Below, in pieces: positions 1-64,000 of a DNA stretch of 64,000 nt. The translations under genes were made by a program, and so were the position numbers. Position 1 is the stretch's first letter, and each line of letters opens with the position of its first letter. Below the pieces are notes generated by a model that was not told the DNA's origin, did no database searches, and saw only the letters and a program-made list of their open reading frames with translations. The stretch comes from Bacteroidota bacterium (GTDB lineage: Bacteria; Bacteroidota; Bacteroidia; Palsa-965). Location: positions 62,001 through 126,000 of the forward strand of contig JACQAM010000007.1 in NCBI GenBank assembly GCA_016194975.1, read 5' to 3'.

Positions 1-5
1 AAATT

Positions 6-2135
6 ATGCCGACAACTGCCACTAAAACTTCATTGAGAAAACTCGACAACTATGCGCTCGGAAAATGGATCACGGGCGAGGGAGAAGGACAGATTCTTTA
101 TAATGCGATCACCGGCGATCCGGTTGCCGCTGCTTCGAGCAAAGGGCTTGACTTCGGTGCAATGTGCGATTTCGGAAGGAAGACGGGCGGTTCTCATCTG
201 AAAAAAATGACCTTTCATGAGCGCGGGCGTATGATGCGCGCACTTGCGCTTCATCTGCTCAACAAAAAAGATGAGTTCTATAAAATTTCCTGGGCCACCG
301 GTGCAACGCGTAACGACAGTTGGGTGGATATTGAAGGCGGTATTGGAAATTTATTTGCTTATGCTTCGCTGCGCCGTCAATTTCCCGATGAAACTTTTTG
401 CGTGGAAGGTGATGTGGCAAAACTTTCGAAGAACAATACCTTCATCGGCCATCATATTTGCGTTCCTAAAGATGGTGTGGCCATTCATATCAACGCATTC
501 AACTTTCCCGTTTGGGGAATGCTTGAAAAAGTGGCGGTGAACTGGCTCGCGGGTGTTCCTGCCATTGTGAAACCGGCAACACTTACTTCTTTTCTGACTG
601 AAGCAGTGGTGAAAGAAATTGTTGCGTCCGGAATTCTTCCTGAAGGAGCATTGCAATTGATCTGTGGTTCTGCCAATGGAATTCTTGATCACGTGATCAA
701 CCAAGATGTGGTAACGTTCACCGGTTCTGCTTCCACCGGGAAAATGCTGAAATCACATCCGCGCCTGCTCGAAGAATCTGTTCATTTCAATATGGAAGCC
801 GATTCACTGAATTGTTGTGTGCTCGGCGCAGATGTTTCGCCCGACAAACCCGAGTTCGATATTTTTATTAAAGAAGTGGTGCGCGAAATAACAACGAAGG
901 CCGGGCAAAAATGTACAGCAGTGCGCAGGATAATTGTGCCTGAAAACCGCGTGGAAGAAGTTCGCGTTGCATTGGGAAAACGTCTTGCTCAGAATATCAT
1001 TGGCGATCCGAATGTGGAAGGTGTGCGCATGGGCGCGCTCGCGGGAATTTCACAGAAGAAGGAAGTGATGGAAAAAATAGAGCATCTTTCGAAAACACAA
1101 AAGATCATCATTGGCGATTTTGAGAATTTCGAAGTGAAGGGTGCCGATAAAAATAAAGGCGCATTCATGCCTCCTGTTATTTTCCTCAATGAAAATCCTT
1201 TTAAAAATACGGATTGCCACAACATAGAAGCGTTCGGCCCCGTGAGTACGATCATTCCTTATAAAACAACAGATGATGCGATCGCCCTTGCGCGAATGGG
1301 AAAAGGTTCGCTCGTGAGTTCCATTGTTACTGCTGACGATAAAATTGCAAAACAATATGTGCTCGGTGCGGCGAGTATGCACGGAAGAATTTTAATTCTG
1401 AATATTGATTGCGCAAAAGAAAGTACCGGTCATGGTTCGCCTATGCCCTTGCTCGTGCACGGAGGCCCGGGCCGTGCAGGAGGCGGAGAAGAAATGGGTG
1501 GCAAGCGCGGCGTGTTTCATTATTTGCAGCGCACAGCCATTCAAGGATCGCCAACTACCATTACAAATGTGACGAACCAATATCAGTACGGCGGAAAATA
1601 CATTGACAAAAAAATTCATCCGTTCCGCGAATATTTCGAAGAATTGGAAATTGGTGAAACCATTATTACAAAAACGCATACTGTTTCCGAAGACGATATT
1701 CTGAATTTCGCAGAATTGAGCGGCGATAAATTTTACGCGCACATGGATGCGGGCGCGCTCGATGGAACAATTTTCAAACGCACAGTTGCACACGGCTATT
1801 TCATACTCTCGAGAGCGGCCGGATTATTTGTGGATCCGCCGAAAGGACCCGTGTTGCTGAATTATGGAATTGACGAATGCCGTTTTACGAAACCCATTTA
1901 CCCGGGAATGACCATCGGTGTACGTTTCACCTGCAAAGAAAAAATTGAGAATGACAAACCGCTGAAGGCGGCGAACGGAACAGAAGTAAAATGCGGAATT
2001 GTAAAATGGGTGGTGGATGTTTATGATGCGAGTGAACAGGATGTGCGTGATCAATACGGCGTGGAAGGAGCAACAGGAGATACAGTTGCGATCGCTACAA
2101 TTCTCACGATGGTGAAATTGAAAAATCAAACGTAA
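6..2135 (+). CDS. paaZ: Bifunctional ring-opening enzyme of phenylacetate degradation (PaaZ)
   Basis: Converts oxepin-CoA to 3-oxo-5,6-dehydrosuberyl-CoA in the aerobic phenylacetyl-CoA pathway: a C-terminal hydratase opens the ring and an N-terminal dehydrogenase oxidises the aldehyde. Residues 1 to about 530 form an aldehyde dehydrogenase domain. It has the general-base Glu in NMEAD (E264) and the catalytic Cys in GQKCTAVRR (C303). Residues from about 545 form a MaoC-like hot-dog hydratase with SGDKFYAH, giving the Asp/His pair D574 and H579. At 709 aa it is slightly longer than E. coli PaaZ, and both active sites look intact. No other paa gene follows; any operon partners would lie upstream of the window. 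The ATG at 6 has no visible upstream context because the window begins there. Confidence 0.93.
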   Translation: MPTTATKTSLRKLDNYALGKWITGEGEGQILYNAITGDPVAAASSKGLDFGAMCDFGRKTGGSHLKKMTFHERGRMMRALALHLLNKKDEFYKISWATGATRNDSWVDIEGGIGNLFAYASLRRQFPDETFCVEGDVAKLSKNNTFIGHHICVPKDGVAIHINAFNFPVWGMLEKVAVNWLAGVPAIVKPATLTSFLTEAVVKEIVASGILPEGALQLICGSANGILDHVINQDVVTFTGSASTGKMLKSHPRLLEESVHFNMEADSLNCCVLGADVSPDKPEFDIFIKEVVREITTKAGQKCTAVRRIIVPENRVEEVRVALGKRLAQNIIGDPNVEGVRMGALAGISQKKEVMEKIEHLSKTQKIIIGDFENFEVKGADKNKGAFMPPVIFLNENPFKNTDCHNIEAFGPVSTIIPYKTTDDAIALARMGKGSLVSSIVTADDKIAKQYVLGAASMHGRILILNIDCAKESTGHGSPMPLLVHGGPGRAGGGEEMGGKRGVFHYLQRTAIQGSPTTITNVTNQYQYGGKYIDKKIHPFREYFEELEIGETIITKTHTVSEDDILNFAELSGDKFYAHMDAGALDGTIFKRTVAHGYFILSRAAGLFVDPPKGPVLLNYGIDECRFTKPIYPGMTIGVRFTCKEKIENDKPLKAANGTEVKCGIVKWVVDVYDASEQDVRDQYGVEGATGDTVAIATILTMVKLKNQT

Positions 2136-2246
2136 TAAATTCGATTTACGATTTGATCGACAGCATAAATGACGTCCGCATAAAATTCAAACAATGAACT
2201 GCTTTTAAATCCGCAAGTAGTATTGTTAGAATAAATTACAGAAGTA

Positions 2247-3725
2247 ATGACAAATAAGCAGGCCATAGAATTTAAAAACTTCCGGTTAACGGCCTTCCTG
2301 TTTTTATTTTATTTTTTTTCTGTTCAGGAATTTTATTGCCAGAATAAAACAATTGATTCTCTTCTCTCGCTGATCAAAACTGAAAAGGAAGACACGAACA
2401 AAGTGAATTCTTTCAATGACATCAGCCGGCAATACCGGCTCATCAGCGACCTTACTACTTCTCTGAACTATGCCAACAGTGCAATGGAATTGAGCAAGCG
2501 CCTGCATTTCACGAATGGAACTGCGTACGCTTACACTAATATTGCATTGTATTATTACCACAAAGGAAATTATGCCGAAGCGTTAAAGGAAAATTCGCTT
2601 GGAATGGAAATATATAAAGTCACCAATAACAAGCAGGGATTATCAAATGCGTACAATTCATTCGGGCTTATTTATCGTCACCAGGGAAATTATCCTGAAG
2701 CGCTGAAAAATTTCCTGGTGGCGCTGCACATCAACGAAGAACTTGGCCGGCCGGAAGGAATTGCTTATGCCTGCAACAATGTCGGAAATGTTTATGCCAT
2801 GCAGGAAAATTATACTGAAGCGCTGAAAAATTATTCGCACTCACTTGACATCAGGAAAAAAATAAATGACCGGCAGGGCATTGGCGATTGCTATCTGAAT
2901 ATCGGGAATATTTATTATGAAACCCACAATTACGATGATGCGCTGAAGAATTACAAGGCGGCATTGGAAATTTTTCTCGTGACCGGCGATAAACGTGGAG
3001 TCGCTATGCTCTATGGAAATATGGGAGATATTTATTATACCCTGGAAAATTATCCCGAAGCCATGAAAAGTCTTTTGATGGGCAAGAAAATAAATGAAGA
3101 GGTCGGTGACAAGGATGGAATTGCTGTTTCATGCGTGAACCTTGCAAGTCTGTGCATTAGCATGAAAAATTTCAGCAGCGCATCCGCTTATCTCGATAGC
3201 GCTCTGTCGCTCTCTCTTGAAGTAGGCAGCAAAAGAGATTGCCGTGACACTTATAATTGTCTTGTTAAACTCGATACTTTGAAACTTAATTACAAAAAAG
3301 CATTTGAAGATTATAAAATGTTCATCACTTACCGCGACAGTCTCGTTAACGAAGAGAACACGAAAAAAACAGTACAAACGCAAATGCAATACGACTTCGA
3401 TAAAAAAACTTCAGCCGACTCTATAAAAAATACAGAACAGAAAAAGCGCGACGATCTTAAACACACGCAGGAAATTCAGCAGCAGAAAATTTATTCTTAT
3501 GGAGGAGCCGCGGGATTTTTGCTGATGCTCATTGTTGCAATAGTCTCCGTTCGTGCATTCCGTAATAAGCAGCGGGCGAATGAAATTATTTCGCGGCAGA
3601 AAGAATTAGTGGAGGAAAAGCAGAAAGAAATTTTGGATAGCATTCATTACGCGAAACGGATTCAGCAGTCGCTTTTGCCTAATGCTAAATTAATTGAACG
3701 TCACCTTAAGTCCGGATCAAATTAA
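2247..3725 (+). CDS. Membrane-anchored TPR signalling protein lacking an output domain (copy 1)
   Basis: 492 aa. A hydrophobic N-terminal segment (about residues 14-30) directs export or anchoring. About seven TPR units follow (residues 55-340) with the N-Y-x-E-A-L-K pattern. A charged stretch, a transmembrane helix (about 420-440) and a cytoplasmic coiled-coil linker complete the protein, which ends IHYAKRIQQSLLPNAK plus about 13 residues. In full-length relatives, including the one at 15969-18077, this linker leads into a SpoIIE/PP2C phosphatase; here the stop codon comes first. Probable role: sensing or scaffolding by the periplasmic TPR domain, with the linker able to pair with a phosphatase-bearing paralogue (inference). 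The next gene starts one base after the stop. Confidence 0.8.
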   Translation: MTNKQAIEFKNFRLTAFLFLFYFFSVQEFYCQNKTIDSLLSLIKTEKEDTNKVNSFNDISRQYRLISDLTTSLNYANSAMELSKRLHFTNGTAYAYTNIALYYYHKGNYAEALKENSLGMEIYKVTNNKQGLSNAYNSFGLIYRHQGNYPEALKNFLVALHINEELGRPEGIAYACNNVGNVYAMQENYTEALKNYSHSLDIRKKINDRQGIGDCYLNIGNIYYETHNYDDALKNYKAALEIFLVTGDKRGVAMLYGNMGDIYYTLENYPEAMKSLLMGKKINEEVGDKDGIAVSCVNLASLCISMKNFSSASAYLDSALSLSLEVGSKRDCRDTYNCLVKLDTLKLNYKKAFEDYKMFITYRDSLVNEENTKKTVQTQMQYDFDKKTSADSIKNTEQKKRDDLKHTQEIQQQKIYSYGGAAGFLLMLIVAIVSVRAFRNKQRANEIISRQKELVEEKQKEILDSIHYAKRIQQSLLPNAKLIERHLKSGSN

Positions 3726-3726
3726 T

Positions 3727-5055
3727 ATGAAAAAATATTTTCCACTTTTCCTAACTGCAATAATTTTATTAAACGTCAACTGTTGCCACGCACAACAGGA
3801 TTCGTTAATAAAAGCACTGTCCATGGCAAAGGATGATACCAATAAAGTGAATGCTTTTATTAAATCAGGAAAAAATTCGATAAAGGATGGAGATTATGAT
3901 AAAGCGAAAATGTGTGCACTTGCCGGCCTCACGGTTTCTCAAAAATTAAATTTTGATAAAGGCACAGGAACACTTTACCGCATTCTGGGCGCTGTGGATT
4001 ATTATCAGGGAAGATACCCGGATGCCCTACAGGATAATCTTTCGGCTTTGAAGATCGCTGAGAAAACAGGGGACAAACGAAGTATGGCCAAAGTTTATTC
4101 GAATATCGGCGCCATTTACACCGACCAGCTTAATTACAATGATGCCATCTTTAATTTATCTGAAGCGTTGAAAATCCAAATCGAAATTGGGGACAGTGCA
4201 GGCATTTCAATCGATTATAATAATATCGGCACGTGCTGTGCTCACCAGGGTAAGTATAATGAAGCGCTTTCCAATCATCTTGCCGCTTTGAAGATAAAAC
4301 AATTGCTCGGAGACAGCGCAGGTTGTGCGGCTTCGTATATCAATATTGGCGTGGCTTATTATTCACTTAAAAATTTTGATGCTGCTCTCAAAAATCAGTT
4401 CACCGCATTGAACCTTGCTGAACAGATCGGAGATAATCAAAGCGTGGAAACCAGTACCATGAACATCGGGAATATTCTCGTTCAGCAAAAGAAATTCGGG
4501 GAAGCAGGAAAGTATCTTGACAAAGGACTACAACTCGCGAAAGAAACGGGTGATAAATTCGGAATAAAAACATGTTATTTTTCTTACACTCAAATGGACA
4601 GCGCTCAAATGGATTTTCACTCTGCACTGGAACATTATAAATTATTCATTCTCTACCGCGACAGTCTCAACAATGAAGAGAACACAAAAAAAACAGTACA
4701 AACGCAAATGCAATACGACTTCGACAAAAAATCTTCCGCCGACTCCATAAAAAACTCGGAACAGAAAAAACGCGACGATCTTAAACACACGCAGGAAATT
4801 CAGCAGCAGAAAATTTATACGTACGGGGGCGCGCTCGGGTTTTTATTGATGCTCATTGTTGCAATAGTTTCGATTCGTGCATTCCGTAATAAGCAGCGGG
4901 CGAATGAAATTATTTCGCGGCAGAAAGAATTAGTGGAGGAAAAGCAGAAAGAAATTCTCGACAGTATTCATTATGCGAAACGGATTCAGCAGAGCCTGTT
5001 GCCGAATGAAAAATATATTTTAAAGAACCTGAACCGCTCTGCCAATAGGAAATGA
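3727..5055 (+). CDS. Secreted/membrane TPR signalling protein lacking an output domain (copy 2)
   Basis: 442 aa from the ATG at 3727. The open frame extends upstream to 3694, but that start lies inside the preceding gene, whereas 3727 gives a clean signal peptide (MKKYFPLFLTAIILL, then a Cys and AQ). About five TPR units follow, then the same transmembrane and linker module as copy 1, ending YAKRIQQSLLPNEKYI plus a short basic tail. The last 130 or so codons are nearly identical in nucleotide sequence to copy 1, while the TPR region is much more diverged. The 3' end overlaps the next gene by ATGA, indicating translational coupling. Confidence 0.8.
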   Translation: MKKYFPLFLTAIILLNVNCCHAQQDSLIKALSMAKDDTNKVNAFIKSGKNSIKDGDYDKAKMCALAGLTVSQKLNFDKGTGTLYRILGAVDYYQGRYPDALQDNLSALKIAEKTGDKRSMAKVYSNIGAIYTDQLNYNDAIFNLSEALKIQIEIGDSAGISIDYNNIGTCCAHQGKYNEALSNHLAALKIKQLLGDSAGCAASYINIGVAYYSLKNFDAALKNQFTALNLAEQIGDNQSVETSTMNIGNILVQQKKFGEAGKYLDKGLQLAKETGDKFGIKTCYFSYTQMDSAQMDFHSALEHYKLFILYRDSLNNEENTKKTVQTQMQYDFDKKSSADSIKNSEQKKRDDLKHTQEIQQQKIYTYGGALGFLLMLIVAIVSIRAFRNKQRANEIISRQKELVEEKQKEILDSIHYAKRIQQSLLPNEKYILKNLNRSANRK

Positions 5056-6374
5056 AGAAAATTTACCTGCTTATTCTTTTTTTTATTTTTTCCGGAAATG
5101 GTCATTTGATCTTTTGCCAGGGCAATGTAATTGATTCACTTTCTCATCTTCTTCAAAAAACAAAATCGGATTCGGAGCAGGTAAAGTTGCTGAACTCCAT
5201 TTGCTGGCAACAATTTATTCTGGAAGATTATGCAAACGCGAAAATGAACGGCAATGAAGCGCTGAAACGTGCCAGGACATTGAATTTATCAAAGGAAGTT
5301 GCGCGCTCTTATTCTTATCTCGGCAGTATCGCATCGAGAGAAGGAAATTATCAGGAAGCGATCGCCGATTATTTTTCTTCGCTGAAGATCAGGGAAAAAA
5401 TGAATGACAGGAAAGGAGTGGCCGGAATTTACAATAACATGGGCATGGTTTATGAATCGCAGAACAATTTAAAAGACGCATTGCAGAGTTTCCGATCCGC
5501 AGTCTCCATTTTCGATTCATTGAAGGATAAAAAAGGGATCGGGAACGGATTGTTGAATATCGCCAATATTTATAATGACCAGAACCTGCTGGATTCAGCA
5601 CTCAAACTTTATGAGCAGGCGCTTAATTACAGAACAGAAAGCGATGATGCACGTGGAATGGCTACTTGTTATAATGACATCGCAGTGGTCTACGACCGAT
5701 TAGATAAGAATGATAAAGCATTGGAGTATTATAATAAAGCGCTGCAGATACGACAGGAAATTGAAGATGATTATGGAGTGGCAACTGTTTACGTGAATCT
5801 CTCGGAATTTTATATGAAACTGAATGAAATGAACAAAGCAAAAATAATGATCGATGATGCAATCCGTGTCTCAGAGGAAATTCAGAGTAAAGATGAATTG
5901 CTCGATTGTTACGAAACACTTTATCATCTCGACAGTATTTGCGGAGACTTCAAAGGTGCCTATAGTTCTTACAAAGAATATATCACTTACCGCGACTCCC
6001 TCATCAATGAACAGAATACAAAAAAAATAGTTCAACAACAAATGCAATACGGCTTCGATAAAAAAACTTCTGCTGATTCTATTAAAAATTCAGAACAAAA
6101 AAAGCATGACGACTTAAAACACAAGCAGGAAATTCAGCAGCAGAAAATTTACACGTACGGGGGCGCACTCGGGTTTGCGCTCATGCTCGTGGTAGCAGTC
6201 GTGAGTTTACGCGCGTTCAGGAATAAACAGAAAGCAAATGAAATTATTTCGGCGCAAAAATTATTAGTGGAGGAAAAACAAAAAGAGATCCTGGATTCCA
6301 TTCATTATGCGAAAAGAATACAAAACGCATTATTGCCGAATGAAAAGTACATCCGGAACTCGCTGGACAGGTAG
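5052..6374 (+). CDS. Secreted/membrane TPR signalling protein lacking an output domain (copy 3)
   Basis: 440 aa. The start overlaps the stop of copy 2 in ATGA. A signal peptide (MKKIYLLILFFIFSG, cleavage probably after FCQ) is followed by about six TPR units (residues 40-290), a charged spacer, a transmembrane helix near residues 370-390 and the linker ending YAKRIQNALLPNEKYI plus a few residues. Same architecture as its two upstream neighbours and equally without a catalytic domain. The spacer is more diverged (VQQQMQYGFDKK in place of VQTQMQYDFDKK), so it is probably the oldest of the three duplicates. It forms one operon with copies 1 and 2. Confidence 0.8.
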   Translation: MKKIYLLILFFIFSGNGHLIFCQGNVIDSLSHLLQKTKSDSEQVKLLNSICWQQFILEDYANAKMNGNEALKRARTLNLSKEVARSYSYLGSIASREGNYQEAIADYFSSLKIREKMNDRKGVAGIYNNMGMVYESQNNLKDALQSFRSAVSIFDSLKDKKGIGNGLLNIANIYNDQNLLDSALKLYEQALNYRTESDDARGMATCYNDIAVVYDRLDKNDKALEYYNKALQIRQEIEDDYGVATVYVNLSEFYMKLNEMNKAKIMIDDAIRVSEEIQSKDELLDCYETLYHLDSICGDFKGAYSSYKEYITYRDSLINEQNTKKIVQQQMQYGFDKKTSADSIKNSEQKKHDDLKHKQEIQQQKIYTYGGALGFALMLVVAVVSLRAFRNKQKANEIISAQKLLVEEKQKEILDSIHYAKRIQNALLPNEKYIRNSLDR

Positions 6375-6562
6375 TGGATCGATTTGTTTTTTTCTTCGTG
6401 TCCCCGCCTCCGTGAATAAGCTCAGTGCGGCGGGCAGTCTGGTGCCTTCGCGGCATAAAAAAGGAACACTCAATCCTAAAATCATAATGTGATTTTTTTA
6501 TTGATTCACTGCTGTCGAAATGCTTCTTTCATTTTCCTGATTTATTTTCCTAATTTTCAAGA

Positions 6563-7822
6563 ATGATTTCACCATCCGCACTGGAATCAAAACTCGAACT
6601 CCTTACCAACGACCGCGCAAAAGCCGATCTGCTCAACCGGTTTTCATTCGAAGGAAGGAACATCGATCCGAAATATTCAGGCGAACTTGCCTCGCGCGCG
6701 CTGAATATCTCGGAAGCCATCCATTATGATAAAGGAGAAGCGGAGAGTCTTCTTCACCTTGGCTTTTCACACATGCAGCTCGCGCAGCATGAAAAAGCGT
6801 ATGAGAATTTATTCCGTTGTATTTCCATTTATGAAAAGACCGGCGATGAATCCGGAATGGCACATGCCCAATACAACATCGGCATTCTGCACGTGCGCGT
6901 GGGAAATTTCAGCGACGGAATAAGTGTATTGCAGAAAAGTCTCGCATGGCGCGAAAGAAATAATGACAAAGCAGGAATGGCTGCCTGTTATTTTCAGCTC
7001 GCCTATATCAATGTTCATTTCAATGATCTCGACGATGCGCAACGTTCCGGCGAAAAGGCGCTTGCTATCCGTGAAGAAATGAGTGACGATGTAGGAATTT
7101 CCGCAGCGCTCATGATCCTCGGTGATATTTATCTCCGGAAAAAAGAATTTGAAAAAGCAAAAGAAGCACTCGCGAAAAGTCTGCAACTGCGAAGTGAATC
7201 CACAGAAACACTGGGTTACTTTGCTACACTCATCCGCTGGGTGGAGTTGCATATTGAGACCGGCGAAATTCAAAAAGCGCGCGAACTCGCGCAACGTGGA
7301 TTGAAACGTTCGCGCGAAGAAGGAGGAATTCCCTATGGCATTATGCGTTTCCTCATGCTGCTGGGCCGAATCGATGAACTGGAAAATAATTTTTCCGAAG
7401 CAAAAGAAAAATTTCTTGAATCGTTGGTGTATGCCGAGAAATCAACTTTCCGAAGCGTGTCTTATGAAATCCTCGAATCGATCGGTAAACTTTATGAAAG
7501 AGAAGGAAATTACAAATCAGCTTTAGAATATTACCGGAAATTCCATTCTATTAAGGAAGAAGTGATCAGCATGCAATCGAATACCAAATTGAAAAGCATC
7601 CAGTTCCTCAACCAGGTGGAGTTCGCGAAAAAAGAAGCGGAACTGGAAAAAATAAAAAATACAGAACTGCAGAAAGCGTACACCATCATCGAAGAAAAAA
7701 ACAAAGACATCCTCGATAGTTTTCATTACGCAAAAAGGATACAGGCAAGTTTATTGCCCGGAGAAAAATATATTGAACGGCACCTCCGGTATCTTTTCGA
7801 AAAACAAATGAATGAAAAATAA
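6563..7822 (+). CDS. Cytoplasmic TPR protein with the same truncated linker (copy 4)
   Basis: 419 aa with no signal peptide and no transmembrane helix, so it probably acts in the cytoplasm. TPR units fill residues 20-350. A coiled coil (QVEFAKKEAELEKIKN) leads into the linker ILDSFHYAKRIQASLLPGEK and the protein ends about 20 residues later. It keeps the linker but lacks the membrane helix of the three upstream copies. It is separated from them by 188 bp, so it may have its own promoter. No enzymatic domain is present. It could bind the other linker-bearing proteins; that is inference from the shared helix. Confidence 0.78.
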   Translation: MISPSALESKLELLTNDRAKADLLNRFSFEGRNIDPKYSGELASRALNISEAIHYDKGEAESLLHLGFSHMQLAQHEKAYENLFRCISIYEKTGDESGMAHAQYNIGILHVRVGNFSDGISVLQKSLAWRERNNDKAGMAACYFQLAYINVHFNDLDDAQRSGEKALAIREEMSDDVGISAALMILGDIYLRKKEFEKAKEALAKSLQLRSESTETLGYFATLIRWVELHIETGEIQKARELAQRGLKRSREEGGIPYGIMRFLMLLGRIDELENNFSEAKEKFLESLVYAEKSTFRSVSYEILESIGKLYEREGNYKSALEYYRKFHSIKEEVISMQSNTKLKSIQFLNQVEFAKKEAELEKIKNTELQKAYTIIEEKNKDILDSFHYAKRIQASLLPGEKYIERHLRYLFEKQMNEK

Positions 7823-7932
7823 TTTCCTGTAAATACTGCTTTTCTAATTTTTAATGAATAAACACGTCGATCACCATTGCCGTAAATTCAGGTTGTAATA
7901 AAACACAACCTAAAATTAATACCAGATAAACT

Positions 7933-8475
7933 ATGGAAAGAAAGATTTACAATCCTGTTCAGAAAGATCATGTCACATTTCTGAAAACTCATGCCGATAC
8001 CAATGGCGAATGTACTCTGGTAGAAGTAGAACTCGCCGATGGAGGCGGGGTCGGCCTTCATTATCACAAAACGTATTCCGAAAGTTTTGCCTGCCTCGAA
8101 GGCGAAGTGCAGATACGGCTCGGAAAAAAAATTCATACACTGAAAAAAGGCGAATCAGCAACTGCCCATCCCAACATTCATCATTTGTTCCGAAACCGAT
8201 CGGGCAAGACGTGTAAATTCAAAGTTGAACTTCGCCCGGCGTCGATAGGATTTGAACAATCGCTGCAGATCGGTTACGGACTCGCGCAGGATGGAGAAAC
8301 CGACAAAAAAGGTTTTCCGAAAAATAAACTCGCTCTTGCATGGCTCTTTGATATTTCTGAAAGCAATCTCCCCGGTTGGATGAGTATTTTTGAATTCATT
8401 CTTCGTAAGCAGGCAAAGAAAGCGCGCGCACGCGGGATCGATAAAATGCTCACTGAAAAATATGTTCGCTTCTGA
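7933..8475 (+). CDS. Cupin-domain protein
   Basis: 180 aa. Residues 25-105 form a single cupin barrel. The first motif reads GLHYHKTYSESFACLEGEV, giving His-x-His and Glu metal ligands. The second motif, around HPNIHHLFRN, supplies the last His. The C-terminal 70 residues are basic and helical and I do not recognise them. Single-domain cupins of this kind may be isomerases, dioxygenases or ligand-binding proteins, and nothing here decides between these. The following DinB-like gene begins 10 bp after the stop and is probably co-transcribed. Confidence 0.75.
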   Translation: MERKIYNPVQKDHVTFLKTHADTNGECTLVEVELADGGGVGLHYHKTYSESFACLEGEVQIRLGKKIHTLKKGESATAHPNIHHLFRNRSGKTCKFKVELRPASIGFEQSLQIGYGLAQDGETDKKGFPKNKLALAWLFDISESNLPGWMSIFEFILRKQAKKARARGIDKMLTEKYVRF

Positions 8476-8485
8476 AAAAATAATT

Positions 8486-8995
8486 ATGGATAAAAAATCT
8501 GAACTGGAAACGCTGCGCAACATGGTGGATGCTACGCGGCAACTTGCGCACTTCGCCATAAAAAAACTCGACAACAAAAATGCAGATCTCAAAAAAAGAT
8601 TTGAGGTGGAAGGAAGAAAGATCAACAGCGTCTACTGGCTTTTTGCACACATGACCTGGGCAGAGAGTATTTTAATTCTCCGTTCTAGCGGCGGGCCAAA
8701 TCCCGAATTACCATGGATGAAATTATTTGCATTGGGAAAACCGGCGGAAGAAGGACAGGACAACGGTCCGCCGTGGGAAGAAGTATATGCCGGATTCAAA
8801 AAAGTCCACGAAATGTCGATGGCTCATCTTGCAATGTTGAATCCGGAAGATCTCGATTCAGAAAATAAATTGAGTTGGGAAATTCTCGGTGGAAAAACAA
8901 TGCGCAACACTATTATGCATCACATTCGGCATGAGAGTAATCACATCGGGCAATTGCTGTGGTTGGTTAATTTTCACGGCGGTCGCACACTTTAG
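8486..8995 (+). CDS. DinB-like (YfiT/DinB superfamily) metal-binding four-helix protein
   Basis: 169 aa from the ATG at 8486. Earlier in-frame starts overlap the cupin gene and give no DinB sequence. The family's three metal-binding His positions are visible: LFAHMTW near residue 47, and IMHHIRHESNHIGQ near residues 140-150. Members are four-helix bundles that bind a divalent metal; many are thiol transferases (for example bacillithiol-dependent), but the substrate here is unknown. The TAG stop lies exactly at the left edge of a tandem repeat array (8992-9111). Confidence 0.75.
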   Translation: MDKKSELETLRNMVDATRQLAHFAIKKLDNKNADLKKRFEVEGRKINSVYWLFAHMTWAESILILRSSGGPNPELPWMKLFALGKPAEEGQDNGPPWEEVYAGFKKVHEMSMAHLAMLNPEDLDSENKLSWEILGGKTMRNTIMHHIRHESNHIGQLLWLVNFHGGRTL

Positions 8996-9111
8996 TACGA
9001 ACTACGAAATGGGCGAATACGCCAACTACGAAAACGCGAATCGTACTTAGTACGAACTACGAAATGGGCGAATACGCCAACTACGAAAACGCGAATCGTA
9101 CTTAGTACGAA
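8992..9111. repeat. Two tandem 55-bp repeats plus a partial third
   Basis: Units 8992-9046 and 9047-9101 are direct copies with a period of 55 bp, followed by ten bases of a third copy. Each begins TTAGTACGAACTACGAAATG. The first TTAG supplies the stop codon of the DinB-like gene. The core GTACGAACTACGAAATGGGC recurs inverted at 9175-9191 and in the 9687-9917 array, so the GxxExxY gene is bracketed by inverted copies. Not a CRISPR: there are no unique spacers. Confidence 0.85.
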
Positions 9112-9164
9112 TGCACAAACAATATCTACAAATCAATTCGAATCTTTCGCGCATGTGAATTACG

Positions 9165-9193
9165 CGTATTCCCCCATTTCGTAGTTCGTACTA
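9165..9193. repeat. Inverted single copy of the repeat core at the GxxExxY stop codon
   Basis: The segment reads CGTATTCCCCCATTTCGTAG then TTCGTAC, the reverse complement of the core at 8992-9101 with one or two changes. Its edge supplies the TAG stop of the reverse-strand GxxExxY gene (9191-9193). Confidence 0.7.
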
Positions 9194-9586
9194 AAGCGAA
9201 TTTACTATTCTCTTGAACTGAACACCATTCTCAGTAAAGCGAATAATAATTCCAAGAAGCTTACCGCTCGCTTTAAGATATTGAAGTACCTGATCAAGTT
9301 CACTTGGGTAATCGAACTTTCCGCGTTTTAATTCGATGACAATTTTGTCCTCGACGAGAAAATCAAAATAATTGGTTGCTACTTTCTCTCCATGGAACAA
9401 CATATCATACTTCATTTGTTCCTTGAATGCAAGACCATTGGCTATCAATGAGACAGCCAACGCTTTTTGATAGCTCTTCTCCAACAAACCTGGTCCTAAA
9501 GCTTTGAATACCTCAAAGGCACATCCTACGATCTTGTAACTCAATTCAGGATACACAAGATCTTTACGTAATAATTCAGCTTTCAT
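9191..9586 (-). CDS. GxxExxY-family protein
   Basis: 131 aa. The signature appears as GPGLLEKSYQKAL (residues 31-43). The second half has the beta-strand pattern DFLVEDKIVIELKRG, which resembles the D...E-x-K core of PD-(D/E)XK nuclease-like folds. This family is small, widespread and of unproven function; members are often found next to repeats or as insertions in otherwise conserved gene orders. Here it stands alone between panB and the DinB-like gene, inside a repeat island with inverted flanks. Its stop codon abuts a repeat copy. Mobility is inferred from the setting; no recombinase is present. Confidence 0.82.
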   Translation of the reverse strand: MKAELLRKDLVYPELSYKIVGCAFEVFKALGPGLLEKSYQKALAVSLIANGLAFKEQMKYDMLFHGEKVATNYFDFLVEDKIVIELKRGKFDYPSELDQVLQYLKASGKLLGIIIRFTENGVQFKRIVNSL

Positions 9587-9659
9587 ATTTTTTTAGAATT
9601 AATAATTAAGGGCGCAATGGTAGAAAATATTTCTCAATCCATTACAAAAAAACTTTTCA

Positions 9660-9917
9660 ACACACCTTTAGTACGAACTAAAGCAAGTTTTCGAATCTTT
9701 AGCGAATCTGTATTACGCGTATTCGCCCATTTCGTAGTTCGTACAAAAGATAGTTTTCGAATCTTTAGCGAATCTGTATTACGCGTATTCGCCCATTTCG
9801 TAGTTCGTACAAAAGATAGTTTTCGAATCTTTAGCGAATCTGTATTACGCGTATTCGCCCATTTCTTTAGCGAATCTGTATACGCGTATTCGCCCATTTC
9901 GTAGTTCGTACAAAAGC
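9660..9917. repeat. Tandem array of 66-bp repeats
   Basis: Units begin at 9687, 9753 and 9819 (period exactly 66 bp), with a shortened fourth copy ending near 9917. Each reads TTTTCGAATCTTTAGCGAAT, then CTGTATTACGCG, then the reverse complement of the 8992 core. The array fills the 330-bp space between the GxxExxY gene and panB and reaches the panB stop codon (TAG, 9917-9919). Both strands stay open across it only because 66 is a multiple of three; I do not count those reading frames as genes. Confidence 0.88.
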
Positions 9918-10735
9918 TAGTATTGTTCTTCCTTATTAGGAAAATCCTTCCTCTTCACATCACCAATATATTTTTCTACTGCACTTTTTATATCATCGTA
10001 CAAATTCAAATAACGTCTTAGGAATCTCGGGTGAAATTGTGTGGTAAGTCCAACGAGATCGTGAAAAACCAAAACCTGTCCGTCCACTCCTCCACCCGCT
10101 CCAATACCGATCACGGGAATGGAAACTTTTTTCGCCACTTTTTCTGCGAGTGCTGCAGGAACTTTTTCGAGCACGATCGCAAACACGCCCGATTGTTCGA
10201 GAAGAATTGCATCTTCCACTAATTGCTTTGCTTCATCTTCTTCCTTCGCACGCACGTTGTATGTTCCGAATTTGTAAATCGATTGCGGCGTTAATCCCAA
10301 ATGTCCCATCACAGGAATTCCTGCCGATAAAATCCGTTCCACCGATTCTTTCACTTCTTTTCCGCCTTCGAGTTTCACCGCGTGCGCGCCCGATTCTTTC
10401 ATGATACGTATCGCCGAGTTCAGCGCTTCTTTCGAATTTCCCTGATAAGAACCGAATGGCATGTCCACCACAATGAGCGCACGATCTATTCCGCGTACCA
10501 CGCTCGATGCGTGATAGATCATCTGGTCGAGTGTGATCGGCAATGTTGTTTCATGTCCTGCCATTACGTTCGAAGCAGAATCGCCAACGAGAATTACATC
10601 AATGCTTGCAGCGTCTACAATTTTCGCAGTCGTGAAATCGTAAGCAGTGATCATGGAAATTTTCTCACCATTGCGTTTCATTTCCTGCAGTACGTGCGTG
10701 GTTACTTTTTTTACTTCTTTTTTGTGTATAGACAT
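9917..10735 (-). CDS. panB: 3-methyl-2-oxobutanoate hydroxymethyltransferase
   Basis: 272 aa. First committed step of pantothenate synthesis: it transfers a hydroxymethyl group from methylenetetrahydrofolate to 2-oxoisovalerate to give ketopantoate. TIM-barrel family motifs are present: [22 protein letters not shown] (metal-binding Asp), [10 protein letters not shown], and VKLEGG. The catalytic Glu lies in the VLEKVP stretch, and [14 protein letters not shown] follows. Length is normal for PanB. The N-terminal start ([13 protein letters not shown]) is well supported. Its stop codon touches the tandem repeat array. No panC or panD is adjacent. A TACCTTTA box 20 bp upstream of the start is a plausible promoter. 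Confidence 0.95.
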
Positions 10736-10754
10736 GCGCGTTTGTTTGAAGGCA

Positions 10755-10762
10755 TAAAGGTA
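10755..10762 (-). promoter_or_regulatory. Possible -7 box for panB
   Basis: On the reverse strand this reads TACCTTTA, one base off the Bacteroidota TAnnTTTG element. It lies 20 bases upstream of the panB ATG. No clear -33 TTTG is present, so this rests on the -7 box alone. Confidence 0.4.
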
Positions 10763-11025
10763 GTGTATCGGGTACGGATTACGAATAATACGGATATACG
10801 CCCGCCTGCTTGCCCGTGCCGCCCGCCCGGACGAGCCATTCGGACGGGGTAAGGACGGGAATGGCGAAGTCGGGCAGGAAGCACAGATTTTTTTATTGAA
10901 GTTTTTTGTTTGGAGCGGCAGCTTCAGTGCTTCAAATTCTCACCTGTCCCGCTGCGCCCCGAGTACTCGGGGCACATCGGGGCTAGGAAAACTGGTCCGT
11001 GCATTTAAATACCTCACTGGATAAT
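10763..11025. repeat. Intergenic region with a GC-rich dispersed element and a perfect 16-nt palindrome
   Basis: This is most of the 363 bp between panB and higB; I see no gene in it. Positions 10800-10880 are C/G-rich with repeated CCCGCC/CGGACGG words. Positions 10911-10972 carry GGAGCGGCAGCTTCAGTGCT, then CACCTGTCCCGCTG, ending in CCCCGAGTACTCGGGG (10957-10972), a perfect palindrome. The same order of words recurs at 30236-30305 with a different 16-nt palindrome, so this is a member of a dispersed structured repeat family. Confidence 0.6.
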
Positions 11026-11062
11026 TATTCCCATTTTGGGAATATATTTACCATTTTGGTAA
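11026..11062 (+). promoter_or_regulatory. Twin palindromic operator upstream of higBA
   Basis: Two inverted repeats lie side by side: TATTCCCATTTTGGGAATA (11026-11044) and TTACCATTTTGGTAA (11048-11062). They share the core CCATTTTGG and their centres are 20 bp apart, about two helical turns. They end 36 bp before the toxin start and overlap the expected promoter. A TATCTTTA box follows at 11071-11078. This is the arrangement expected for autoregulation by the HigA antitoxin or the HigBA complex; binding itself is inferred. Confidence 0.7.
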
Positions 11063-11098
11063 CTTTTGGCTATCTTTACCGTATTATTAGTGATCAGA

Positions 11099-11428
11099 AT
11101 GAATATTTACAACAAGAGTTCCCTAATTGACGCTTACCGTAAGCACGCGGATGCGAAAGTTTCATTGGAAGTCTGGTACGAAGAAGTTCTTTCAAAAAAC
11201 TGGAAAATACCAAACCAGGTTAAACAGGATTATGGAGGGAGTGTAAGTATTCTCAAAAGCAGCCGTGCTGTTTTTGACATCAAGGGGAATGACTACCGGT
11301 TGGTAGCTTCGATCAATTACGAGAATGGCTGGGTATTTATCAAATTTATTGGAACGCATAAGGAGTATGATTCGATTGACGCAAATACAATAGACATGTT
11401 TAAACCGAAAAAAAAAAAGAAAAAATAG
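11099..11428 (+). CDS. higB: HigB-family mRNA interferase toxin
   Basis: 109 aa from the ATG at 11099. The frame extends to 11066, but those extra residues overlap the promoter and are not family-like. The protein matches the HigB_toxin family along its length: SLIDAYRKHADAK, LEVWYEEVLSKNW, SILKSSRAVFDIKGNDYRL, INYENGWVFIKFIGTHKEYD. Family members are ribosome-dependent RNases neutralised by the downstream HTH antitoxin. The C-terminus is an unusual run of lysines from an A-rich tract (11408-11426), a possible site of polymerase slippage. The antitoxin gene follows after 46 bp. Toxin-first order is typical of higBA. Confidence 0.88.
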   Translation: MNIYNKSSLIDAYRKHADAKVSLEVWYEEVLSKNWKIPNQVKQDYGGSVSILKSSRAVFDIKGNDYRLVASINYENGWVFIKFIGTHKEYDSIDANTIDMFKPKKKKKK

Positions 11429-11474
11429 ATAAGAAAAAATAGCACTATACCACTGAAAGTAAAACTGTAAAGCA

Positions 11475-11831
11475 ATGGAAGTAGAAGTATTAAAAACTAA
11501 AAAGCAGTATTTGAAAGCTTTGGCTCGCTTTGAAGAAATTTTTCTTGCAAAGTCAAATACTAAAGAAGGGAAAGAGGCTCAGCTTCTTGCTCTTGTTATT
11601 AAAGATTACGAAGACAAAAACTATAAAATTGAAGCGCCAGATCCTGTTGAGGCCATTCTATATCGCATGGAACAAATGCGTATGACAAAGAAAGAGCTCG
11701 GTGCTATTTTGGGTTATACAAGTCGTGTTAGTGAAATTCTAACTCGTAAACGTAAGCTAACACTCGAAATGGTTCGTAACCTTCATGTGAAACTTAATAT
11801 CCCATTGGAATCACTTGTTCAGGAATATTAA
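11475..11831 (+). CDS. higA: HigA-type antitoxin, XRE-like HTH
   Basis: 118 aa. The N-terminal half is helical and acidic and would embrace the toxin. The C-terminal half (about residues 57-118) is a Cro/C1-type helix-turn-helix with MTKKELGAILGYTSRVSEIL as the recognition unit. It is the partner of the upstream HigB and the likely ligand of the twin palindromes at 11026-11062. The length and the terminal position of the HTH fit HigA antitoxins. Convergent with the next gene, 34 bp away. Confidence 0.88.
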   Translation: MEVEVLKTKKQYLKALARFEEIFLAKSNTKEGKEAQLLALVIKDYEDKNYKIEAPDPVEAILYRMEQMRMTKKELGAILGYTSRVSEILTRKRKLTLEMVRNLHVKLNIPLESLVQEY

Positions 11832-11865
11832 TGCGCTCTTTATTAGTGAATATCAATAATCAATC

Positions 11866-13467
11866 CTATTGAATAATGATTTTTTGTGTGAAAGATTTTT
11901 TTTCGGTTTTCACAGTCATTAAATAAATTCCACTTGATTGACTGGATAAATCAATTGTGGATATTGGAGAATTGATCTTTGATTGAAAAATAATTTCTCC
12001 CAACACATTGCAAACAGAAATTTCCCCATTCGCTGTTTGGGAATTCAAATTGAAAATTCCGTTTGAAGGATCCGGATAAATAATAAAATCATTATTATTT
12101 TCCAATTGGGAAACGCCAGTGCACGTAAGAACAATAATATTTGCAGTGTCCATCCCGATACATCCGTTTGCACCTGTACTTGAAACAGAATAAAAAGTAG
12201 TAGTAGTTGGAGCAACTGAAATAGAAGAGGTCGTCGCACTCGTGCTCCATAAATAATTTGTGTTTGGAGAAGCGGAAAGTATTACCGACTCGCCGACACA
12301 AATGGTATCTAAGGAAGGAGTAATGGTGACCGTTGGTGAGGGATTTACCGTAACAACTACGGGAGATGAAGTTGCAGTTCCGCAGGAATCAGTAATAATT
12401 ACTGCATAACTTCCGCTTGTTGAAACCACAATACTTTGTGTGGTTTGACTGCTCCACCATTGATAACTGTTACCGGTACTCGCAGTAAGCGTTACACTTC
12501 CGCCACTGCAAAATGTTGTTGGCCCGCTTGCCGTAATTGTAGCAGTAGGAAAAGAAGAGCAAGGCGTGTATTTCCAGAAATCCTTTTTTCTTCCGCTTCC
12601 ATCATGTCCAGTTCCAATATATCCTCTATTCCCAATAGAAAATCCAACTCCTTCATTGCGCGGCGATGCAAGATTAGCAACTAATATCCATGTGTTTGTT
12701 ATGGGATCATATTCCCCGAAATCACTTCCAGCACCGCTATCATCTGTTAATACATAACCATAATTTCCAATTGAAAATGCTGCTGCATAGAACGGATCAT
12801 ATACAATGACATTTGCTTTTTGTGCCCATGTATCATTTGAAGGATTGTATTCCCAAAAATCATTATAATTACTACTGCCGCCGCCTATATATCCTTTGGT
12901 ACCAATTGAAAATCCAAATGCCCCATTCCTTTCAAGCCCTCCGAAAAAAGCTTTCTGTGACCACGAATCTGAAGTGGTATCATATTCCCAAAAATCATTT
13001 TCATTTACACCGTCATTTCCTGTGCCTATATATCCTTTGGCCCCGATTGAAAAACCTACTGCCAAGTATCGTGCTGTTCCTCCAAAGTCGGATTTCTGAG
13101 TCCAAATATTTGTAGTTGAATTATATTCCCAGAAATCCTTTTTTCGCGCTTGACAAACCGAGCAGGTATCTAATCCTGTCCCAATAAATCCTTTGGTGCC
13201 AATTGCAAATCCCACAGCCCAACTTCTCGGAGAACCGCCAAAATCTGCTACCTGAGTCCATGCGTTTGTTAGTGTGTCATATGCCCAAATGTCTTTTGTC
13301 AAAGCAGTGTTGCTCCAACCCGTTCCTATGTATCCTTTTGAACCAATGGCAAAACCAACATCATCGCTTCTAAATCCCCCGCCGAATAAAGGTTTTTGAA
13401 TCCACGTGTTTTGTGCATTTGCAATTGTGCAAAGTGCGATAAATACGATAAGTAATTTTGTTTTCAT
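11866..13467 (-). CDS. Secreted Kelch-like repeat protein with T9SS type A sorting domain
   Basis: 533 aa. Signal peptide MKTKLLIVFIALCTIANAQ. Residues 20-300 hold about six Kelch-like blades with the recurring pattern GFAIGxKGYIGTG followed by DFWEYDxxTNxWxQKA, predicting a six-bladed beta-propeller. An Ig-like stretch follows (residues 305-450, with PTVTITPSLDTICVGESVIL). The last 75 residues are a T9SS type A sorting domain (IYPDPSNGIFNL, SSGIYLMTV, QKIIIQ). It is therefore exported across the outer membrane by the type IX system. The binding partner is unknown. The gene stands alone, convergent with higA. Confidence 0.88.
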   Translation of the reverse strand: MKTKLLIVFIALCTIANAQNTWIQKPLFGGGFRSDDVGFAIGSKGYIGTGWSNTALTKDIWAYDTLTNAWTQVADFGGSPRSWAVGFAIGTKGFIGTGLDTCSVCQARKKDFWEYNSTTNIWTQKSDFGGTARYLAVGFSIGAKGYIGTGNDGVNENDFWEYDTTSDSWSQKAFFGGLERNGAFGFSIGTKGYIGGGSSNYNDFWEYNPSNDTWAQKANVIVYDPFYAAAFSIGNYGYVLTDDSGAGSDFGEYDPITNTWILVANLASPRNEGVGFSIGNRGYIGTGHDGSGRKKDFWKYTPCSSFPTATITASGPTTFCSGGSVTLTASTGNSYQWWSSQTTQSIVVSTSGSYAVIITDSCGTATSSPVVVTVNPSPTVTITPSLDTICVGESVILSASPNTNYLWSTSATTSSISVAPTTTTFYSVSSTGANGCIGMDTANIIVLTCTGVSQLENNNDFIIYPDPSNGIFNLNSQTANGEISVCNVLGEIIFQSKINSPISTIDLSSQSSGIYLMTVKTEKKSFTQKIIIQ

Positions 13468-13635
13468 TTTTTTTAGTTTTTATTGTCAAGCCAGTCTTTT
13501 CATTTCTCAAAATATGACAGCAATATTTTTATGAAATTTACCAATAAATAATAATCAGAGCAAATTATTGGTTCGCCATTGGAATTTATTTAATTCACTA
13601 AAAAAAACTGCCGCTGCGCGCCTGCTTGTGCGAAC

Positions 13636-13992
13636 TCAAAACCATCCCCACTCCGTTTCTTCCGTTCCCAAATAATATCCGTCTTCTCTTTTTTCTATTG
13701 GAAAAACACGTGCTGCTTCTGCGGCTCCTCCGCGCGCGCGTCCGGTTTTAAAATCAAAAACATAACGGTGCAATGGACAAATGATCGCCTCGCCATCGGG
13801 CGTGCACGACGCGTACTCGAGCGAGAATCCGTTGTGCGGACATTTTTCTTCTATCGCGTGAACGCCTGTGCCCGTGCGCACGAGACAGATCTTTTTTCCG
13901 GCTATGAAACGAACTACCGGAATTCCCAATGAAAATTTTTCGGGATCGTCTTTCAGTTTATGCCAGCGTATTATTTTTCGCGTTAAAGACAA
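13636..13992 (-). CDS. Rieske-type [2Fe-2S] protein
   Basis: 118 aa. It carries the Rieske cluster motifs CPHNG (Cys and His ligands) and CPLHRYVFD (Cys and His ligands), 22 residues apart start to start, as in ferredoxin components of ring-hydroxylating dioxygenases and NirD-like proteins. No signal peptide or membrane helix is present, so it is a soluble electron carrier or small subunit; no oxygenase partner is near. The start codon is TTG (13990-13992); no ATG is available in frame. It begins 3 bp after the stop of the M61-like gene and is therefore probably translated from the same message. Confidence 0.85.
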   Translation of the reverse strand: MSLTRKIIRWHKLKDDPEKFSLGIPVVRFIAGKKICLVRTGTGVHAIEEKCPHNGFSLEYASCTPDGEAIICPLHRYVFDFKTGRARGGAAEAARVFPIEKREDGYYLGTEETEWGWF

Positions 13993-13995
13993 TGA

Positions 13996-15867
13996 TCAGT
14001 TCATTAGCGGATGAAAAATTCTATCATGCAGTAAAAGTTCATCGTCATTCGCCGCCGGATCTGCTTTTATGAAATAATCGATGAGCACCGTTTTCTCCAT
14101 CGGGTACGAAGAAGCCACCATGTTCTGATCATTGCGGATGAAACGGATCTCCACTATTTGTTCATCCGTTGGCGAATACACGGGGAGCAATGCTTCATCA
14201 AAATTTGCAGCGCCTACCACTACTCCATCCACACTCAGCAAACGATCTCCATTTCTCAGTCCGAATAAATTTGTGGTGTCGGCGTTGTGAATGAGGAATG
14301 CATCTTTCTCATCATCATAAAGCAAACCGAATTGTCCGAACGTGAGTACAGAATCAATAGAAGAAGGTGCATACGCCCAACCGATCGCTTCAAGATCTTT
14401 GATGAGCGGCAATGGTTTTATTCCATTCACATAATCGCGGAAAAAACCGGCAATGGCAGGATCCGAGAGTTGAATTATTTTTTTCTCCAGCGAGTCGGGC
14501 GGAATTCTTCCGTTTGCATTCATTTGCAGAATGAGTTCGCGCAAACCTGTTTTTCCTCCTGTTGCTTTTGTAATTTCTATATCGAGCAAAAAAGCAACGA
14601 GCATGGCTTTCGCGCGTATGCCTTCGCGCCGGAGCGGACTCTTCATCATGGTGATCGCATTCACAACATCACTCACCGGTTTTTCAGGACACACGAGAGA
14701 CAAACGGATCTTCGCACTCACTGCGCCCATGAATTCATTTTCGCTGGTAAAAGAATCGCGTACCGCAGAAAGCCATCCGAGATACATGTTCGCTCCCTGG
14801 CAAAACCACCACGACGAAGACATCTGCGGTTTCGAAAGATCGCCCGATCCGCAGGAAGAAAGATAATCGAGCGGTGAAAGCAAATGAAGAATATCTCCGG
14901 AAGTAACACGCTGCACTTCGCTCTCGAGTTCATCTTCATCTGCAATTTCAGACATGAAATAAAATGAACAGTGACGATGGGCAAGTCCGCCGTAACTGCC
15001 ATATTTATTGAGGATCGTTTTAAAAGGAGTAGTGAAATAAAAAATCATTTTGAAATTCTGTTCGCCTATGTCGCCTATGAAATTAAGGTTGGCCATCGTC
15101 TGTGCTGCAATGAGCCGGCGCACAAGCCGCGCCGAGATTTTTCCATTCTCCGAAAAAACAGAAACGGAAATATTTATTCTTCCATCGGAAAAACTGCATG
15201 TATCGGGACGCGAATACATGACCGGATTATCGATGAGTTCATAATAAGTAGCTGCATGGTATTCATCTCTTGACCGCGTTTGGTGAATGATCTTCAGGTA
15301 AGAAGAGGATTCCAGTTCATCGGGTTTTATGATGGTGATGTTGTACGGAATATTCGCAAGCCCTTCTAGATAACCGAAAATAAAAGCGTGGTTGAGTACA
15401 AAATTATTTCCGGCATCGATATTCGTTCCAGCACATTGCGGAACGTAATTGAATTTCTCATCCGATTCTTTTGCTTTCACTTTTTCAGCATCCCATGTAT
15501 CGTCGATCCAGTATTCGATCTTGCGCAGTGTTTCTCCTTTTTTCAGGAAGAGGAGAATAGTGTTCTCTCCTTTCTTTTTCACCTTGAGCTGAAATCCGCG
15601 ATCATCAATGGCATAGAACTGGTGAATGAATCGTCCTGCATCAACTTTTCCGGGAACGCCTGGCAAATAGGTAGGGAGAATATATTTTACAACCGGCCCG
15701 CTCACTGCAGGAGGAAGCACGGTCACTTTCACACGGTCTTTGTCTTCACTTACATTCTGGAGATCGATGGTGATGGAATAATTATAAGCGGCGATGGAAG
15801 CCTGCGCGGAAATGAGCCGCGGAAAAATGAGGAATAAAAAAAAGAAAAAGGTTTTTGCAGGGTGCAT
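13996..15867 (-). CDS. M61-family-like protein with lost catalytic residues (pseudoenzyme), PDZ domain
   Basis: 623 aa from the ATG at 15867, with signal peptide (KTFFFFLFLIFPRLISAQ). Upstream in-frame codons overlap the next gene and run through a GAGTATTG repeat, so they are not used here. The beta-rich N-terminal part resembles the N-terminal domain of M61 glycyl aminopeptidases (YILPTYLPGVPGKVDAGRFI). In the catalytic domain the segment aligning with HEFFH of active members reads GDILH, and the third-ligand motif WFxEG reads WFCQG. The first His, the catalytic Glu and the third zinc ligand are thus all gone. A PDZ-like domain follows (GLRNGDRLLSVDGVVV). Probably a secreted scaffold or binding protein, not a protease. 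Confidence 0.75.
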   Translation of the reverse strand: MHPAKTFFFFLFLIFPRLISAQASIAAYNYSITIDLQNVSEDKDRVKVTVLPPAVSGPVVKYILPTYLPGVPGKVDAGRFIHQFYAIDDRGFQLKVKKKGENTILLFLKKGETLRKIEYWIDDTWDAEKVKAKESDEKFNYVPQCAGTNIDAGNNFVLNHAFIFGYLEGLANIPYNITIIKPDELESSSYLKIIHQTRSRDEYHAATYYELIDNPVMYSRPDTCSFSDGRINISVSVFSENGKISARLVRRLIAAQTMANLNFIGDIGEQNFKMIFYFTTPFKTILNKYGSYGGLAHRHCSFYFMSEIADEDELESEVQRVTSGDILHLLSPLDYLSSCGSGDLSKPQMSSSWWFCQGANMYLGWLSAVRDSFTSENEFMGAVSAKIRLSLVCPEKPVSDVVNAITMMKSPLRREGIRAKAMLVAFLLDIEITKATGGKTGLRELILQMNANGRIPPDSLEKKIIQLSDPAIAGFFRDYVNGIKPLPLIKDLEAIGWAYAPSSIDSVLTFGQFGLLYDDEKDAFLIHNADTTNLFGLRNGDRLLSVDGVVVGAANFDEALLPVYSPTDEQIVEIRFIRNDQNMVASSYPMEKTVLIDYFIKADPAANDDELLLHDRIFHPLMN

Positions 15868-15968
15868 TGGCCATGATAAAAGTAGGAAAAGCCCCAACAT
15901 CAATTTGGCCGGGAAGAATAATTTGCTTCTGAGTATTGAACAAAATTCCAAAACCCAATACTCAATAC

Positions 15969-18077
15969 TCAAACCTCCATTCCCATCACCAGCACATCAT
16001 CGATCTGTTCGAAATTTCCTTTCCAGCTGAGATGTTCTTTCTCCAGTAGCCTGCGGTGAGTAACGAACGGTTCTGTTTGAATTTTCGAGAGATAATCGAC
16101 GAACGAACTGCGCTTGTATTTTTTTCCGAGTTCTCCGCCGAACTGGTCGGAATAGCCATCGGATGCAATGTAAAGGCGGTCGCCTTTCTGCAGCGCGTAT
16201 TCTTTGTGTGTGAATTTTTTCAATTCTTCTTCTACAAAAAGTCCGACCGGAAATTTATCGGGAGACAATTCAATGAATTCTTTTCCGCGGAAAATAAAAA
16301 CAGGATTGTATGCGCCGGCAAATTCTAATTTATTCGAGTGCTTGTGAATGCAGCAGAGTGCAATGTCCATACCATCGCGCACACGCGATTCATCCTGTCG
16401 CTGCCGAAGCGTTTCCGATAAACGGATGTTCACATCATTGAGAATTTCATTCGGCTGCGTGATGCCATGTTCTTTCACCGATTGCGTGAGCAGGTTGCTG
16501 CACACGATACTCATGAACGCGCCGGGAACTCCGTGGCCTGTACAATCAACCGCCGCAAAAAGTAAATGATCATTGGTTTGCGCCATCCAGTAAAAATCGC
16601 CGCTCACAATATCTTTCGGGCGATAAAGAATAAATCCTTTTTCATGAAAAGTGCTGGCGAATTCCACTTCGGGCAGAATCGCTTCCTGGATGCGGCTTGC
16701 GTACTGAATGCTATCGGTGATATCTTTATTTTTCAATTCGATCTCTTTATTCGCCGCGTGCAATTTCACATTTTTATTTTCGATCTCCGCTTTCTGCATG
16801 TTCAGTTTCACATTGGTCCGCTTCCTTACAACAGCACGGTTCCAGAGGAAGAAAACGATAATGAGAAATAAAAATCCGCCGATGAATGCGCCGATAGTGA
16901 TGAGTTGTTTCTGCTTTTTTTCTGTGCGCGTGGCGTTCTCCGCTTTTTCCACATCGTACTTCGCCTGCATTTCTGCTATACTGTTCGACAATTTATCGTT
17001 GAACAACGAATCCTTCATGCTGGAATATTTTTTGTAATACTCAAGTGCTTTCTGCGGATTGCCGATCTTCTGGTAAACCTGCGAAGTGCTTTCGAGAATA
17101 TTCATGGCGAGTTTCGATGCTTCAATTTTTTTTGCAATGGTGTACGACTGCTCCATATAGCTGATCGCCTGGTCCTGTTTTCCCAGATCGGCGCTGGTAC
17201 TTCCAAGATTTGCGAGCGTAACGGCCATTCCTTTCTCATCGCCCGTCTGTTTCTGAATCGCGAGCGCCTGCATGAGATAATCCATTGCTTTATCGAATTG
17301 ACCCATTTCTTCATACGTAGATCCAATATTGTCCATTACTTTTCCCAAGGCGAATTTATTTCCTGTTCTTTCATCAATGTCTTTTGCTTTCATGTAACAC
17401 TCGAGCGCTTTAGCGGTGTCGCCCTTGTCGCCATAAATATTGGCAAGGTTACCTAAGGCAGTAGCTTCGTAGGAGAGATTGCCGGCCTCTTCTGAAAGCG
17501 TCATTGCTTTTTCATAATCATTTATGGCTTTATTGGAATTTCCCATCGTGCTATAAACAATTGCAGATGCAATAAGAGATCCCGCCATACCATTCTTATC
17601 ATTTGATTTTTCACAGATCCGGTAGGCATCAAAACTTTTATTCAGCGCTTCGTTGAAGTCTCCTTTGCTCTGGTAAGCATCTGCTTCTGAATTCAGAACT
17701 GCAGCGGCGTCTTTTTCGAGCCCAATTTGTTTAAAAGTTTTTATCGATTCTTCGAAATTCAATATCGCATCGTCATAATGTGCCATTTTAAAATTAATGT
17801 GCCCGATATTCTGAAGTGCCCTTGCGAGTAAAGTGTCGTTCCCTAATTGAACCGATAAAGCTTTTGCTTCACTTGCAGGTTCTATCGATTTTTTAAGATC
17901 ATACTGGCTGTAGGCATCAGAAAGTCTCAGCAAAAGAATAACACGGGAAGTGTCATTCGAAAAACCCATCACACGTTTAATGCTGTCGGCCAGTTCCCGC
18001 TGTGCTGCACACGGAAATGCAACCGATAAGATCAGAAATGAAAAAAATATTTTTGTTGTACTCCTGAAAAAGGACAT
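15969..18077 (-). CDS. TPR-containing SpoIIE/PP2C-type serine phosphatase
   Basis: 702 aa from the ATG at 18077; this start gives the signal peptide FFSFLILSVAFPCAAQ. About seven TPR units (residues 25-350) are followed by a transmembrane helix (about 400-420), a coiled coil and the linker DSIQYASRIQEAILPE. A complete SpoIIE phosphatase domain ends the protein. Metal-binding motifs are present: VSGDFYW, AVDCTGHGVPGAFMS, and LYIASDGYSDQFGG. Periplasmic TPRs would therefore control a cytoplasmic phosphatase, presumably acting on a phosphorylated anti-sigma-factor antagonist or similar target (family knowledge). It is the full-length counterpart of the four truncated proteins at 2247-7822. Confidence 0.9.
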   Translation of the reverse strand: MSFFRSTTKIFFSFLILSVAFPCAAQRELADSIKRVMGFSNDTSRVILLLRLSDAYSQYDLKKSIEPASEAKALSVQLGNDTLLARALQNIGHINFKMAHYDDAILNFEESIKTFKQIGLEKDAAAVLNSEADAYQSKGDFNEALNKSFDAYRICEKSNDKNGMAGSLIASAIVYSTMGNSNKAINDYEKAMTLSEEAGNLSYEATALGNLANIYGDKGDTAKALECYMKAKDIDERTGNKFALGKVMDNIGSTYEEMGQFDKAMDYLMQALAIQKQTGDEKGMAVTLANLGSTSADLGKQDQAISYMEQSYTIAKKIEASKLAMNILESTSQVYQKIGNPQKALEYYKKYSSMKDSLFNDKLSNSIAEMQAKYDVEKAENATRTEKKQKQLITIGAFIGGFLFLIIVFFLWNRAVVRKRTNVKLNMQKAEIENKNVKLHAANKEIELKNKDITDSIQYASRIQEAILPEVEFASTFHEKGFILYRPKDIVSGDFYWMAQTNDHLLFAAVDCTGHGVPGAFMSIVCSNLLTQSVKEHGITQPNEILNDVNIRLSETLRQRQDESRVRDGMDIALCCIHKHSNKLEFAGAYNPVFIFRGKEFIELSPDKFPVGLFVEEELKKFTHKEYALQKGDRLYIASDGYSDQFGGELGKKYKRSSFVDYLSKIQTEPFVTHRRLLEKEHLSWKGNFEQIDDVLVMGMEV

Positions 18078-18168
18078 CGTGATGAATGGGGTTGAAACGA
18101 AGATAAAAAAACAATCCCGCACTAAGCGAATGCAAAATACGGGAGTGTTAGAAAAGAATAATTGAAGA

Positions 18169-18642
18169 TCAATTCTGGCCTACATTCACTGCAATTTCAC
18201 CCTTAGTGGTGTAAACAAGTGTATATCTGACCGAATCACCTACTGCAATTCGTAATTCAGCAAGGTGTGCCTGATAAAAGTTCACGGTTTTCCCGGAAGT
18301 TTTTTCCGTGATCGTTCCTGAAGCGCCATCTGCATTGATAGTTGCAATTGTTCCAGTTTGTATTCTTTCAAGATAGACTGGAATATCAGGTTTCTGCATG
18401 GGTTGAGGAAGCACTTCAAATTTTACGGAGTCGCCTACATTAAGATTCATGGAACCGTAATAAGGGATGTTGAAAATATATTCCTGACCGGTACGATCAC
18501 TGACAACCGTTACTAGAATCTGACTGAGATCAATAGCGCCGCCGCCGATAGAGCCGGTAGAACCTCCACCTGAGGTGTAAGTGATACCGCCGCCTGATCC
18601 CATATCGTCTTTAATGACTTTTATTTTTCCTGTTTCTGCCAT
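18169..18642 (-). CDS. Small protein with two possible cold-shock/OB-like modules
   Basis: 157 aa with no signal peptide. A Gly/Ser-rich N-terminus (residues 14-35) precedes two similar halves. The second half reads GTIATINADGASGTITEK, then LRIAVGDSVRYTL and KGEIAVNV, which follows the cold-shock-domain layout (G-x-I...N...G-x-G-x-I...GD-x-V-x-F...KG-x-A-x-NV). The first half has a matching YIFNIPYYGSMNLNVGDSVK. The aromatic RNP1 and RNP2 residues of true cold-shock proteins are not conserved, so nucleic-acid binding is uncertain. I do not recognise a named family. The gene stands alone between purC and the TPR phosphatase. Confidence 0.6.
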   Translation of the reverse strand: MAETGKIKVIKDDMGSGGGITYTSGGGSTGSIGGGAIDLSQILVTVVSDRTGQEYIFNIPYYGSMNLNVGDSVKFEVLPQPMQKPDIPVYLERIQTGTIATINADGASGTITEKTSGKTVNFYQAHLAELRIAVGDSVRYTLVYTTKGEIAVNVGQN

Positions 18643-18715
18643 AAAATTTTGTTTTTAGTGGTTAGTATTTTTTTTTGGATTGCGATAAAAATAGAAAATG
18701 AAATGAGAATCACAA

Positions 18716-19663
18716 CTATTTTCCGGAAAGAAACGAAATAATATTTTTTTCCACGCGCTGCTTCATCACCGAAACATCGGCCCGCTCGAATTTTTTTCCA
18801 GTAACTTTTTCGTAAAGTTCTATATAACGATCCGAAACGCTGGCCACATATTCATCCGTCATAACAGGAATCTGCTGTCCTTCCTTTCCCATGAACCCGT
18901 TTTCGATGAGCCACTGGCGAACGAATTCTTTCGAAAGTTGTTTTTGTTCTTCACCTTTCCGCTGACGTTCTGCATAACCATCAAGATAAAAATAGCGCGA
19001 CGAATCGGGTGTGTGAATTTCATCCATCAAATAGATTGTTCCATTCATCTGGCCGAATTCATATTTTGTATCTACAAGGATCAATCCCTGTTGTGCTGCC
19101 ATTTCATTGCCGCGCGCGTAAAGTGCGCGCGTATAATTTTCGAGCTGCACATATTCTTTTTCTGCCACAAGCCCGGAACTGATGATCTCTTCCCTCGAAA
19201 TATCTTCATCATGTCCGACTGACGCTTTTGTAGTGGGAGTGATGATCGGTTCCGAAAATTTATCGTTCTCTTTCATTCCATCGGGCATTGTCACTCCGCA
19301 AATGCTGCGCTTGCCCGCTTTGTATTCGCGCCACGCGTGCCCGCTCAGATATCCGCGTATTACCATTTCCACTTTGTAAGGTTCGCAGAATCTTCCAACG
19401 GTAACAACCGGATCAGGAACAGCGATCACCCAATTGGGAACAATGTCTTTTGTAGCTTCCAGAAAATGTGCTGCCACCTGGTTAAGCACTTGTCCTTTAA
19501 AAGGAATTCCTCTTGGAAGTACAACATCGAATGCGGAAATGCGGTCGGAGACCACCATCACCAGCAATTCATTTTTTATTGTGTACACATCGCGCACTTT
19601 CCCTTTGTAAAATGCGGTTTGTCCGGGCAAACTGAATTTTGTTTCAGTAAGCGCGCTATTCAT
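18716..19663 (-). CDS. purC: Phosphoribosylaminoimidazole-succinocarboxamide synthase
   Basis: 315 aa from the ATG at 19663. Catalyses the ATP-dependent joining of CAIR and aspartate to give SAICAR in purine synthesis. Motifs: [54 protein letters not shown] and [16 protein letters not shown]. The length matches the longer eukaryote-like PurC form common in Bacteroidota. Its ATG lies inside the last codons of phoH (AATGAATAG), an overlap that suggests translational coupling with that gene. A second in-frame ATG further upstream would overlap phoH more deeply. Confidence 0.95.
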
Positions 19664-20639
19664 TTGATTTTCCTTTATCATAAATTTCAATTATACGTTT
19701 TACTAATGTATGTCGTATTACATCATTGTTGTCGAGAAAAATAAAATCAATTCCCTTTGCGCCGCTGATGATGCGAATGGCCTGCAATAATCCGCTCGGT
19801 TGATTTCTCGGAAGATCGATCTGCGTCACATCGCCGGTGACAACGAATTTTGCAGAAGGCCCCATGCGCGTGAGAAACATTTTCAACTGGCTCTCGGTTG
19901 CATTCTGCGCTTCATCGAGAATGACAAATGCATTGTCGAGTGTGCGCCCGCGCATGAACGCGAGAGGAGCGATCTGGATCACATTCGATTCGATGTACTG
20001 TTTCAGTTTTTCGGTGGGGATCATATCAAACAATGCATCGTAAAGCGGCTGAAGATACGGATCGAGTTTTTCTTTAAGATCGCCCGGGAGAAAACCGAGA
20101 TTTTCTCCTGCTTCTACAGCGGGGCGCGTGAGAATGATCTTTCTCACTTCACGATTGCGCAATGCCCGCACTGCAAGCGCAACTGCAGTGTAAGTTTTTC
20201 CTGTTCCAGCCGGGCCAATAGCGAACACGAGATCATTTTTTTCTGTGCTTTCAACGAGGCGTACCTGTCCGGGTGTTCGTGCTTTCACGAGCAATCCGTT
20301 ATTCCCGTGAACAAGAATATTATTTTCTCCGTCCGCCTGTGTCATCCGGGCAGGCGATTCCTGCTTCTCCCCGTTGGGCTGATTTTTTTTTGCGCCGAGA
20401 ACCGCATCGATATTATCGTTCGTGAGTGTTCCGTATCTTTTGAAATACTGCATAAGTGCATCGATCGATTCTTCGAAGCGGTTGATCTCCGAATTTTCTC
20501 CCACCACTTTCATCATCTCACCGCGGGCAATGATCTTCAGTTTGGGAAAGAAGGAGCGGATGTATTCGAGTTTGGTATCATTCACCCCGAAGATCACAAC
20601 CGGATCCACATTGACGATTTCAATATTCTTTTCTGCCAA
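19656..20639 (-). CDS. phoH: PhoH-family ATPase
   Basis: 327 aa. An N-terminal KH-like segment (residues 20-75, [16 protein letters not shown]) precedes a P-loop ATPase domain. Walker A is GPAGTGKT, Walker B is FVILDEAQN, and a sensor-like [12 protein letters not shown] follows. PhoH proteins are ATPases linked to RNA metabolism and stress; the exact substrate is not settled. Overlaps purC at its 3' end and is divergent from the SAM hydrolase gene, leaving 127 bp for two promoters. Confidence 0.92.
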
Positions 20640-20766
20640 TTTATTCAGTTCTGGTTTGAAAAATCAATGCAGTTCAGTGCAAATTTTTCTTCGCCACAGG
20701 CCTCCAACCTATTTCGCTAATTTTACCACAAATTAAAAGTATTTCATCCTAACTGCAAGGAACAAA

Positions 20767-21537
20767 ATGCCGGTCATTACGCTCACTACCGATTTCGGAT
20801 TGAAAGACCATTATATGGCTTCGGTAAAAGGTGCGCTCATCGGTAAATTGCCGAATACACACATCATCGACATCAGTCATCAGGTTCCGGCTTTTGATTT
20901 TGCACAGGCAGCTTTCATTCTCAGCCGCGCATTCCCGGAATTTCCGGCCGGAAGTATTCACATTATTTCTGTGAACAGCGGCGGAGGTCCATTCGATCAT
21001 GTTGCGATACGGTTGCATAAACATTTTTTTATTGGTTGTGATAACGGGATATTTTCTTTGCTCTCCAATGAAGAAGAACCCTCGAAGATCATTCTTCTTG
21101 CCAAAGCCGGAGAAGAACCATCAACATTCGCGGCAAGGGATATTTATGTTCCTGCTGCGATAAAACTTGCGAACGGAATTCCACTCGAAAAATTAGGAAC
21201 TGAATTGGACAGGATCACGCAGCGTATTCGCCCTGTTGCTCCACCCGAAAATGATGTGCTGAAAGGAACCATCGTTCACATTGATAATTTCGGGAACCTG
21301 ATCACCGACATTACCGGCGATGAATTCGACCGCATTGGCAAGGGAAGACTTTTCACGATCGATCTTACGCGCGATGAAATAACAGAATTAAGCAGAACGT
21401 ACAGTGATGTTCCTCAGGGAGAAAAACTTGCATTCTTCAATTCATCAGGCGTTCTCGAAATTGCAATGAACCTTGGCAAAGCATCCGGCTTGCTGAATAT
21501 GAAGATCGGCACAGTAATACGGATCAGGTTTGAATAA
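20767..21537 (+). CDS. SAM hydroxide adenosyltransferase (DUF62 family)
   Basis: 256 aa. It belongs to the SAM-dependent chlorinase/fluorinase fold, whose ordinary bacterial members use hydroxide to hydrolyse S-adenosylmethionine to adenosine and methionine. Motifs: TLTTDFGLKDHYMASVKG at the N-terminus, IIDISHQVPAFD, VNSGGGPFDHVAI, CDNGIFSLL, and VHIDNFGNLITDI in the C-terminal domain. The long loop of true fluorinases is not obvious, so halogenation is not expected. It starts a short plus-strand unit with the monooxygenase-like gene 30 bp downstream. Confidence 0.9.
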   Translation: MPVITLTTDFGLKDHYMASVKGALIGKLPNTHIIDISHQVPAFDFAQAAFILSRAFPEFPAGSIHIISVNSGGGPFDHVAIRLHKHFFIGCDNGIFSLLSNEEEPSKIILLAKAGEEPSTFAARDIYVPAAIKLANGIPLEKLGTELDRITQRIRPVAPPENDVLKGTIVHIDNFGNLITDITGDEFDRIGKGRLFTIDLTRDEITELSRTYSDVPQGEKLAFFNSSGVLEIAMNLGKASGLLNMKIGTVIRIRFE

Positions 21538-21567
21538 TAATATTTCTATTGCACAGAAACATTTCAA

Positions 21568-21858
21568 ATGCGAATGAAAACCATTACCCGGATCGTGAAA
21601 ATGAAATTCAGGAATGAAGCGACCGGTACATTCATGGAAATTTTTTCTGCGAATAAAGAAAAGATCGCGGCGAGTCCCGGATGTATTTCAGTGGAATTGA
21701 GAAGAGACTTGTATGACGAAACACTTTTCTTCACCATTTCCCAATGGAGATCGGCAGAAGACCTTGAAAATTACAGGAAGAGCGAATTGTTCACCGAAGT
21801 TTGGGAACGCACCAAAAAACTTTTTTCTGAAAAGGCAGAAGCGTGGACTGTAACCTGA
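21568..21858 (+). CDS. Antibiotic biosynthesis monooxygenase (ABM)-domain protein
   Basis: 96 aa (94 if the second ATG at 21574 is used). A single dimeric alpha-beta barrel of the ABM type: ITRIVKMKF, AASPGCISVELRRDL, FFTISQWRSAEDLENYRKSE. Members include quinol and haem-degrading monooxygenases as well as proteins of unknown function, and no residue here decides between them. The C-terminus is convergent with birA, 13 bp apart. Confidence 0.75.
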   Translation: MRMKTITRIVKMKFRNEATGTFMEIFSANKEKIAASPGCISVELRRDLYDETLFFTISQWRSAEDLENYRKSELFTEVWERTKKLFSEKAEAWTVT

Positions 21859-21871
21859 AAAGGAAAAGAGA

Positions 21872-22624
21872 TCAGAGCATTCCCACTTCTTTAAAACCAA
21901 AACTTTTTTCTTCGCCGTTCTCCATTCGAAGAACAAGTTTTCCTTCCGGCGTCACATGCACGATCTCTGCATGAAAGATCTTCCTGAAATCAGTGAATCG
22001 CTTCTGTTCGCCTCTGCCAAATAATTTTTTTTCATATTCTTCACGCAGAAGAACTTCGTTTCCCGCGCGCAGATGCAGGTAACGCGCCTCCACGCAGGAA
22101 AATAATTCTGCGAGCACTTTTTCCATTGCAGAACTTTTTCCTGATTCAATAAAGAACGACGTAGCATTCGGCAAACCTTCGAATTTTTCCTGGTTAACAT
22201 TCAAACCGATCCCGATCACGGAAGAAGCGATCACATTCCCTGAAATGATATTCTCGATGAGTATGCCGCCTGTTTTTTTTTCGCCGGCGTAAATATCATT
22301 CGGCCACTTGATCAGAATTTTTTTTTCGCTGACGAATTTTTCAGTGACCTCTGCCAATGCGAGCGCTACTGCCCGCGTGAGATCGAATTGTTCTGTAACC
22401 CCGAGGAATGAAGGTTTGAGTAAAATGCTGAGCGTAATATTTTTTCCGCTTTCACTCATCCATTCCGCTCCTCTCTGCCCTCGTCCACCGGTCTGCAGAC
22501 CTGCAATGATCACGATGCCTTCCATAAATTCCCTGTTCCGTATCATCTGCAAAGCATACGTATTGGTGGAATCCACCTCTTTCAGCTTCACTAACTGCTG
22601 CCCTATGAAAAGCGCTTCCTGCAT
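21872..22624 (-). CDS. birA: Biotin--[acetyl-CoA-carboxylase] ligase
   Basis: 250 aa from the ATG at 22624 (MQEALFIGQQLVKLKEVDST); an upstream ATG at 22636 adds four residues. It activates biotin to biotinyl-AMP and attaches it to the carboxyl carrier protein. Family motifs: STNTYA, GGRGQRGAEW, KNITLSILLKP, IKWPNDIYAGEKKTGGILIE, IGIGLNVN. No N-terminal DNA-binding domain is present, so it is a monofunctional ligase and not a repressor. It is divergent from rsfS. Confidence 0.93.
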   Translation of the reverse strand: MQEALFIGQQLVKLKEVDSTNTYALQMIRNREFMEGIVIIAGLQTGGRGQRGAEWMSESGKNITLSILLKPSFLGVTEQFDLTRAVALALAEVTEKFVSEKKILIKWPNDIYAGEKKTGGILIENIISGNVIASSVIGIGLNVNQEKFEGLPNATSFFIESGKSSAMEKVLAELFSCVEARYLHLRAGNEVLLREEYEKKLFGRGEQKRFTDFRKIFHAEIVHVTPEGKLVLRMENGEEKSFGFKEVGML

Positions 22625-22643
22625 CCGCAAGGTCAATTTTAGT

Positions 22644-22651
22644 TACCTTTG
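22644..22651 (+). promoter_or_regulatory. Candidate promoter (-7 box TACCTTTG) for rsfS-ftsH
   Basis: TACCTTTG matches the Bacteroidota -7 consensus TAnnTTTG exactly. It lies about 55 bp upstream of the rsfS ATG, in the short space between the divergent birA and rsfS genes. A good -33 element is not evident. Confidence 0.5.
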
Positions 22652-22706
22652 ATTCTCAATAATAACAATAAAATTCAATCCTCCGTCCTCAGCGGAAAAC
22701 ACATTG

Positions 22707-23231
22707 ATGAGCATAGCAAAAAAGAAAAAAACTGTCGCAGTAAAAAAGAAGAAGAAGAAACCGGCAAAAAAAACTTCTGCCCCTTCACGCAAATCCAAAC
22801 CTGCAAAAGCAAGCGGAAAGAAAAAAAGTTCCGTCAGATCGAAACCGGCAGATAAGAACGGGTCGATGACCCTTGCCGAATCTGTAGTAAGAGGAATTCT
22901 CGAAAAAAAAGGAGAAGAGATCGTTTGCCTCGATCTGCGCCCGATGGAAAATGCAGTCACTGATTTCTTCATCATCTGCGAAGCAAATTCGAACATACAG
23001 GTGGAAGCCATCGCCGACTCCGTAGAAGAAGTAGTGAAAAAAGAATTGAAACAAAAACCCTATCGTTCGCAGGGAAGAGAAAATGCAACCTGGGTGCTTA
23101 TCGATTATATCAGCGTTATCGTTCACGTTTTTGAAAGAGAGACACGCTACTTTTACAATCTTGAATCGCTTTGGGCCGATGCAGCAGAAGTAAAATTTCA
23201 GAAGGCAAAAAAAGCCGCTGTTCACGGTTAA
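22707..23231 (+). CDS. rsfS: Ribosome silencing factor with a lysine-rich N-terminal extension
   Basis: 174 aa from the ATG at 22707. Residues 58-165 are the RsfS domain: KGEEIVCLDLRPMENAVTDF, ICEANSNIQVEAIADSV, VLIDYISVIVHVF, and YNLESLWADA. It binds uL14 on the large subunit and blocks 30S joining in starvation. Residues 1-53 form an extension made almost only of Lys, Ala, Ser and Pro, absent from typical RsfS (about 110-120 aa); it looks like a disordered RNA-binding tail. An internal ATG (near 22866) would give a standard-length protein, so two forms are possible. ftsH follows 87 bp downstream. Confidence 0.88.
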   Translation: MSIAKKKKTVAVKKKKKKPAKKTSAPSRKSKPAKASGKKKSSVRSKPADKNGSMTLAESVVRGILEKKGEEIVCLDLRPMENAVTDFFIICEANSNIQVEAIADSVEEVVKKELKQKPYRSQGRENATWVLIDYISVIVHVFERETRYFYNLESLWADAAEVKFQKAKKAAVHG

Positions 23232-23318
23232 CACTTCTTAACGGCGCACTACAGAAAATCTATTCGGAAATAAAATATAACCGGCCGCATAAACGACATT
23301 GAATTAAAAGCACGAATT

Positions 23319-25430
23319 ATGAGTGAGAATCAGAATCAGCAGCAGCCGGATAATGACCAGGACCGTTTTCGCGATAAAGGAAATCCGCGTAAACCACAAT
23401 TGCCGCGTTCGCCTGCAGGATTTTTCTGGGTGTACATCATCATCATTGCCGGGCTGATTGGATTTTTTGTTCCGGGAATGATGAACAGTTTGCCGGAAGT
23501 AAATTACAATGAATTCACTGCGCTGGTGAAAGATCATGCCGTACTTGAGATCCGGCGCGTGTCCAATGATAATAACGTGATGGAGATTGTTCTCGATGAT
23601 AAAAAAGCAAGCGCACCTTCCATTGCCGATATCAAATCAAAAAACAAAGGATGGAGAGGACCGGTTCCTCCCGGAGAAGCGCATTTGCAATTGTCGAGTA
23701 CCTGGTCTGAAGAACTGGAAAAACAAATTCGCGCTACCGAAGATTCTGCTCATTATAAAAAAGACGGAATAGAATACATTCCCATCAGGGAAGTGAAACA
23801 TCAGAATCTTTCTGACCATCTCAGCTGGATTCTTCCGATCCTCATGCTCGTGGTACTCTGGATTTTTGTTATGCGCAGAATGGGTGGAGGTGGAGGCGGG
23901 CAGATTTTCAACATCGGTAAATCGCGCGCCTCGCTCTATGACAAAGACACTTCTGTGAATGTGACGTTCAATGATGTGGCGGGACTTGAAGAAGCAAAAG
24001 TGGAGATCAAAGAGATCGTTGATTTTCTCAAGCACCCGAAAAAATATACCGATCTCGGTGCAAAAATTCCGAAAGGCGCATTGCTCGTTGGCCCTCCCGG
24101 CACAGGAAAAACACTGCTCGCAAAAGCAGTTGCCGGTGAAGCGAAAGTTCCTTTCTTCTCACTCTCGGGTTCCGACTTCGTGGAAATGTTCGTAGGCGTA
24201 GGCGCATCGCGCGTGCGCGATCTTTTCAAACAGGCGAAAGAAAAAGCGCCGTGCATTATTTTCATTGACGAGATCGACGCGATTGGCCGCGCGCGTGGGC
24301 GCAGCATTTCACAAGGTGCGAATGATGAAAGAGAAAATACGCTGAACCAATTACTCACTGAGATGGATGGATTCGGAACAAACAGCGGTGTGATCATTCT
24401 TGCTGCAACGAATCGCGCTGACATACTCGACCGCGCACTCCTGCGTGCAGGACGTTTCGATCGCCAGATCTATGTTGATCTTCCTGACCTGAATGAACGT
24501 CGTGCTATTTTCCAGGTGCACCTGAAACCATTGAAGCTCGATAAAACTGTTGACTTGGATTTTCTTGCCAAACAAACCCCCGGTTTTTCCGGCGCTGATA
24601 TTGCAAACATCTGTAACGAAGCGGCACTCATTGCGGCGCGTCACAATAAAAAATTAGTGGAGAAACAGGATTTTCTCGATGCAGTGGATCGTATCATTGG
24701 CGGACTCGAAAAGAAAAATAAAATTATTTCCAAAGCAGAAAAAGAAACGATCGCATTCCACGAAGCAGGCCATGCCACAGTAAGCTGGATGCTCGAACAC
24801 GCGGCGCCATTGGTAAAAGTGACCATTGTTCCTCGCGGGCGTTCGTTGGGCGCTGCCTGGTATCTGCCGGATGAACGTCAATTGACAACCACCGAACAAT
24901 TCATGGATGAGTTGTGTGCAACTCTTGGCGGAAGAGCGGCAGAGGAAGTGGTGTTCGGAAAAATTTCTACCGGTGCACTGAGTGATCTCGAGCGTGTGAC
25001 CAAACAGGCTTATGCGATGGTCATGTATTATGGACTGAATGAAAAAATGGGAAATATTTCCTACTACGATACGAGCGGACAGGAATTCATGATGAATAAA
25101 CCTTACAGCGAAAAAACAGCCGAGACGATAGATGAAGAAGTAAAAAAACTGATTGCTGTTGCTTACGAAAAAACAAAACAGATCCTGCGTGACAATAGAG
25201 ATAAACTGTCCCAGCTTGCGCATAAGCTCATGGAGAAGGAAGTTATTTTCAAAGAAGATCTCGAAACAATTTTCGGAAAACGCAAATGGGATAAATCAGA
25301 TGAAAATCCTACGCCGGAACAAATGAAGAATGCCATTGAAGTGGATGAACCGATCGTGGAGCCGGGAGAAGAAGCAGCAGAAGGAAAAGATGTTCCTGCA
25401 GTTCCGAAAGTTGATGCCCCGAAGGAATAG
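23319..25430 (+). CDS. ftsH: ATP-dependent zinc metalloprotease FtsH
   Basis: 703 aa. An inner-membrane AAA+ protease that degrades unassembled and short-lived membrane and cytoplasmic proteins. Two transmembrane helices (about residues 35-55 and 167-184) flank a periplasmic domain. The AAA module has Walker A GPPGTGKT (258-265), Walker [13 protein letters not shown] and the second region of homology. The zinc site is HEAGH (481-485), with the third Asp ligand in the later helical domain. The acidic C-terminal tail ([12 protein letters not shown]) is typical for Bacteroidota. Upstream rsfS and downstream LUD and cdsA form a gene order that I believe is conserved in the phylum. Confidence 0.97.
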
Positions 25431-25510
25431 AGGTGAGAAGTGAGAACTGAGAGGTAAGAACTGAGAACTTAGAAATGGGAAGTGGGAAATGGGAAATCAG
25501 GATGTTAGTA
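25431..25510. repeat. Iterated short repeats (GAGAACTGAGA type) after ftsH
   Basis: The sequence iterates variants of an 8-to-9-base word: GTGAGAAGTGAGAACTGAGA, then GTAAGAACTGAGAACTTAGA, then a GGGAAATGGGAAA stretch. It begins right at the ftsH stop. Related words occur at 25953-25990, 30133-30160, 38797-38832 and 39655-39680. No coding function is seen. Confidence 0.7.
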
Positions 25511-25579
25511 ATTTTTTTTGAGGGTTGTTTGCCGGAAATATAGTTTTGCCTCCTATTTATCTATTATTAATTTTTATTT

Positions 25580-25963
25580 ATGAAACACATTGTAAGAAAA
25601 CTTAAAATCTGGAATGAAGCGATTGATCTCGCTGTAAATGTTTACGAACTGTCTTCTCATTTTCCGTCGGACGAAAGATTCGGATTGATCTCACAAACGA
25701 GAAGAGCATCTGTTTCTATTTCCTCAAATATTGCTGAGGGCGCCGGCAGAAATACCAACAAAGATTTCGCCCGATTTCTCGGAATTTCCAATGGATCATC
25801 TTGTGAACTGATGTCGCAATTGGTCATCGCGCAAAGGCTCGACCTGGTTCAGGAATATCAGGTTGCTCCTGTTCTCAAAAAAATTGACGAGATTCAACGC
25901 ATGACTTATTCCTTCAGGCAGCAACTACTGTCAGGTACTGTTTACAAAAACTCTAAGTTCTAA
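25580..25963 (+). CDS. Four-helix-bundle protein (23S rRNA-intervening-sequence family)
   Basis: 127 aa. Signature of the family: LKIWNEAIDLAVNVYELS, FPSDERFGLISQTRRASVSI, SSNIAEGAGRNTNKDFARFL, and GSSCELMSQLVIA. Homologues were first seen encoded in insertions within 23S rRNA genes and resemble the accessory Avd protein of diversity-generating retroelements; most are solitary and their role is unknown. No reverse transcriptase or template repeat is nearby, so a retroelement is not supported here. It sits between ftsH and the LUD gene with short iterated repeats on both sides. Confidence 0.9.
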   Translation: MKHIVRKLKIWNEAIDLAVNVYELSSHFPSDERFGLISQTRRASVSISSNIAEGAGRNTNKDFARFLGISNGSSCELMSQLVIAQRLDLVQEYQVAPVLKKIDEIQRMTYSFRQQLLSGTVYKNSKF

Positions 25964-25992
25964 ACTCTAAGTTCTAAGCTCTAATCTCCCCT
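25953..25992. repeat. Iterated AACTCTAAGTTCTAA repeats after the four-helix-bundle gene
   Basis: The words CTCTAAGTTCTAA, ACTCTAAGTTCTAA and GCTCTAATCTC follow each other directly. The first overlaps the last codons and stop of the four-helix-bundle gene. The word is the reverse complement of the AGAACTTAGA type seen after ftsH, so the gene has inverted short-repeat flanks. Confidence 0.65.
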
Positions 25993-26001
25993 ATCTCAAA
26001 A

Positions 26002-26655
26002 ATGACTGACACCACCTCCAGGGAAAAAATTCTCAAGAAAGTACGGGCAGCACTCATTCACAAATCACGCGCGGAGCAACCTTCCATCGATTTCGACAGC
26101 AATATTTATCATGAACCGGAAGATGCGCTCGAACTTGTTTTTGCGCAACAATTCTCTGATGCCGGCGGACAATTTATTTTCTGCGAGAACGAAGAAGATT
26201 TCATTTACAATATCGGTGCGTTGACCGCCGATGAAAGTTTCGGTACTATCTGGTGCGGAGAAAAAGAAATTCACGAATTATTGAAAACTGCCGGCGTAAA
26301 ATTTACCGGTGAAAAAAAAGATATTTCTGAAGCAAAAACTTCGGTTACCGGTTGTGAATTTCTTATTGCGCGCACAGGAAGTATTCTCGTGAGTTCAAGA
26401 CAAGGCAGCGGAAGAAGAGGTTTCATTTACCCCGATCAGCATATCGTGATCGCGAAAACTTCCCAACTTATTTTTACGCTTCGCGAAGGATTGAAAGCGC
26501 TGAAGAAAAAATATCCTGAATTGCCTTCGAGCGTGAGCATCATCACCGGCCCGAGCAGAACTGCCGACATCGAAAAAACATTAGTGACCGGCGTTCATGG
26601 CCCCGGAGAAATTTATCTTTTCCTGATTGATGATGTGCCGCCTGTAATGGAATAA
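26002..26655 (+). CDS. LUD-domain protein (LutC/YkgG family)
   Basis: 217 aa. LutC-like proteins belong to the L-lactate utilisation system with the iron-sulfur proteins LutA and LutB. In Bacteroidota a solitary copy is usually found next to ftsH and cdsA, as here. Motifs: AVTG-like CEFLIARTGSILVSS, GRRGFIYPDQHIVIAKTSQL, SSVSIITGPSRTADIEKTLV, and GVHGPGEIYLFLID. No lutA or lutB is present in the window, so lactate oxidation by this copy is not certain. Confidence 0.87.
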   Translation: MTDTTSREKILKKVRAALIHKSRAEQPSIDFDSNIYHEPEDALELVFAQQFSDAGGQFIFCENEEDFIYNIGALTADESFGTIWCGEKEIHELLKTAGVKFTGEKKDISEAKTSVTGCEFLIARTGSILVSSRQGSGRRGFIYPDQHIVIAKTSQLIFTLREGLKALKKKYPELPSSVSIITGPSRTADIEKTLVTGVHGPGEIYLFLIDDVPPVME

Positions 26656-26709
26656 AATTTCATTGGCAACTTTAATGCAATTGTTCGTCTTTAAACAAAA
26701 CTTCTTTGC

Positions 26710-27651
26710 ATGAAAAAAATTATTCCGATCATCGCTGCCACATTTCTTGCCTCTGCGCTTCACGCACAACACCGGCCCGACTCTCTGCATTTTTTCAAAC
26801 CGCAAGCGATCACTTTGTCGGGCGGAATGAATGTTTACAATGAAATTCCATTCACGCTCGGTGAGATGAGAAAGATCGCTCCCTCGTCGGTGATCCTTTC
26901 CGGCGATTTTTCTTCTTTCACCAGTTCAGGTACGCTCAGCGGATATTCCATGAGCACTAACGCACTCGGCGGACTGCTTGCGGAATTTGTTCCTTACTCA
27001 AAAAAGAAAAATTCATACGCCTGGAATTCGGTGGTACGCGCAGGATTGAATTACGCTTCGTTCCAATTCGACGGCGAAAGTTTTTCCCGTTCTTCTTCGG
27101 TTCGTTACGATACGGTCACTTCAGGCAACATGACCTTTTACATGGATTCTACTTTCTTTGAGAATTATTCCTTTTCATGGAATACGAGTGTGATCAGCGC
27201 CGACCTCAGCCAGCTTTTTCATTCGAATGAAGCAAAATTATTTTCGATCGGAATTGGATACGGAATTCAATTCGGCGCCGGAATAAATTCTGGTTTTACT
27301 GCTTCGTATTTCGCGATGCATGAAGTGACCATGACACAATATCCCGGGGGAGGAGGAACAGCGGGCATGTACTCCGTGAGTTCCGATCTGCATAATGAAA
27401 ATGAATTGGTGAAAACGAAAAATGCATTTTTCGGAAGAATTTATGTTCCCCTGCAATTCCAGTTACGCCTCTCGAGAAAAAATACATTCTGGAATAAACT
27501 TGCACTCACTTCTGAAATAAGAACCAGTCTTGATTTTGTGACGGTTCCAAATCTCGGATTGCAAACGCATCCCTGCTATTTTCAGAATTTCGGCATCAAA
27601 TATTATTTTCAGAATAATTCCACGGAGACTTTCATGCCGGGGGCCTGGTGA
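26710..27651 (+). CDS. Secreted beta-rich protein, probably outer-membrane associated
   Basis: 313 aa. Signal peptide MKKIIPIIAATFLASALHAQ. The rest is rich in alternating hydrophobic and polar residues and aromatics (SYAWNSVVRAGLNYASFQFD, LFSIGIGYGIQFGAGI, IYVPLQFQLRLSR), as in outer-membrane beta-barrels. I do not recognise a family. It lies between the LUD gene and cdsA on the same strand, with gaps of 54 and 115 bp. Confidence 0.65.
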   Translation: MKKIIPIIAATFLASALHAQHRPDSLHFFKPQAITLSGGMNVYNEIPFTLGEMRKIAPSSVILSGDFSSFTSSGTLSGYSMSTNALGGLLAEFVPYSKKKNSYAWNSVVRAGLNYASFQFDGESFSRSSSVRYDTVTSGNMTFYMDSTFFENYSFSWNTSVISADLSQLFHSNEAKLFSIGIGYGIQFGAGINSGFTASYFAMHEVTMTQYPGGGGTAGMYSVSSDLHNENELVKTKNAFFGRIYVPLQFQLRLSRKNTFWNKLALTSEIRTSLDFVTVPNLGLQTHPCYFQNFGIKYYFQNNSTETFMPGAW

Positions 27652-27766
27652 AAAATTTTAATTTTTCGTTTCGTGTCCCTCGTACGCGACTGCGGTAATT
27701 CGAAAATTCCAGATTCGAATGGCAGGCAGGTATTTTGAGAACGCAATTAGTACCTTCGTTCTGCCA

Positions 27767-28684
27767 ATGGATAAAAACTTTTTCCAGCGAACCCTTACCG
27801 GTGCAATTTTCGTGATCGTGGTTGTGTCTGCCCTGGTTTTCAGCGCATGGAGTATGTTTGCATTGTTTCTGTTCATCGCTATTCTCGGGCTGAATGAATT
27901 TTACAAACTCGCTGAGAAAACCAGCGCACATCCGCAAAAACTTTATGGAATTTCGCTGGGAATATTCATAGTTGTCGTTGCCTTTCTTAGCAAAGCATTT
28001 CCGTTGCCGAATGAAATTCATTTTCTTGTTCCATTGGTCTTTCTCCCGTTCTTCATCGAACTCTTCCGGAAAAAAGAAAATCCGTTTTCAAACATTGCGT
28101 GGACATTTCTCGGAATAATTTACATCGCTGTTCCAATGTGCATGATCGTTGGGACTTTTACACCGGAATTTCTGCTAATGAGTTTCCTGAATCCACACGC
28201 AGAATTTCTTCCTGCTTATGCAGGCATAAAATATAATTATCCGCCGCTCCTAACTTTCATCATTCTCATCTGGGTGAATGATACGATGGCTTATCTCTGC
28301 GGAAAATTTTTAGGACGGCATAAATTATTCGAAAGAATTTCTCCGAAAAAAACATGGGAAGGATTCATCGGCGGAATGATCTTTACCATCGTTGCCGGGG
28401 GAATGATCGCGAACTGGTTCATTGGCAATCCGCACAATTATCGTCATGAAATTCTCTGGATACTGATGGGCTTTACCATTTCGATCACCGGAGTTCTGGG
28501 CGATCTTGCAGAATCTCTTTTCAAACGCAGCATCGGTATAAAAGATTCTGGAAATATTTTCCCGGGCCACGGCGGAATTCTCGATCGCTTCGATGCACTT
28601 TTTCTCGCCACTCCTTTTGCCATGGCGGTTTACTGGTTGTGCGATGCTTTCCTCAACACCGGAACTTTCTACTTTCCACATTAG
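27767..28684 (+). CDS. cdsA: Phosphatidate cytidylyltransferase
   Basis: 305 aa from the ATG at 27767; the open frame begins at 27719, but those 16 residues are not family-like. It makes CDP-diacylglycerol from CTP and phosphatidic acid at the inner membrane, feeding phospholipid synthesis. About seven transmembrane helices are evident. The CdsA signature is present near the C-terminus: LFKRSIGIKDSGNIFPGHGG followed by ILDRFDAL. Confidence 0.94.
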   Translation: MDKNFFQRTLTGAIFVIVVVSALVFSAWSMFALFLFIAILGLNEFYKLAEKTSAHPQKLYGISLGIFIVVVAFLSKAFPLPNEIHFLVPLVFLPFFIELFRKKENPFSNIAWTFLGIIYIAVPMCMIVGTFTPEFLLMSFLNPHAEFLPAYAGIKYNYPPLLTFIILIWVNDTMAYLCGKFLGRHKLFERISPKKTWEGFIGGMIFTIVAGGMIANWFIGNPHNYRHEILWILMGFTISITGVLGDLAESLFKRSIGIKDSGNIFPGHGGILDRFDALFLATPFAMAVYWLCDAFLNTGTFYFPH

Positions 28685-28826
28685 AATTCATCTCTCATTT
28701 TCAGACGTTTATCTGCCCCGAAAAGCCGCCTGTCACAGCTCATATCCTGTCCTGAAAAAACCCTTAATTTCGTTCTCCGGATCACCACTAAAAACACAAC
28801 GGAAAATCTCAAACAAAAAATATTTT

Positions 28827-30128
28827 ATGGATACCACGATGAATAAAAAGACCGAAGAAACTTCAAATGCAAAAGCAGTTGTTCAGCATGCAACCATGTT
28901 CGAAGAAGTACTTGCCCGGCTCGATAAAGCGGCAGCACTTTACGGACTCGCTCCAGAAATTTTAGAGATTCTCCGTCACACAAAAAGAGAAGTTACCGTA
29001 AGTCTTCCTGTAAAAATGGACGACGGATCAATAAAAGTTTTTGACGGATTCCGTACGGTTCATTCCACTCATCTTGGCCCTTCAAAAGGCGGAATACGTT
29101 ATGCAATGGATGTGAATGCTGATGAAGTTCGCGCACTTGCTTCGTGGATGACTATAAAATGTGCGATCGCAAATCTTCCTTATGGTGGTGGAAAAGGCGG
29201 AGTGAAATGTGATCCTAGAAAATTATCTGCAGGAGAACTCGAGCGCATTACACGTGCATATACGCGCGCAATGTCGGATGTGTTCGGTGTGAATAAAGAT
29301 ATTCCTGCTCCCGATATGGGAACAGGAAAAAAAGAAATGGCGTGGCTGCTCGATGAATTCAACCGCATCAAAGGAGAAGATACTCCCGGCGTTGTTACCG
29401 GAAAACCGATCACGCTCGGTGGATCGCGCGGGCGCGAAGCTGCTACCGGCCGCGGTGTAATGGTCGCATCACTCGCTGCAATGAAAAAGATCGGCATCAA
29501 TTATAAAACGGCGACAGCCGCTGTGCAGGGATTCGGAAATGTGGGATCGAATGCAGCGCGGCTTATCGCTTCGAAGAATATTAAAATTCTGGCGATCTCC
29601 GATCACACTGCCGCTTTTCATAATGCAAATGGATTCAATATTGACGATGTGATAAAATTTGCTGCTGATAATGGCGGTGTGCTCAAAGGATTCAAAGGCG
29701 GAGACGAGATCACGAATAATCAACTCATCACTTCAGAAGTAGATCTTCTTGTTCCGGCTGCAATTCAAGGTGTGATCACCACTGCAAATGCAAAAGATAT
29801 AAAAGCAAAATTAATTGTAGAAGGTGCGAATGGCCCCACTGAAGCAGATGCCGATCAACTCCTGAATGACAAAGGAATTGTTGTTGTTCCCGATGTGCTG
29901 GCGAATGGCGGCGGCGTTACTGTTTCTTATTTCGAATGGGTGCAGAACCGCATGGGACATTACTGGAGCGAAGATGAAGTGAATGCAAAACATGACGCAA
30001 GCATGGCGCAGGCATTTGAAAATTGCTGGTTCAATTCGCAGCAATACAAAACTTCCATGCGCATAGGCGCTTACATTACCGCGCTGAAAAAATTAGATAA
30101 AGCAATCCGGTATAAAGGGAATTATTAA
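28827..30128 (+). CDS. gdhA: Glutamate dehydrogenase (Glu/Leu/Phe/Val family)
   Basis: 433 aa from the ATG at 28827; the open frame upstream to 28593 overlaps cdsA and is not family-like. It interconverts glutamate with 2-oxoglutarate and ammonia. Substrate-domain motifs: GGIRYAMDVNADEVRALA, the catalytic Lys in LPYGGGKGGV, and the Asp in PAPDMGT. Nucleotide domain: VQGFGNVGSNAARLIA. The C-terminal block VANGGGVTVSYFEWVQN is typical of hexameric enzymes of about 420 aa. A rho-independent terminator follows at 30169. Confidence 0.93.
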   Translation: MDTTMNKKTEETSNAKAVVQHATMFEEVLARLDKAAALYGLAPEILEILRHTKREVTVSLPVKMDDGSIKVFDGFRTVHSTHLGPSKGGIRYAMDVNADEVRALASWMTIKCAIANLPYGGGKGGVKCDPRKLSAGELERITRAYTRAMSDVFGVNKDIPAPDMGTGKKEMAWLLDEFNRIKGEDTPGVVTGKPITLGGSRGREAATGRGVMVASLAAMKKIGINYKTATAAVQGFGNVGSNAARLIASKNIKILAISDHTAAFHNANGFNIDDVIKFAADNGGVLKGFKGGDEITNNQLITSEVDLLVPAAIQGVITTANAKDIKAKLIVEGANGPTEADADQLLNDKGIVVVPDVLANGGGVTVSYFEWVQNRMGHYWSEDEVNAKHDASMAQAFENCWFNSQQYKTSMRIGAYITALKKLDKAIRYKGNY

Positions 30129-30132
30129 GAGA

Positions 30133-30160
30133 ACTTAGTGCGAAGAGTTTAGAACTTAGA
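30133..30160. repeat. Short iterated AACTTAG repeats after gdhA
   Basis: GAACTTAGTGCGAAGAGTTT is followed directly by AGAACTTAGA. These are members of the same short-word family as at 25431-25510, located between the gdhA stop and its terminator. Confidence 0.5.
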
Positions 30161-30168
30161 TACGAAAG

Positions 30169-30196
30169 GCCTGGAGATTTTCTCCGGGCTTTTTTT
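30169..30196 (+). terminator. Rho-independent terminator of gdhA
   Basis: Stem GCCTGGAGA (30169-30177), loop TTT, then TCTCCGGGC (30181-30189), with one G-T pair, followed by a run of seven T. It lies 40 bp after the gdhA stop on the same strand. Confidence 0.85.
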
Positions 30197-30204
30197 CTTG
30201 CTGA

Positions 30205-30320
30205 TTTGCCTGCTCGCCGGAATTTTAATGAAGGCGAGGAACGGCGGCTTCAGCGTTTCATAAAACCACCTGTCCTGCTGGTGCGCAATCCCGAACGCGT
30301 TCGGGAAAAACGCACCATCA
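30205..30320. repeat. Dispersed structured repeat with nested hairpins
   Basis: The element contains TTTGCCTGCTCGCCGGAATT, whose CTCGCC pairs with GGCGAG 14 bases later. Next come GGCGGCTTCAGCGTTTCA and CACCTGTCCTGCTG. It ends in the perfect palindrome CCCGAACGCGTTCGGG (30290-30305), itself enclosed by GGTGCG/CGCACC. Related copies lie at 10911-10972 (second half) and 57960-57995 (first hairpin). Confidence 0.65.
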
Positions 30321-30386
30321 GGGTTAAGAAAGTTGGTTCGATGCAGCAAAATGAGTCACACAGATCTCACGGATTTACACAGATTA

Positions 30387-30415
30387 ATTTTGAATCTTGA
30401 ATTTTAAATTTTGAA
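30387..30415. repeat. TTGAATTTT-type iterated repeat at the mnmD-like 3' end
   Basis: The sequence reads ATTTTGAATCTTGAATTTTA followed by AATTTTGAA. It overlaps the stop codon and last residues of the mnmD-like gene (stop at 30404-30406). The same words occur inside that gene at 30942-30978. Confidence 0.6.
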
Positions 30416-31120
30416 TGCGCGAAGCATTTCGCGTTTTCCCGGCGGGCCTTCCGTCCGCTCCACTTCAAATCCCGCAGCTTTCATATTCCTCCTCACCTGC
30501 CCCTTCGCGCAATACGTAACGAGGATTCCATTTTTTCTCAAACACAAAAACATTTTCCGAAAAACTTCCTCCGTCCACAATTCCGGCTGCACACGCGGAG
30601 AAAATGCATCGAAGAAAATAAGATCGAAACTTTCTTCCGCAGGAGAATATTTTTCCAGCGTTGTTTCAAGTTTTGTCAATGAGAAATCCTGTGATAACTG
30701 AATCTTTGCATTCCATTCCGCGCGATGCAATTCTTCAAACACGCTTTTCTCTTCATCATTATTCGCATAATTGATCGCACTCCATTCCTCTTTCTCCAAT
30801 GGGAACGCCTCGATCGAAGTATAATCACAATTCGCTTTCGCATTTACATTCACTAAGAAAGCATTCAATCCCGTTCCAAAACCGATCTCAAGAATAGAAA
30901 TCGTGAGGCCTTCGTTTGTCAGACTGAGCTTGTCGAAGGCTGAATTTTGAATTTTCAATCTTGAATCCTGAATCTTTTCCAATCCCATTTTCATGAACAC
31001 GTGCTTCGACTCCGTGACCGCACCGTGAATGGAATGATAATGTTCGTTGTGTTCGGGAAGAAATAAAGTGGGGGAACCGTCTTTGGTAATAAATATAGTT
31101 TTCTTCGGAGAGGAATTCAT
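30404..31120 (-). CDS. mnmD: MnmD-like tRNA mnm5U methyltransferase with in-frame repeat insertion
   Basis: 238 aa from the ATG at 31120. It resembles the methyltransferase half of MnmC, which completes the 5-methylaminomethyl group on wobble uridine of several tRNAs using SAM. Motifs: SIHGAVTESKHVF, the SAM-binding ILEIGFGTGLNAFL, and DLIFFDAFSPRVQPELWTE, followed by LVTYCAKGQVRRN and ERTEGPPGKREMLRA. Between the N-terminal motif and the SAM motif lies a stretch (KIQDSRLKIQNSAFDKLSLT) encoded by two unrelated dispersed repeats (30911-30978). The frame survives and all motifs remain, so it is probably active. No FAD-oxidase half is present. Confidence 0.85.
   Translation of the reverse strand: MNSSPKKTIFITKDGSPTLFLPEHNEHYHSIHGAVTESKHVFMKMGLEKIQDSRLKIQNSAFDKLSLTNEGLTISILEIGFGTGLNAFLVNVNAKANCDYTSIEAFPLEKEEWSAINYANNDEEKSVFEELHRAEWNAKIQLSQDFSLTKLETTLEKYSPAEESFDLIFFDAFSPRVQPELWTEEVFRKMFLCLRKNGILVTYCAKGQVRRNMKAAGFEVERTEGPPGKREMLRAFKI
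30911..30978. repeat. Dispersed repeat inserted in frame in the mnmD-like gene
   Basis: Two parts lie side by side: GTCAGACTGAGCTTGTCGAA (30919-30938), a word I recognise as dispersed in many bacterial genomes, and iterations of TTGAATTTTCAATCTTGAAT like those at 30387-30415. Together they add roughly 20 codons between conserved motifs. Confidence 0.6.
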
Positions 31121-31196
31121 CTGCTGTTTGACAATGGTAATGAGTTTTGAGTTTAATAAATACAATAGGAGTTACTCTCTCATAATTCATAACTCA

Positions 31197-33350
31197 TTAC
31201 TTACTCGTAATCTTAAACTCCGTCCGCCTGTTATTCGCTCTTCCCTCATCCGTATCATTCGTATCGATCGGTTTCGATTCTCCATAACCCACCCACGTCA
31301 TACGATCTGCTTTTATTCCTTTGCCCACGAGATAATCTACGCACGCTTTCGCACGCGCCTCCGAAAGTTTCTGGTTGTAATCATCGGAACCTTTTGAATC
31401 GGTGTGTCCCGACAATTCAATTTTTATAGTAGGATTATCCTGCATGATCTTCACCAATCGATCGAGTTCAATATCGGATTCCGGTTTCAATGTCGATTTA
31501 TCAAAATCAAAAAACACATTCCGGAGCACGATCGTACTGCCGACGCTGATCGGCTCGAGCTGCACATCTTTCGTCACTTCCTGATACATGGCTGTGGCGG
31601 GAATATCAAAATTCTCCGAGTGGAAAAGATAACCATCCATCTTCACCGCTATTCCATAATTTTTTCCGGATGGCAACGAGACTAAATATTTTCCGCTCGC
31701 GGAATTCGCCGGAAAAGTTGCAACGATCTGCGCCGTGGAATTATCGACGATCTCGATCATAGCTCCGAGCGGTTTTCCATTGGTAGCATCGGTCACCGTT
31801 CCTTTCAGGAGCGTTACCTGCGCAGTAGGAACTTCCACCGTCTTCAAAGCTTCTATCGATTTCACCGGCGCAGTTCTTCCTGCAAGAAGATTATCTTCAT
31901 TACTCAACGCAAGTGGTTTCTCCGGGCCGAGGAAAGTAATTTTGTAAATATCTTTCTCTCCCTGTCCGTCACTTTTGTTCGACGCATAATAGCCGTGTTT
32001 TCCATCGGCAGAAATTACAAAGAACACATCATCATCGGGGCCATTGATTGGCCATCCGAGGTTTTCCGGCTCTCCCCATTTTCCATCTTTGAATTCACTT
32101 TTGAAAATATCGTAACCGCCCATCGAATTATGTCCCTGCGAAGAAAAATAAATTGTTTTTCCATCGGGGTGAATGAACACGCCTTCTTCTCCGTAAATTG
32201 TATTGATCGGTGCGCCAATATTCGAAGACTCTCCCCATTTGCCTTTTGCATCCATTGTAGAAACCCAGATGTCGCGGTTGCCCATCGTACCGTCTTTATC
32301 GGAAATGTAATAGAGTTTTTTTCCATCGAAAGAAAGTGAAACTGAAGATTCGTGTCCATCAGAATTAATATTTTTATTCATTCGTTCCGGATCAGTCCAC
32401 TTGTCGCCTTTCAAAACACTTTCATAAAGATCACCGCCGTTCGTTGGACGATATACATACAGTTTTTGTCCGTCGGGAGAAAGGCCTGCCGTTGCATCAT
32501 GGTCATCTGTGTTAATGGGCTTTCCCATATTCACCGGCGCGGTCCATTGCCCGTTCACATAATTTGTTTGATATAGATCTTCGAAATATTGCCCGTCTTC
32601 ATCTTTTTTTGCTCCTGTAGAAGTTGCGCGGCGCGATGTAAATAACATTTCAGATTCATCGGCGGTTATGAGCGGTGTGTATTCCGGATCGGAAGTATTT
32701 ACCGTTGCACCGAGATTATCAATGAAAACGCGCTGCGGGTTTTTCTGGAATTCTTTTCCGTTCACACATTCCTGGATCTTGCGATTCATATCCGCGATTT
32801 TATCTTTATTTTTTGCTCCGTCCACATTCAGCGGAACAAGATAAGCGCGGTATGCTGTGATCGCTTTATCCCATTGTGCGCTCAGGTGATAAAGCCGCCC
32901 GAGATAATACTGCACATCAGGAGCAACATTCGGATTGAGTTTATTTGCTTTCTCAATGTAACTCAATCCCATTTGTTTCTGCGAAGAAATATTATAATAG
33001 CAGATCGACATTTTATAATTCAGCGTTGCGCTGTTCGGGTTGAATGTATTTGCAATGAGAAATTCATCGAGCGCCTGCTTGAAAAGATCGCCGCCCGCAC
33101 CACCGAGTTCATTGATCCCATTCGGGAGGTAATGATTCTTGTCAATAAAATATTTCAACTCGCCGGCCTGCGACGCCTGCGCCTGCCCGAAAATATCATT
33201 TCCTTTTTCATAATGTTTGTTGGCTTCCTTGAAAGCTTTATGATCCGGAAAATTCTTGTCATCCCATTCTGTGTTGGTTTGCGCGGAAATTTTTCCGGCA
33301 CCGGAAACGAGAACAGAAATAAAAAATAAAGAGGAGAATAATTTTTTCAT
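31197..33350 (-). CDS. PorE-like protein: TPR, PD40 propeller, carboxypeptidase-regulatory fold, OmpA domain
   Basis: 717 aa from the ATG at 33350 (signal peptide MKKLFSSLFFISVLVSGAGK, cleavage near SAQ). Domain order: TPR-like helices (about 30-190), a WD40/PD40 beta-propeller (about 215-470, with DGQKLYVYRPT, DGKKLYYISDKDG and DGKTIYFSSQGHNSMGGYD), a carboxypeptidase-regulatory-like fold (about 505-590, GTVTDATNGKPLGAMIEIVD) and an OmpA peptidoglycan-binding domain (about 600-717, VFFDFDKSTLKPES, LSGHTDSKGSDDYNQKLSEA). This order matches PorE, which links the type IX secretion machine to peptidoglycan. PorE itself is a lipoprotein; no lipobox Cys is seen here. Starts 11 bp after a TPR gene. 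Confidence 0.85.
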   Translation of the reverse strand: MKKLFSSLFFISVLVSGAGKISAQTNTEWDDKNFPDHKAFKEANKHYEKGNDIFGQAQASQAGELKYFIDKNHYLPNGINELGGAGGDLFKQALDEFLIANTFNPNSATLNYKMSICYYNISSQKQMGLSYIEKANKLNPNVAPDVQYYLGRLYHLSAQWDKAITAYRAYLVPLNVDGAKNKDKIADMNRKIQECVNGKEFQKNPQRVFIDNLGATVNTSDPEYTPLITADESEMLFTSRRATSTGAKKDEDGQYFEDLYQTNYVNGQWTAPVNMGKPINTDDHDATAGLSPDGQKLYVYRPTNGGDLYESVLKGDKWTDPERMNKNINSDGHESSVSLSFDGKKLYYISDKDGTMGNRDIWVSTMDAKGKWGESSNIGAPINTIYGEEGVFIHPDGKTIYFSSQGHNSMGGYDIFKSEFKDGKWGEPENLGWPINGPDDDVFFVISADGKHGYYASNKSDGQGEKDIYKITFLGPEKPLALSNEDNLLAGRTAPVKSIEALKTVEVPTAQVTLLKGTVTDATNGKPLGAMIEIVDNSTAQIVATFPANSASGKYLVSLPSGKNYGIAVKMDGYLFHSENFDIPATAMYQEVTKDVQLEPISVGSTIVLRNVFFDFDKSTLKPESDIELDRLVKIMQDNPTIKIELSGHTDSKGSDDYNQKLSEARAKACVDYLVGKGIKADRMTWVGYGESKPIDTNDTDEGRANNRRTEFKITSK

Positions 33351-33361
33351 TGTGAAAATTT

Positions 33362-34411
33362 TTATTGGCATTCTGCAGAATATTGTAAGGCCTGTTTTAC
33401 GCCGAGGTCAGCCGCTTTAATAAAATCGGAACAAGCCGAATCGTCGCGCAGCATTTCTTTGGCAATACCGCGATTCATGTAAGCTTCGCCGTATTTCTGA
33501 TTCAACTGTATCGCTTTGTTGCAGTCTTCAACGGCTCCTTTGTAATCGCGTTGCTTGTAACGGACCGCAGCGCGATTCACATAAGCGAATGCATAATCGT
33601 TTTTTATCTGGATCGCGCGATTGAAATCAGACATTGCTCCATCATAATCGCCGGAATCGAATTTTGCTGAGCCGCGATTATTGTAAGCGATGTAATAATC
33701 ACTTTTCATATTCACAGCAGTCGTGTACGATTCGATCGCTCCTTTGAGATCACCTTTTTCCCGCCGCGCACTTCCCATGTTATTGTAAACGAAAGCAAGT
33801 CCCGGATTCACCGTGATCGCGTGCTGGTAATCGAAGATCGCTCCATCGAGATCTCCGCTTTCTCTTTTCGCAGAGCCGCGGTCGTTCCAGTAGTACGCAT
33901 CTTTCTGATTAATATTTATTGCCTTATCAAAATCAGAAATGGCGCCCTTGTAATCCATATTCTCGAATTTTATTTCTCCGCTGTGATAAAGCGCTTTGTC
34001 GTTCGACGGATTTATTCTCACAGCTTGCGCATAATCGTCGGCCGCTCCTTTCATATCATTATCCGCTTCTTTCACCTGCCCGCGCGAGAAATAAGAATAA
34101 TCCGCAGCAGGATTGAGTTCGATCGATTTCGAAAAATCTTCTTTCGCGCTGTTATTCATAATGAGTTGAAATTTCGCCAGCCCGCGATTGTAATATGCTT
34201 TTTCAAAATCGGCTTTTGCTTCGATCGCTTTATTGAAATCGGCAAGCGCATCGGCATACTGGCCGGCATTGAGTTTTGTAGTGCCGCTGTTGTAATACAT
34301 TTCGGCTTCGGGTGGAGGCGCGAGCGTATTCGCTTTCACGGTGTCCTGTGCGCGCAGGGAAAAACTTCCTGCTATTGCGAAACAAATGATGAAGAATAAA
34401 CGTGCGTTCAT
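33362..34411 (-). CDS. Secreted TPR-repeat protein
   Basis: 349 aa. Signal peptide MNARLFFIICFAIAGSFSLR, cleavage at AQD. It then consists of about nine TPR units of 34 residues (GAISDFDKAI, YNNRGSAK, and similar) and nothing else, so it is a periplasmic protein-binding solenoid. It is 11 bp upstream of the PorE-like gene on the same strand, which suggests a joint operon and a possible physical partner. The reading frame ends with a Cys-containing helix that caps the solenoid. A TACTTTAG sequence just upstream of the ATG (reverse strand, near 34426) is a weak promoter candidate. Confidence 0.82.
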   Translation of the reverse strand: MNARLFFIICFAIAGSFSLRAQDTVKANTLAPPPEAEMYYNSGTTKLNAGQYADALADFNKAIEAKADFEKAYYNRGLAKFQLIMNNSAKEDFSKSIELNPAADYSYFSRGQVKEADNDMKGAADDYAQAVRINPSNDKALYHSGEIKFENMDYKGAISDFDKAININQKDAYYWNDRGSAKRESGDLDGAIFDYQHAITVNPGLAFVYNNMGSARREKGDLKGAIESYTTAVNMKSDYYIAYNNRGSAKFDSGDYDGAMSDFNRAIQIKNDYAFAYVNRAAVRYKQRDYKGAVEDCNKAIQLNQKYGEAYMNRGIAKEMLRDDSACSDFIKAADLGVKQALQYSAECQ

Positions 34412-34555
34412 GTTTACCGGGTTTAACGGACTAAAGTAGGAAAATCATTCGGGTTTCTAAATGAAAATAATACAAAATACGGGCCGCAATTCCAGAGAAT
34501 TTTTATTCACAAATTCATTGGCTTGTTATTGTATCTTTAAACACAATTTATTCTT

Positions 34556-35665
34556 ATGGCAAAAAAAACAACTACTCCCGATAAAAATACCATCTTAGGA
34601 AAAGAAGAACTTGCTTTTCTTGAGCGCTACATCAACAATTCATCGCCCACCGGTTTTGAAACGCCGGGGCAGCAAATGTGGCTCGACTACATTCGCCCTT
34701 TTGTGGATTCCACTTTCACCGATACGTACGGAACTGCAGTCGGTGTAATTAATCCCGGCGCAAAATATAAAGTGGTGATAGAAGCGCACGCCGATGAGAT
34801 CTCCTGGTTCGTGCATTACATCACGAAAGACGGATTTATTTATTTGCGCAGGAACGGCGGATCGGATCACCAGATTGCTCCGTCGAAGCGCGTGAACATT
34901 TACACCGAAAAAGGAATTGTAAAAGCTGTTTTCGGTTGGCCTGCCATTCACGTGCGCGATGCGGCAAAAGAAGAAGCTCCTTCACAGAGAAATATTTTTC
35001 TCGACTGCGGATGCATTTCCGATAAAGAAGTTGCCGCACTGGGAATTCACGTGGGCTGCGTGTGCACGTACGAAGATGAATTCATGGTGCTCAATGATCG
35101 CTATTACATGGGGCGCGCACTCGACAACCGTGCAGGCGGATTCATGATCACGCAGGTGGCGCGGCTGCTGAAAAAAAACAAAGTGAAACTTCCGTATGCA
35201 CTTTACATTGTGAATTCGGTGCAGGAAGAAGTGGGATTGCGCGGTGCAGAAATGATCGTGGAAAATATAAAACCAAATGTGGCGATCATTACCGACGTTA
35301 CGCACGACACGCAAACACCAATGATGAATAAAATTGCGCAGGGCGATATTTCCTGCGGAAAAGGACCGACGGTAACTTACGGCCCCGCTGTTCACAACAA
35401 ATTACTGAAGCAGATCATTGATACTGCTGCAAAAAATAAAATTCCCATTCAGCGTGAAGCCGTTTCCCGTTCTACCGGAACAGATACGGATGCATTCGCA
35501 TATTCATCAGGAGGAATTGCATCGGCGCTCATTTCTCTTCCGCTGCGTTACATGCACACCACGGTGGAAAGCGTTCACAAAAAAGATGTGGATCAGGTAA
35601 TCCGTCTTATCTTCGAAACACTGAAGACCATTAAGGCCAACCAGGATTTCCGTTACATAAAATAA
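34556..35665 (+). CDS. M42-family metallo-aminopeptidase
   Basis: 369 aa. M42 enzymes are dodecameric di-metal aminopeptidases that release N-terminal residues from short peptides. The visible metal-site motifs are EAHADEISWFV (His, Asp), GRALDNRAGG (bridging Asp), VQEEVGLRG (catalytic Glu and ligand Glu) and TDVTHD. The C-terminal region with STGTDTDAF and RYMHTTVE supplies the last His. No signal peptide, so cytoplasmic. The following lipoprotein gene begins 3 bp after the stop. Start chosen at the ATG giving MAKKTTTPDKN. Confidence 0.9.
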   Translation: MAKKTTTPDKNTILGKEELAFLERYINNSSPTGFETPGQQMWLDYIRPFVDSTFTDTYGTAVGVINPGAKYKVVIEAHADEISWFVHYITKDGFIYLRRNGGSDHQIAPSKRVNIYTEKGIVKAVFGWPAIHVRDAAKEEAPSQRNIFLDCGCISDKEVAALGIHVGCVCTYEDEFMVLNDRYYMGRALDNRAGGFMITQVARLLKKNKVKLPYALYIVNSVQEEVGLRGAEMIVENIKPNVAIITDVTHDTQTPMMNKIAQGDISCGKGPTVTYGPAVHNKLLKQIIDTAAKNKIPIQREAVSRSTGTDTDAFAYSSGGIASALISLPLRYMHTTVESVHKKDVDQVIRLIFETLKTIKANQDFRYIK

Positions 35666-35668
35666 ACT

Positions 35669-36529
35669 ATGAAAAAATTCGCAGTTCCGTTCCTGTTTTC
35701 CTTTATCGCTGCTCTTGGAATTTTTTCCTGTTCCGGCGATAAACCGAATGATGCCACGCATAACGATTCGGTGGGAGATACTTCATCCGACATTGGAAAT
35801 GTTCCGGATTCAGTGAAACAGAAATTCAGAAAATTAGTTGCGGCATTGCCGGTTCCATTTGAAGTGCTCAATCGTTTTTCCGGCGCGCACCTTCCCTATC
35901 ACGGCGAATTACTTAATCCTCCCGATAATGCAGATCGTTATAACGGCGGCAATATTGAGGCGGTGAATCTCGGAATTTACGGAGCGGATATCGCTTACAT
36001 GATCTCACAGAATAATCTTGGAGAGTCTGCTCCTTACATGAAAAGTATCCGCCGCTTGTCTGACGAGATCGTTATTCCTACTGCGTTCGATGAAATGATC
36101 ATGAAACGATATGGCGATAATAAAGACAGTAAGGATTCCATGCAGAGCATCATCACCGATTCTTATCACCGCATCGACAACACACTTCAAAGCAATGATC
36201 GTCTTACACTCGCAACGCTTGTTATCTGCGGAGGATGGATCGAGAGTATTTATTTAACCACGCAGCACATTGGCACCGAGCAACAGAATGAAAAAAACAA
36301 AGTGTTGTTCGATATGCTCACCATGCAACAGCCGTACATCGAAAAGATCGATGACCTGCTCAGTTCATTTCCGAATGACAGTACGTGCGCAATGATCTAT
36401 CGCGATATGAAATCCATGCAGGATGTTTTTCCATCTTCGGAAATGAGCCCGGAAATTTTTTCGGCACAGTTGCAGAAACTGGATGCGATCATTGCAAAAG
36501 ACCGGAATCAATTGGTGAAAGTGCAGTGA
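35669..36529 (+). CDS. Lipoprotein of unknown function
   Basis: 286 aa. A lipoprotein signal peptide ends in a lipobox (LGIFSCSG, Cys at residue 21), so it is predicted to be lipid-anchored in the outer or inner membrane. After an acidic linker rich in Asp/Ser, the rest is mainly helical (residues 45-286). I recognise no motif. It starts 3 bp after the M42 peptidase gene and ends 25 bp before the GH3 gene, so it belongs to the same transcript. Confidence 0.75.
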   Translation: MKKFAVPFLFSFIAALGIFSCSGDKPNDATHNDSVGDTSSDIGNVPDSVKQKFRKLVAALPVPFEVLNRFSGAHLPYHGELLNPPDNADRYNGGNIEAVNLGIYGADIAYMISQNNLGESAPYMKSIRRLSDEIVIPTAFDEMIMKRYGDNKDSKDSMQSIITDSYHRIDNTLQSNDRLTLATLVICGGWIESIYLTTQHIGTEQQNEKNKVLFDMLTMQQPYIEKIDDLLSSFPNDSTCAMIYRDMKSMQDVFPSSEMSPEIFSAQLQKLDAIIAKDRNQLVKVQ

Positions 36530-36554
36530 TGTATCATCAATAAATTTATTCATC

Positions 36555-38102
36555 ATGGCCATTCTTGGATCGATCGTAAAGCGAACACTCAATCTCAATA
36601 AAAGAATTCCGCGTTTCCGGAGGAGAGATGCTTACAACCAGCAGATAAAAACGCTGAAGAAATTATTAACGAAAGCAGAATTCACTGCGTTCGGCGAGCA
36701 TTACAATTTCACCCGCATTCTCAGTGACGCCGATCCTGTAAAAGCATTCCGCTCTTCGGTGGATCTTTACGATTACAATTCCATGTTCCGCAAATGGTGG
36801 TACCGAACGCTCAATGGAGAATCGTATGTGTGCTGGCCCGAGCGCGTGAAATATTTTGCACTCAGTTCCGGAACTTCCGAGCAATCGAGCAAACATATTC
36901 CGGTTACAAAAGACATGATGCGCGCCATTCGCAAATCGAGTGTGCGGCAGGTGCTCGCGCTTTCGCAATATGATTTTCCCCCGGAATTTTACCAGAAGGG
37001 AATGCTCATGATTGGCGGCAGCACGCACCTGAATTACAACGGCACTTATTATTCCGGCGATCTCAGCGGAATTACAACCGGTAATGTTCCATTCTGGTTC
37101 CAGCATTTTTACAAACCGGGAAACCGAATTGCACGCGAGCGCGACTGGAGTACAAAACTGGAAGAGATCGTTCGCAACGCATCGCAATGGGATATCGGAA
37201 TAGTAGCCGGTGTTCCTGCATGGATACAAATTCTTTTCGAACGCATCATTGCTCATTACAAAGTGAAAAACATTCACGACATCTGGCCGAATCTTGAAAT
37301 TTATGTGTGGGGCGGAGTTTCCATCAAGCCGTACAAAAAAGGTTTTGAAAAATTAGTGGGGCGGCCGATCAAGTATCTTGAAACTTATCTTGCCTCGGAA
37401 GGATTCATCGCTTTCCAGAAAAATCCGGATTCAGAAGGACAGCGCCTTGTAACAGACAACGGGATTTTTTTCGAATTCGTTCCGTTCAACGAAGAAAATT
37501 TTGACGGCGATGGAAATTTAAAAAAGAAACCGAAAGTTTTAACGCTGGCAGAAGTGGATGGAGAAACGGAATACGCGCTCGTGATGAGTACGTGTTCGGG
37601 CGCGTGGCGATATCTCATTGGCGACACGGTGAAATTTTCTGACGTGGAAAATGCGGAGATCATCATTACCGGAAGGACAAAACAATTTCTGAGTTTGTGC
37701 GGCGAACATCTTTCGCAGGACAACATGAATCGCGCGATCGATCTTGTTGCGGAAGAATTCGATATTGAAATTCCTGAATTCACAGTGGCAGGAATCAATT
37801 ATCAAAATCTTTTTGCGCATCACTGGTACATTGGCACAGACAGCAAAGTGGATGCAGAAAAACTGAAAGTTTCGCTCGACGAACACCTCAAAGCACTCAA
37901 TGATGATTACCGTGTGGAGCGTATCGCTGCGTTGAAAGACATCATCATTGAAATTCTGCCGGTGAATGCTTTTCTCGACTGGATGCGAAAGCATGGAAAA
38001 ATGGGAAGCCAGCATAAATTTCCCAGGGTAATGAGATATTCAATGCTTGATGACTGGAAAAAACATCTCGGGGAATTCAAAAGATCAACAGTTGCAAAAT
38101 AA
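36555..38102 (+). CDS. GH3-family acyl-acid amido synthetase
   Basis: 515 aa. GH3 enzymes (best known from plants, also found in Bacteroidota) adenylate a carboxylic acid and join it to an amino acid. Features: the phosphate-binding loop SSGTSEQSSKHIPVTKDMM (near residue 103), IGGSTHLNYNGTY, the ACS-like motif YLETYLASEGFIA, and LSLCGEHLSQDNMNRAI, followed by a C-terminal domain. Length is within the family range. The substrate is unknown. A LysE-type exporter follows after 3 bp. Confidence 0.85.
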   Translation: MAILGSIVKRTLNLNKRIPRFRRRDAYNQQIKTLKKLLTKAEFTAFGEHYNFTRILSDADPVKAFRSSVDLYDYNSMFRKWWYRTLNGESYVCWPERVKYFALSSGTSEQSSKHIPVTKDMMRAIRKSSVRQVLALSQYDFPPEFYQKGMLMIGGSTHLNYNGTYYSGDLSGITTGNVPFWFQHFYKPGNRIARERDWSTKLEEIVRNASQWDIGIVAGVPAWIQILFERIIAHYKVKNIHDIWPNLEIYVWGGVSIKPYKKGFEKLVGRPIKYLETYLASEGFIAFQKNPDSEGQRLVTDNGIFFEFVPFNEENFDGDGNLKKKPKVLTLAEVDGETEYALVMSTCSGAWRYLIGDTVKFSDVENAEIIITGRTKQFLSLCGEHLSQDNMNRAIDLVAEEFDIEIPEFTVAGINYQNLFAHHWYIGTDSKVDAEKLKVSLDEHLKALNDDYRVERIAALKDIIIEILPVNAFLDWMRKHGKMGSQHKFPRVMRYSMLDDWKKHLGEFKRSTVAK

Positions 38103-38105
38103 AAT

Positions 38106-38747
38106 ATGTTAGGCGCAATAGGCCAGGGAATATTATTCGGCATCGCTCTCTGTTTTTCCATTGGGCCGGCATTCTTCGGCCTTATCCAGACGAGCCTGCG
38201 CCACGGGCACGCCGCGGGAATAGAAATGGCGCTTGGAATTTTTGCTTCCGATCTTACTTATCTTCTTCTCGCCTATTTCGGTTTGTCGGGATGGATGATG
38301 GATGAAAAATATGCATTGCCTGTCGGGCTCACCGGTGGCGCATTACTCATCGGTTATGGTTCTTACCAGATCTTCAAAAAAACAATTGTGCAGAGTGTGG
38401 AAGGAGATGTCGAGATCAAATCGCCGACATTGGGAACGATGATGCTTAAAGGATTCCTGATGAACCTGCTGAATCCTTTCATTCTTATTCTGTGGCTGAG
38501 CGCAATGACGCTGGCATCGAACAGGTTCAATAATGACTATTGGCCGATGTTCGCATTTTTTGTTGCGACACTCGCCACTGTTTTGGGAACTGATATTCTG
38601 AAAGCGCTCGGTGCCGGAAAAATAAAAAGTTACCTCAACGAAAACATGCTTCACAAAGTAAATATTATTGCAGGGATCATTCTAGTTATTTCAGGGTTGG
38701 TTCTCATAGTGCGCGTTTTCGTGGAAGAACCATGGGCGAAAAAATAA
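38106..38747 (+). CDS. LysE-family translocator
   Basis: 213 aa with six hydrophobic helices. The N-terminal helix and loop GILFGIALCFSIGPAFFGLI show the family GP motif. LysE-type proteins export amino acids or their derivatives by exchange with protons. It starts 3 bp after the GH3 synthetase and closes a four-gene run; export of a product related to that enzyme is inferred from position only. Confidence 0.82.
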   Translation: MLGAIGQGILFGIALCFSIGPAFFGLIQTSLRHGHAAGIEMALGIFASDLTYLLLAYFGLSGWMMDEKYALPVGLTGGALLIGYGSYQIFKKTIVQSVEGDVEIKSPTLGTMMLKGFLMNLLNPFILILWLSAMTLASNRFNNDYWPMFAFFVATLATVLGTDILKALGAGKIKSYLNENMLHKVNIIAGIILVISGLVLIVRVFVEEPWAKK

Positions 38748-38796
38748 TTTTGGAATTTTTATTTTAGATCCTGTTTCCCTTCGTCGCCTATCACTC

Positions 38797-38832
38797 AAAA
38801 CTCGGAACTCGGAACTAAAAACTCATAACCAA
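38797..38832. repeat. Iterated AACTCGGAACT repeats
   Basis: The sequence CAAAACTCGGAACTCGGAAC is followed by TAAAAACTCATAAC. It fills the gap before the next gene, up to its start codon, and is related to the short repeats at 25431-25510 and 39655-39680. Confidence 0.55.
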
Positions 38833-39642
38833 ATGCAGGAAGACAACAGCGGGTACAGGCATATTTTCGTGATCGGTTTTTTTATCGGCTTGTTCGCACT
38901 TCTTGCATTCGTGATCATTTATTTTATTGCAACAGGAATTCACGTCATCCATGTTCCGGATAAAAAAGATTCATTGAAGAAAAATGATTCCGTTTCTGCA
39001 TGGTGGAATCAAAAACCCGGCGCTGAATTTCACGATTCACTTTTTTCATTCTGCATTGTTTACTATTCTGTAAAAGCCGACAGCATGATTTCCGATTCCA
39101 TAAGCCGGATCGATATTTATCATTTACCCGATAACAAAAAAATACAATCTGTTATTCCGGATTTCTCTTATGAAACAGAACGCATTCAGCTCGATTATCT
39201 GCATCCGTTCGTGATGGAAGACATGAACTTCGATGGCTACAGTGATTTCCGTGTGTTATCGTGGGTAGGCATTCGCGATCAGCAGATGAATGAATGTTGG
39301 ATCTATGATCCGGAAAAAAATATTTTTCGAGAAGATTCTGTGCTTGATGAAACGTGGGATGTGGTTTTCGATCACAAGAAAAAAACAGTTTACTCGAATG
39401 AACGCGATGGATGCTGTTACGATCATTGTAATAGGATGATGGCTTGGGAAGGAGATTCGCTGGTAGTGCTGCGTGAAGAAGATGTAATGAGCAATCCAAT
39501 GGATACGCTTTTTGAAGATGCCGACATCACTTTGTCCAAACGTGTTCATGGAAAATTGAAAGTGATAAAAGATTTTCATCTTGATTCCATCACTGAAAAA
39601 TATTTAGGTTATGATTCTACAGGATGGTGTTTCCAGCAATAA
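38833..39642 (+). CDS. Membrane-anchored protein with a calcium-loop-like region
   Basis: 269 aa. One transmembrane helix near the N-terminus (HIFVIGFFIGLFALLAFVII) anchors it; the rest is extracytoplasmic. The middle has MEDMNFDGYSDFRVLSWVG followed by NECWIYDPEKNIFRED, resembling the XAC2610-type domain of secreted proteins (a D-x-N-x-D-G calcium-loop-like motif). Two adjacent Cys-containing stretches (GCCYDHC) may bind metal or form disulfides. Function unknown. Confidence 0.6.
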   Translation: MQEDNSGYRHIFVIGFFIGLFALLAFVIIYFIATGIHVIHVPDKKDSLKKNDSVSAWWNQKPGAEFHDSLFSFCIVYYSVKADSMISDSISRIDIYHLPDNKKIQSVIPDFSYETERIQLDYLHPFVMEDMNFDGYSDFRVLSWVGIRDQQMNECWIYDPEKNIFREDSVLDETWDVVFDHKKKTVYSNERDGCCYDHCNRMMAWEGDSLVVLREEDVMSNPMDTLFEDADITLSKRVHGKLKVIKDFHLDSITEKYLGYDSTGWCFQQ

Positions 39643-39654
39643 AAAATCCAAAAT

Positions 39655-39745
39655 AACTGAACTGAGAACTGAGAACCAATTTTCCTTCTTACCTTCACAA
39701 ATCTAAAAAAATTCAAAATCCAAAACCCAAAATCCAAATCTGTAA
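39655..39745. repeat. Two short iterated repeats before the patatin gene
   Basis: GAACTGAGAACTGAGAACC (about 39658-39677) and ATTCAAAATCCAAAACCCAA followed by AATCCAAAT (39710-39738). Both are simple iterated words of the types found elsewhere in the window. No gene is seen here. Confidence 0.55.
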
Positions 39746-39762
39746 CCCTCCCCCATTGCATT

Positions 39763-40800
39763 TTGAATCCTAAAGTGAATTTCCAAAAGAAAAATATTGC
39801 CATGGCATTGCAGGGTGGCGGTGCACATGGCGCTTTTACCTGGGGTGTACTCGACCGTTTGCTGGAAGAGGAAGAAATTGTTGCGGAAGGAATTTGCGGC
39901 ACGAGCGCGGGCGCAGTGAATGCGGTGGTGCTCGCATACGGGTTGCACATGGGCGGACCGGGCCGCGCGAAAGAAATGCTCGAAGAATTGTGGAAGAAGA
40001 TCGCGCAATACGGAAGTTATCTTTTCAAACCTTCTACGTGGGATAAGACGATGAATTTCGGCGATCTCTATACTTCGCCGGGTTATCTTTTTTTCAATAG
40101 TATTTCGCAATCACTTTCTCCTTATCAGCTGAACCCGTTCAATTATAATCCGCTTCGTGATATCCTGAATGAACTGATCGATTTCAATGAACTGCGACGA
40201 TACAATACAAAAAAATTATTTGTGTGCGCGACGAATGTGAAAACAAATCGCGCAAAAGTTTTTCATAACGATGAAATAACCGTGGAAGCCGTTCTTGCTT
40301 CTGCATGTCTTCCGCTTTTATTCCAGGCCGTGGAGATCGACGGAGAATTTTACTGGGACGGCGGCTATATGGGAAATCCTCCACTCACGCCGCTCATCAC
40401 TGAAACAAATACGCGTGATGTTGTACTTGTAAAAATAAATTCCATCAATATCCGGACACTGCCTACCTCAGCGCGTGATATTGCCGAACGTGTGAATGAG
40501 ATTTCGTTTAACAGTTCGCTCATCAATGAAATGCAGATGGTGCATTACCGGAATGAACTGATCCGAAAAGGCGTGACACTTCCCGAGCAGGACCGTGAAA
40601 TATTTGTTCATTGTATTTCCGGTTACGATTCTCTGGACCATCTTTCCTATTCTTCGAAACTCAATACTTCGTGGGAATTCCTGATGCACCTGAAAGAGGA
40701 AGGAAGAAAAACCGCCGGCCAGTGGCTGCTGAATGATTATGATCTCGTTGGCGTGCGTTCTTCATTCGATGTGGAAGAACATTTTCTGAAAAAGTACTGA
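39763..40800 (+). CDS. Patatin-like phospholipase
   Basis: 345 aa (332 if the later ATG at 39802 is used). Cytoplasmic, no signal peptide. The patatin oxyanion loop is MALQGGGAHGAFTWGVLD. The nucleophile elbow is GTSAG, and the catalytic Asp lies in WDGGYMGNPPL, so the Ser-Asp dyad is complete. It would release fatty acids from glycerolipids. The C-terminal third (about 240-345) is shared by the bacterial patatin subfamily that carries RDIAERVNEISFNSSLINEM. No partner gene is evident. Confidence 0.92.
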   Translation: MNPKVNFQKKNIAMALQGGGAHGAFTWGVLDRLLEEEEIVAEGICGTSAGAVNAVVLAYGLHMGGPGRAKEMLEELWKKIAQYGSYLFKPSTWDKTMNFGDLYTSPGYLFFNSISQSLSPYQLNPFNYNPLRDILNELIDFNELRRYNTKKLFVCATNVKTNRAKVFHNDEITVEAVLASACLPLLFQAVEIDGEFYWDGGYMGNPPLTPLITETNTRDVVLVKINSINIRTLPTSARDIAERVNEISFNSSLINEMQMVHYRNELIRKGVTLPEQDREIFVHCISGYDSLDHLSYSSKLNTSWEFLMHLKEEGRKTAGQWLLNDYDLVGVRSSFDVEEHFLKKY

Positions 40801-40866
40801 AAGTTTTAGGATGTCAGGGTATTGATTGCGGCTGGAAAGGTTGTGTCGCAATACAACCCCAATGAC

Positions 40867-41670
40867 TCAATAACTATTAACTATCCTCTTCAAAATTTTT
40901 ACCACCTGCGGAATTGCTTCCAGGTTCAGCGTATGTCCGGCTTTTTCGATGACAATGAATTCTGCACCGGGAATATTATCAGATACATCTTTTGCCACCA
41001 CGGGAGGAATGAGTACATCTTCTTCTCCCTGCGCAACGATCACGCTGGCTTTTATTGTTTTCAATTCGTTACGGTAATCACCGCGCACTTCCGTGGCACG
41101 CATCAGTTGCATTAAACTTTCTGCAGACAGGTCTCTCGCTACTCTTGATTCTTTCAGTGTTTCTATCGGAATGATCGGATTTATGAAATAAGATTTCCCA
41201 AGCACATCCGGCAACATCACATCGAGCATTTTCGGATAACCGCCTTCTGCCAGGGCCACCTTCCAGCGTTCTCCCATTTCATTGAACAAAACTGTTTCGT
41301 GCGCGAAGGTGGAAAGAAGCAGTGCACTTTCTGCTTTCTGCGGATAATTCACAAGAAAATGTTGTGCTACAGCACTACCGTAAGATATTCCGCAAAGAAC
41401 TGTTTTTCCGCGCCCGTGTTCCCCGACCAGGTTAAAAACATCAGCGGCATGCTCATCATACGTTCTGAATTTTGGAGCCGTCCCCGATTGCCCCTGGAAA
41501 ACAAGATCGAGCAGAATAATGCGATGATCCGTATAGAAAGCAGGTGCAACACCAAGCCACGATTGCGTGCTTTGTGAAAGTCCGTTGAGAAAAACAATAG
41601 TTGATCCCGCAGATAAATTTCCCTGCAACTCAAAATAAATTTCAATACCGTCCGGAAGTTTGTGGAGCAT
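40867..41670 (-). CDS. Alpha/beta hydrolase
   Basis: 267 aa. Oxyanion region IVFLNGLSQSTQSW, nucleophile elbow CGISYGSAVAQ (Ser), the acid residue in AQGEEDVLIPP (Asp), and the base in EKAGHTLNLEA (His). The triad is complete. Substrate unknown; the fold covers esterases, lipases and ring-product hydrolases. It is convergent with the patatin gene (67 bp apart), and divergent from the first giant adhesin. Confidence 0.85.
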   Translation of the reverse strand: MLHKLPDGIEIYFELQGNLSAGSTIVFLNGLSQSTQSWLGVAPAFYTDHRIILLDLVFQGQSGTAPKFRTYDEHAADVFNLVGEHGRGKTVLCGISYGSAVAQHFLVNYPQKAESALLLSTFAHETVLFNEMGERWKVALAEGGYPKMLDVMLPDVLGKSYFINPIIPIETLKESRVARDLSAESLMQLMRATEVRGDYRNELKTIKASVIVAQGEEDVLIPPVVAKDVSDNIPGAEFIVIEKAGHTLNLEAIPQVVKILKRIVNSY

Positions 41671-41829
41671 TTTCGTCCGGCTAAATTAACTATTGCATTA
41701 TTCATCCGGATGATCATCCGTTCACCGTGTGGTTTTGTTAGCAATTAATGGTGTTTTTTACATTGTAAAGGATTGATTTCAAGCACCGGATTGATTAACT
41801 TTCGCACGCTTAAACCACCTTCCTGCCCA

Positions 41830-44800
41830 ATGAAAAAATTTCTAACGTTTCTCCTGCTGTTCCTCGTTATCACAAGCAGTGGAATTTTTGCGCAATCGGC
41901 CTGCCCGCAGGTTACTATTGCACCGGCTTCTTCTATTTGCTCCGGCCAATGCGAAAATCTTACTGCAACTGTGCAGGGATCTGTTGCTACAACTTCGTAT
42001 AATGTTTCCAACATTGCTTATGCACCTTATGCATTTACCGGCGGTAATCCTGTACTTGTGAATATCGATGATACCTGGTCAAGTGTTGTAACTATGCCAT
42101 TCTGTTTTCAGTTTTTCGGTAATACCTACACTCAATTTGTTATTGGATCGAATGCACTTATTTCCTTCGACATCACACAAGCCAACGCCTATTGTCAATG
42201 GCCGATCAATGCAGCCATTCCTACCAATACAAATCCCATGAATTCGATCATGGCTCCTTATCACGACATTGATCCTTCTGTTGGAACTCCAACATCCGCG
42301 ACTGATATCAATTGGGCGGTATATGGAACTGCACCTTGTCGTTACATGGTTGTGAACTGGAATGATGTTGCTATGTTCTCCTGCACAACTCTTATTGCAA
42401 CTTCTCAATTGGTACTTCACGAAACTACAAATATCATTGACGTTTACATTCAGAATAAACCACTTTGCGCATCATGGAATGCAGGTGCAGCAATAGAAGG
42501 AATTCAGAATTCCACAGGAACAGTTGCCTACTGGGTGGCGGGAAGAAATTATCCGACGCAATGGACTGCCTCTAATGATGGAAAACGATTCACGCCTTCG
42601 GGTGCGCCGCAATATACACTCAACTGGACGGGGCCATCAGGAAATTTAGGAAGTGCAAATCCACTCAACGTTTGTCCCACCACCACTTCCACATACACAT
42701 GCACTGTAACCAATACAACATGCGCCGGAAACGTTGTTGTTTCTTCAACAGTAACAGTTCCTGTAACTTCTGGATTGACCGTTGCCGGTACGCAAATAAA
42801 TTCAACTTCCTGTTTAGCATGCAATGGATCTGCGACAACTACTGTCACTGCAGGAACCGGTCCGTTCACTTACGCGTGGACTCCTTCGGGTGGAAATGCA
42901 GCTACATCAAATAATTTATGCGTAGGCACCTACACGTGTACGGTAACAGGAGCGGGCGGCTGCACGGGCACACAGGTATTCACCATCACAGGGCCGTCTC
43001 CTCCAACTTCGACGCAGGCAATGACAAATGTTACTTGCAATGGCGGATGTAACGGAACCGGAACCATCACTCCGAATCCTGCAGGCGCATACACTTATGC
43101 CTGGTCGCCAAGTGGAGGAACTGCTGCAACTGCCAGCGGACTTTGCGCAGGAACATACACCGTCACTGCAACAAATGCCGGGGGTTGTACTACAACACAA
43201 ACCATCACGATCACACAACCAACAGTTCTTGCTGCAACAGTTTCCACAACTGCAGCAACATGCGGTGGTAACAACGGATCTGCAACAGTTTCTCCTTCGG
43301 GAGGAACGGGGCCTTACTCTTATTCCTGGGCCCCATCGGGAGGAACGGGTGCAACTGCGAATTCACTCGTCGCCGGAACGTACACATGTACAGTTACTGA
43401 TGCAAGCGGCTGCACAACTACTGCGACCGCGATCGTAGGCAGCAGTGGTGGAATAACAGCAGCAACAACTGCAACAGTGAATGTTTCCTGCAATGGAGGA
43501 ACCAACGGATCTTCTACTGCATCACCAACAGGGGGAACCGGGCCTTATACTTACGCATGGTCTCCGTCCGGCGGAAATGCAGCAACAGCAAATAATCTTG
43601 CTGCAGGAAACTATACATGCACGATCACAGATGCAAATGGATGTATCGCTACAACTACAGTCACCATCACACAACCGGTTGCGCTCACAGCAATTCAAGC
43701 TCACACCAATGTTACCTGCAACGGGGGAAACAACGGCTCTGCTACAGTAACTGCTTCCGGTGGAACCGGGCCTTACACTTACGCGTGGTCTCCGTCCGGC
43801 GGAAATGCAGCAACAGCAAATAATCTTGCTGCAGGAAATTATACGTGTACCATCACGGATGCCAATGGTTGTACTACAACACAACTCTTTACGATCACGC
43901 AGCCGACTCTTCTTACTTCCACCAACTCAACAACGCTAGCCACCTGCGGAAATTCGAACGGATCTGCAACTGTGACAGCTTCCGGCGGAACCGGACCTTA
44001 TACTTATTCCTGGTCACCGGCCGGTGGAAATGCAGCCACAGCAAATAATATTCCTGCTGGCACCTACACGTGCACGATCACCGATGCGAGCGGGTGCACG
44101 CAAACTTCTATTGCAACGGTGAATAACAGCGGAGGCCCGGTTGCAACTATGAGTGCGCCGACAAACGTTTCCTGTTTCGGTGGCAATAATGGTTCGGCTA
44201 ACGTAACTGTTGCCGGTGGAACAGTACCTTTTACATATTCGTGGTCACCCATTGGTGGCACTTCTGCAACCGGTGCAAATCTCACAGCGGGTAATTATAC
44301 GGTTACTGTCACGGATGCGAACGGATGTATTACAACTTCGTCAGCGGTGATCACGCAACCAACTGCGCTCACGATAACCGGAACATCTTCCAATGTCGAT
44401 TGTTTCGGAAATTCAACAGGAACGGCATCCGTTATTCCCGGTGGCGGTTCGCCTGCGTACACGTATGCGTGGTCGCCGGCAGGAGGAAATGCCGCGAATG
44501 CAAATCCTCTTACGGCAGGATCCTATACCTGTACTGTTACAGATCTAGATGGTTGTATTATAACACAAACCTTCTCGATCACAGAACCGCCGCAACTGAC
44601 TCTCGCAGTAGCCGGATTCAATGTCACTTGTTTCAATGCATGCGATGGACAGATCGTTTCCATTCCTTCTGGCGGGGTTCCCGGTTATACTTTCAACTGG
44701 AGTACCGGTTGCAGCGCCGCGTCGTGCAATAATATCTGTGCGGGAAATTACACGTGTACAGTTACTGACGCTAACGGATGTATCATCACTAATTCCGCAA

Positions 44801-46299
44801 CGGTCACACAACCAACAGCGCTTTCCATTGCCACCAGCGAAGTGGATGCGCATTGCAATCAGAGTGACGGTTCAGCAACGGCGACAGGCTCGGGTGGAAC
44901 AGGAACATTGAATTATCAATGGACAGGAGGACCTTCGAATGCAAACTGGAATAATATTTCTGCCGGAACGTATTGGATTATTGTCACTGATCAGAACAAT
45001 TGTATTGATTCAACTTCAGTAACTGTGAATAATATTGCGGGTGTGAATGCTTCGTTGCAAAGTGTTTCAAATATTTCCTGCAACGGAGCATGTAACGGAA
45101 TTATTACAGGAACTTCAAGCGGAGGAACAGGAATACTCACTTATTCCTGGTCACCATCGGGTGGAAATACATTGACAACAAATCCTGTTTGCGCAGGAAA
45201 TTATACACTCACTGTTACAGATGCAGTTGGTTGTACAGCTACGTTCACAGCAGCAGTAACACAACCTCCGCCACTCACAGTAACGGCAACTGCAAATCCT
45301 CCTTCGCTTTGTGCCGGATCATCAACAAGCATTAGCTGTCCGCCGGCTGGTGGAACTCCTGCATATAATATTACGTGGATGCCGGGAAATCTTTCCGGTG
45401 CGAATCAAACTGTTTCTCCTAATGTTACTACGACTTATTCGGTGGTGGTAACAGATGCGAACGGATGTATGGACAGTACAAATGTTACGGTAACTGTCAA
45501 TGCAAATCCTGTTGCGACACTTGCCGGCGATTCGCTTTCGGGATGTGCGCCACACTGCGTGAACTTCAGTGATCTTTCTACCGTTTCGAACGGAAACATC
45601 ACGCAATGGTCATGGGATTTCGGCGATGGAAATAATTCCACATCACAAAATCCGGTTCATTGCTATATCACAGCCGGAAATTATACGATCATTCTCACTG
45701 TTTCCACTTCTACCGGTTGCACCAACACCATCACGATGAATAATTACATCAGCGTATTTGCCATTCCGGTTGCTGATTTCACTTCCAGTCCACAGCCGAC
45801 CACGGAACTTGACCCTACTTTATTTTTTACAGACGCATCACAAAATGCTTCTTCGTGGATGTGGAATTTCGGCGATACAACAAATGCAACTTCCATTCTG
45901 CAAAGTCCTTCTTATATGTATGGAGGGCCCGGATGTTTTGATGTAACACTAACTGTAACTTCTTCCAATGGATGTATGGATTCAACTGTTCACCCGATCT
46001 GCATTGATCCCGATGTTACGATTTTTGTTCCGAATGCATTTACACCGAATGGAGACGGAGTGAATGAAACTTTCTTTGCGCAGGGAGTCGGAATTGATCC
46101 GGATAAATTTGAATTGTGGATCTTCGATCGCTGGGGCAACCTGATTTTTTATTCGAAGGATATGAATAAAGGATGGAACGGAAAAGTGCAGGGGCACGAA
46201 GATCTTTGCCAGATCGATACTTACGTATGGAAAATAAAAGCGGTGGATGTGTTAGGCCACAAACATAATCTCATTGGTAAAGTGAGTCTCGTCAGGTAA
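41830..46299 (+). CDS. Giant SprB-repeat adhesin with T9SS type B sorting domain (1)
   Basis: 1489 aa from the ATG at 41830 (signal peptide KKFLTFLLLFLVITSSGIFA, cleavage after AQ). Residues 25-270 form a nidogen-like beta domain (FCFQFFGNTYTQFVIGSNAL, IMAPYHDIDPSVG, GRNYPTQWTASNDGKRF). About eleven SprB-like repeats of 75-77 residues follow, each with the pattern CNGGxNGSATVTxSGGTGPY...SWSPSGG...AGxYTCTITDANGC...TITQP, two Cys per repeat. An Ig-like unit, two PKD domains (WSWDFGDGNN, WMWNFGDTTN) and the type B gliding-associated C-terminal domain (VPNAFTPNGDGVNETF, WIFDRWGNLIFYS) end the protein. Exported by the type IX system and expected at the cell surface. Confidence 0.92.
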   Translation: MKKFLTFLLLFLVITSSGIFAQSACPQVTIAPASSICSGQCENLTATVQGSVATTSYNVSNIAYAPYAFTGGNPVLVNIDDTWSSVVTMPFCFQFFGNTYTQFVIGSNALISFDITQANAYCQWPINAAIPTNTNPMNSIMAPYHDIDPSVGTPTSATDINWAVYGTAPCRYMVVNWNDVAMFSCTTLIATSQLVLHETTNIIDVYIQNKPLCASWNAGAAIEGIQNSTGTVAYWVAGRNYPTQWTASNDGKRFTPSGAPQYTLNWTGPSGNLGSANPLNVCPTTTSTYTCTVTNTTCAGNVVVSSTVTVPVTSGLTVAGTQINSTSCLACNGSATTTVTAGTGPFTYAWTPSGGNAATSNNLCVGTYTCTVTGAGGCTGTQVFTITGPSPPTSTQAMTNVTCNGGCNGTGTITPNPAGAYTYAWSPSGGTAATASGLCAGTYTVTATNAGGCTTTQTITITQPTVLAATVSTTAATCGGNNGSATVSPSGGTGPYSYSWAPSGGTGATANSLVAGTYTCTVTDASGCTTTATAIVGSSGGITAATTATVNVSCNGGTNGSSTASPTGGTGPYTYAWSPSGGNAATANNLAAGNYTCTITDANGCIATTTVTITQPVALTAIQAHTNVTCNGGNNGSATVTASGGTGPYTYAWSPSGGNAATANNLAAGNYTCTITDANGCTTTQLFTITQPTLLTSTNSTTLATCGNSNGSATVTASGGTGPYTYSWSPAGGNAATANNIPAGTYTCTITDASGCTQTSIATVNNSGGPVATMSAPTNVSCFGGNNGSANVTVAGGTVPFTYSWSPIGGTSATGANLTAGNYTVTVTDANGCITTSSAVITQPTALTITGTSSNVDCFGNSTGTASVIPGGGSPAYTYAWSPAGGNAANANPLTAGSYTCTVTDLDGCIITQTFSITEPPQLTLAVAGFNVTCFNACDGQIVSIPSGGVPGYTFNWSTGCSAASCNNICAGNYTCTVTDANGCIITNSATVTQPTALSIATSEVDAHCNQSDGSATATGSGGTGTLNYQWTGGPSNANWNNISAGTYWIIVTDQNNCIDSTSVTVNNIAGVNASLQSVSNISCNGACNGIITGTSSGGTGILTYSWSPSGGNTLTTNPVCAGNYTLTVTDAVGCTATFTAAVTQPPPLTVTATANPPSLCAGSSTSISCPPAGGTPAYNITWMPGNLSGANQTVSPNVTTTYSVVVTDANGCMDSTNVTVTVNANPVATLAGDSLSGCAPHCVNFSDLSTVSNGNITQWSWDFGDGNNSTSQNPVHCYITAGNYTIILTVSTSTGCTNTITMNNYISVFAIPVADFTSSPQPTTELDPTLFFTDASQNASSWMWNFGDTTNATSILQSPSYMYGGPGCFDVTLTVTSSNGCMDSTVHPICIDPDVTIFVPNAFTPNGDGVNETFFAQGVGIDPDKFELWIFDRWGNLIFYSKDMNKGWNGKVQGHEDLCQIDTYVWKIKAVDVLGHKHNLIGKVSLVR

Positions 46300-46631
46300 A
46301 AAGTGAATTGATTTTATTTTGAAAAAATCCTGTGAAAAAATTCGCAGGATTTTTTATTTGAGCTCAATTGTTACTAAGAAAAAAAAATTGTTGAAAAGTA
46401 TCGGGGGGTTCCGGCTCCAAATTACCGCTGATTTGGCCACAATAATAATATCTCATCGTCATTAATTTCATTTTCATCTTACTAATTAGCTTGTTTGTCG
46501 AAAATAATTTCAGATGTTCGCTTTTGACCTTTCTCATCAATGAGAATTCGCAAATTGTTATATATTGTAGGACGTAATTTCTATATCATTTACACACCAT
46601 CAGGACGGCAAACCCTGAAAAGTAAAAGAAT
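46300..46631. other. Intergenic region between the two giant adhesins
   Basis: 332 bp. It holds a terminator (46326-46355) at its left end. Beyond that I see an A/T-rich sequence with one G6 run near 46405 and no open gene. The right half would contain the promoter of the second adhesin, but I cannot place a convincing -7 box. Confidence 0.5.
46326..46355 (+). terminator. Rho-independent terminator of the first adhesin
   Basis: Stem AATCCTGTGAA (46326-46336), loop AAAA, then TTCGCAGGATT (46341-46351); eleven pairs with one G-T, followed by a run of T. It begins 26 bp after the stop codon. Confidence 0.88.
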
Positions 46632-49600
46632 ATGAAACACATCCACTCACGACTTCTTCTGGCGTGCACATTGCTCTATGCGATCGCGTCTAATGCACAA
46701 CCTTCTCAACCCACAATTTGCCCGATCAACGCGGGACCTAATCAAAGTGTGTGCGTTCCTACTTGTGCAAATCTCTCGGGAACTTTTACTCCTACTTTTC
46801 AAACCAATACGTACTCGATGAGTACGATTCCGTACACACCGGATCCTTTCACCGTAGGAACTGCGCTTGTTCTTGGTGATGACCAATGGTCCTCTGCTAT
46901 TCCACTGCCATTCACATTTTGCTATTTCGGCAATCCCTATACACAATTACTGATTGGCTCGAACGGTGCTTTGACATTCGATCTTACACCCGCAGGCGGT
47001 TATTGTCAGTGGCCAATTAGTGCTGCAATGCCTACTGCAAGTGACCCTGTAATGATCGGCGGTCCCTGGCAGGATCTTTATCCTCCTGGTGGCGGAACAA
47101 TTAAATACACAACTTACGGGGTGGCTCCATGTAGAAGGTTTGTTGTTTCATGGTACCAGGTTCCGATGTATTCGTGCACAACAACACTTTGTACTCAGCA
47201 ATTGACATTATATGAAACGACCAATGTCATTGACAATTATCTGCAGTCAAAAGGACTTTGTACCGGGTGGAATGGTGGAAATGCAATCCAAGGAATCCAA
47301 AACCCAGCTTTTAATACCGCCTTTGTTCAAGCCGGTCGTAATTATCCAACTCAATGGTCCGCAGTTAATGATGCCAAGCGCTGGCAACCAGCTGGCGCTG
47401 CAACTTCAGTAGTTTCATGGTACCAGGGAGCAACTGCAATTGCTACTGTAGTAAATAATGGAACCGGAATTGCAACAGCAACAGTTTGCCCGGTTGCAAC
47501 AACAACTTATACGCTTCAGGAAATTTCTACAAATTGTAATGCTACTACTGCAACAGTAACTTCGACTATGACAGTTACAGTAAGTTCACTCACACTTTCA
47601 GGAACGCAAACGAATAACGTGTGTTCGAGTAGTTGCACAGGAACAGCAACCACAACCGTAGTTTCAGGTACTGGTCCTTTTACTTATTTATGGACACCAG
47701 CACCAGGAGGAGGACAAGGAACTGCAACTGCCACAGGTTTGTGTGCAGGAACTTATTCGTGTACTGTAACAGGCGCCGGTGGTTGTCAGGGAACTCAAAC
47801 TTTTACAATCACAGCTAATCCACCAATTACAGACGTCCCGTCTCATGTGAATGTAAGTTGTAACGCTGCATGCAATGGCTCTGCAACTGTAGTTGCTTCC
47901 GGCGGAACGGGAACATATACTTATTCATGGGCGCCGGTCGGAGGAACATCGGCAACTGCCACCGGATTGTGTGCAGGAAATTATACATGTACAATTAGTT
48001 CACCGGCGGGTTGTACTATAACACAAACCTTCACGATCACGCAACCCACTGCTCTTACTGCAACACAGTCGCAAGGAACTATTTTGTGTAACGGAGGAAC
48101 TACAACAGCAAGCGTAGTTGCATCAGGAGGAACTCCGGCTTATACTTACAACTGGACACCTTCCGGAGGAACCGGTGCAACTTCTACACCTCTGGGTGCG
48201 GGATCATACACGTGCACGATCACTGATGCGAACGGATGCTCGATAACAAAAACATTTACCATTGCCCAGCCAACAGCGATCACTGCAACTTCTACATCAA
48301 GCACTGCAACATGCGGAAGCCCGAATGGATCTGCTACAGTTACTCCTTCCGGAGGAACTCCTGGTTATACTTATTCATGGGCACCAAGTGGTGGAACAGG
48401 TTCAACCGCGAGCGGATTAACAGCAGGAACTTATACTTGCACGATCACTGATGCGAATGGATGTTCTATTACAAAAACAGTTACTGTTTCCAGCACGAAT
48501 AGTTTAAGTGCAACCATTACCGGAAACGTTTCAGTTTCATGCAATGGAGGAAATAACGGAAGTGCAACTGTTACTCCTGTCGGAGGAAATCCGGGTTTCA
48601 CTTATTCCTGGTCACCAACAGGTGGAACAGGTGCAACGGGTGTGAATCTCACTGCAGGAAATTATACGGTAACCGTGAATGATGCCGGCGGATGTTCTGC
48701 AACAGCAACTGTAACAATAACACAACCGACTGCAGTTACTGCAACACAATCTCAGACTAACGTAACATGCAATGGAGGAAATAACGGCACTGCTACTGTT
48801 GTTGCATCAGGAGGAACTCCTGCTTATTCTTATTCATGGGCGCCATCGGGCGGAACGAGTGCAACTGCATCCGGGCTTTCTGCAGGAACTTATACCTGCA
48901 CGATCACAGATGCGAATGGATGTTTGATCACAAAAATATTTACGATCACTCAGGCAACTGCGATCACAGCTACCACTTCATCTACACAAGCAACCTGCGG
49001 AAATCCGAATGGAACAGCGACTGTAACACCTTCAGGCGGAACTCCTGGTTATACTTATTCATGGGCGCCAAGTGGAGGAACAGGATCAACAGCTTCAGGA
49101 TTAGGAACAGGAACTTATACATGCACGATCACTGATGCTGCAGGTTGTTCGATTACAAAAACAGTTACGATCACCAATGCAGGTTCACCAACAGCAACGA
49201 TCACTTCGTCAACAAATATTTCATGCTTCGGTGGCAACAATGGATCTGCTACTGTTTCTGCTTCAGGCGGAACTGGCCCTTACACTTATTCATGGTCTCC
49301 GATTGGAGGAACAGGAACTACTGCAAGTTCACTCACAGCAAATACCTATACTGTTACTGTTACTGATGCAAACGGATGTTCGAACATTGCAACCGTTACC
49401 TTGACACAACCAACAGCATTAACTGCTACTGCAACTGCATCACCGGTTTTGTGTAATGGTGGAAATACCGGATCTGCAGCAGTGACTCCTGCCGGAGGTT
49501 CTCCAGCGTACAGTTACTCATGGTCACCAAGCGGTGGAACTGGTGCAACAACAACCGGTGTTGGCGCAAATACATACACGTGTACAGTTACAGATTCACA

Positions 49601-52600
49601 CGGATGTACAACAACAGCAACGGCAACAGTAACACAACCTACTGCACTCACTGCAACAACTTCTCAAGTAAATGTTCTTTGTAATGGAGCATTGACCGGA
49701 TCTGCAACAGTGAATGCAAGCGGAGGAACTCCTGCTTATTCTTATTCATGGGCACCGAGCGGCGGAACATCTGCTACTGCAAGCGGACTCGGTGCAGGAA
49801 CATTTACTTGCACAATCACTGATGCAAACGGTTGCTCGATCACAAAAATATTTACGATCACACAGCCAACTGCATTGAGTGCAACAACTTCGTCCACACA
49901 ATCTACCTGCGGAAATCCAAACGGATCTGCTTCTGTAGTTGTCAGCGGAGGAACTCCTGCTTATTCTTATTCATGGGCTCCAAGTGGCGGAACCGGTTCT
50001 ACTGCTTCCGGACTCGCATCAAATATTTATACAGTAACAATCACTGATGCTAATGGATGTTCGCTAACTGCAACTGCAAACGTAACAAACGCGGGTTCTC
50101 CAACAGCAACTATTACTTCTTCTACAAACGTTTCCTGTTTCGGAGGAAATAACGGATCGGCTACTGTTTCTGCTGCTGGTGGAACCGGACCTTATACTTA
50201 CAATTGGACACCAGCAGGTGGAACCGGAATCACCGCAAGCGGATTGACCGCATTGAATTATAGTGTAACGGTGACCGATGCGAATGGATGCACAGCAACT
50301 GCTTCAGTTCTCATCACTCAACCAACCGCTCTCGCTGCAACTGCAAGTTCTTCTCCTGTTCTTTGTAATGGAGGAAATACAGGATCTGCAACTGTAACAA
50401 TAACCGGTGGAACTAGTGCTTACACACAGAACTGGACACCGATCGGTGGAACAGGAACGACAGCAAATAATCTTACGGCGCAAACGTATACATGTACCGT
50501 GATTGATGCGAATGGATGTTCAACTACTGCGACAACAACTGTTACACAACCAACAGCACTCACTATTACCGGAACGCAAACCAACGTGAATTGTAACGGT
50601 GGAAATACAGGTGTAGCGAATGTGACAGTTGGCGGCGGAACACCGGTTTATACTTATTCATGGTCACCGACTGGTGGAACCGGTGCAACTGCAATGAATC
50701 TCCCCGCACAGAATTATACGTGCACAGCTACTGACGGCAATGGTTGTATTATAACACAAACCTTCGCGATCACTGAACCACCACTGCTCACGGTTACTAC
50801 AACAACTGTTTCTTCCACCTGCGGAAATCCAAACGGATCTGCTACTGCAACTCCTGCCGGAGGAACACCGCCTTACTTCTATTCATGGTCGTCCGGCGGA
50901 ACTGCTGCAACTGAAACAGGATTGAGTGCAAATACTTACACCGTTACTGTTACGGATAATAAAGGATGTACAGCAACTGCGGTTGTCACGATCACCAACA
51001 TGGGATCACCAACTGTAACGATCACTTCTTCTTCGAATGTTCTTTGTTTCGGTGGCAACACCGGTTCGGCAACTTCGAATGGAACAGGCGGAACAGGCGT
51101 GCTCACTTATGCATGGTCGAACGGCGGAACAAATCCAACTGATAATAATCTTTCTGCAGGAACATATACGATAACTGTTACTGATGTGAACGGTTGCCAG
51201 GATACAGCACAGGTTATCATCACTCAGCCACCAGTGCTCACTGTTTCAACAACGCAAGCCGATGAACTCTGCAATGGTGGATCGACCGCTTCTACAAACG
51301 CAATTCCTGCCGGTGGCGTTACCGCGTATTCTTACCTCTGGTCGAATGGCGTAACCACTTCCACCAACTCAGGAATTCTTGCAGGAAATTATTCTGTTGT
51401 TGTTACTGATGCGAATGGATGTACTGCAAATGCAAACGTTACGATCATCGAACCAACTGCTCTTGCTCTCACCACTTCACAAGTGGATGAAACCTGCTTC
51501 GGCGGTTCTACAGGATCTGCGACTGTAACTGCTACGGGTGCGACACCTACTTACGGTTATCTCTGGTCGAATGCAAGCGCTGCTGCAACAACTTCGAATC
51601 TCACTGCAGGATTGTACACCGTGAATGTTACCGATGCAAACGGATGCACAGCTTCTGCAACAGTAACAATAACTGAACCGACGCAAGTGACAGCAGTCGC
51701 AACTGAAGTGGATGCGCATTGCAACCAATCTGATGGTTCTGCAACTGTGACCGGCGGAGGCGGAACTCCGGGACCGGGTTACACTTACCTCTGGTCGAAT
51801 GGAGGAACCACTGCAACCATTTCGAATATTCCATCGGGAACTTACAATGTTACTGTGACCGATGCGAACGGATGCAGCGCTACAACTTCAGTTACTGTAA
51901 ACAATCTCAACGGTGTGAACACTTCTGTGAATTCAACAACGAATATTCTTTGTAATGGAAATACAACAGGACAGATCCTCATCAATTATGGCGGAGGAAA
52001 TGGCCCGTACAATTTTGCCTGGACACCGAACGTAAGTGCGAATGATTCTGCAAATAATATCGGTGCGGGAACTTACACTTGCGTAGTCACTGACGCAAAC
52101 GGATGTTCTTCTACAGCGACAGCAACACTCACGCAACCCGCTGCACTTACTGTTACTGCGAGTGCATCTCCTCCTGCAGTTTGTGCCGGCTCGTCTGTTC
52201 AGTTGAATGCAAATCCAACTGGTGGAGTTGGTCCTTATACAGTAACATGGGGCCCAATAGGAATGACAGGAACTTCGCCGAATTATACTCCTGCTGCTTC
52301 CGGTGTTGATACGGTTTACGTTGTTGATGCGAATGGTTGTACCACAAATACAACTGTGAATGTTATTGTATTTGCAATGCCGGTAGTTTCATTCACGTCC
52401 AATATTCAAGCCGGTTGCGATCCTGTTTGCGTTTCATTCTCCGATCTTTCTACTGTTGCAAATCCGGCGGTGATTAATGCGTGGACATGGGATTTCGGTG
52501 ACGGAAATAATTCTTCATCGCAGAATCCTGGTCATTGTTATTCCGTATCCGGTTCTTACAATGTTACACTCACTGTGAAAACCCAGGATGGTTGTTTGCA

Positions 52601-53174
52601 AACGATCACGATGAATTCTTACATCACCGTTCATCCGAATCCTGTAGCGGCATTCAGTGCATCGCCACAACCGACAACTATTCTTGATCCAATGATAGAC
52701 TTCACGGATGCTTCAACCGGTGCAACAGCATGGTCATGGAGTTTCGGTGATCTCGTCGGTACATCCACGAATGAGAATCCATCTTATACCTATCCAAGCG
52801 TGGTCGATTGTTACCAGGTTGTACTTACTGTAACAAGTGTTGACGGATGTGTTGATACAGTTTCTCACCCCGTGTGCCTCGAGCCGGATGTGATGATCTA
52901 TGTTCCGAATGCTTTCACACCTGACGGAAATAATACGAACGATATCTTCAACGCAGTTTGTCTCGGAATAGATCCCGATAAATTCCAGATGTGGATCTAT
53001 GACCGCTGGGGCAACCAGATCTTCTATACTGATGACATTAATAAAGGATGGGACGGAAGAGTGATGGGACATCCTGACGTTGCGCAAATCGATACGTATG
53101 TATGGAAGATAAAAGCAACTGACCTCCTCGGAAAACAACACAGTCTGCTGGGAAAAGTAAGTTTGATCAAATAA
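46632..53174 (+). CDS. Giant SprB-repeat adhesin with T9SS type B sorting domain (2)
   Basis: 2180 aa, paralogue of the preceding gene. Signal peptide (SRLLLACTLLYAIASNAQ), the same nidogen-like N-terminal domain (FCYFGNPYTQLLIGSNGAL), then about twenty SprB-like repeats of 74-78 residues (roughly 320-1880). An Ig-like unit, two PKD domains (WTWDFGDGNN, WSWSFGDLVG) and the type B sorting domain (VPNAFTPDGNNTNDIF, WIYDRWGNQIFYT) follow. Composition is dominated by Thr, Ala, Gly and Ser. Repeats 6-17 are arranged in super-units of four. Expected to be a surface adhesin; the only SprB-repeat protein with a known role acts in gliding. Confidence 0.92.
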   Translation: MKHIHSRLLLACTLLYAIASNAQPSQPTICPINAGPNQSVCVPTCANLSGTFTPTFQTNTYSMSTIPYTPDPFTVGTALVLGDDQWSSAIPLPFTFCYFGNPYTQLLIGSNGALTFDLTPAGGYCQWPISAAMPTASDPVMIGGPWQDLYPPGGGTIKYTTYGVAPCRRFVVSWYQVPMYSCTTTLCTQQLTLYETTNVIDNYLQSKGLCTGWNGGNAIQGIQNPAFNTAFVQAGRNYPTQWSAVNDAKRWQPAGAATSVVSWYQGATAIATVVNNGTGIATATVCPVATTTYTLQEISTNCNATTATVTSTMTVTVSSLTLSGTQTNNVCSSSCTGTATTTVVSGTGPFTYLWTPAPGGGQGTATATGLCAGTYSCTVTGAGGCQGTQTFTITANPPITDVPSHVNVSCNAACNGSATVVASGGTGTYTYSWAPVGGTSATATGLCAGNYTCTISSPAGCTITQTFTITQPTALTATQSQGTILCNGGTTTASVVASGGTPAYTYNWTPSGGTGATSTPLGAGSYTCTITDANGCSITKTFTIAQPTAITATSTSSTATCGSPNGSATVTPSGGTPGYTYSWAPSGGTGSTASGLTAGTYTCTITDANGCSITKTVTVSSTNSLSATITGNVSVSCNGGNNGSATVTPVGGNPGFTYSWSPTGGTGATGVNLTAGNYTVTVNDAGGCSATATVTITQPTAVTATQSQTNVTCNGGNNGTATVVASGGTPAYSYSWAPSGGTSATASGLSAGTYTCTITDANGCLITKIFTITQATAITATTSSTQATCGNPNGTATVTPSGGTPGYTYSWAPSGGTGSTASGLGTGTYTCTITDAAGCSITKTVTITNAGSPTATITSSTNISCFGGNNGSATVSASGGTGPYTYSWSPIGGTGTTASSLTANTYTVTVTDANGCSNIATVTLTQPTALTATATASPVLCNGGNTGSAAVTPAGGSPAYSYSWSPSGGTGATTTGVGANTYTCTVTDSHGCTTTATATVTQPTALTATTSQVNVLCNGALTGSATVNASGGTPAYSYSWAPSGGTSATASGLGAGTFTCTITDANGCSITKIFTITQPTALSATTSSTQSTCGNPNGSASVVVSGGTPAYSYSWAPSGGTGSTASGLASNIYTVTITDANGCSLTATANVTNAGSPTATITSSTNVSCFGGNNGSATVSAAGGTGPYTYNWTPAGGTGITASGLTALNYSVTVTDANGCTATASVLITQPTALAATASSSPVLCNGGNTGSATVTITGGTSAYTQNWTPIGGTGTTANNLTAQTYTCTVIDANGCSTTATTTVTQPTALTITGTQTNVNCNGGNTGVANVTVGGGTPVYTYSWSPTGGTGATAMNLPAQNYTCTATDGNGCIITQTFAITEPPLLTVTTTTVSSTCGNPNGSATATPAGGTPPYFYSWSSGGTAATETGLSANTYTVTVTDNKGCTATAVVTITNMGSPTVTITSSSNVLCFGGNTGSATSNGTGGTGVLTYAWSNGGTNPTDNNLSAGTYTITVTDVNGCQDTAQVIITQPPVLTVSTTQADELCNGGSTASTNAIPAGGVTAYSYLWSNGVTTSTNSGILAGNYSVVVTDANGCTANANVTIIEPTALALTTSQVDETCFGGSTGSATVTATGATPTYGYLWSNASAAATTSNLTAGLYTVNVTDANGCTASATVTITEPTQVTAVATEVDAHCNQSDGSATVTGGGGTPGPGYTYLWSNGGTTATISNIPSGTYNVTVTDANGCSATTSVTVNNLNGVNTSVNSTTNILCNGNTTGQILINYGGGNGPYNFAWTPNVSANDSANNIGAGTYTCVVTDANGCSSTATATLTQPAALTVTASASPPAVCAGSSVQLNANPTGGVGPYTVTWGPIGMTGTSPNYTPAASGVDTVYVVDANGCTTNTTVNVIVFAMPVVSFTSNIQAGCDPVCVSFSDLSTVANPAVINAWTWDFGDGNNSSSQNPGHCYSVSGSYNVTLTVKTQDGCLQTITMNSYITVHPNPVAAFSASPQPTTILDPMIDFTDASTGATAWSWSFGDLVGTSTNENPSYTYPSVVDCYQVVLTVTSVDGCVDTVSHPVCLEPDVMIYVPNAFTPDGNNTNDIFNAVCLGIDPDKFQMWIYDRWGNQIFYTDDINKGWDGRVMGHPDVAQIDTYVWKIKATDLLGKQHSLLGKVSLIK
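48729..51455. repeat. Three tandem four-repeat super-units of 912, 912 and 903 bp
   Basis: Super-unit boundaries at 48729, 49641 and 50553 are exactly 912 bp apart; the next falls at 51456, 903 bp later. Each contains four SprB repeats in a fixed order: CNGG/CNGA type, TCGNPNG type, CFGG type, LCNGG type. The TCGNPNG repeat always ends in a T-N-x-G-S linker instead of the usual TQP or TEP. The arrangement implies amplification of a four-repeat block by unequal recombination. Confidence 0.8.
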
Positions 53175-53198
53175 TTGCTCACCGGACCCCGATTAGAA

Positions 53199-53230
53199 AA
53201 TCCCCTTGCTACAGCCTGGGGATTTTTTTT
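53199..53230 (+). terminator. Rho-independent terminator of the second adhesin
   Basis: Stem AATCCCC (53199-53205), a 12-base loop, then GGGGATT (53218-53224), followed by a run of T. It begins 24 bp after the stop codon. Confidence 0.8.
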
Positions 53231-53481
53231 ATGGTTGTATTCCTACACAACCTTTACTTTGCAGAAATTCAAGCCACAAAAGTGGCAAGTGATGAAGTGA
53301 ATTTAATGCACTGCAGTAACACAACCAGCCCCGGCCACGCGCCTGCTCCCGCTGCGCACGGACGGGAAGAAAGGAAATTTAAAGTGAAAGCGGTGCGCTC
53401 CAAAACGCAACCCTCAAGATCGCTTCTTCCGGATAAATCCGGGATCGCGATGACCATCACACCGGTATCAGATTTAAAATA
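53231..53481. repeat. Intergenic region holding a dispersed repeat element
   Basis: Together with the terminators on each side this is the 355-bp gap after the second adhesin. The core is AAGTGATGAAGTGAATT (53287-53303), AGCCCCGGCCACG (53327-53339), ACGGACGGGA (about 53359) and AAATTTAAAGTGA. The same blocks, in the same order, occur on the opposite strand at 58010-58129. An open frame of 83 codons crosses it, but it is composed of the element and I do not count it as a gene. Confidence 0.65.
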
Positions 53482-53516
53482 AAGAAACCGTCCCCGGGGA
53501 TGCGGGACGGTTTCTT
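53482..53516 (-). terminator. Terminator of the PepSY-like gene
   Basis: A 12-to-13-bp perfect stem: AAGAAACCGTCCC (53482-53494) pairs with GGGACGGTTTCTT (53504-53516). On the reverse strand it is followed by TTTATTTTAAAT, and it begins 14 bp after the stop of the PepSY-like gene. It may also stop forward transcription, but the forward T-run is short. Confidence 0.85.
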
Positions 53517-53529
53517 CAAGTGAAAAAAA

Positions 53530-53949
53530 TTATTCTTTTTCTGTTTTGATAAAATTTCCTGTTTCATCGAAAATATAATCGAGTCCGCCGGCTTCTGCTT
53601 CATAGGTCACTTTCCCTGCGGAATCAGTAATACGTGAAGCTTCTGTGATCTTTTTTGTAGGAACATTTTTGCTCATGTACAATGTAACCGCGGCAGGAAG
53701 CTGGCTTTTGTCGATTCCCACTTCGGTTTCCTGTACATTTCCGGAAGCATCGAGAAGAAGAGAAGTTTCAACACCTGCATTTTTAAATTCAGCTTCGTAG
53801 TTATTTCCCTCAACGCCCCATTTTACGCCGGTTGCGTTAGGATACAACTGTGTCAGTTTTGTTTTGCATGCCGCAGGAATATTACTTTTCTGTGCGGAGA
53901 CGGTAATGCTTGCTACAGCGAGCATGAGAATGAAGATGATTTTTTTCAT
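53530..53949 (-). CDS. Periplasmic PepSY-like protein
   Basis: 139 aa from the ATG at 53949 (signal peptide MKKIIFILMLAVASITVSA, cleavage at QKS). Two copies of a PepSY-like beta-alpha unit: LTQLYPNATGVKWGVEGNNY with EAEFKNAGVETSLLLDASG, and the second half ending TYEAEAGGLDYIFDETGNF. Such small secreted proteins are common next to histidine kinase/response regulator pairs in Bacteroidota. It is 84 bp downstream of the kinase gene on the same strand and could modulate its sensor domain, although that is inferred from position. Confidence 0.78.
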   Translation of the reverse strand: MKKIIFILMLAVASITVSAQKSNIPAACKTKLTQLYPNATGVKWGVEGNNYEAEFKNAGVETSLLLDASGNVQETEVGIDKSQLPAAVTLYMSKNVPTKKITEASRITDSAGKVTYEAEAGGLDYIFDETGNFIKTEKE

Positions 53950-54033
53950 GGTTGTATGGTTTTTGTTTCTGGTGTTACAATAATAATACCGCATTCTGTA
54001 GAGATTCTGTGTGACCAGCGGGAAACGATCATT

Positions 54034-55287
54034 TCAGAACCCAATGGTGAAGGAATGCACTCCATTTTCAAAATTGTGTGAGAGTATAAGTGAATATGTA
54101 TCTGCGATCTGCTTGACGAGTGCAAGGCCGAGACCGGTAGATTCTGTAGAATTATTTTCCTTGTAAAATCGTTCGAACAATTTTTCGGGCGGGCCCTGTA
54201 GCGGAGCGCCGGTATTGGCAACAATTAATTTTTTTCCGTCGAAATTCACCAGCAGTTTTCCCCCGGCCACATTATGACGGATGGCATTCGTGAGCAGGTT
54301 GGAAACGAGTACCTCGGCCAGCACCTGGTGGATCTTCACTTTTGAATGCGGCGTAACATTCATTTCCGTTTTTATTTCCTTGTGCGCAATGATATCACCC
54401 AGTAATTCCATTCTTGATTTTAAAATTTCAGAAAGATCAGTCTCTTCCGCAGTATCGAATTGCCTGTTCTCGATCTTAGCGAGCAACAGGAGTGTCTGGT
54501 TCAGTTTTGAAAGTTTACGGGTCGTCTGGTTGATGCGCTGAATATTTTCTACAGAACGTTCGTCGAGATTTTTTTCCTGAAGTAACTGCTCAGTAGAAGC
54601 AAGAATCACCGAGAGCGGTGTCTGCAATTCGTGTGAAGCATTTTCGGTGAATGATTTCAGGTTGCGGTAATCGGTCGTAATTTTTTCCGTCATTTTCTCC
54701 AGCACACGATTGAGTTCGCGGAATTCTTTTGTAGATGTTTTCGAAAAAGAAACCGGTTCTTTTTCTTCAAGTTTGAATTCTTTCAGCTTGCCGACGGTGG
54801 AGAAGAAAGGTTTCATGATCTTTCCGGCTGCAATGCGATTGACAATGACCGTTACGACCAGCAGCACGATGATGATGGTGATGAACGACCAGGAGATCGC
54901 TTCCACGAGATCATCAGTCTCAAAAAGATTCTTGCTGATGAGAACGGAATATTCGCCCTTGCCCGCTTTGATCGGGAAGACGAGTTGCCGAAATGGAAGA
55001 TCCTCGCCTTCTTCTTTCGAGAACATGATCGTATCGCGCAAATGTTTTGCCGGCGGATGAACCATAGGGAAGAACTGGAGTTCATCTCCTTCTGTGAAAC
55101 TGTTGCCGGGAATGGTATCGTGCTCTTTAACGAAATCCTCCACCTGCGATTTTTCTGTAAAGAGCCGTTCCGTCGTTTCTTCATCCACAATTTTCCTAAG
55201 GTTGTAATAAAACACAACCCCACCGCTCGCAAAAACAAAGAGTGTCGTGACAAAATAAATGAGTCCTGTTTTAGCAAGCAGCTTCAT
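54034..55287 (-). CDS. Sensor histidine kinase
   Basis: 417 aa. Two transmembrane helices (about residues 7-25 and 133-155) flank a periplasmic sensor of about 105 residues. The cytoplasmic part has the phospho-acceptor motif SHELQTPLSVILAS (His), and an ATPase domain. In that domain the N-box is shortened (LVSNLLTNAIRHN), and G-boxes LIVANTGAP and STGLGLALVKQIA are present. Its start overlaps the stop of the response regulator by ATGA, so the two are co-translated. Signal unknown. Confidence 0.92.
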   Translation of the reverse strand: MKLLAKTGLIYFVTTLFVFASGGVVFYYNLRKIVDEETTERLFTEKSQVEDFVKEHDTIPGNSFTEGDELQFFPMVHPPAKHLRDTIMFSKEEGEDLPFRQLVFPIKAGKGEYSVLISKNLFETDDLVEAISWSFITIIIVLLVVTVIVNRIAAGKIMKPFFSTVGKLKEFKLEEKEPVSFSKTSTKEFRELNRVLEKMTEKITTDYRNLKSFTENASHELQTPLSVILASTEQLLQEKNLDERSVENIQRINQTTRKLSKLNQTLLLLAKIENRQFDTAEETDLSEILKSRMELLGDIIAHKEIKTEMNVTPHSKVKIHQVLAEVLVSNLLTNAIRHNVAGGKLLVNFDGKKLIVANTGAPLQGPPEKLFERFYKENNSTESTGLGLALVKQIADTYSLILSHNFENGVHSFTIGF

Positions 55288-55961
55288 TCTTTACTGAATT
55301 TATATCCTGCGCCGTAAACCGTGCGGATGTAATCGCCGCTCCCCTCGCCTATTAATTTTTTACGGAGATTTTTTATATGTGAATAAATGAAATCGTAGGA
55401 GTCGGCCATGTCCATATCATCGCCCCATAAATGTTCAGCGATCGATTCTTTTGTGATGACGCGGTTCTTATTACTGATGAAAAATACGAGCAGGTCAAAT
55501 TCTTTTTTGGTGAGCACAATACTTTTTCCTTTCACTTTTACCGACTGCGCTTCGGGATCGACCGCGATCTCTTCGAAAATAATTTCTTTGTTGCCTTCGA
55601 AACTCATTCTCCGGATGACCGATTTTATTCTTGCATTCAATTCAGAAAGATGAAAAGGTTTGGTGAGATAATCATCGGCGCCCAGTTCGAGTCCGGCCAC
55701 TTTATCATCGAGCGAATTTTTTGCAGAAATAATAATGATCCCGGCTTTTGATTTTGAATTCTTCAGTTGCTTCACAATATCGAGCCCGTTCCCGCCGGGC
55801 AAAGTAATATCCACAAGCACACAATCATAATCATACACACCAGCTTTGTCGGCAGCTTTTGCAAAATCGGAAGCCGACTCCACCAGGTAACCTTCCTGGT
55901 GAAGGAATTGCTTGATGGAACGGCGCAGTTCCGGTTCATCTTCTACAAGGAGCACTTTCAT
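55284..55961 (-). CDS. OmpR/PhoB-family response regulator
   Basis: 225 aa. The receiver domain has the acidic pair (LVEDEPELR), the phospho-acceptor Asp (YDCVLVDITLPGG), the Thr/Ser (IIIISAKNS) and Lys (DYLTKPFH). The C-terminal winged helix (residues 130-225) ends ADSYDFIYSHIKNLRKKL and IRTVYGAGYKF. The last codons overlap the histidine kinase gene (ATGA). Probable targets include the adjacent PepSY-like gene (inference). Promoter not clear; TACCTTAG lies just upstream of the ATG. Confidence 0.93.
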   Translation of the reverse strand: MKVLLVEDEPELRRSIKQFLHQEGYLVESASDFAKAADKAGVYDYDCVLVDITLPGGNGLDIVKQLKNSKSKAGIIIISAKNSLDDKVAGLELGADDYLTKPFHLSELNARIKSVIRRMSFEGNKEIIFEEIAVDPEAQSVKVKGKSIVLTKKEFDLLVFFISNKNRVITKESIAEHLWGDDMDMADSYDFIYSHIKNLRKKLIGEGSGDYIRTVYGAGYKFSKE

Positions 55962-56098
55962 GATTCGAAACTAAGGTAGGAATCTGTACGAAATCTGTAA
56001 GCGTACGAATTACGAATGGGGGTTTATTAAATGATCCATTTATCGCCAGAAATTTCTGATTCTTAACTGTTTTTTGTAATTTACTAAACCCTTTCACA

Positions 56099-57955
56099 AT
56101 GAAATTCAGGATTTTTATTTTATCGATTTTATTTCCTCTCTTGCTGTTTTCACAAACGGATAAAGGCGGCATCGATTCTGTTTCTTTTTATTCGAATGCC
56201 CGCCAGCATGACTCGGTCGGGCGGGGAAATCTTCGCTACGTGCATGAGCGCTATGAGGTGCGCGAATCGGAATACACGTATCACGAGAACGGGCGCCTGC
56301 ACACAGTAAAGTCCATAGTTCCGAATGAATCTTACAATTTCACGGAATATTCTGAAGATGGAAAAATGCTTTTCGATACGGTGTGGACGCCTGATTATTA
56401 TGTTCATTCTGCACATTATTATCCCGACGGATCGAAGAAAAGTTATTATTCAAAAAAAATGCGCCAGCAATCGAATGATACTCCTATTCTCACACAATAT
56501 TTTTCATGGGATCAGAATGGAGAATTGAATCATTTCACAGAAGTGGATACTTCGGGAAGAACAGCTACGGATGAAAATTATCCTTTGCGGAAATATAAAA
56601 ATCTTACATTTTACCGGGCATTTTATTCTTCGGGCTATTTGAAAGAACAGGGATTTCTTGCACCATCGATGAGCGATTCGCCCGGAGAAAAAAATAAATA
56701 CGGAGCGTGGTTTACTTTTTTTTCCAACGGACAATTGCAAACTGCCGGACTTTTCATTGCCAATATTCCCTGGGGGATGCATTATGAATATGAAGAGAAC
56801 GGAAAATTACTTTCGGTGAAATATTATGTGAAAGGAGTTCTTGTACAAAGCGAACCGGGAATTTCCATAACGACCGTGAATTTCACCAGCGGAAAAGACA
56901 CGATCCATTCTTTTACGTGGAATCATTTTGGTTATGAAGGATTGTATGAAATGGGGCAAGACTACAAAAATCCTTACGCTCATTCTTATTATTTTCATGC
57001 GGCTGATCTTGCCAATGTTCCGGATCCTTCGCCCGTCGCACGCCTGCACGAAGGAAAAATGATTTTCGGTTTTCCTCCCGGCGATGTGTGGTGCACATGG
57101 AGTTTGTATTCCATTACCATTGATGAACAAAAAAATATTTCTGCAGTCAGTGAAGGAATTTCAGAGAACAGTTATGGATATTATGACAATGGCCAATTAC
57201 GTTCGTGGGTAAAAGGAACAACCAACACCAGGTACGATTACAATGAAAACGGAAGTATTTCAAAAATTGAAACTACCGGCCACTTGAGAACATGGTTTAT
57301 TTACAATGTATATCCTGTGAATTTTCCGGTTGATACGACAAGAACTTACGACCGCAACGGAAGAATTTCCACAATGACTATTTACGGAACACGAGGACAG
57401 ATTTTTAAAACGATGAATAGAAATGCCGACAGTACCTGGACATCCGTCGTCGATTCTTCTTACCAGCATTTTTATATTTTAATAAAAGGACATTGGGTGG
57501 AGATCCTGGATCATGATGCAACTTTTACCGGCGAGTGGAAATTTATTTGTGAGAATGGAAATTATGTAATGGAAGGACATTATGACGGCGGAAAGAACGG
57601 CGAATGGAAAGATTATTACCGGAATGGAAAATTACATACCGATCAATATTATGACGACAACAAAGAACATGCGGAAGGAATTTTCAAATCGTATGATGAG
57701 AATGGAACCCTGATACAGAAGGGATATTACGATGGCGATCGGAAACAAAACGGCGTTTGGAAAGCATATACCAATGGAAAAAAAATATCGCGCGTGCGAT
57801 ACGTACATGATCGCGAAGCAGGGTTTTATTCCTGTAAAAAATGTTGCGCAAACAAAGATGGGCGCCCACGAAATCAACTTTCACTTTTCATAAATGGAAA
57901 AGAGATCCTCCATCTTCACAACTGCCACAGAAAACATTGGGATTATGATTATTGA
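56099..57955 (+). CDS. Secreted MORN-repeat protein with Cys/His-rich tail
   Basis: 618 aa. Signal peptide MKFRIFILSILFPLLLFSQ. Most of the protein consists of about twelve MORN-2-type repeats with the pattern YxxNGxLxxxxYY, clearest at the N-terminus (YEVRESEYTYHENGRLHTV) and near the end (DYYRNGKLHTDQYYDDN, YDENGTLIQKGYYDGDRKQ). A central region (about 260-360) is less repetitive. The last 45 residues carry CKKCC and HLHNCHRKH, a possible metal-binding tail. Databases sometimes label such proteins as YwqK antitoxins, which is not supported here. No partner is adjacent. Confidence 0.75.
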   Translation: MKFRIFILSILFPLLLFSQTDKGGIDSVSFYSNARQHDSVGRGNLRYVHERYEVRESEYTYHENGRLHTVKSIVPNESYNFTEYSEDGKMLFDTVWTPDYYVHSAHYYPDGSKKSYYSKKMRQQSNDTPILTQYFSWDQNGELNHFTEVDTSGRTATDENYPLRKYKNLTFYRAFYSSGYLKEQGFLAPSMSDSPGEKNKYGAWFTFFSNGQLQTAGLFIANIPWGMHYEYEENGKLLSVKYYVKGVLVQSEPGISITTVNFTSGKDTIHSFTWNHFGYEGLYEMGQDYKNPYAHSYYFHAADLANVPDPSPVARLHEGKMIFGFPPGDVWCTWSLYSITIDEQKNISAVSEGISENSYGYYDNGQLRSWVKGTTNTRYDYNENGSISKIETTGHLRTWFIYNVYPVNFPVDTTRTYDRNGRISTMTIYGTRGQIFKTMNRNADSTWTSVVDSSYQHFYILIKGHWVEILDHDATFTGEWKFICENGNYVMEGHYDGGKNGEWKDYYRNGKLHTDQYYDDNKEHAEGIFKSYDENGTLIQKGYYDGDRKQNGVWKAYTNGKKISRVRYVHDREAGFYSCKKCCANKDGRPRNQLSLFINGKEILHLHNCHRKHWDYDY

Positions 57956-58158
57956 TTTTTTGCCTGCTCGCCGAAGTTTTTACGAAGGTGAGGAGCGCAA
58001 TACCATCACTTCAAATTTTCTTTGCTCCCGTCCGTGTTATTACTCCGCACTTTCATTCCTGAATAAATTCCGTGGCTCGTGTGCGGGGTAAAGCACGTGG
58101 CCGGGGCTAATGAATTCACTTCATCACTTCAAATCATCAAACTTGTTTTTACAAAAAA
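57956..58158. repeat. Intergenic region with two dispersed repeat elements
   Basis: Positions 57960-57995 carry a first hairpin: TTTGCCTGCTCGCCGAAGTT with CTCGCC pairing to GGTGAG, as at 30205. Positions 58010-58129 carry the reverse complement of the 53287 element: CGTGGCCGGGGCT (58096-58108) and AATTCACTTCATCACTT (58113-58129) are exact matches. No gene is seen. Confidence 0.65.
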
Positions 58159-58683
58159 TTATTCCGGTTCCTCTACCGGAATAGAATCAGGATATTGCTG
58201 CTCCATTGTTTTCCTGTTCGCCATTGCCCAATCAGAAATAATTTTTTTCTGCGTGTCCGAAAGTTTTGCATACCGGTGAATCCACAGATACGAATTCAAC
58301 GGCATTCCATCCGGATCATTCACTTCATCGGAAATTGCTTTGAACTTGTCCATTTTTCGCGAGATGCAATAGGAATTGAACTGCGAAAAATTCAATGTAC
58401 GTTTTCCCCCATGCACATGTCGCGCCAGCCACCAACCCACCGGCTGAATATTCGTGTACCACGGATAAACCGTATGATCTGAATGACAATCGTAGCAGGA
58501 AGTTTCCAGGATTGTTTTTACATCAGCAGAAACCGCAGTTGCATGCGTTATATCATTGGGAGAATCCGAATTTCCGGAATTTCTTACCGGGCGGATGAAT
58601 TGGATAACGACAAGAATGATCAGCAGCGTAATTCCGATCTGTTTTTTCTTTGCGAGGATCTTGCGGAAGAATTTTTTCATCAT
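58159..58683 (-). CDS. Haem-binding-domain protein, membrane-anchored
   Basis: 174 aa. A single N-terminal transmembrane helix (IGITLLIILVVIQFI) anchors it, with the rest facing the periplasm. CYDCHSDHTVYPWY holds a CxxCH c-type haem attachment motif. The following LSDTQKKIISDWA resembles the helix of the family known as haem_bd. Such proteins are predicted cytochromes or haem-handling proteins. It lies upstream of no obvious redox operon; the next gene on the same strand starts beyond it at 59546. Confidence 0.85.
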   Translation of the reverse strand: MMKKFFRKILAKKKQIGITLLIILVVIQFIRPVRNSGNSDSPNDITHATAVSADVKTILETSCYDCHSDHTVYPWYTNIQPVGWWLARHVHGGKRTLNFSQFNSYCISRKMDKFKAISDEVNDPDGMPLNSYLWIHRYAKLSDTQKKIISDWAMANRKTMEQQYPDSIPVEEPE

Positions 58684-58712
58684 GCAGGGAACTATTTTTT
58701 GTCCACATAAAT

Positions 58713-59546
58713 TTAACCAATTCTGAATCCCCTGTTCGAAAACGCCGGCAATAATTCTTCGAACGTATGTTCTATCAGTTCATCTTTATCTGCCACACCG
58801 AGTGAATACAACATCGGCACATAATGATCGGGAGTTGGAGAAGCGGTCAACCCCAATTTATTTTTTTCATAATCGATAAGCGATTGAAAATCCCGCTGGT
58901 CCACTTTCATTTTCACCCACTGATCAAATTCTTCTTCCCAACCGAAAAGGGATCTTTCTCCGTGCAGCATTTTTTTCATTCCCTGTTTCAGGTTATGCAC
59001 CACGGCGCCGCTGCCGATGATGAGTACACCTTTTTCACGAAGCGGTTTCAATTGTTTTGCAAGATCGAAATGATATTGCGCCGACTGGTAATAATCGATG
59101 CTCATCTGGAAAACAGGAATATCTCCATTGGGGAAATAATGACGAAGCACCGGCCATGAACCGTGATCGAGTCCCCACTCTTTCGTTTCATTCACTACCG
59201 GTGCAAGTTTTTTCACTTCGTGCGCATACGCGGGCGAGCCATGCGCAGGATATTTTATTTCGTAATACTCCTTTGGAAAGCCATAATAATCGTGGATTGT
59301 TTCCTGCACTTCGCCAGCGTTCACGTACGTACCACGCGTGAGCCAGTGCGCGGAAATAACGAGCACTGCATTGATGGAAAATTCATCGCGGATTTTTTTA
59401 CTCACTACTCCGAGACTGGTAAAAAAAGGAGTTGCGTTCAGATCAGAAAGCGCTTCCATGGGATTTCCATGCGAAGTAAAAAGCACCGGCATTTTTTTCG
59501 TGGAAGAAAATTTATCCACGATCTTCGACAGGTCGGTTGTTTCCAT
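58713..59546 (-). CDS. ygiD: 4,5-DOPA-type extradiol ring-cleavage dioxygenase
   Basis: 277 aa. A class III extradiol dioxygenase (LigB-like, YgiD subfamily). Metal-binding His candidates are in LFTSHGNPMEAL, LVISAHWLTRG and GSGAVVHNL, and the conserved DHGSWPVLRHYFP follows. The length is as in E. coli YgiD (about 262-271). These enzymes open catechol rings such as L-DOPA or flavonoid/quinol substrates. It is transcribed with doxX (17 bp gap), opposite a HxlR regulator, an arrangement seen in quinone and catechol detoxification clusters. Confidence 0.9.
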   Translation of the reverse strand: METTDLSKIVDKFSSTKKMPVLFTSHGNPMEALSDLNATPFFTSLGVVSKKIRDEFSINAVLVISAHWLTRGTYVNAGEVQETIHDYYGFPKEYYEIKYPAHGSPAYAHEVKKLAPVVNETKEWGLDHGSWPVLRHYFPNGDIPVFQMSIDYYQSAQYHFDLAKQLKPLREKGVLIIGSGAVVHNLKQGMKKMLHGERSLFGWEEEFDQWVKMKVDQRDFQSLIDYEKNKLGLTASPTPDHYVPMLYSLGVADKDELIEHTFEELLPAFSNRGFRIG

Positions 59547-59563
59547 AATATTTATTTTCTCTT

Positions 59564-59980
59564 TTACTGCGTTACTAATTTACTCTTATTCCGATGGAGT
59601 TTAGTGCCAATGCTGTAAGGCCCTGAACCGAAATACGCAATGAAAAGTGCACCGCCGATCATTGCCATGTTCTTCATGAAGTTGGCCATTTGCATTTGCA
59701 TCATCATCGGATCAGTAACTTTCCAGAACGCATGCATCCAGAAAGTGACGGGTACAAGAAAAGCGATGATGATCCATGCACCCCACTTCGCCCTGTAACC
59801 GGTGATCAAACTCAAGGCGCCCACCACCGCCATTACACCCGAAATCGGAACAAGAACCGACGCCATGGGAACTCCCATAGAAGCTGCATAACTTACACTC
59901 TGAGAAGAGAAGTGACCTAACCCGGCCACCAGAAACAGGAGCGAGAAGAATATCCGCCCGATCAATGGAATTACTTTCAT
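59564..59980 (-). CDS. DoxX-family membrane protein
   Basis: 138 aa with four transmembrane helices (RIFFSLLFLVAGLGHFSS, VLVPISGVMAVVGALSLITG, WIIIAFLVPVTFWMH, and a C-terminal one). DoxX relatives are quinone-linked membrane proteins that often accompany HxlR regulators and thiol or quinol dioxygenases. It is 17 bp upstream of the dioxygenase in the same direction and divergent from the HxlR gene. Confidence 0.88.
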   Translation of the reverse strand: MKVIPLIGRIFFSLLFLVAGLGHFSSQSVSYAASMGVPMASVLVPISGVMAVVGALSLITGYRAKWGAWIIIAFLVPVTFWMHAFWKVTDPMMMQMQMANFMKNMAMIGGALFIAYFGSGPYSIGTKLHRNKSKLVTQ

Positions 59981-60050
59981 GTTTTTAGTTTTTTAGATTG
60001 ATTCATTTACAACACAAAGTTCCGACAATTTGGTATAAATTATATACTGA

Positions 60051-60084
60051 TATACTAAAGTATACCAGTATCCTCCTGTATACC
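60051..60084. promoter_or_regulatory. Candidate HxlR operator between hxlR-type and doxX genes
   Basis: A perfect inverted repeat TATACTAAAGTATA (60051-60064) overlaps a first GTATACC (60060-60066). A second GTATACC lies at 60078-60084, 18 bp further on. A looser TATA-rich palindrome precedes it (60033-60046). The sites lie between the divergent genes, where an HxlR repressor would bind both promoters; binding itself is inferred. Confidence 0.55.
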
Positions 60085-60107
60085 GCCTTACGATTCGAAA
60101 CTTGATT

Positions 60108-60115
60108 TATATTTG
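60108..60115 (+). promoter_or_regulatory. Candidate promoter (-7 box TATATTTG) for the HxlR gene
   Basis: TATATTTG matches TAnnTTTG exactly and lies 15 bp upstream of the ATG at 60130, so the message would have a leader of only about 5-10 bases. No good -33 element is visible; the operator occupies that region. Confidence 0.5.
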
Positions 60116-60129
60116 TAATACCTTTGAAT

Positions 60130-60501
60130 ATGGCACCAAAAAAAACAGCCGGTTTCGGAAAATTGGATTCCACAGAATGCGCAGGGAAACTTCTTCCCGT
60201 TACAGATGCCTTGTACGTTCTCAGCGGGAAATGGAAACTCCCGATCATCATTGCGCTTGGCCATGGGCATAAACGGTTCAAACAATTACAGCGGGAAATA
60301 AAAGGAATAACCGCGAAAATGCTTTCGAAAGAACTGCGCGAAATGGAAATGAATGAACTCGTAACAAGAACTGTTTACGATACAACTCCTGTCACCGTGG
60401 AATATGAATTAACCAAATACGGAATGACACTCGACAAAGTGATCTTTGCATTGGGGGAATGGGGAGAAAAACACCGGAAACGGATCAGGGGAAAAAAGTG
60501 A
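60130..60501 (+). CDS. HxlR-family transcriptional regulator
   Basis: 123 aa from the ATG at 60130. Winged-helix motif of the family: a Cys in STECAGKLLPVTDALYVL, then SGKWKLPIIIALGHGHKRF, LQREIKGITAKMLSKELREM and a wing with TVEYELTKYG. The single N-terminal Cys fits the thiol-sensing subgroup that detects quinones and diamide. It is divergent from doxX and the dioxygenase, across palindromic sites (60051-60084), and presumably represses those genes and itself. Confidence 0.9.
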   Translation: MAPKKTAGFGKLDSTECAGKLLPVTDALYVLSGKWKLPIIIALGHGHKRFKQLQREIKGITAKMLSKELREMEMNELVTRTVYDTTPVTVEYELTKYGMTLDKVIFALGEWGEKHRKRIRGKK

Positions 60502-60601
60502 CAGCGCGTATTTACAATCCACATTTGCGCATTGCCGGAAATAAGATCGGTCCCTGGCCCTGATGTGTTTACGGAGTTCAGCGTTGAGAAGAGATCAGTC
60601 T

Positions 60602-60624
60602 AAGAGGCTGTCTAAATTTCATTC
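60602..60624. repeat. IS-end-like sequence
   Basis: AGAGGCTGTCTAAATTTCAT (from 60603) resembles terminal inverted repeats of some IS5/IS1182-like elements. A 19-of-22 match in the same direction is at 62881-62902. No transposase lies between them. The rest of the gap from 60502 to 60689 shows nothing else. Confidence 0.45.
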
Positions 60625-60689
60625 GTGCAAAGTTGCTTCCATTCAAAAAAGAACTATTTTTAGAATTCTAACCCTTAACCCCATTCATC

Positions 60690-61307
60690 ATGAAAACACT
60701 TTCAGCAATGGCCCTGCTTTTGCTTGCAGGAATTTCCGCCCATTCACAGGACTGGTCAGGAACTATTTACAAAATCGGCGTGATCTATCCTGGTTTTTAT
60801 GTTACCAATACCGGCGACACGGTGAACGGATATTTCATGCACGGAAACCAGGTGGAGAATCAGCAGAAGTGCCAGTATTACAAAAATGAAACCGACCACA
60901 AACCAACTTCCACATTCAAGCCGGAAGATATTAGGAGTTACAAAGTGGCGGATAAACTTTACCGTTCCATTCATTACAGCGGAGGCCTGCTTGAAAAACC
61001 TCTTCGTTTTAATCTTGTGATCAAGGACGGCGGCATCAGTGAATTTACTTTTTACAGCGAAACGTGGGAAAGAAATGCAGATGGAACGTTGAAGAGCGAT
61101 GACGTTTTTTTTAAAGCGAATGATCCTGCTAATCCTAAACCAATAACGCTGCAGGATTTCGGCTTCGGGTTTGCAAAAAAAATGAGCGCCTTCGTAGCGG
61201 ACGATGCTGAACTTTCGAAAAAAGTTTCTGACAAAGAAAAAGGATACGGCATGCTCAACCTGCTTGATATCATTGACGAATACAACAAATGGTACACAAC
61301 AAAATAA
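60690..61307 (+). CDS. Secreted protein of unknown function
   Basis: 205 aa. Signal peptide MKTLSAMALLLLAGISAHS, cleavage at QDW. The mature part is beta-rich with YVTNTGDTVNGYFMHGNQV near the start and ends in a short helix. No family recognised. It is 23 bp upstream of another secreted protein on the same strand, so the two probably form an operon. Confidence 0.65.
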   Translation: MKTLSAMALLLLAGISAHSQDWSGTIYKIGVIYPGFYVTNTGDTVNGYFMHGNQVENQQKCQYYKNETDHKPTSTFKPEDIRSYKVADKLYRSIHYSGGLLEKPLRFNLVIKDGGISEFTFYSETWERNADGTLKSDDVFFKANDPANPKPITLQDFGFGFAKKMSAFVADDAELSKKVSDKEKGYGMLNLLDIIDEYNKWYTTK

Positions 61308-61330
61308 TTTAAACTCCTAACCTCTTCTCT

Positions 61331-62809
61331 ATGAAAACATTTTTTATTTCAGCGCTTTGTCTCGCACCGTTCGTTTCATTGGCACAGACCGCAGAATTTA
61401 TTGAACCCCGCAATGTGCAGAGTGTTGCTATTCCGGAGGTGAAAACTTTTCACGTGAAAGATTATTCATACGTCCTGTACAAACAATTCGATATGAAAAG
61501 CCCGATCAATCACGATCTGCAGCTCGATGTTTATGACGGATCGCTGAAACCTTCCGGCTCCTACCAGATCGATAAAACTCTTGATCCGGGCGACGCGAAT
61601 ATTTACGAAGGTATTTTTGCGCTGCCCGACAAACTCGTCATGTTCAAATCGGAATATGAAAAAGGAAAAGGATCGGAACTGGAATATTATCCTTTTACGC
61701 TCACGGGTTCGCGTCAAGCCGGAACTCTGCTGGTAAGTTTTGATGCGGAAAAAGCAATGAACTCCGGAAATTTCGAAGTGAATGCAAGTGACGATGGAAC
61801 AAAGATCGTGGTGTTGTGTGAATTACCTTATGTAAAAGATTCCGTGGAGAAAACGATCATTTATGTTTTCGATAATAATTTCAAACAACTCTGGGAAAAG
61901 GAATACCGTTTCCCTTATGAGAGCGGGAAAGCTCCGCATAATGATGTTTTTGTGAGCAACAGCGGAACAGTTTATGACCTGAAACGTGTGCCGGTAAAAA
62001 AATCATTCGACTTCTTTACCGTTTTTACTTTTACCAATAACGGAAGCAGTGTGCAGGAAAGAAAAATGGATCTTGGCGAGAATGGAACTATTTCAACTTA
62101 CAGATCAGCATTCCTGTCCAATGGCGATCTCGCGCTCGGCGGATATTATTATCCGGATAAAAAAGCGGGCATGAATGTTGAAACACCGGCCGGAACATTT
62201 TATGTAAAAGTGAGTGCGGTTGACGGAGGAATGCCGGTTGACAAGATCAATCCTTTCACACCGAATGCAAATATCAAAGCGCTGTATCTTCTTGCGCAAC
62301 CCGACAACAGTGTGATCCTCGTTGGAGAAGATGAATACCAGAATTCGACTCCCAAACCAGGAAGCACCACTTTCGAATACGATTATGATTATGATTATTC
62401 AACCATCATCGCAGTAAAAATGGGTGCAGACGGATCGAAGAGTTGGGAATATTCAATCAACCGGGAAGTAAGATCACGCGACGATGGCGCACGGTTTCTC
62501 TCGTGTTACGCTTGCATGATGGGTGAAAATCTTGTGATCACTTACCAGGATTTTCTTTACCAGCATGACGGACAAAAACACACCGGCATCATCGATCCTA
62601 TTTACGGAAGCTGGAGAGTGAACGTGCTTGAAAAAATAAATAAGGACGGAGGAAAGGCCGGTGAAAGTTATATCAATGACAAGCGGCTTGCCGGCCGCGA
62701 CAGTGAATATGCACTGATCCCTGTTACGGGAATAAAAATCAATGATTCCACTTTATTCTTCATTGGCGCGCGAGGAATGGAATTGGTGGGAATAAAAGTT
62801 GCGATGTAA
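61331..62809 (+). CDS. Secreted beta-propeller-like protein of unknown function
   Basis: 492 aa. Signal peptide MKTFFISALCLAPFVSLA, cleavage at QTA. The mature part is beta-rich with repeated strand patterns (IIYVFDNNFKQLWEKEY, GDLALGGYYYPDKKAG, SVILVGEDEYQNST, TIIAVKMGADGSKSWEY), suggesting a propeller of about seven blades. I do not recognise a family. It follows the previous secreted gene by 23 bp and is convergent with the next. Confidence 0.65.
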   Translation: MKTFFISALCLAPFVSLAQTAEFIEPRNVQSVAIPEVKTFHVKDYSYVLYKQFDMKSPINHDLQLDVYDGSLKPSGSYQIDKTLDPGDANIYEGIFALPDKLVMFKSEYEKGKGSELEYYPFTLTGSRQAGTLLVSFDAEKAMNSGNFEVNASDDGTKIVVLCELPYVKDSVEKTIIYVFDNNFKQLWEKEYRFPYESGKAPHNDVFVSNSGTVYDLKRVPVKKSFDFFTVFTFTNNGSSVQERKMDLGENGTISTYRSAFLSNGDLALGGYYYPDKKAGMNVETPAGTFYVKVSAVDGGMPVDKINPFTPNANIKALYLLAQPDNSVILVGEDEYQNSTPKPGSTTFEYDYDYDYSTIIAVKMGADGSKSWEYSINREVRSRDDGARFLSCYACMMGENLVITYQDFLYQHDGQKHTGIIDPIYGSWRVNVLEKINKDGGKAGESYINDKRLAGRDSEYALIPVTGIKINDSTLFFIGARGMELVGIKVAM

Positions 62810-62832
62810 AATAATTTTGAGAAAAAATTCCG

Positions 62833-63867
62833 TCAGGCATTTGCCGGATCTGAAACCGGGGAAATATTATTTCCGATTTTAGAGGCTGTTAAAATTTCAT
62901 CCTTCTGTTTTGTTATGCGCCATTTTTGTTCATCCTTCCCTGCCCGCCCACGCACGACCCATTTTCCTTTAGCAGGCGGGGTTGCATTTCTTGGCCGTAG
63001 TCGCTCCACTATGGCCTGCAAAATGCGTCTCGATTTTTCCATCGATATTTTTCCGATGTAATACTGGTGAAATTCTTTTTGTTTTTTAAGGGGGCGGTAA
63101 TAGCCAAAAAATATTTTAGGATCTACCGGGTAAGGATAAACCTGTTTCCCTTCGCCGATGTAATGGCCATTCTGATCGTAATGATAAAAGATGGTGTCGT
63201 TTACAAATATTGAACGATTGCCTTCTCTGCGCCGTATGCTGTCGATCTGCAATTCCGTCATTCCTGAATTCTTGTATCGCTCATCTAAATAATCGGTGTA
63301 TGGAACAAGTGAATTGCCATCTTCCGAATAAACACTATCATCAAGAGGAATGAGAACAGAGTAAATTAATTTTCCATCATTGTCGAAAACATTTTTTGCA
63401 TATTCAGTCGGAGGTTGTTCGCACAGGTGGCAGGAAATATCCGTTTCTGTCAATGAAAAAGAATCGTTCCTGTCATCCACGGTAGTATTCGCAAAAGATC
63501 CCTGGCCTCCTCCCTGGTTTCCGTTGAAATTTCCGCTGCTGATATCGTAATAATCGCCGTTGATAAGTATTGCTTTTGTTAAAATGCTATCATAATTAAA
63601 AACAAAATTGCTGTCCTTGATAATGTACCAATCGTAACCAATAGTTTCATCGGTGAATGACTCTATTGTAATATCCCAATACTGTTCCATTCCTCCTGTA
63701 TGCTTTGCCGGTTGCTGATCAATTTCCACGATCGAATCAATTTCAAATGCGCGGCGTAATGAATCGGAAATGAAATAAACTTTTTTATTCTGCCCGTAGT
63801 TGAAAGGAGATTGTGCATGAATATTATTCACAGAAAATAAAAATCCGAAGAAAAATATATTTTTCAT
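62833..63867 (-). CDS. Secreted protein of unknown function with a repeat-derived C-terminus
   Basis: 344 aa. Signal peptide MKNIFFFGFLFSVNNIHA, cleavage at QSP. The mature protein has strand-rich segments, a Gly/Asn-rich loop (NFNGNQGGGQGSF) and a CHLC pair. No family recognised. The last 65 or so residues (IVERLRPRNATPPAKGKWVV and onward) are basic, unlike the rest, and coincide with a GC-richer dispersed-element sequence (62881-63045). The natural stop was probably lost, and the element read through to the present stop. Confidence 0.65.
   Translation of the reverse strand: MKNIFFFGFLFSVNNIHAQSPFNYGQNKKVYFISDSLRRAFEIDSIVEIDQQPAKHTGGMEQYWDITIESFTDETIGYDWYIIKDSNFVFNYDSILTKAILINGDYYDISSGNFNGNQGGGQGSFANTTVDDRNDSFSLTETDISCHLCEQPPTEYAKNVFDNDGKLIYSVLIPLDDSVYSEDGNSLVPYTDYLDERYKNSGMTELQIDSIRRREGNRSIFVNDTIFYHYDQNGHYIGEGKQVYPYPVDPKIFFGYYRPLKKQKEFHQYYIGKISMEKSRRILQAIVERLRPRNATPPAKGKWVVRGRAGKDEQKWRITKQKDEILTASKIGNNISPVSDPANA
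62881..63045. repeat. Dispersed element overlapping the end of a secreted-protein gene
   Basis: It begins AGAGGCTGTTAAAATTTCAT (62881-62900), matching the end at 60603, and continues through a C-rich stretch (CCCTGCCCGCCCACGCACG) to about 63045. No transposase is encoded. I have an impression of having seen this sequence dispersed in other Bacteroidota but cannot check it. Confidence 0.45.
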
Positions 63868-64000
63868 TCCAGAATTATTTGCTTTAATAAAATTCGCAAA
63901 TATTCATTGGTAATCGGACCTGTTTGAACAAGTGTTGCTTCTATTGAATAAGTGAAGAGAAAATAAAATAGGAGTGCCAGGATCGGAAGTTTTTTTATTT

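Follow-up and report, generated by a model that had tools for sequence, protein, structure and literature searches.

A gene for a giant adhesin lies in the window analysed here, that is, in the whole stretch of 64,000 nucleotides taken from one contig of a Bacteroidota bacterium, and its tandem repeats are ordered on two levels, a domain of 76 residues and a super-unit of four such domains. What distinguishes the four domains, and whether the number four has a meaning for the protein, are the questions that this locus raises. The features are listed below, where S denotes a short-loop domain (TCGNPNG type), L a long-loop domain and o a further loop class.

41830..46299, + strand: upstream paralog, architecture as in the adhesin, 12 domains; likely start ATG 41830 (the ORF opens with TTG at 41773)
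46632..53174, + strand: adhesin gene, 2180 aa; the product has an N-terminal region followed by about 21 Ig-like domains of SprB type, two PKD domains and a type B sorting domain for type IX secretion
46632..46697, + strand: likely signal peptide, residues 1-22, ending SNA/Q (translation read by eye)
46698..47588, + strand: N-terminal region, no Pfam family; candidate binding tip
47583..52370, + strand: array of about 21 SprB-type Ig-like domains, 75-79 aa each
48273..48728, + strand: partial earlier unit, S domain (TCGSPNG) and the next domain; shorter by one domain than the units that follow (S spacing 3)
48729..49640, + strand: super-unit 1, 912 bp, order L-S-L-L; its S domain, 48957-49184, has the NAG of NAGSP as its last residues
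49641..50552, + strand: super-unit 2, 912 bp, L-S-L-L; S domain 49869-50096
50553..51455, + strand: super-unit 3, 903 bp, L-S-L-o; S domain 50781-51005
51456..52370, + strand: super-unit 4, 915 bp, L-S-L-o, short loop CNQSDG; S domain 51681-51911
52380..52631, + strand: PKD domain, best stretch (Pfam match)
52899..53120, + strand: CHU_C / Bac_Flav_CTERM type B sorting domain (Pfam CHU_C, TIGR04131)

The repeats belong to the SprB repeat family (PF13573), which takes its name from the gliding adhesin SprB of Flavobacterium johnsoniae: the family is matched with E 1e-154 over 18 stretches, and the whole protein scores 502 bits for a Pfam cut-off of 28. Pfam also recognises PKD_4 and CHU_C (40.8 bits, cut-off 27), and this C-terminal domain, which TIGR04131 matches as well (38.2 bits, cut-off 35), places the protein among the type B substrates of type IX secretion. 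We take the product to be a stalk-bearing, T9SS-secreted cell-surface adhesin, adhesion itself being presumed. For the N-terminal region, a weak model (mean pLDDT 68) points to an Ig-like domain that carries a large insert; it has no Foldseek match below E 0.001, and its VIA rows span only the Ig-like frame, about 90 residues, the inserted part lying outside.

The preliminary description of this DNA had placed boundaries at 48729, 49641 and 50553, 912 bp apart, with the next one 903 bp later. These positions are correct, and all of them, like 51456, correspond to the residue following the QP or EP of a linker. A fourth copy of the super-unit, absent from that description, occupies 51456-52370. 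The stronger off-diagonal expected at 912 bp than at 228 bp is also found, the self-identity of 47001-52200 being 0.429 at an offset of 912, 0.411 at 684 and 0.411 at 228. The similarity between domains peaks at lag 4; when the order of 20 repeats is permuted, an excess as large is obtained in 16 of 20000 permutations for DNA and in 5 of 20000 for protein. Super-units 1 and 2 are only about 64-76% identical at the DNA level, and Tandem Repeats Finder did not detect the array, because the copies are too diverged. The exactness of the 912 bp, which had been stressed, is real as a spacing but means nothing beyond four times 76 residues, since nearly every domain has this length; it does so because the loop of S domains is one residue shorter and their linker one residue longer. 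As for the fixed order of repeat types, it is firm for the S domain and its follower, the two of the four positions that carry the pattern, but the other two can hardly be told apart: 7 of 35 label splits are as good as the assumed one, which is the best of 10 when the first three copies are considered alone. Along the array the S domains are spaced 3,4,4,4. Since S domains placed at random yield three equal spacings in 9.4% of cases, spacing alone is weak and was not used as evidence. In the paralog, the first S domain is followed by others at intervals of 3 and 4; this protein ends with the CNQSDG loop type found in super-unit 4, and no significant period was found in it (215/2000).

What singles out the S domain is a coupling between its AB loop and the linker at its end. 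It had been proposed that the TCGNPNG repeat always carries a G-S linker instead of TQP. The five S domains of the adhesin end in NAGSP, NAGSP, NMGSP, SSTNS and NNLNG; the avoidance of TQP therefore stands (five of five), while G-S is exact in three of five only. That the linker is different is right and general beyond this gene. In 59 informative ORFs outside the window, linkers other than TQP or TEP are found at the end of 142 of 156 S domains, against 119 of 529 domains with a long loop, short loops with Gly at +2 being excluded; 51 ORFs agree with the rule, 4 oppose it and 4 are tied, and no within-ORF permutation out of 5000 does as well. Elsewhere in this genome, non-QP linkers follow 38/40 S and 23/153 L domains in a set of at least 35 ORFs, a lower bound obtained from 150 of 393 candidate stretches and including a few pieces of one broken gene; in 39 loci of relatives, the figures are 107/131 for S and 100/483 for L. 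Genomes fetched once the rule was fixed (39 stretches, from 11 of the 15 other genomes that have a match) give 11/13 versus 76/183, p 0.003, again with short loops with Gly at +2 excluded. All these tables exclude pairs outside 66-86 residues (70-83 in the same-genome set) and the loop classes o and amb. The rule is weaker in distant genomes, where only 107 of 183 long-loop domains have a QP or EP linker, and the linker preceding an S domain is only weakly associated with the S loop. A simpler rule, in which the linker would depend only on the length of the loop, had to be refined: shortened loops with Gly at +2 (CNGGxG, CYGNNG) often retain TQP or TEP, and shortened CxGxNG loops often retain QP. 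By this rule, there would be two types of joint, one with a long AB loop and TQP or TEP, the other with a short AB loop and a longer G-rich linker.

A second coupling runs across the joint. We compared the presence of a Cys in the AB loop of domain i with that of a Cys in the FG loop of domain i+1 in 1309 joints from 127 ORFs, keeping domains of at least 15 bits and joints of 60-100 residues: both are present in 1253 joints, AB only in 8, FG only in 17 and neither in 31 (phi 0.71). The FG search was widened for longer FG loops, as several FG losses would otherwise have been false. In the same joints, AB(i) against FG(i) gives phi -0.01 and AB(i+1) against FG(i) gives -0.02. Of the 17 joints which keep the FG Cys without the AB Cys, 16 have a linker Cys (13 of these 16 from one genome), versus 10 of 1261 joints with the AB Cys present, and phi rises to 0.86 when the Cys moved to the linker is counted. 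Loci L117, L118 and L122, which looked like exceptions to the coupling, are of this kind. The 31 joint losses exceed the mean of 10.0 under within-ORF permutation, a number reached in none of 5000 permutations; 26 of them come from four flavobacterial-type arrays, two of which look orthologous, and in these arrays the Cys pair is absent at every third joint. Deprived of two Aquimarina arrays, the first set keeps only 2 joint losses, with phi 0.40 and p 2e-4; the later-fetched set alone gives phi 0.65 and p 2e-16. Within the window, both Cys are present in all 31 joints. No strong partner was found for the F-strand Cys (TYTC). Hence Cys losses and moves are coupled across the joint and not within the domain, which is new here, and covariation over more than 1000 related joints suggests a disulfide staple from the AB Cys of one domain to the FG Cys of the next.

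The predicted fold is compatible with such a contact. In a five-domain model starting at 49641 (mean pLDDT 95.8), the AB loop shares one pole with the end of strand G, the FG loop being at the opposite one; the poles were assigned from the strand order of Ig domains. Only the S domain of the model has extra bridge residues, in the AB loop (88-89, 92) and in the linker (150).

We consider it likely that the array is a SprB-type Ig stalk with two types of joint, an S domain at every fourth place, and disulfides across the joints as covariation indicates. Neighboring domains would touch through a small interface at the C-terminal pole, to which one domain contributes its AB loop (of sequence CNGGxxG or CGxxNG) and the linker following its strand G, and its successor the BC/FG end. 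The standard joint would combine the long AB loop with TQP or TEP; in the S joint, at every fourth domain of 46632-53174, an AB loop one residue shorter would be compensated by the longer G-rich linker, so that the pitch stays at 76 residues. The AB Cys of each domain would be bonded to the FG Cys of the next one and, beads being so linked, the stalk would therefore be covalently stapled and able to bear load. Domain order, loop-linker coupling and Cys coupling are the steps for which the sequences speak; from them we infer that the disulfide exists, that S joints differ in angle or stiffness, that the stalk bears load and that the protein is adhesive.

It is rather unlikely, though worth considering seriously, that the super-unit is a relic of an old block duplication in which four has no structural meaning. 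Growth by recombination of whole blocks, as the preliminary description suggested, is seen in a relative: at locus L045, which lies on a named contig and has the same domain order as the adhesin, the domain pairs 7/11, 8/12 and 10/14 are 87%, 83% and 90% identical at the DNA level, with four-fold-site identities of 0.69, 0.57 and 0.85. These recent lag-4 copies, the variation of the repeat period from protein to protein (2, 4, 5, 7) and the near identity in type of the two positions which are neither S nor follower all speak for a relic. In the adhesin gene itself, however, the lag-4 excess of the protein has no counterpart at four-fold sites (0.446 versus 0.41-0.47 at other lags); any block event there must therefore be old, and the pattern survives in the protein. 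The coupling of S loop and linker within ORFs across many proteins and the spacing of 3,4 that S domains have in both paralogs of the window also argue against a mere relic. That the repeat is an artefact of assembly is scarcely credible: we found no point in its favour, the copies differ by 24-36% in DNA, the array is read through without stop or frame break, and L045 shows the same order.

Ig tandems commonly have a fixed twist angle per domain, and the S spacing of 4 is regular over four copies; both facts would fit one superhelix turn per four domains, with the S domains on one side. We regard this super-turn, which the preliminary description had also suggested, as improbable, as the first S interval is 3 in both genes of the window and as other related arrays have periods of 2, 5 and 7 or, in some, an unlinked joint at every third domain. 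Four is therefore not a general structural requirement. With even less probability, the AB and FG Cys pair within a domain or remain free: both are near-invariant in every domain, so that a simple count cannot separate these options, but phi is -0.01 within the domain as against 0.71 with the next one, and the same method does detect an apparent intradomain pair, between the Cys at AB+4 and the Cys of the EF-loop LCAG (phi 0.96; 204, 7, 8, 860).

The proposed stapled stalk can be compared with known systems. The adhesin shares with SprB the PF13573 repeats and the sorting domain, which is of type B in SprB according to PMC10202324; it has 2180 aa versus 6497 aa for SprB (PMC9870892), and its four-domain super-unit with S joints differs from flavobacterial-type arrays, which are without the Cys pair at every third joint. 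The host genome has genes of the gliding and T9SS track, with GldJ, GldK and GldB above cut-off. Its 21 matches to PorP/SprF include none within the window (C7:62001-126000), the nearest being at C7:34856 and C7:235753; this lowers only the claim of orthology with SprB, and a distant partner is possible. The best fold match is grappling hook protein A (GhpA) of Aureispira sp. CCB-QB1 (9flp, VIA Z 14.5, rmsd 9.4 over 355 residues; 9flw, Foldseek E 5e-13). A profile search against the GhpA sequence gives E 2e-28 with about 20% identity, so the Ig-like domains are related in sequence and in fold, and the GhpA domains in the alignment examined have Cys in the AB position as well as in the FG position. 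GhpA is a 5898-residue heptameric hook implicated in predation (PMC13319060, which cites Lien et al. 2024). Tandem Ig stalks such as the titin I-band are also made of Ig-like beads (3b43, Z 10.2, rmsd 12.3 over 359 residues), but titin is not among the sequence matches of the array. Neither a disulfide between neighboring domains of such stalks nor variant joints set at fixed intervals were found described in our literature search, which did not include the GhpA structure paper; that paper may describe such bonds.

Finally, we tentatively propose a more general joint code, in which a variant joint at every nth domain (2, 3, 4, 5 or 7) of a disulfide-stapled Ig chain would set where the fibre bends or stretches; the variant might be a short loop with a long linker here and a missing staple in flavobacterial-type arrays. 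In Bacteroidota, adhesins that serve gliding and grappling are under strong traction by a motor. If the proposal is true, disulfides between all neighbors, together with spaced variant joints, would partly explain how such long stalks carry load.

The adhesin is a protein of an ordinary kind, and its repeat pattern is real. The features concerned are the following:

46632-53174, + strand: adhesin ORF of 2180 aa, containing the repeat stretch
41830-46299, directly upstream: paralog of 12 domains with the same architecture
51456-52370: super-unit 4 (915 bp), a further four-domain unit after the three

SprB repeats cover most of the adhesin ORF (Pfam, E 1e-154, 18 stretches), which also has two PKD domains and a CHU_C sorting domain, its T9SS type B sorting domain being barely over the NCBIfam cut-off. 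The genome (4.1 Mb in 28 contigs) holds at least 35 further ORFs with SprB-type domains, 55 type B sorting-domain and 21 PorP/SprF matches, and GldJ, GldK and GldB. These matches place the host among the Bacteroidota capable of type IX secretion (T9SS) and gliding. The N-terminal region at 46698-47588 (about 300 aa) is common to both paralogs, three other ORFs of the genome and the stretches L070 and L073 (L-numbers are our handles for DNA stretches with SprB-type arrays), and occurs twice in one protein of L073; it matches no Pfam family and probably consists of a large insertion set in an Ig-like frame. Elsewhere in the window there are perfect tandem repeats at 8992-9111 and 9686-9900 (units of 55 and 66 bp), opposed across about 570 bp, the second unit including, by eye, the reverse complement of a core of the first; short low-complexity tandem repeats lie between ORFs at 25429-25488 (7-21 bp) and 25948-25984 (14 bp).

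The preliminary description had reported a 912 bp periodicity over the 228 bp repeat, with unit boundaries that proved correct. The self-identity of the repeat region is indeed maximal at an offset of 912 bp (0.429, against 0.411 at both 684 and 228 bp), and the mean DNA identity between repeats is 0.612 at lag 4 and 0.57-0.59 at lags 1-3 and 5-7, an excess equalled in 16 of 20000 random repeat orders for DNA and 5 of 20000 for protein. The 912 bp are not a second regularity: they are 4 x 76 residues, maintained because the domain with the short AB loop (TCGNPNG type, hereafter S) has a loop one residue shorter and a linker one residue longer. Of the four positions in a unit, those of the S domain and of the domain after it are clear-cut; the remaining two are separable, and then barely, in none but the first three units.

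Growth by recombination of whole blocks, also proposed there, is partly supported: it is seen in a relative and not at the silent sites of the window gene. That relative, L045, has domain pairs (10/14, 7/11 and 8/12) with identities of 0.85, 0.69 and 0.57 at four-fold degenerate sites (0.90, 0.87 and 0.83 over the DNA); in the window gene these sites have no lag-4 excess (0.446 vs 0.41-0.47), and units 1 and 2 share 64-76% of their DNA by position. Hence, we concluded that 912 bp blocks are copied in the lineage and that the window copies are old. In a tree built on 118 domains of nine ORFs, S domains 4, 7 and 11 of the window protein cluster with their L045 counterparts, and its followers 8, 12 and 16 join the L045 followers in one broad group, although support is modest; the domain types therefore look older than the split.

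The remark that the TCGNPNG repeat carries a different linker turned out to hold generally. Counted by Ig domain, with strand G and the linker assigned to the preceding domain, the short AB loop and its linker fall in one domain. Linkers without QP/EP follow 38 of 40 short-loop and 23 of 153 long-loop domains in 35 other ORFs of the genome, and 107/131 and 100/483 in 39 loci of relatives. With the rule fixed, 39 stretches from 11 further genomes were fetched as a later set, which gave 11/13 against 76/183 (Fisher p 0.003); the rule therefore stands for short loops and loses strength for long ones in distant genomes. When linkers were permuted within each ORF to take out lineage effects (59 informative ORFs), the observed 142 of 156 short-loop domains with a non-QP/EP linker compared with a permuted mean of 66.9, and this observed number was reached in 0 of 5000 permutations; 51 ORFs agree with the rule, 4 oppose it and 4 tie. 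In a five-domain model (52 sequences, mean pLDDT 95.8, pTM 0.65), additional bridge residues, in the AB loop and at the first position of the linker, are confined to the S domain; this would fit a direct contact. What began as the linker remark becomes a general rule of the joint between domains.

Among 32 arrays of at least 12 domains, 10 have a best lag reached by at most 5 of 2000 shuffles. This lag is 4 in the window protein, L045, L050, L053 and L083, 2 in L036, 5 in L061 and L063, and 7 in L048; L047 combines 4 with 2. The paralog has no significant period (215/2000 shuffles). A period of four is thus frequent without being obligatory. The proposed structural super-turn of four domains is an unlikely reading. 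The array of L083 (1-13701) has 44 domains and a different loop type (CxKTSVTLTG). In L035 (2-1108 and 987-3701) and L149 (4918-6582 and 6380-8041), neighbouring overlapping frames both carry SprB domains, which probably reflects a frameshift in the gene or a slip of the assembly within repeats.

Every domain has one cysteine starting the AB loop and one ending the FG loop. Ig topology and the strand order of the model would place them at opposite poles, which makes a bond within the domain unlikely and a bond to the neighbour likely. Over 1309 joints in 127 ORFs, the AB cysteine of domain i and the FG cysteine of domain i+1 are both present in 1253, AB alone in 8, FG alone in 17 and neither in 31 (phi 0.71), against phi -0.01 for the same domain and -0.02 for the reverse pairing; a positive control, the AB+4 and LCAG cysteines within a domain, gives 0.96. 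Of the 17 FG-alone joints, 16 have gained a linker cysteine that lies at the same pole (elsewhere 10/1261 joints with the AB cysteine and 1/31 with neither), although 13 of these 16 come from one genome; counting AB or linker cysteines together, the figures become 1269, 9, 1 and 30 (phi 0.86). In a within-ORF permutation (8 informative ORFs), the 31 observed joint losses stand against a mean of 10.0 (0/5000). It counts against the pairing that four flavobacterial-type arrays contribute 26 of the 31 losses; the first data set minus the two Aquimarina arrays gives phi 0.40 (p 2e-4).

Every third joint lacks the pair in Aquimarina latercula (L064), A. litoralis (L069) and two genomes of one genus (L130, L123), with a spacing of 3 in 6/6, 5/5, 6/6 and 4/5 intervals, matched by 3, 10, 4 and 299 random placements per 100000. 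These flavobacterial-type SprB-like arrays have a super-unit of three, marked by absence of the proposed staple and not by the S joint. In L118 (2365-8706, - strand), domains alternate with period two, every second one having the staple cysteine in the linker (SFVC|P) and not in the AB loop.

The nearest PDB fold and sequence to the array is GhpA, the Aureispira grappling hook protein (9flp, Z 14.5 over 355 residues; profile E 2e-28), whose aligned stretches likewise show both cysteines; PMC13319060 describes it as a heptamer of 5898-residue chains, and PMC9870892 gives F. johnsoniae SprB as a 6497-residue filament. The disulfides described in the available part of PMC12635249 join SprF and PorG to GldK and are not inside the adhesin; the corresponding parts of PMC10202324 and PMC10994853 do not treat the repeats, and we found nothing in open papers on repeat order or inter-domain disulfides of these adhesins. 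Both cysteines stand at all 20 joints of the window protein and at the 11 of the paralog, and the covariation makes a strong case that a disulfide would staple neighbouring domains together.
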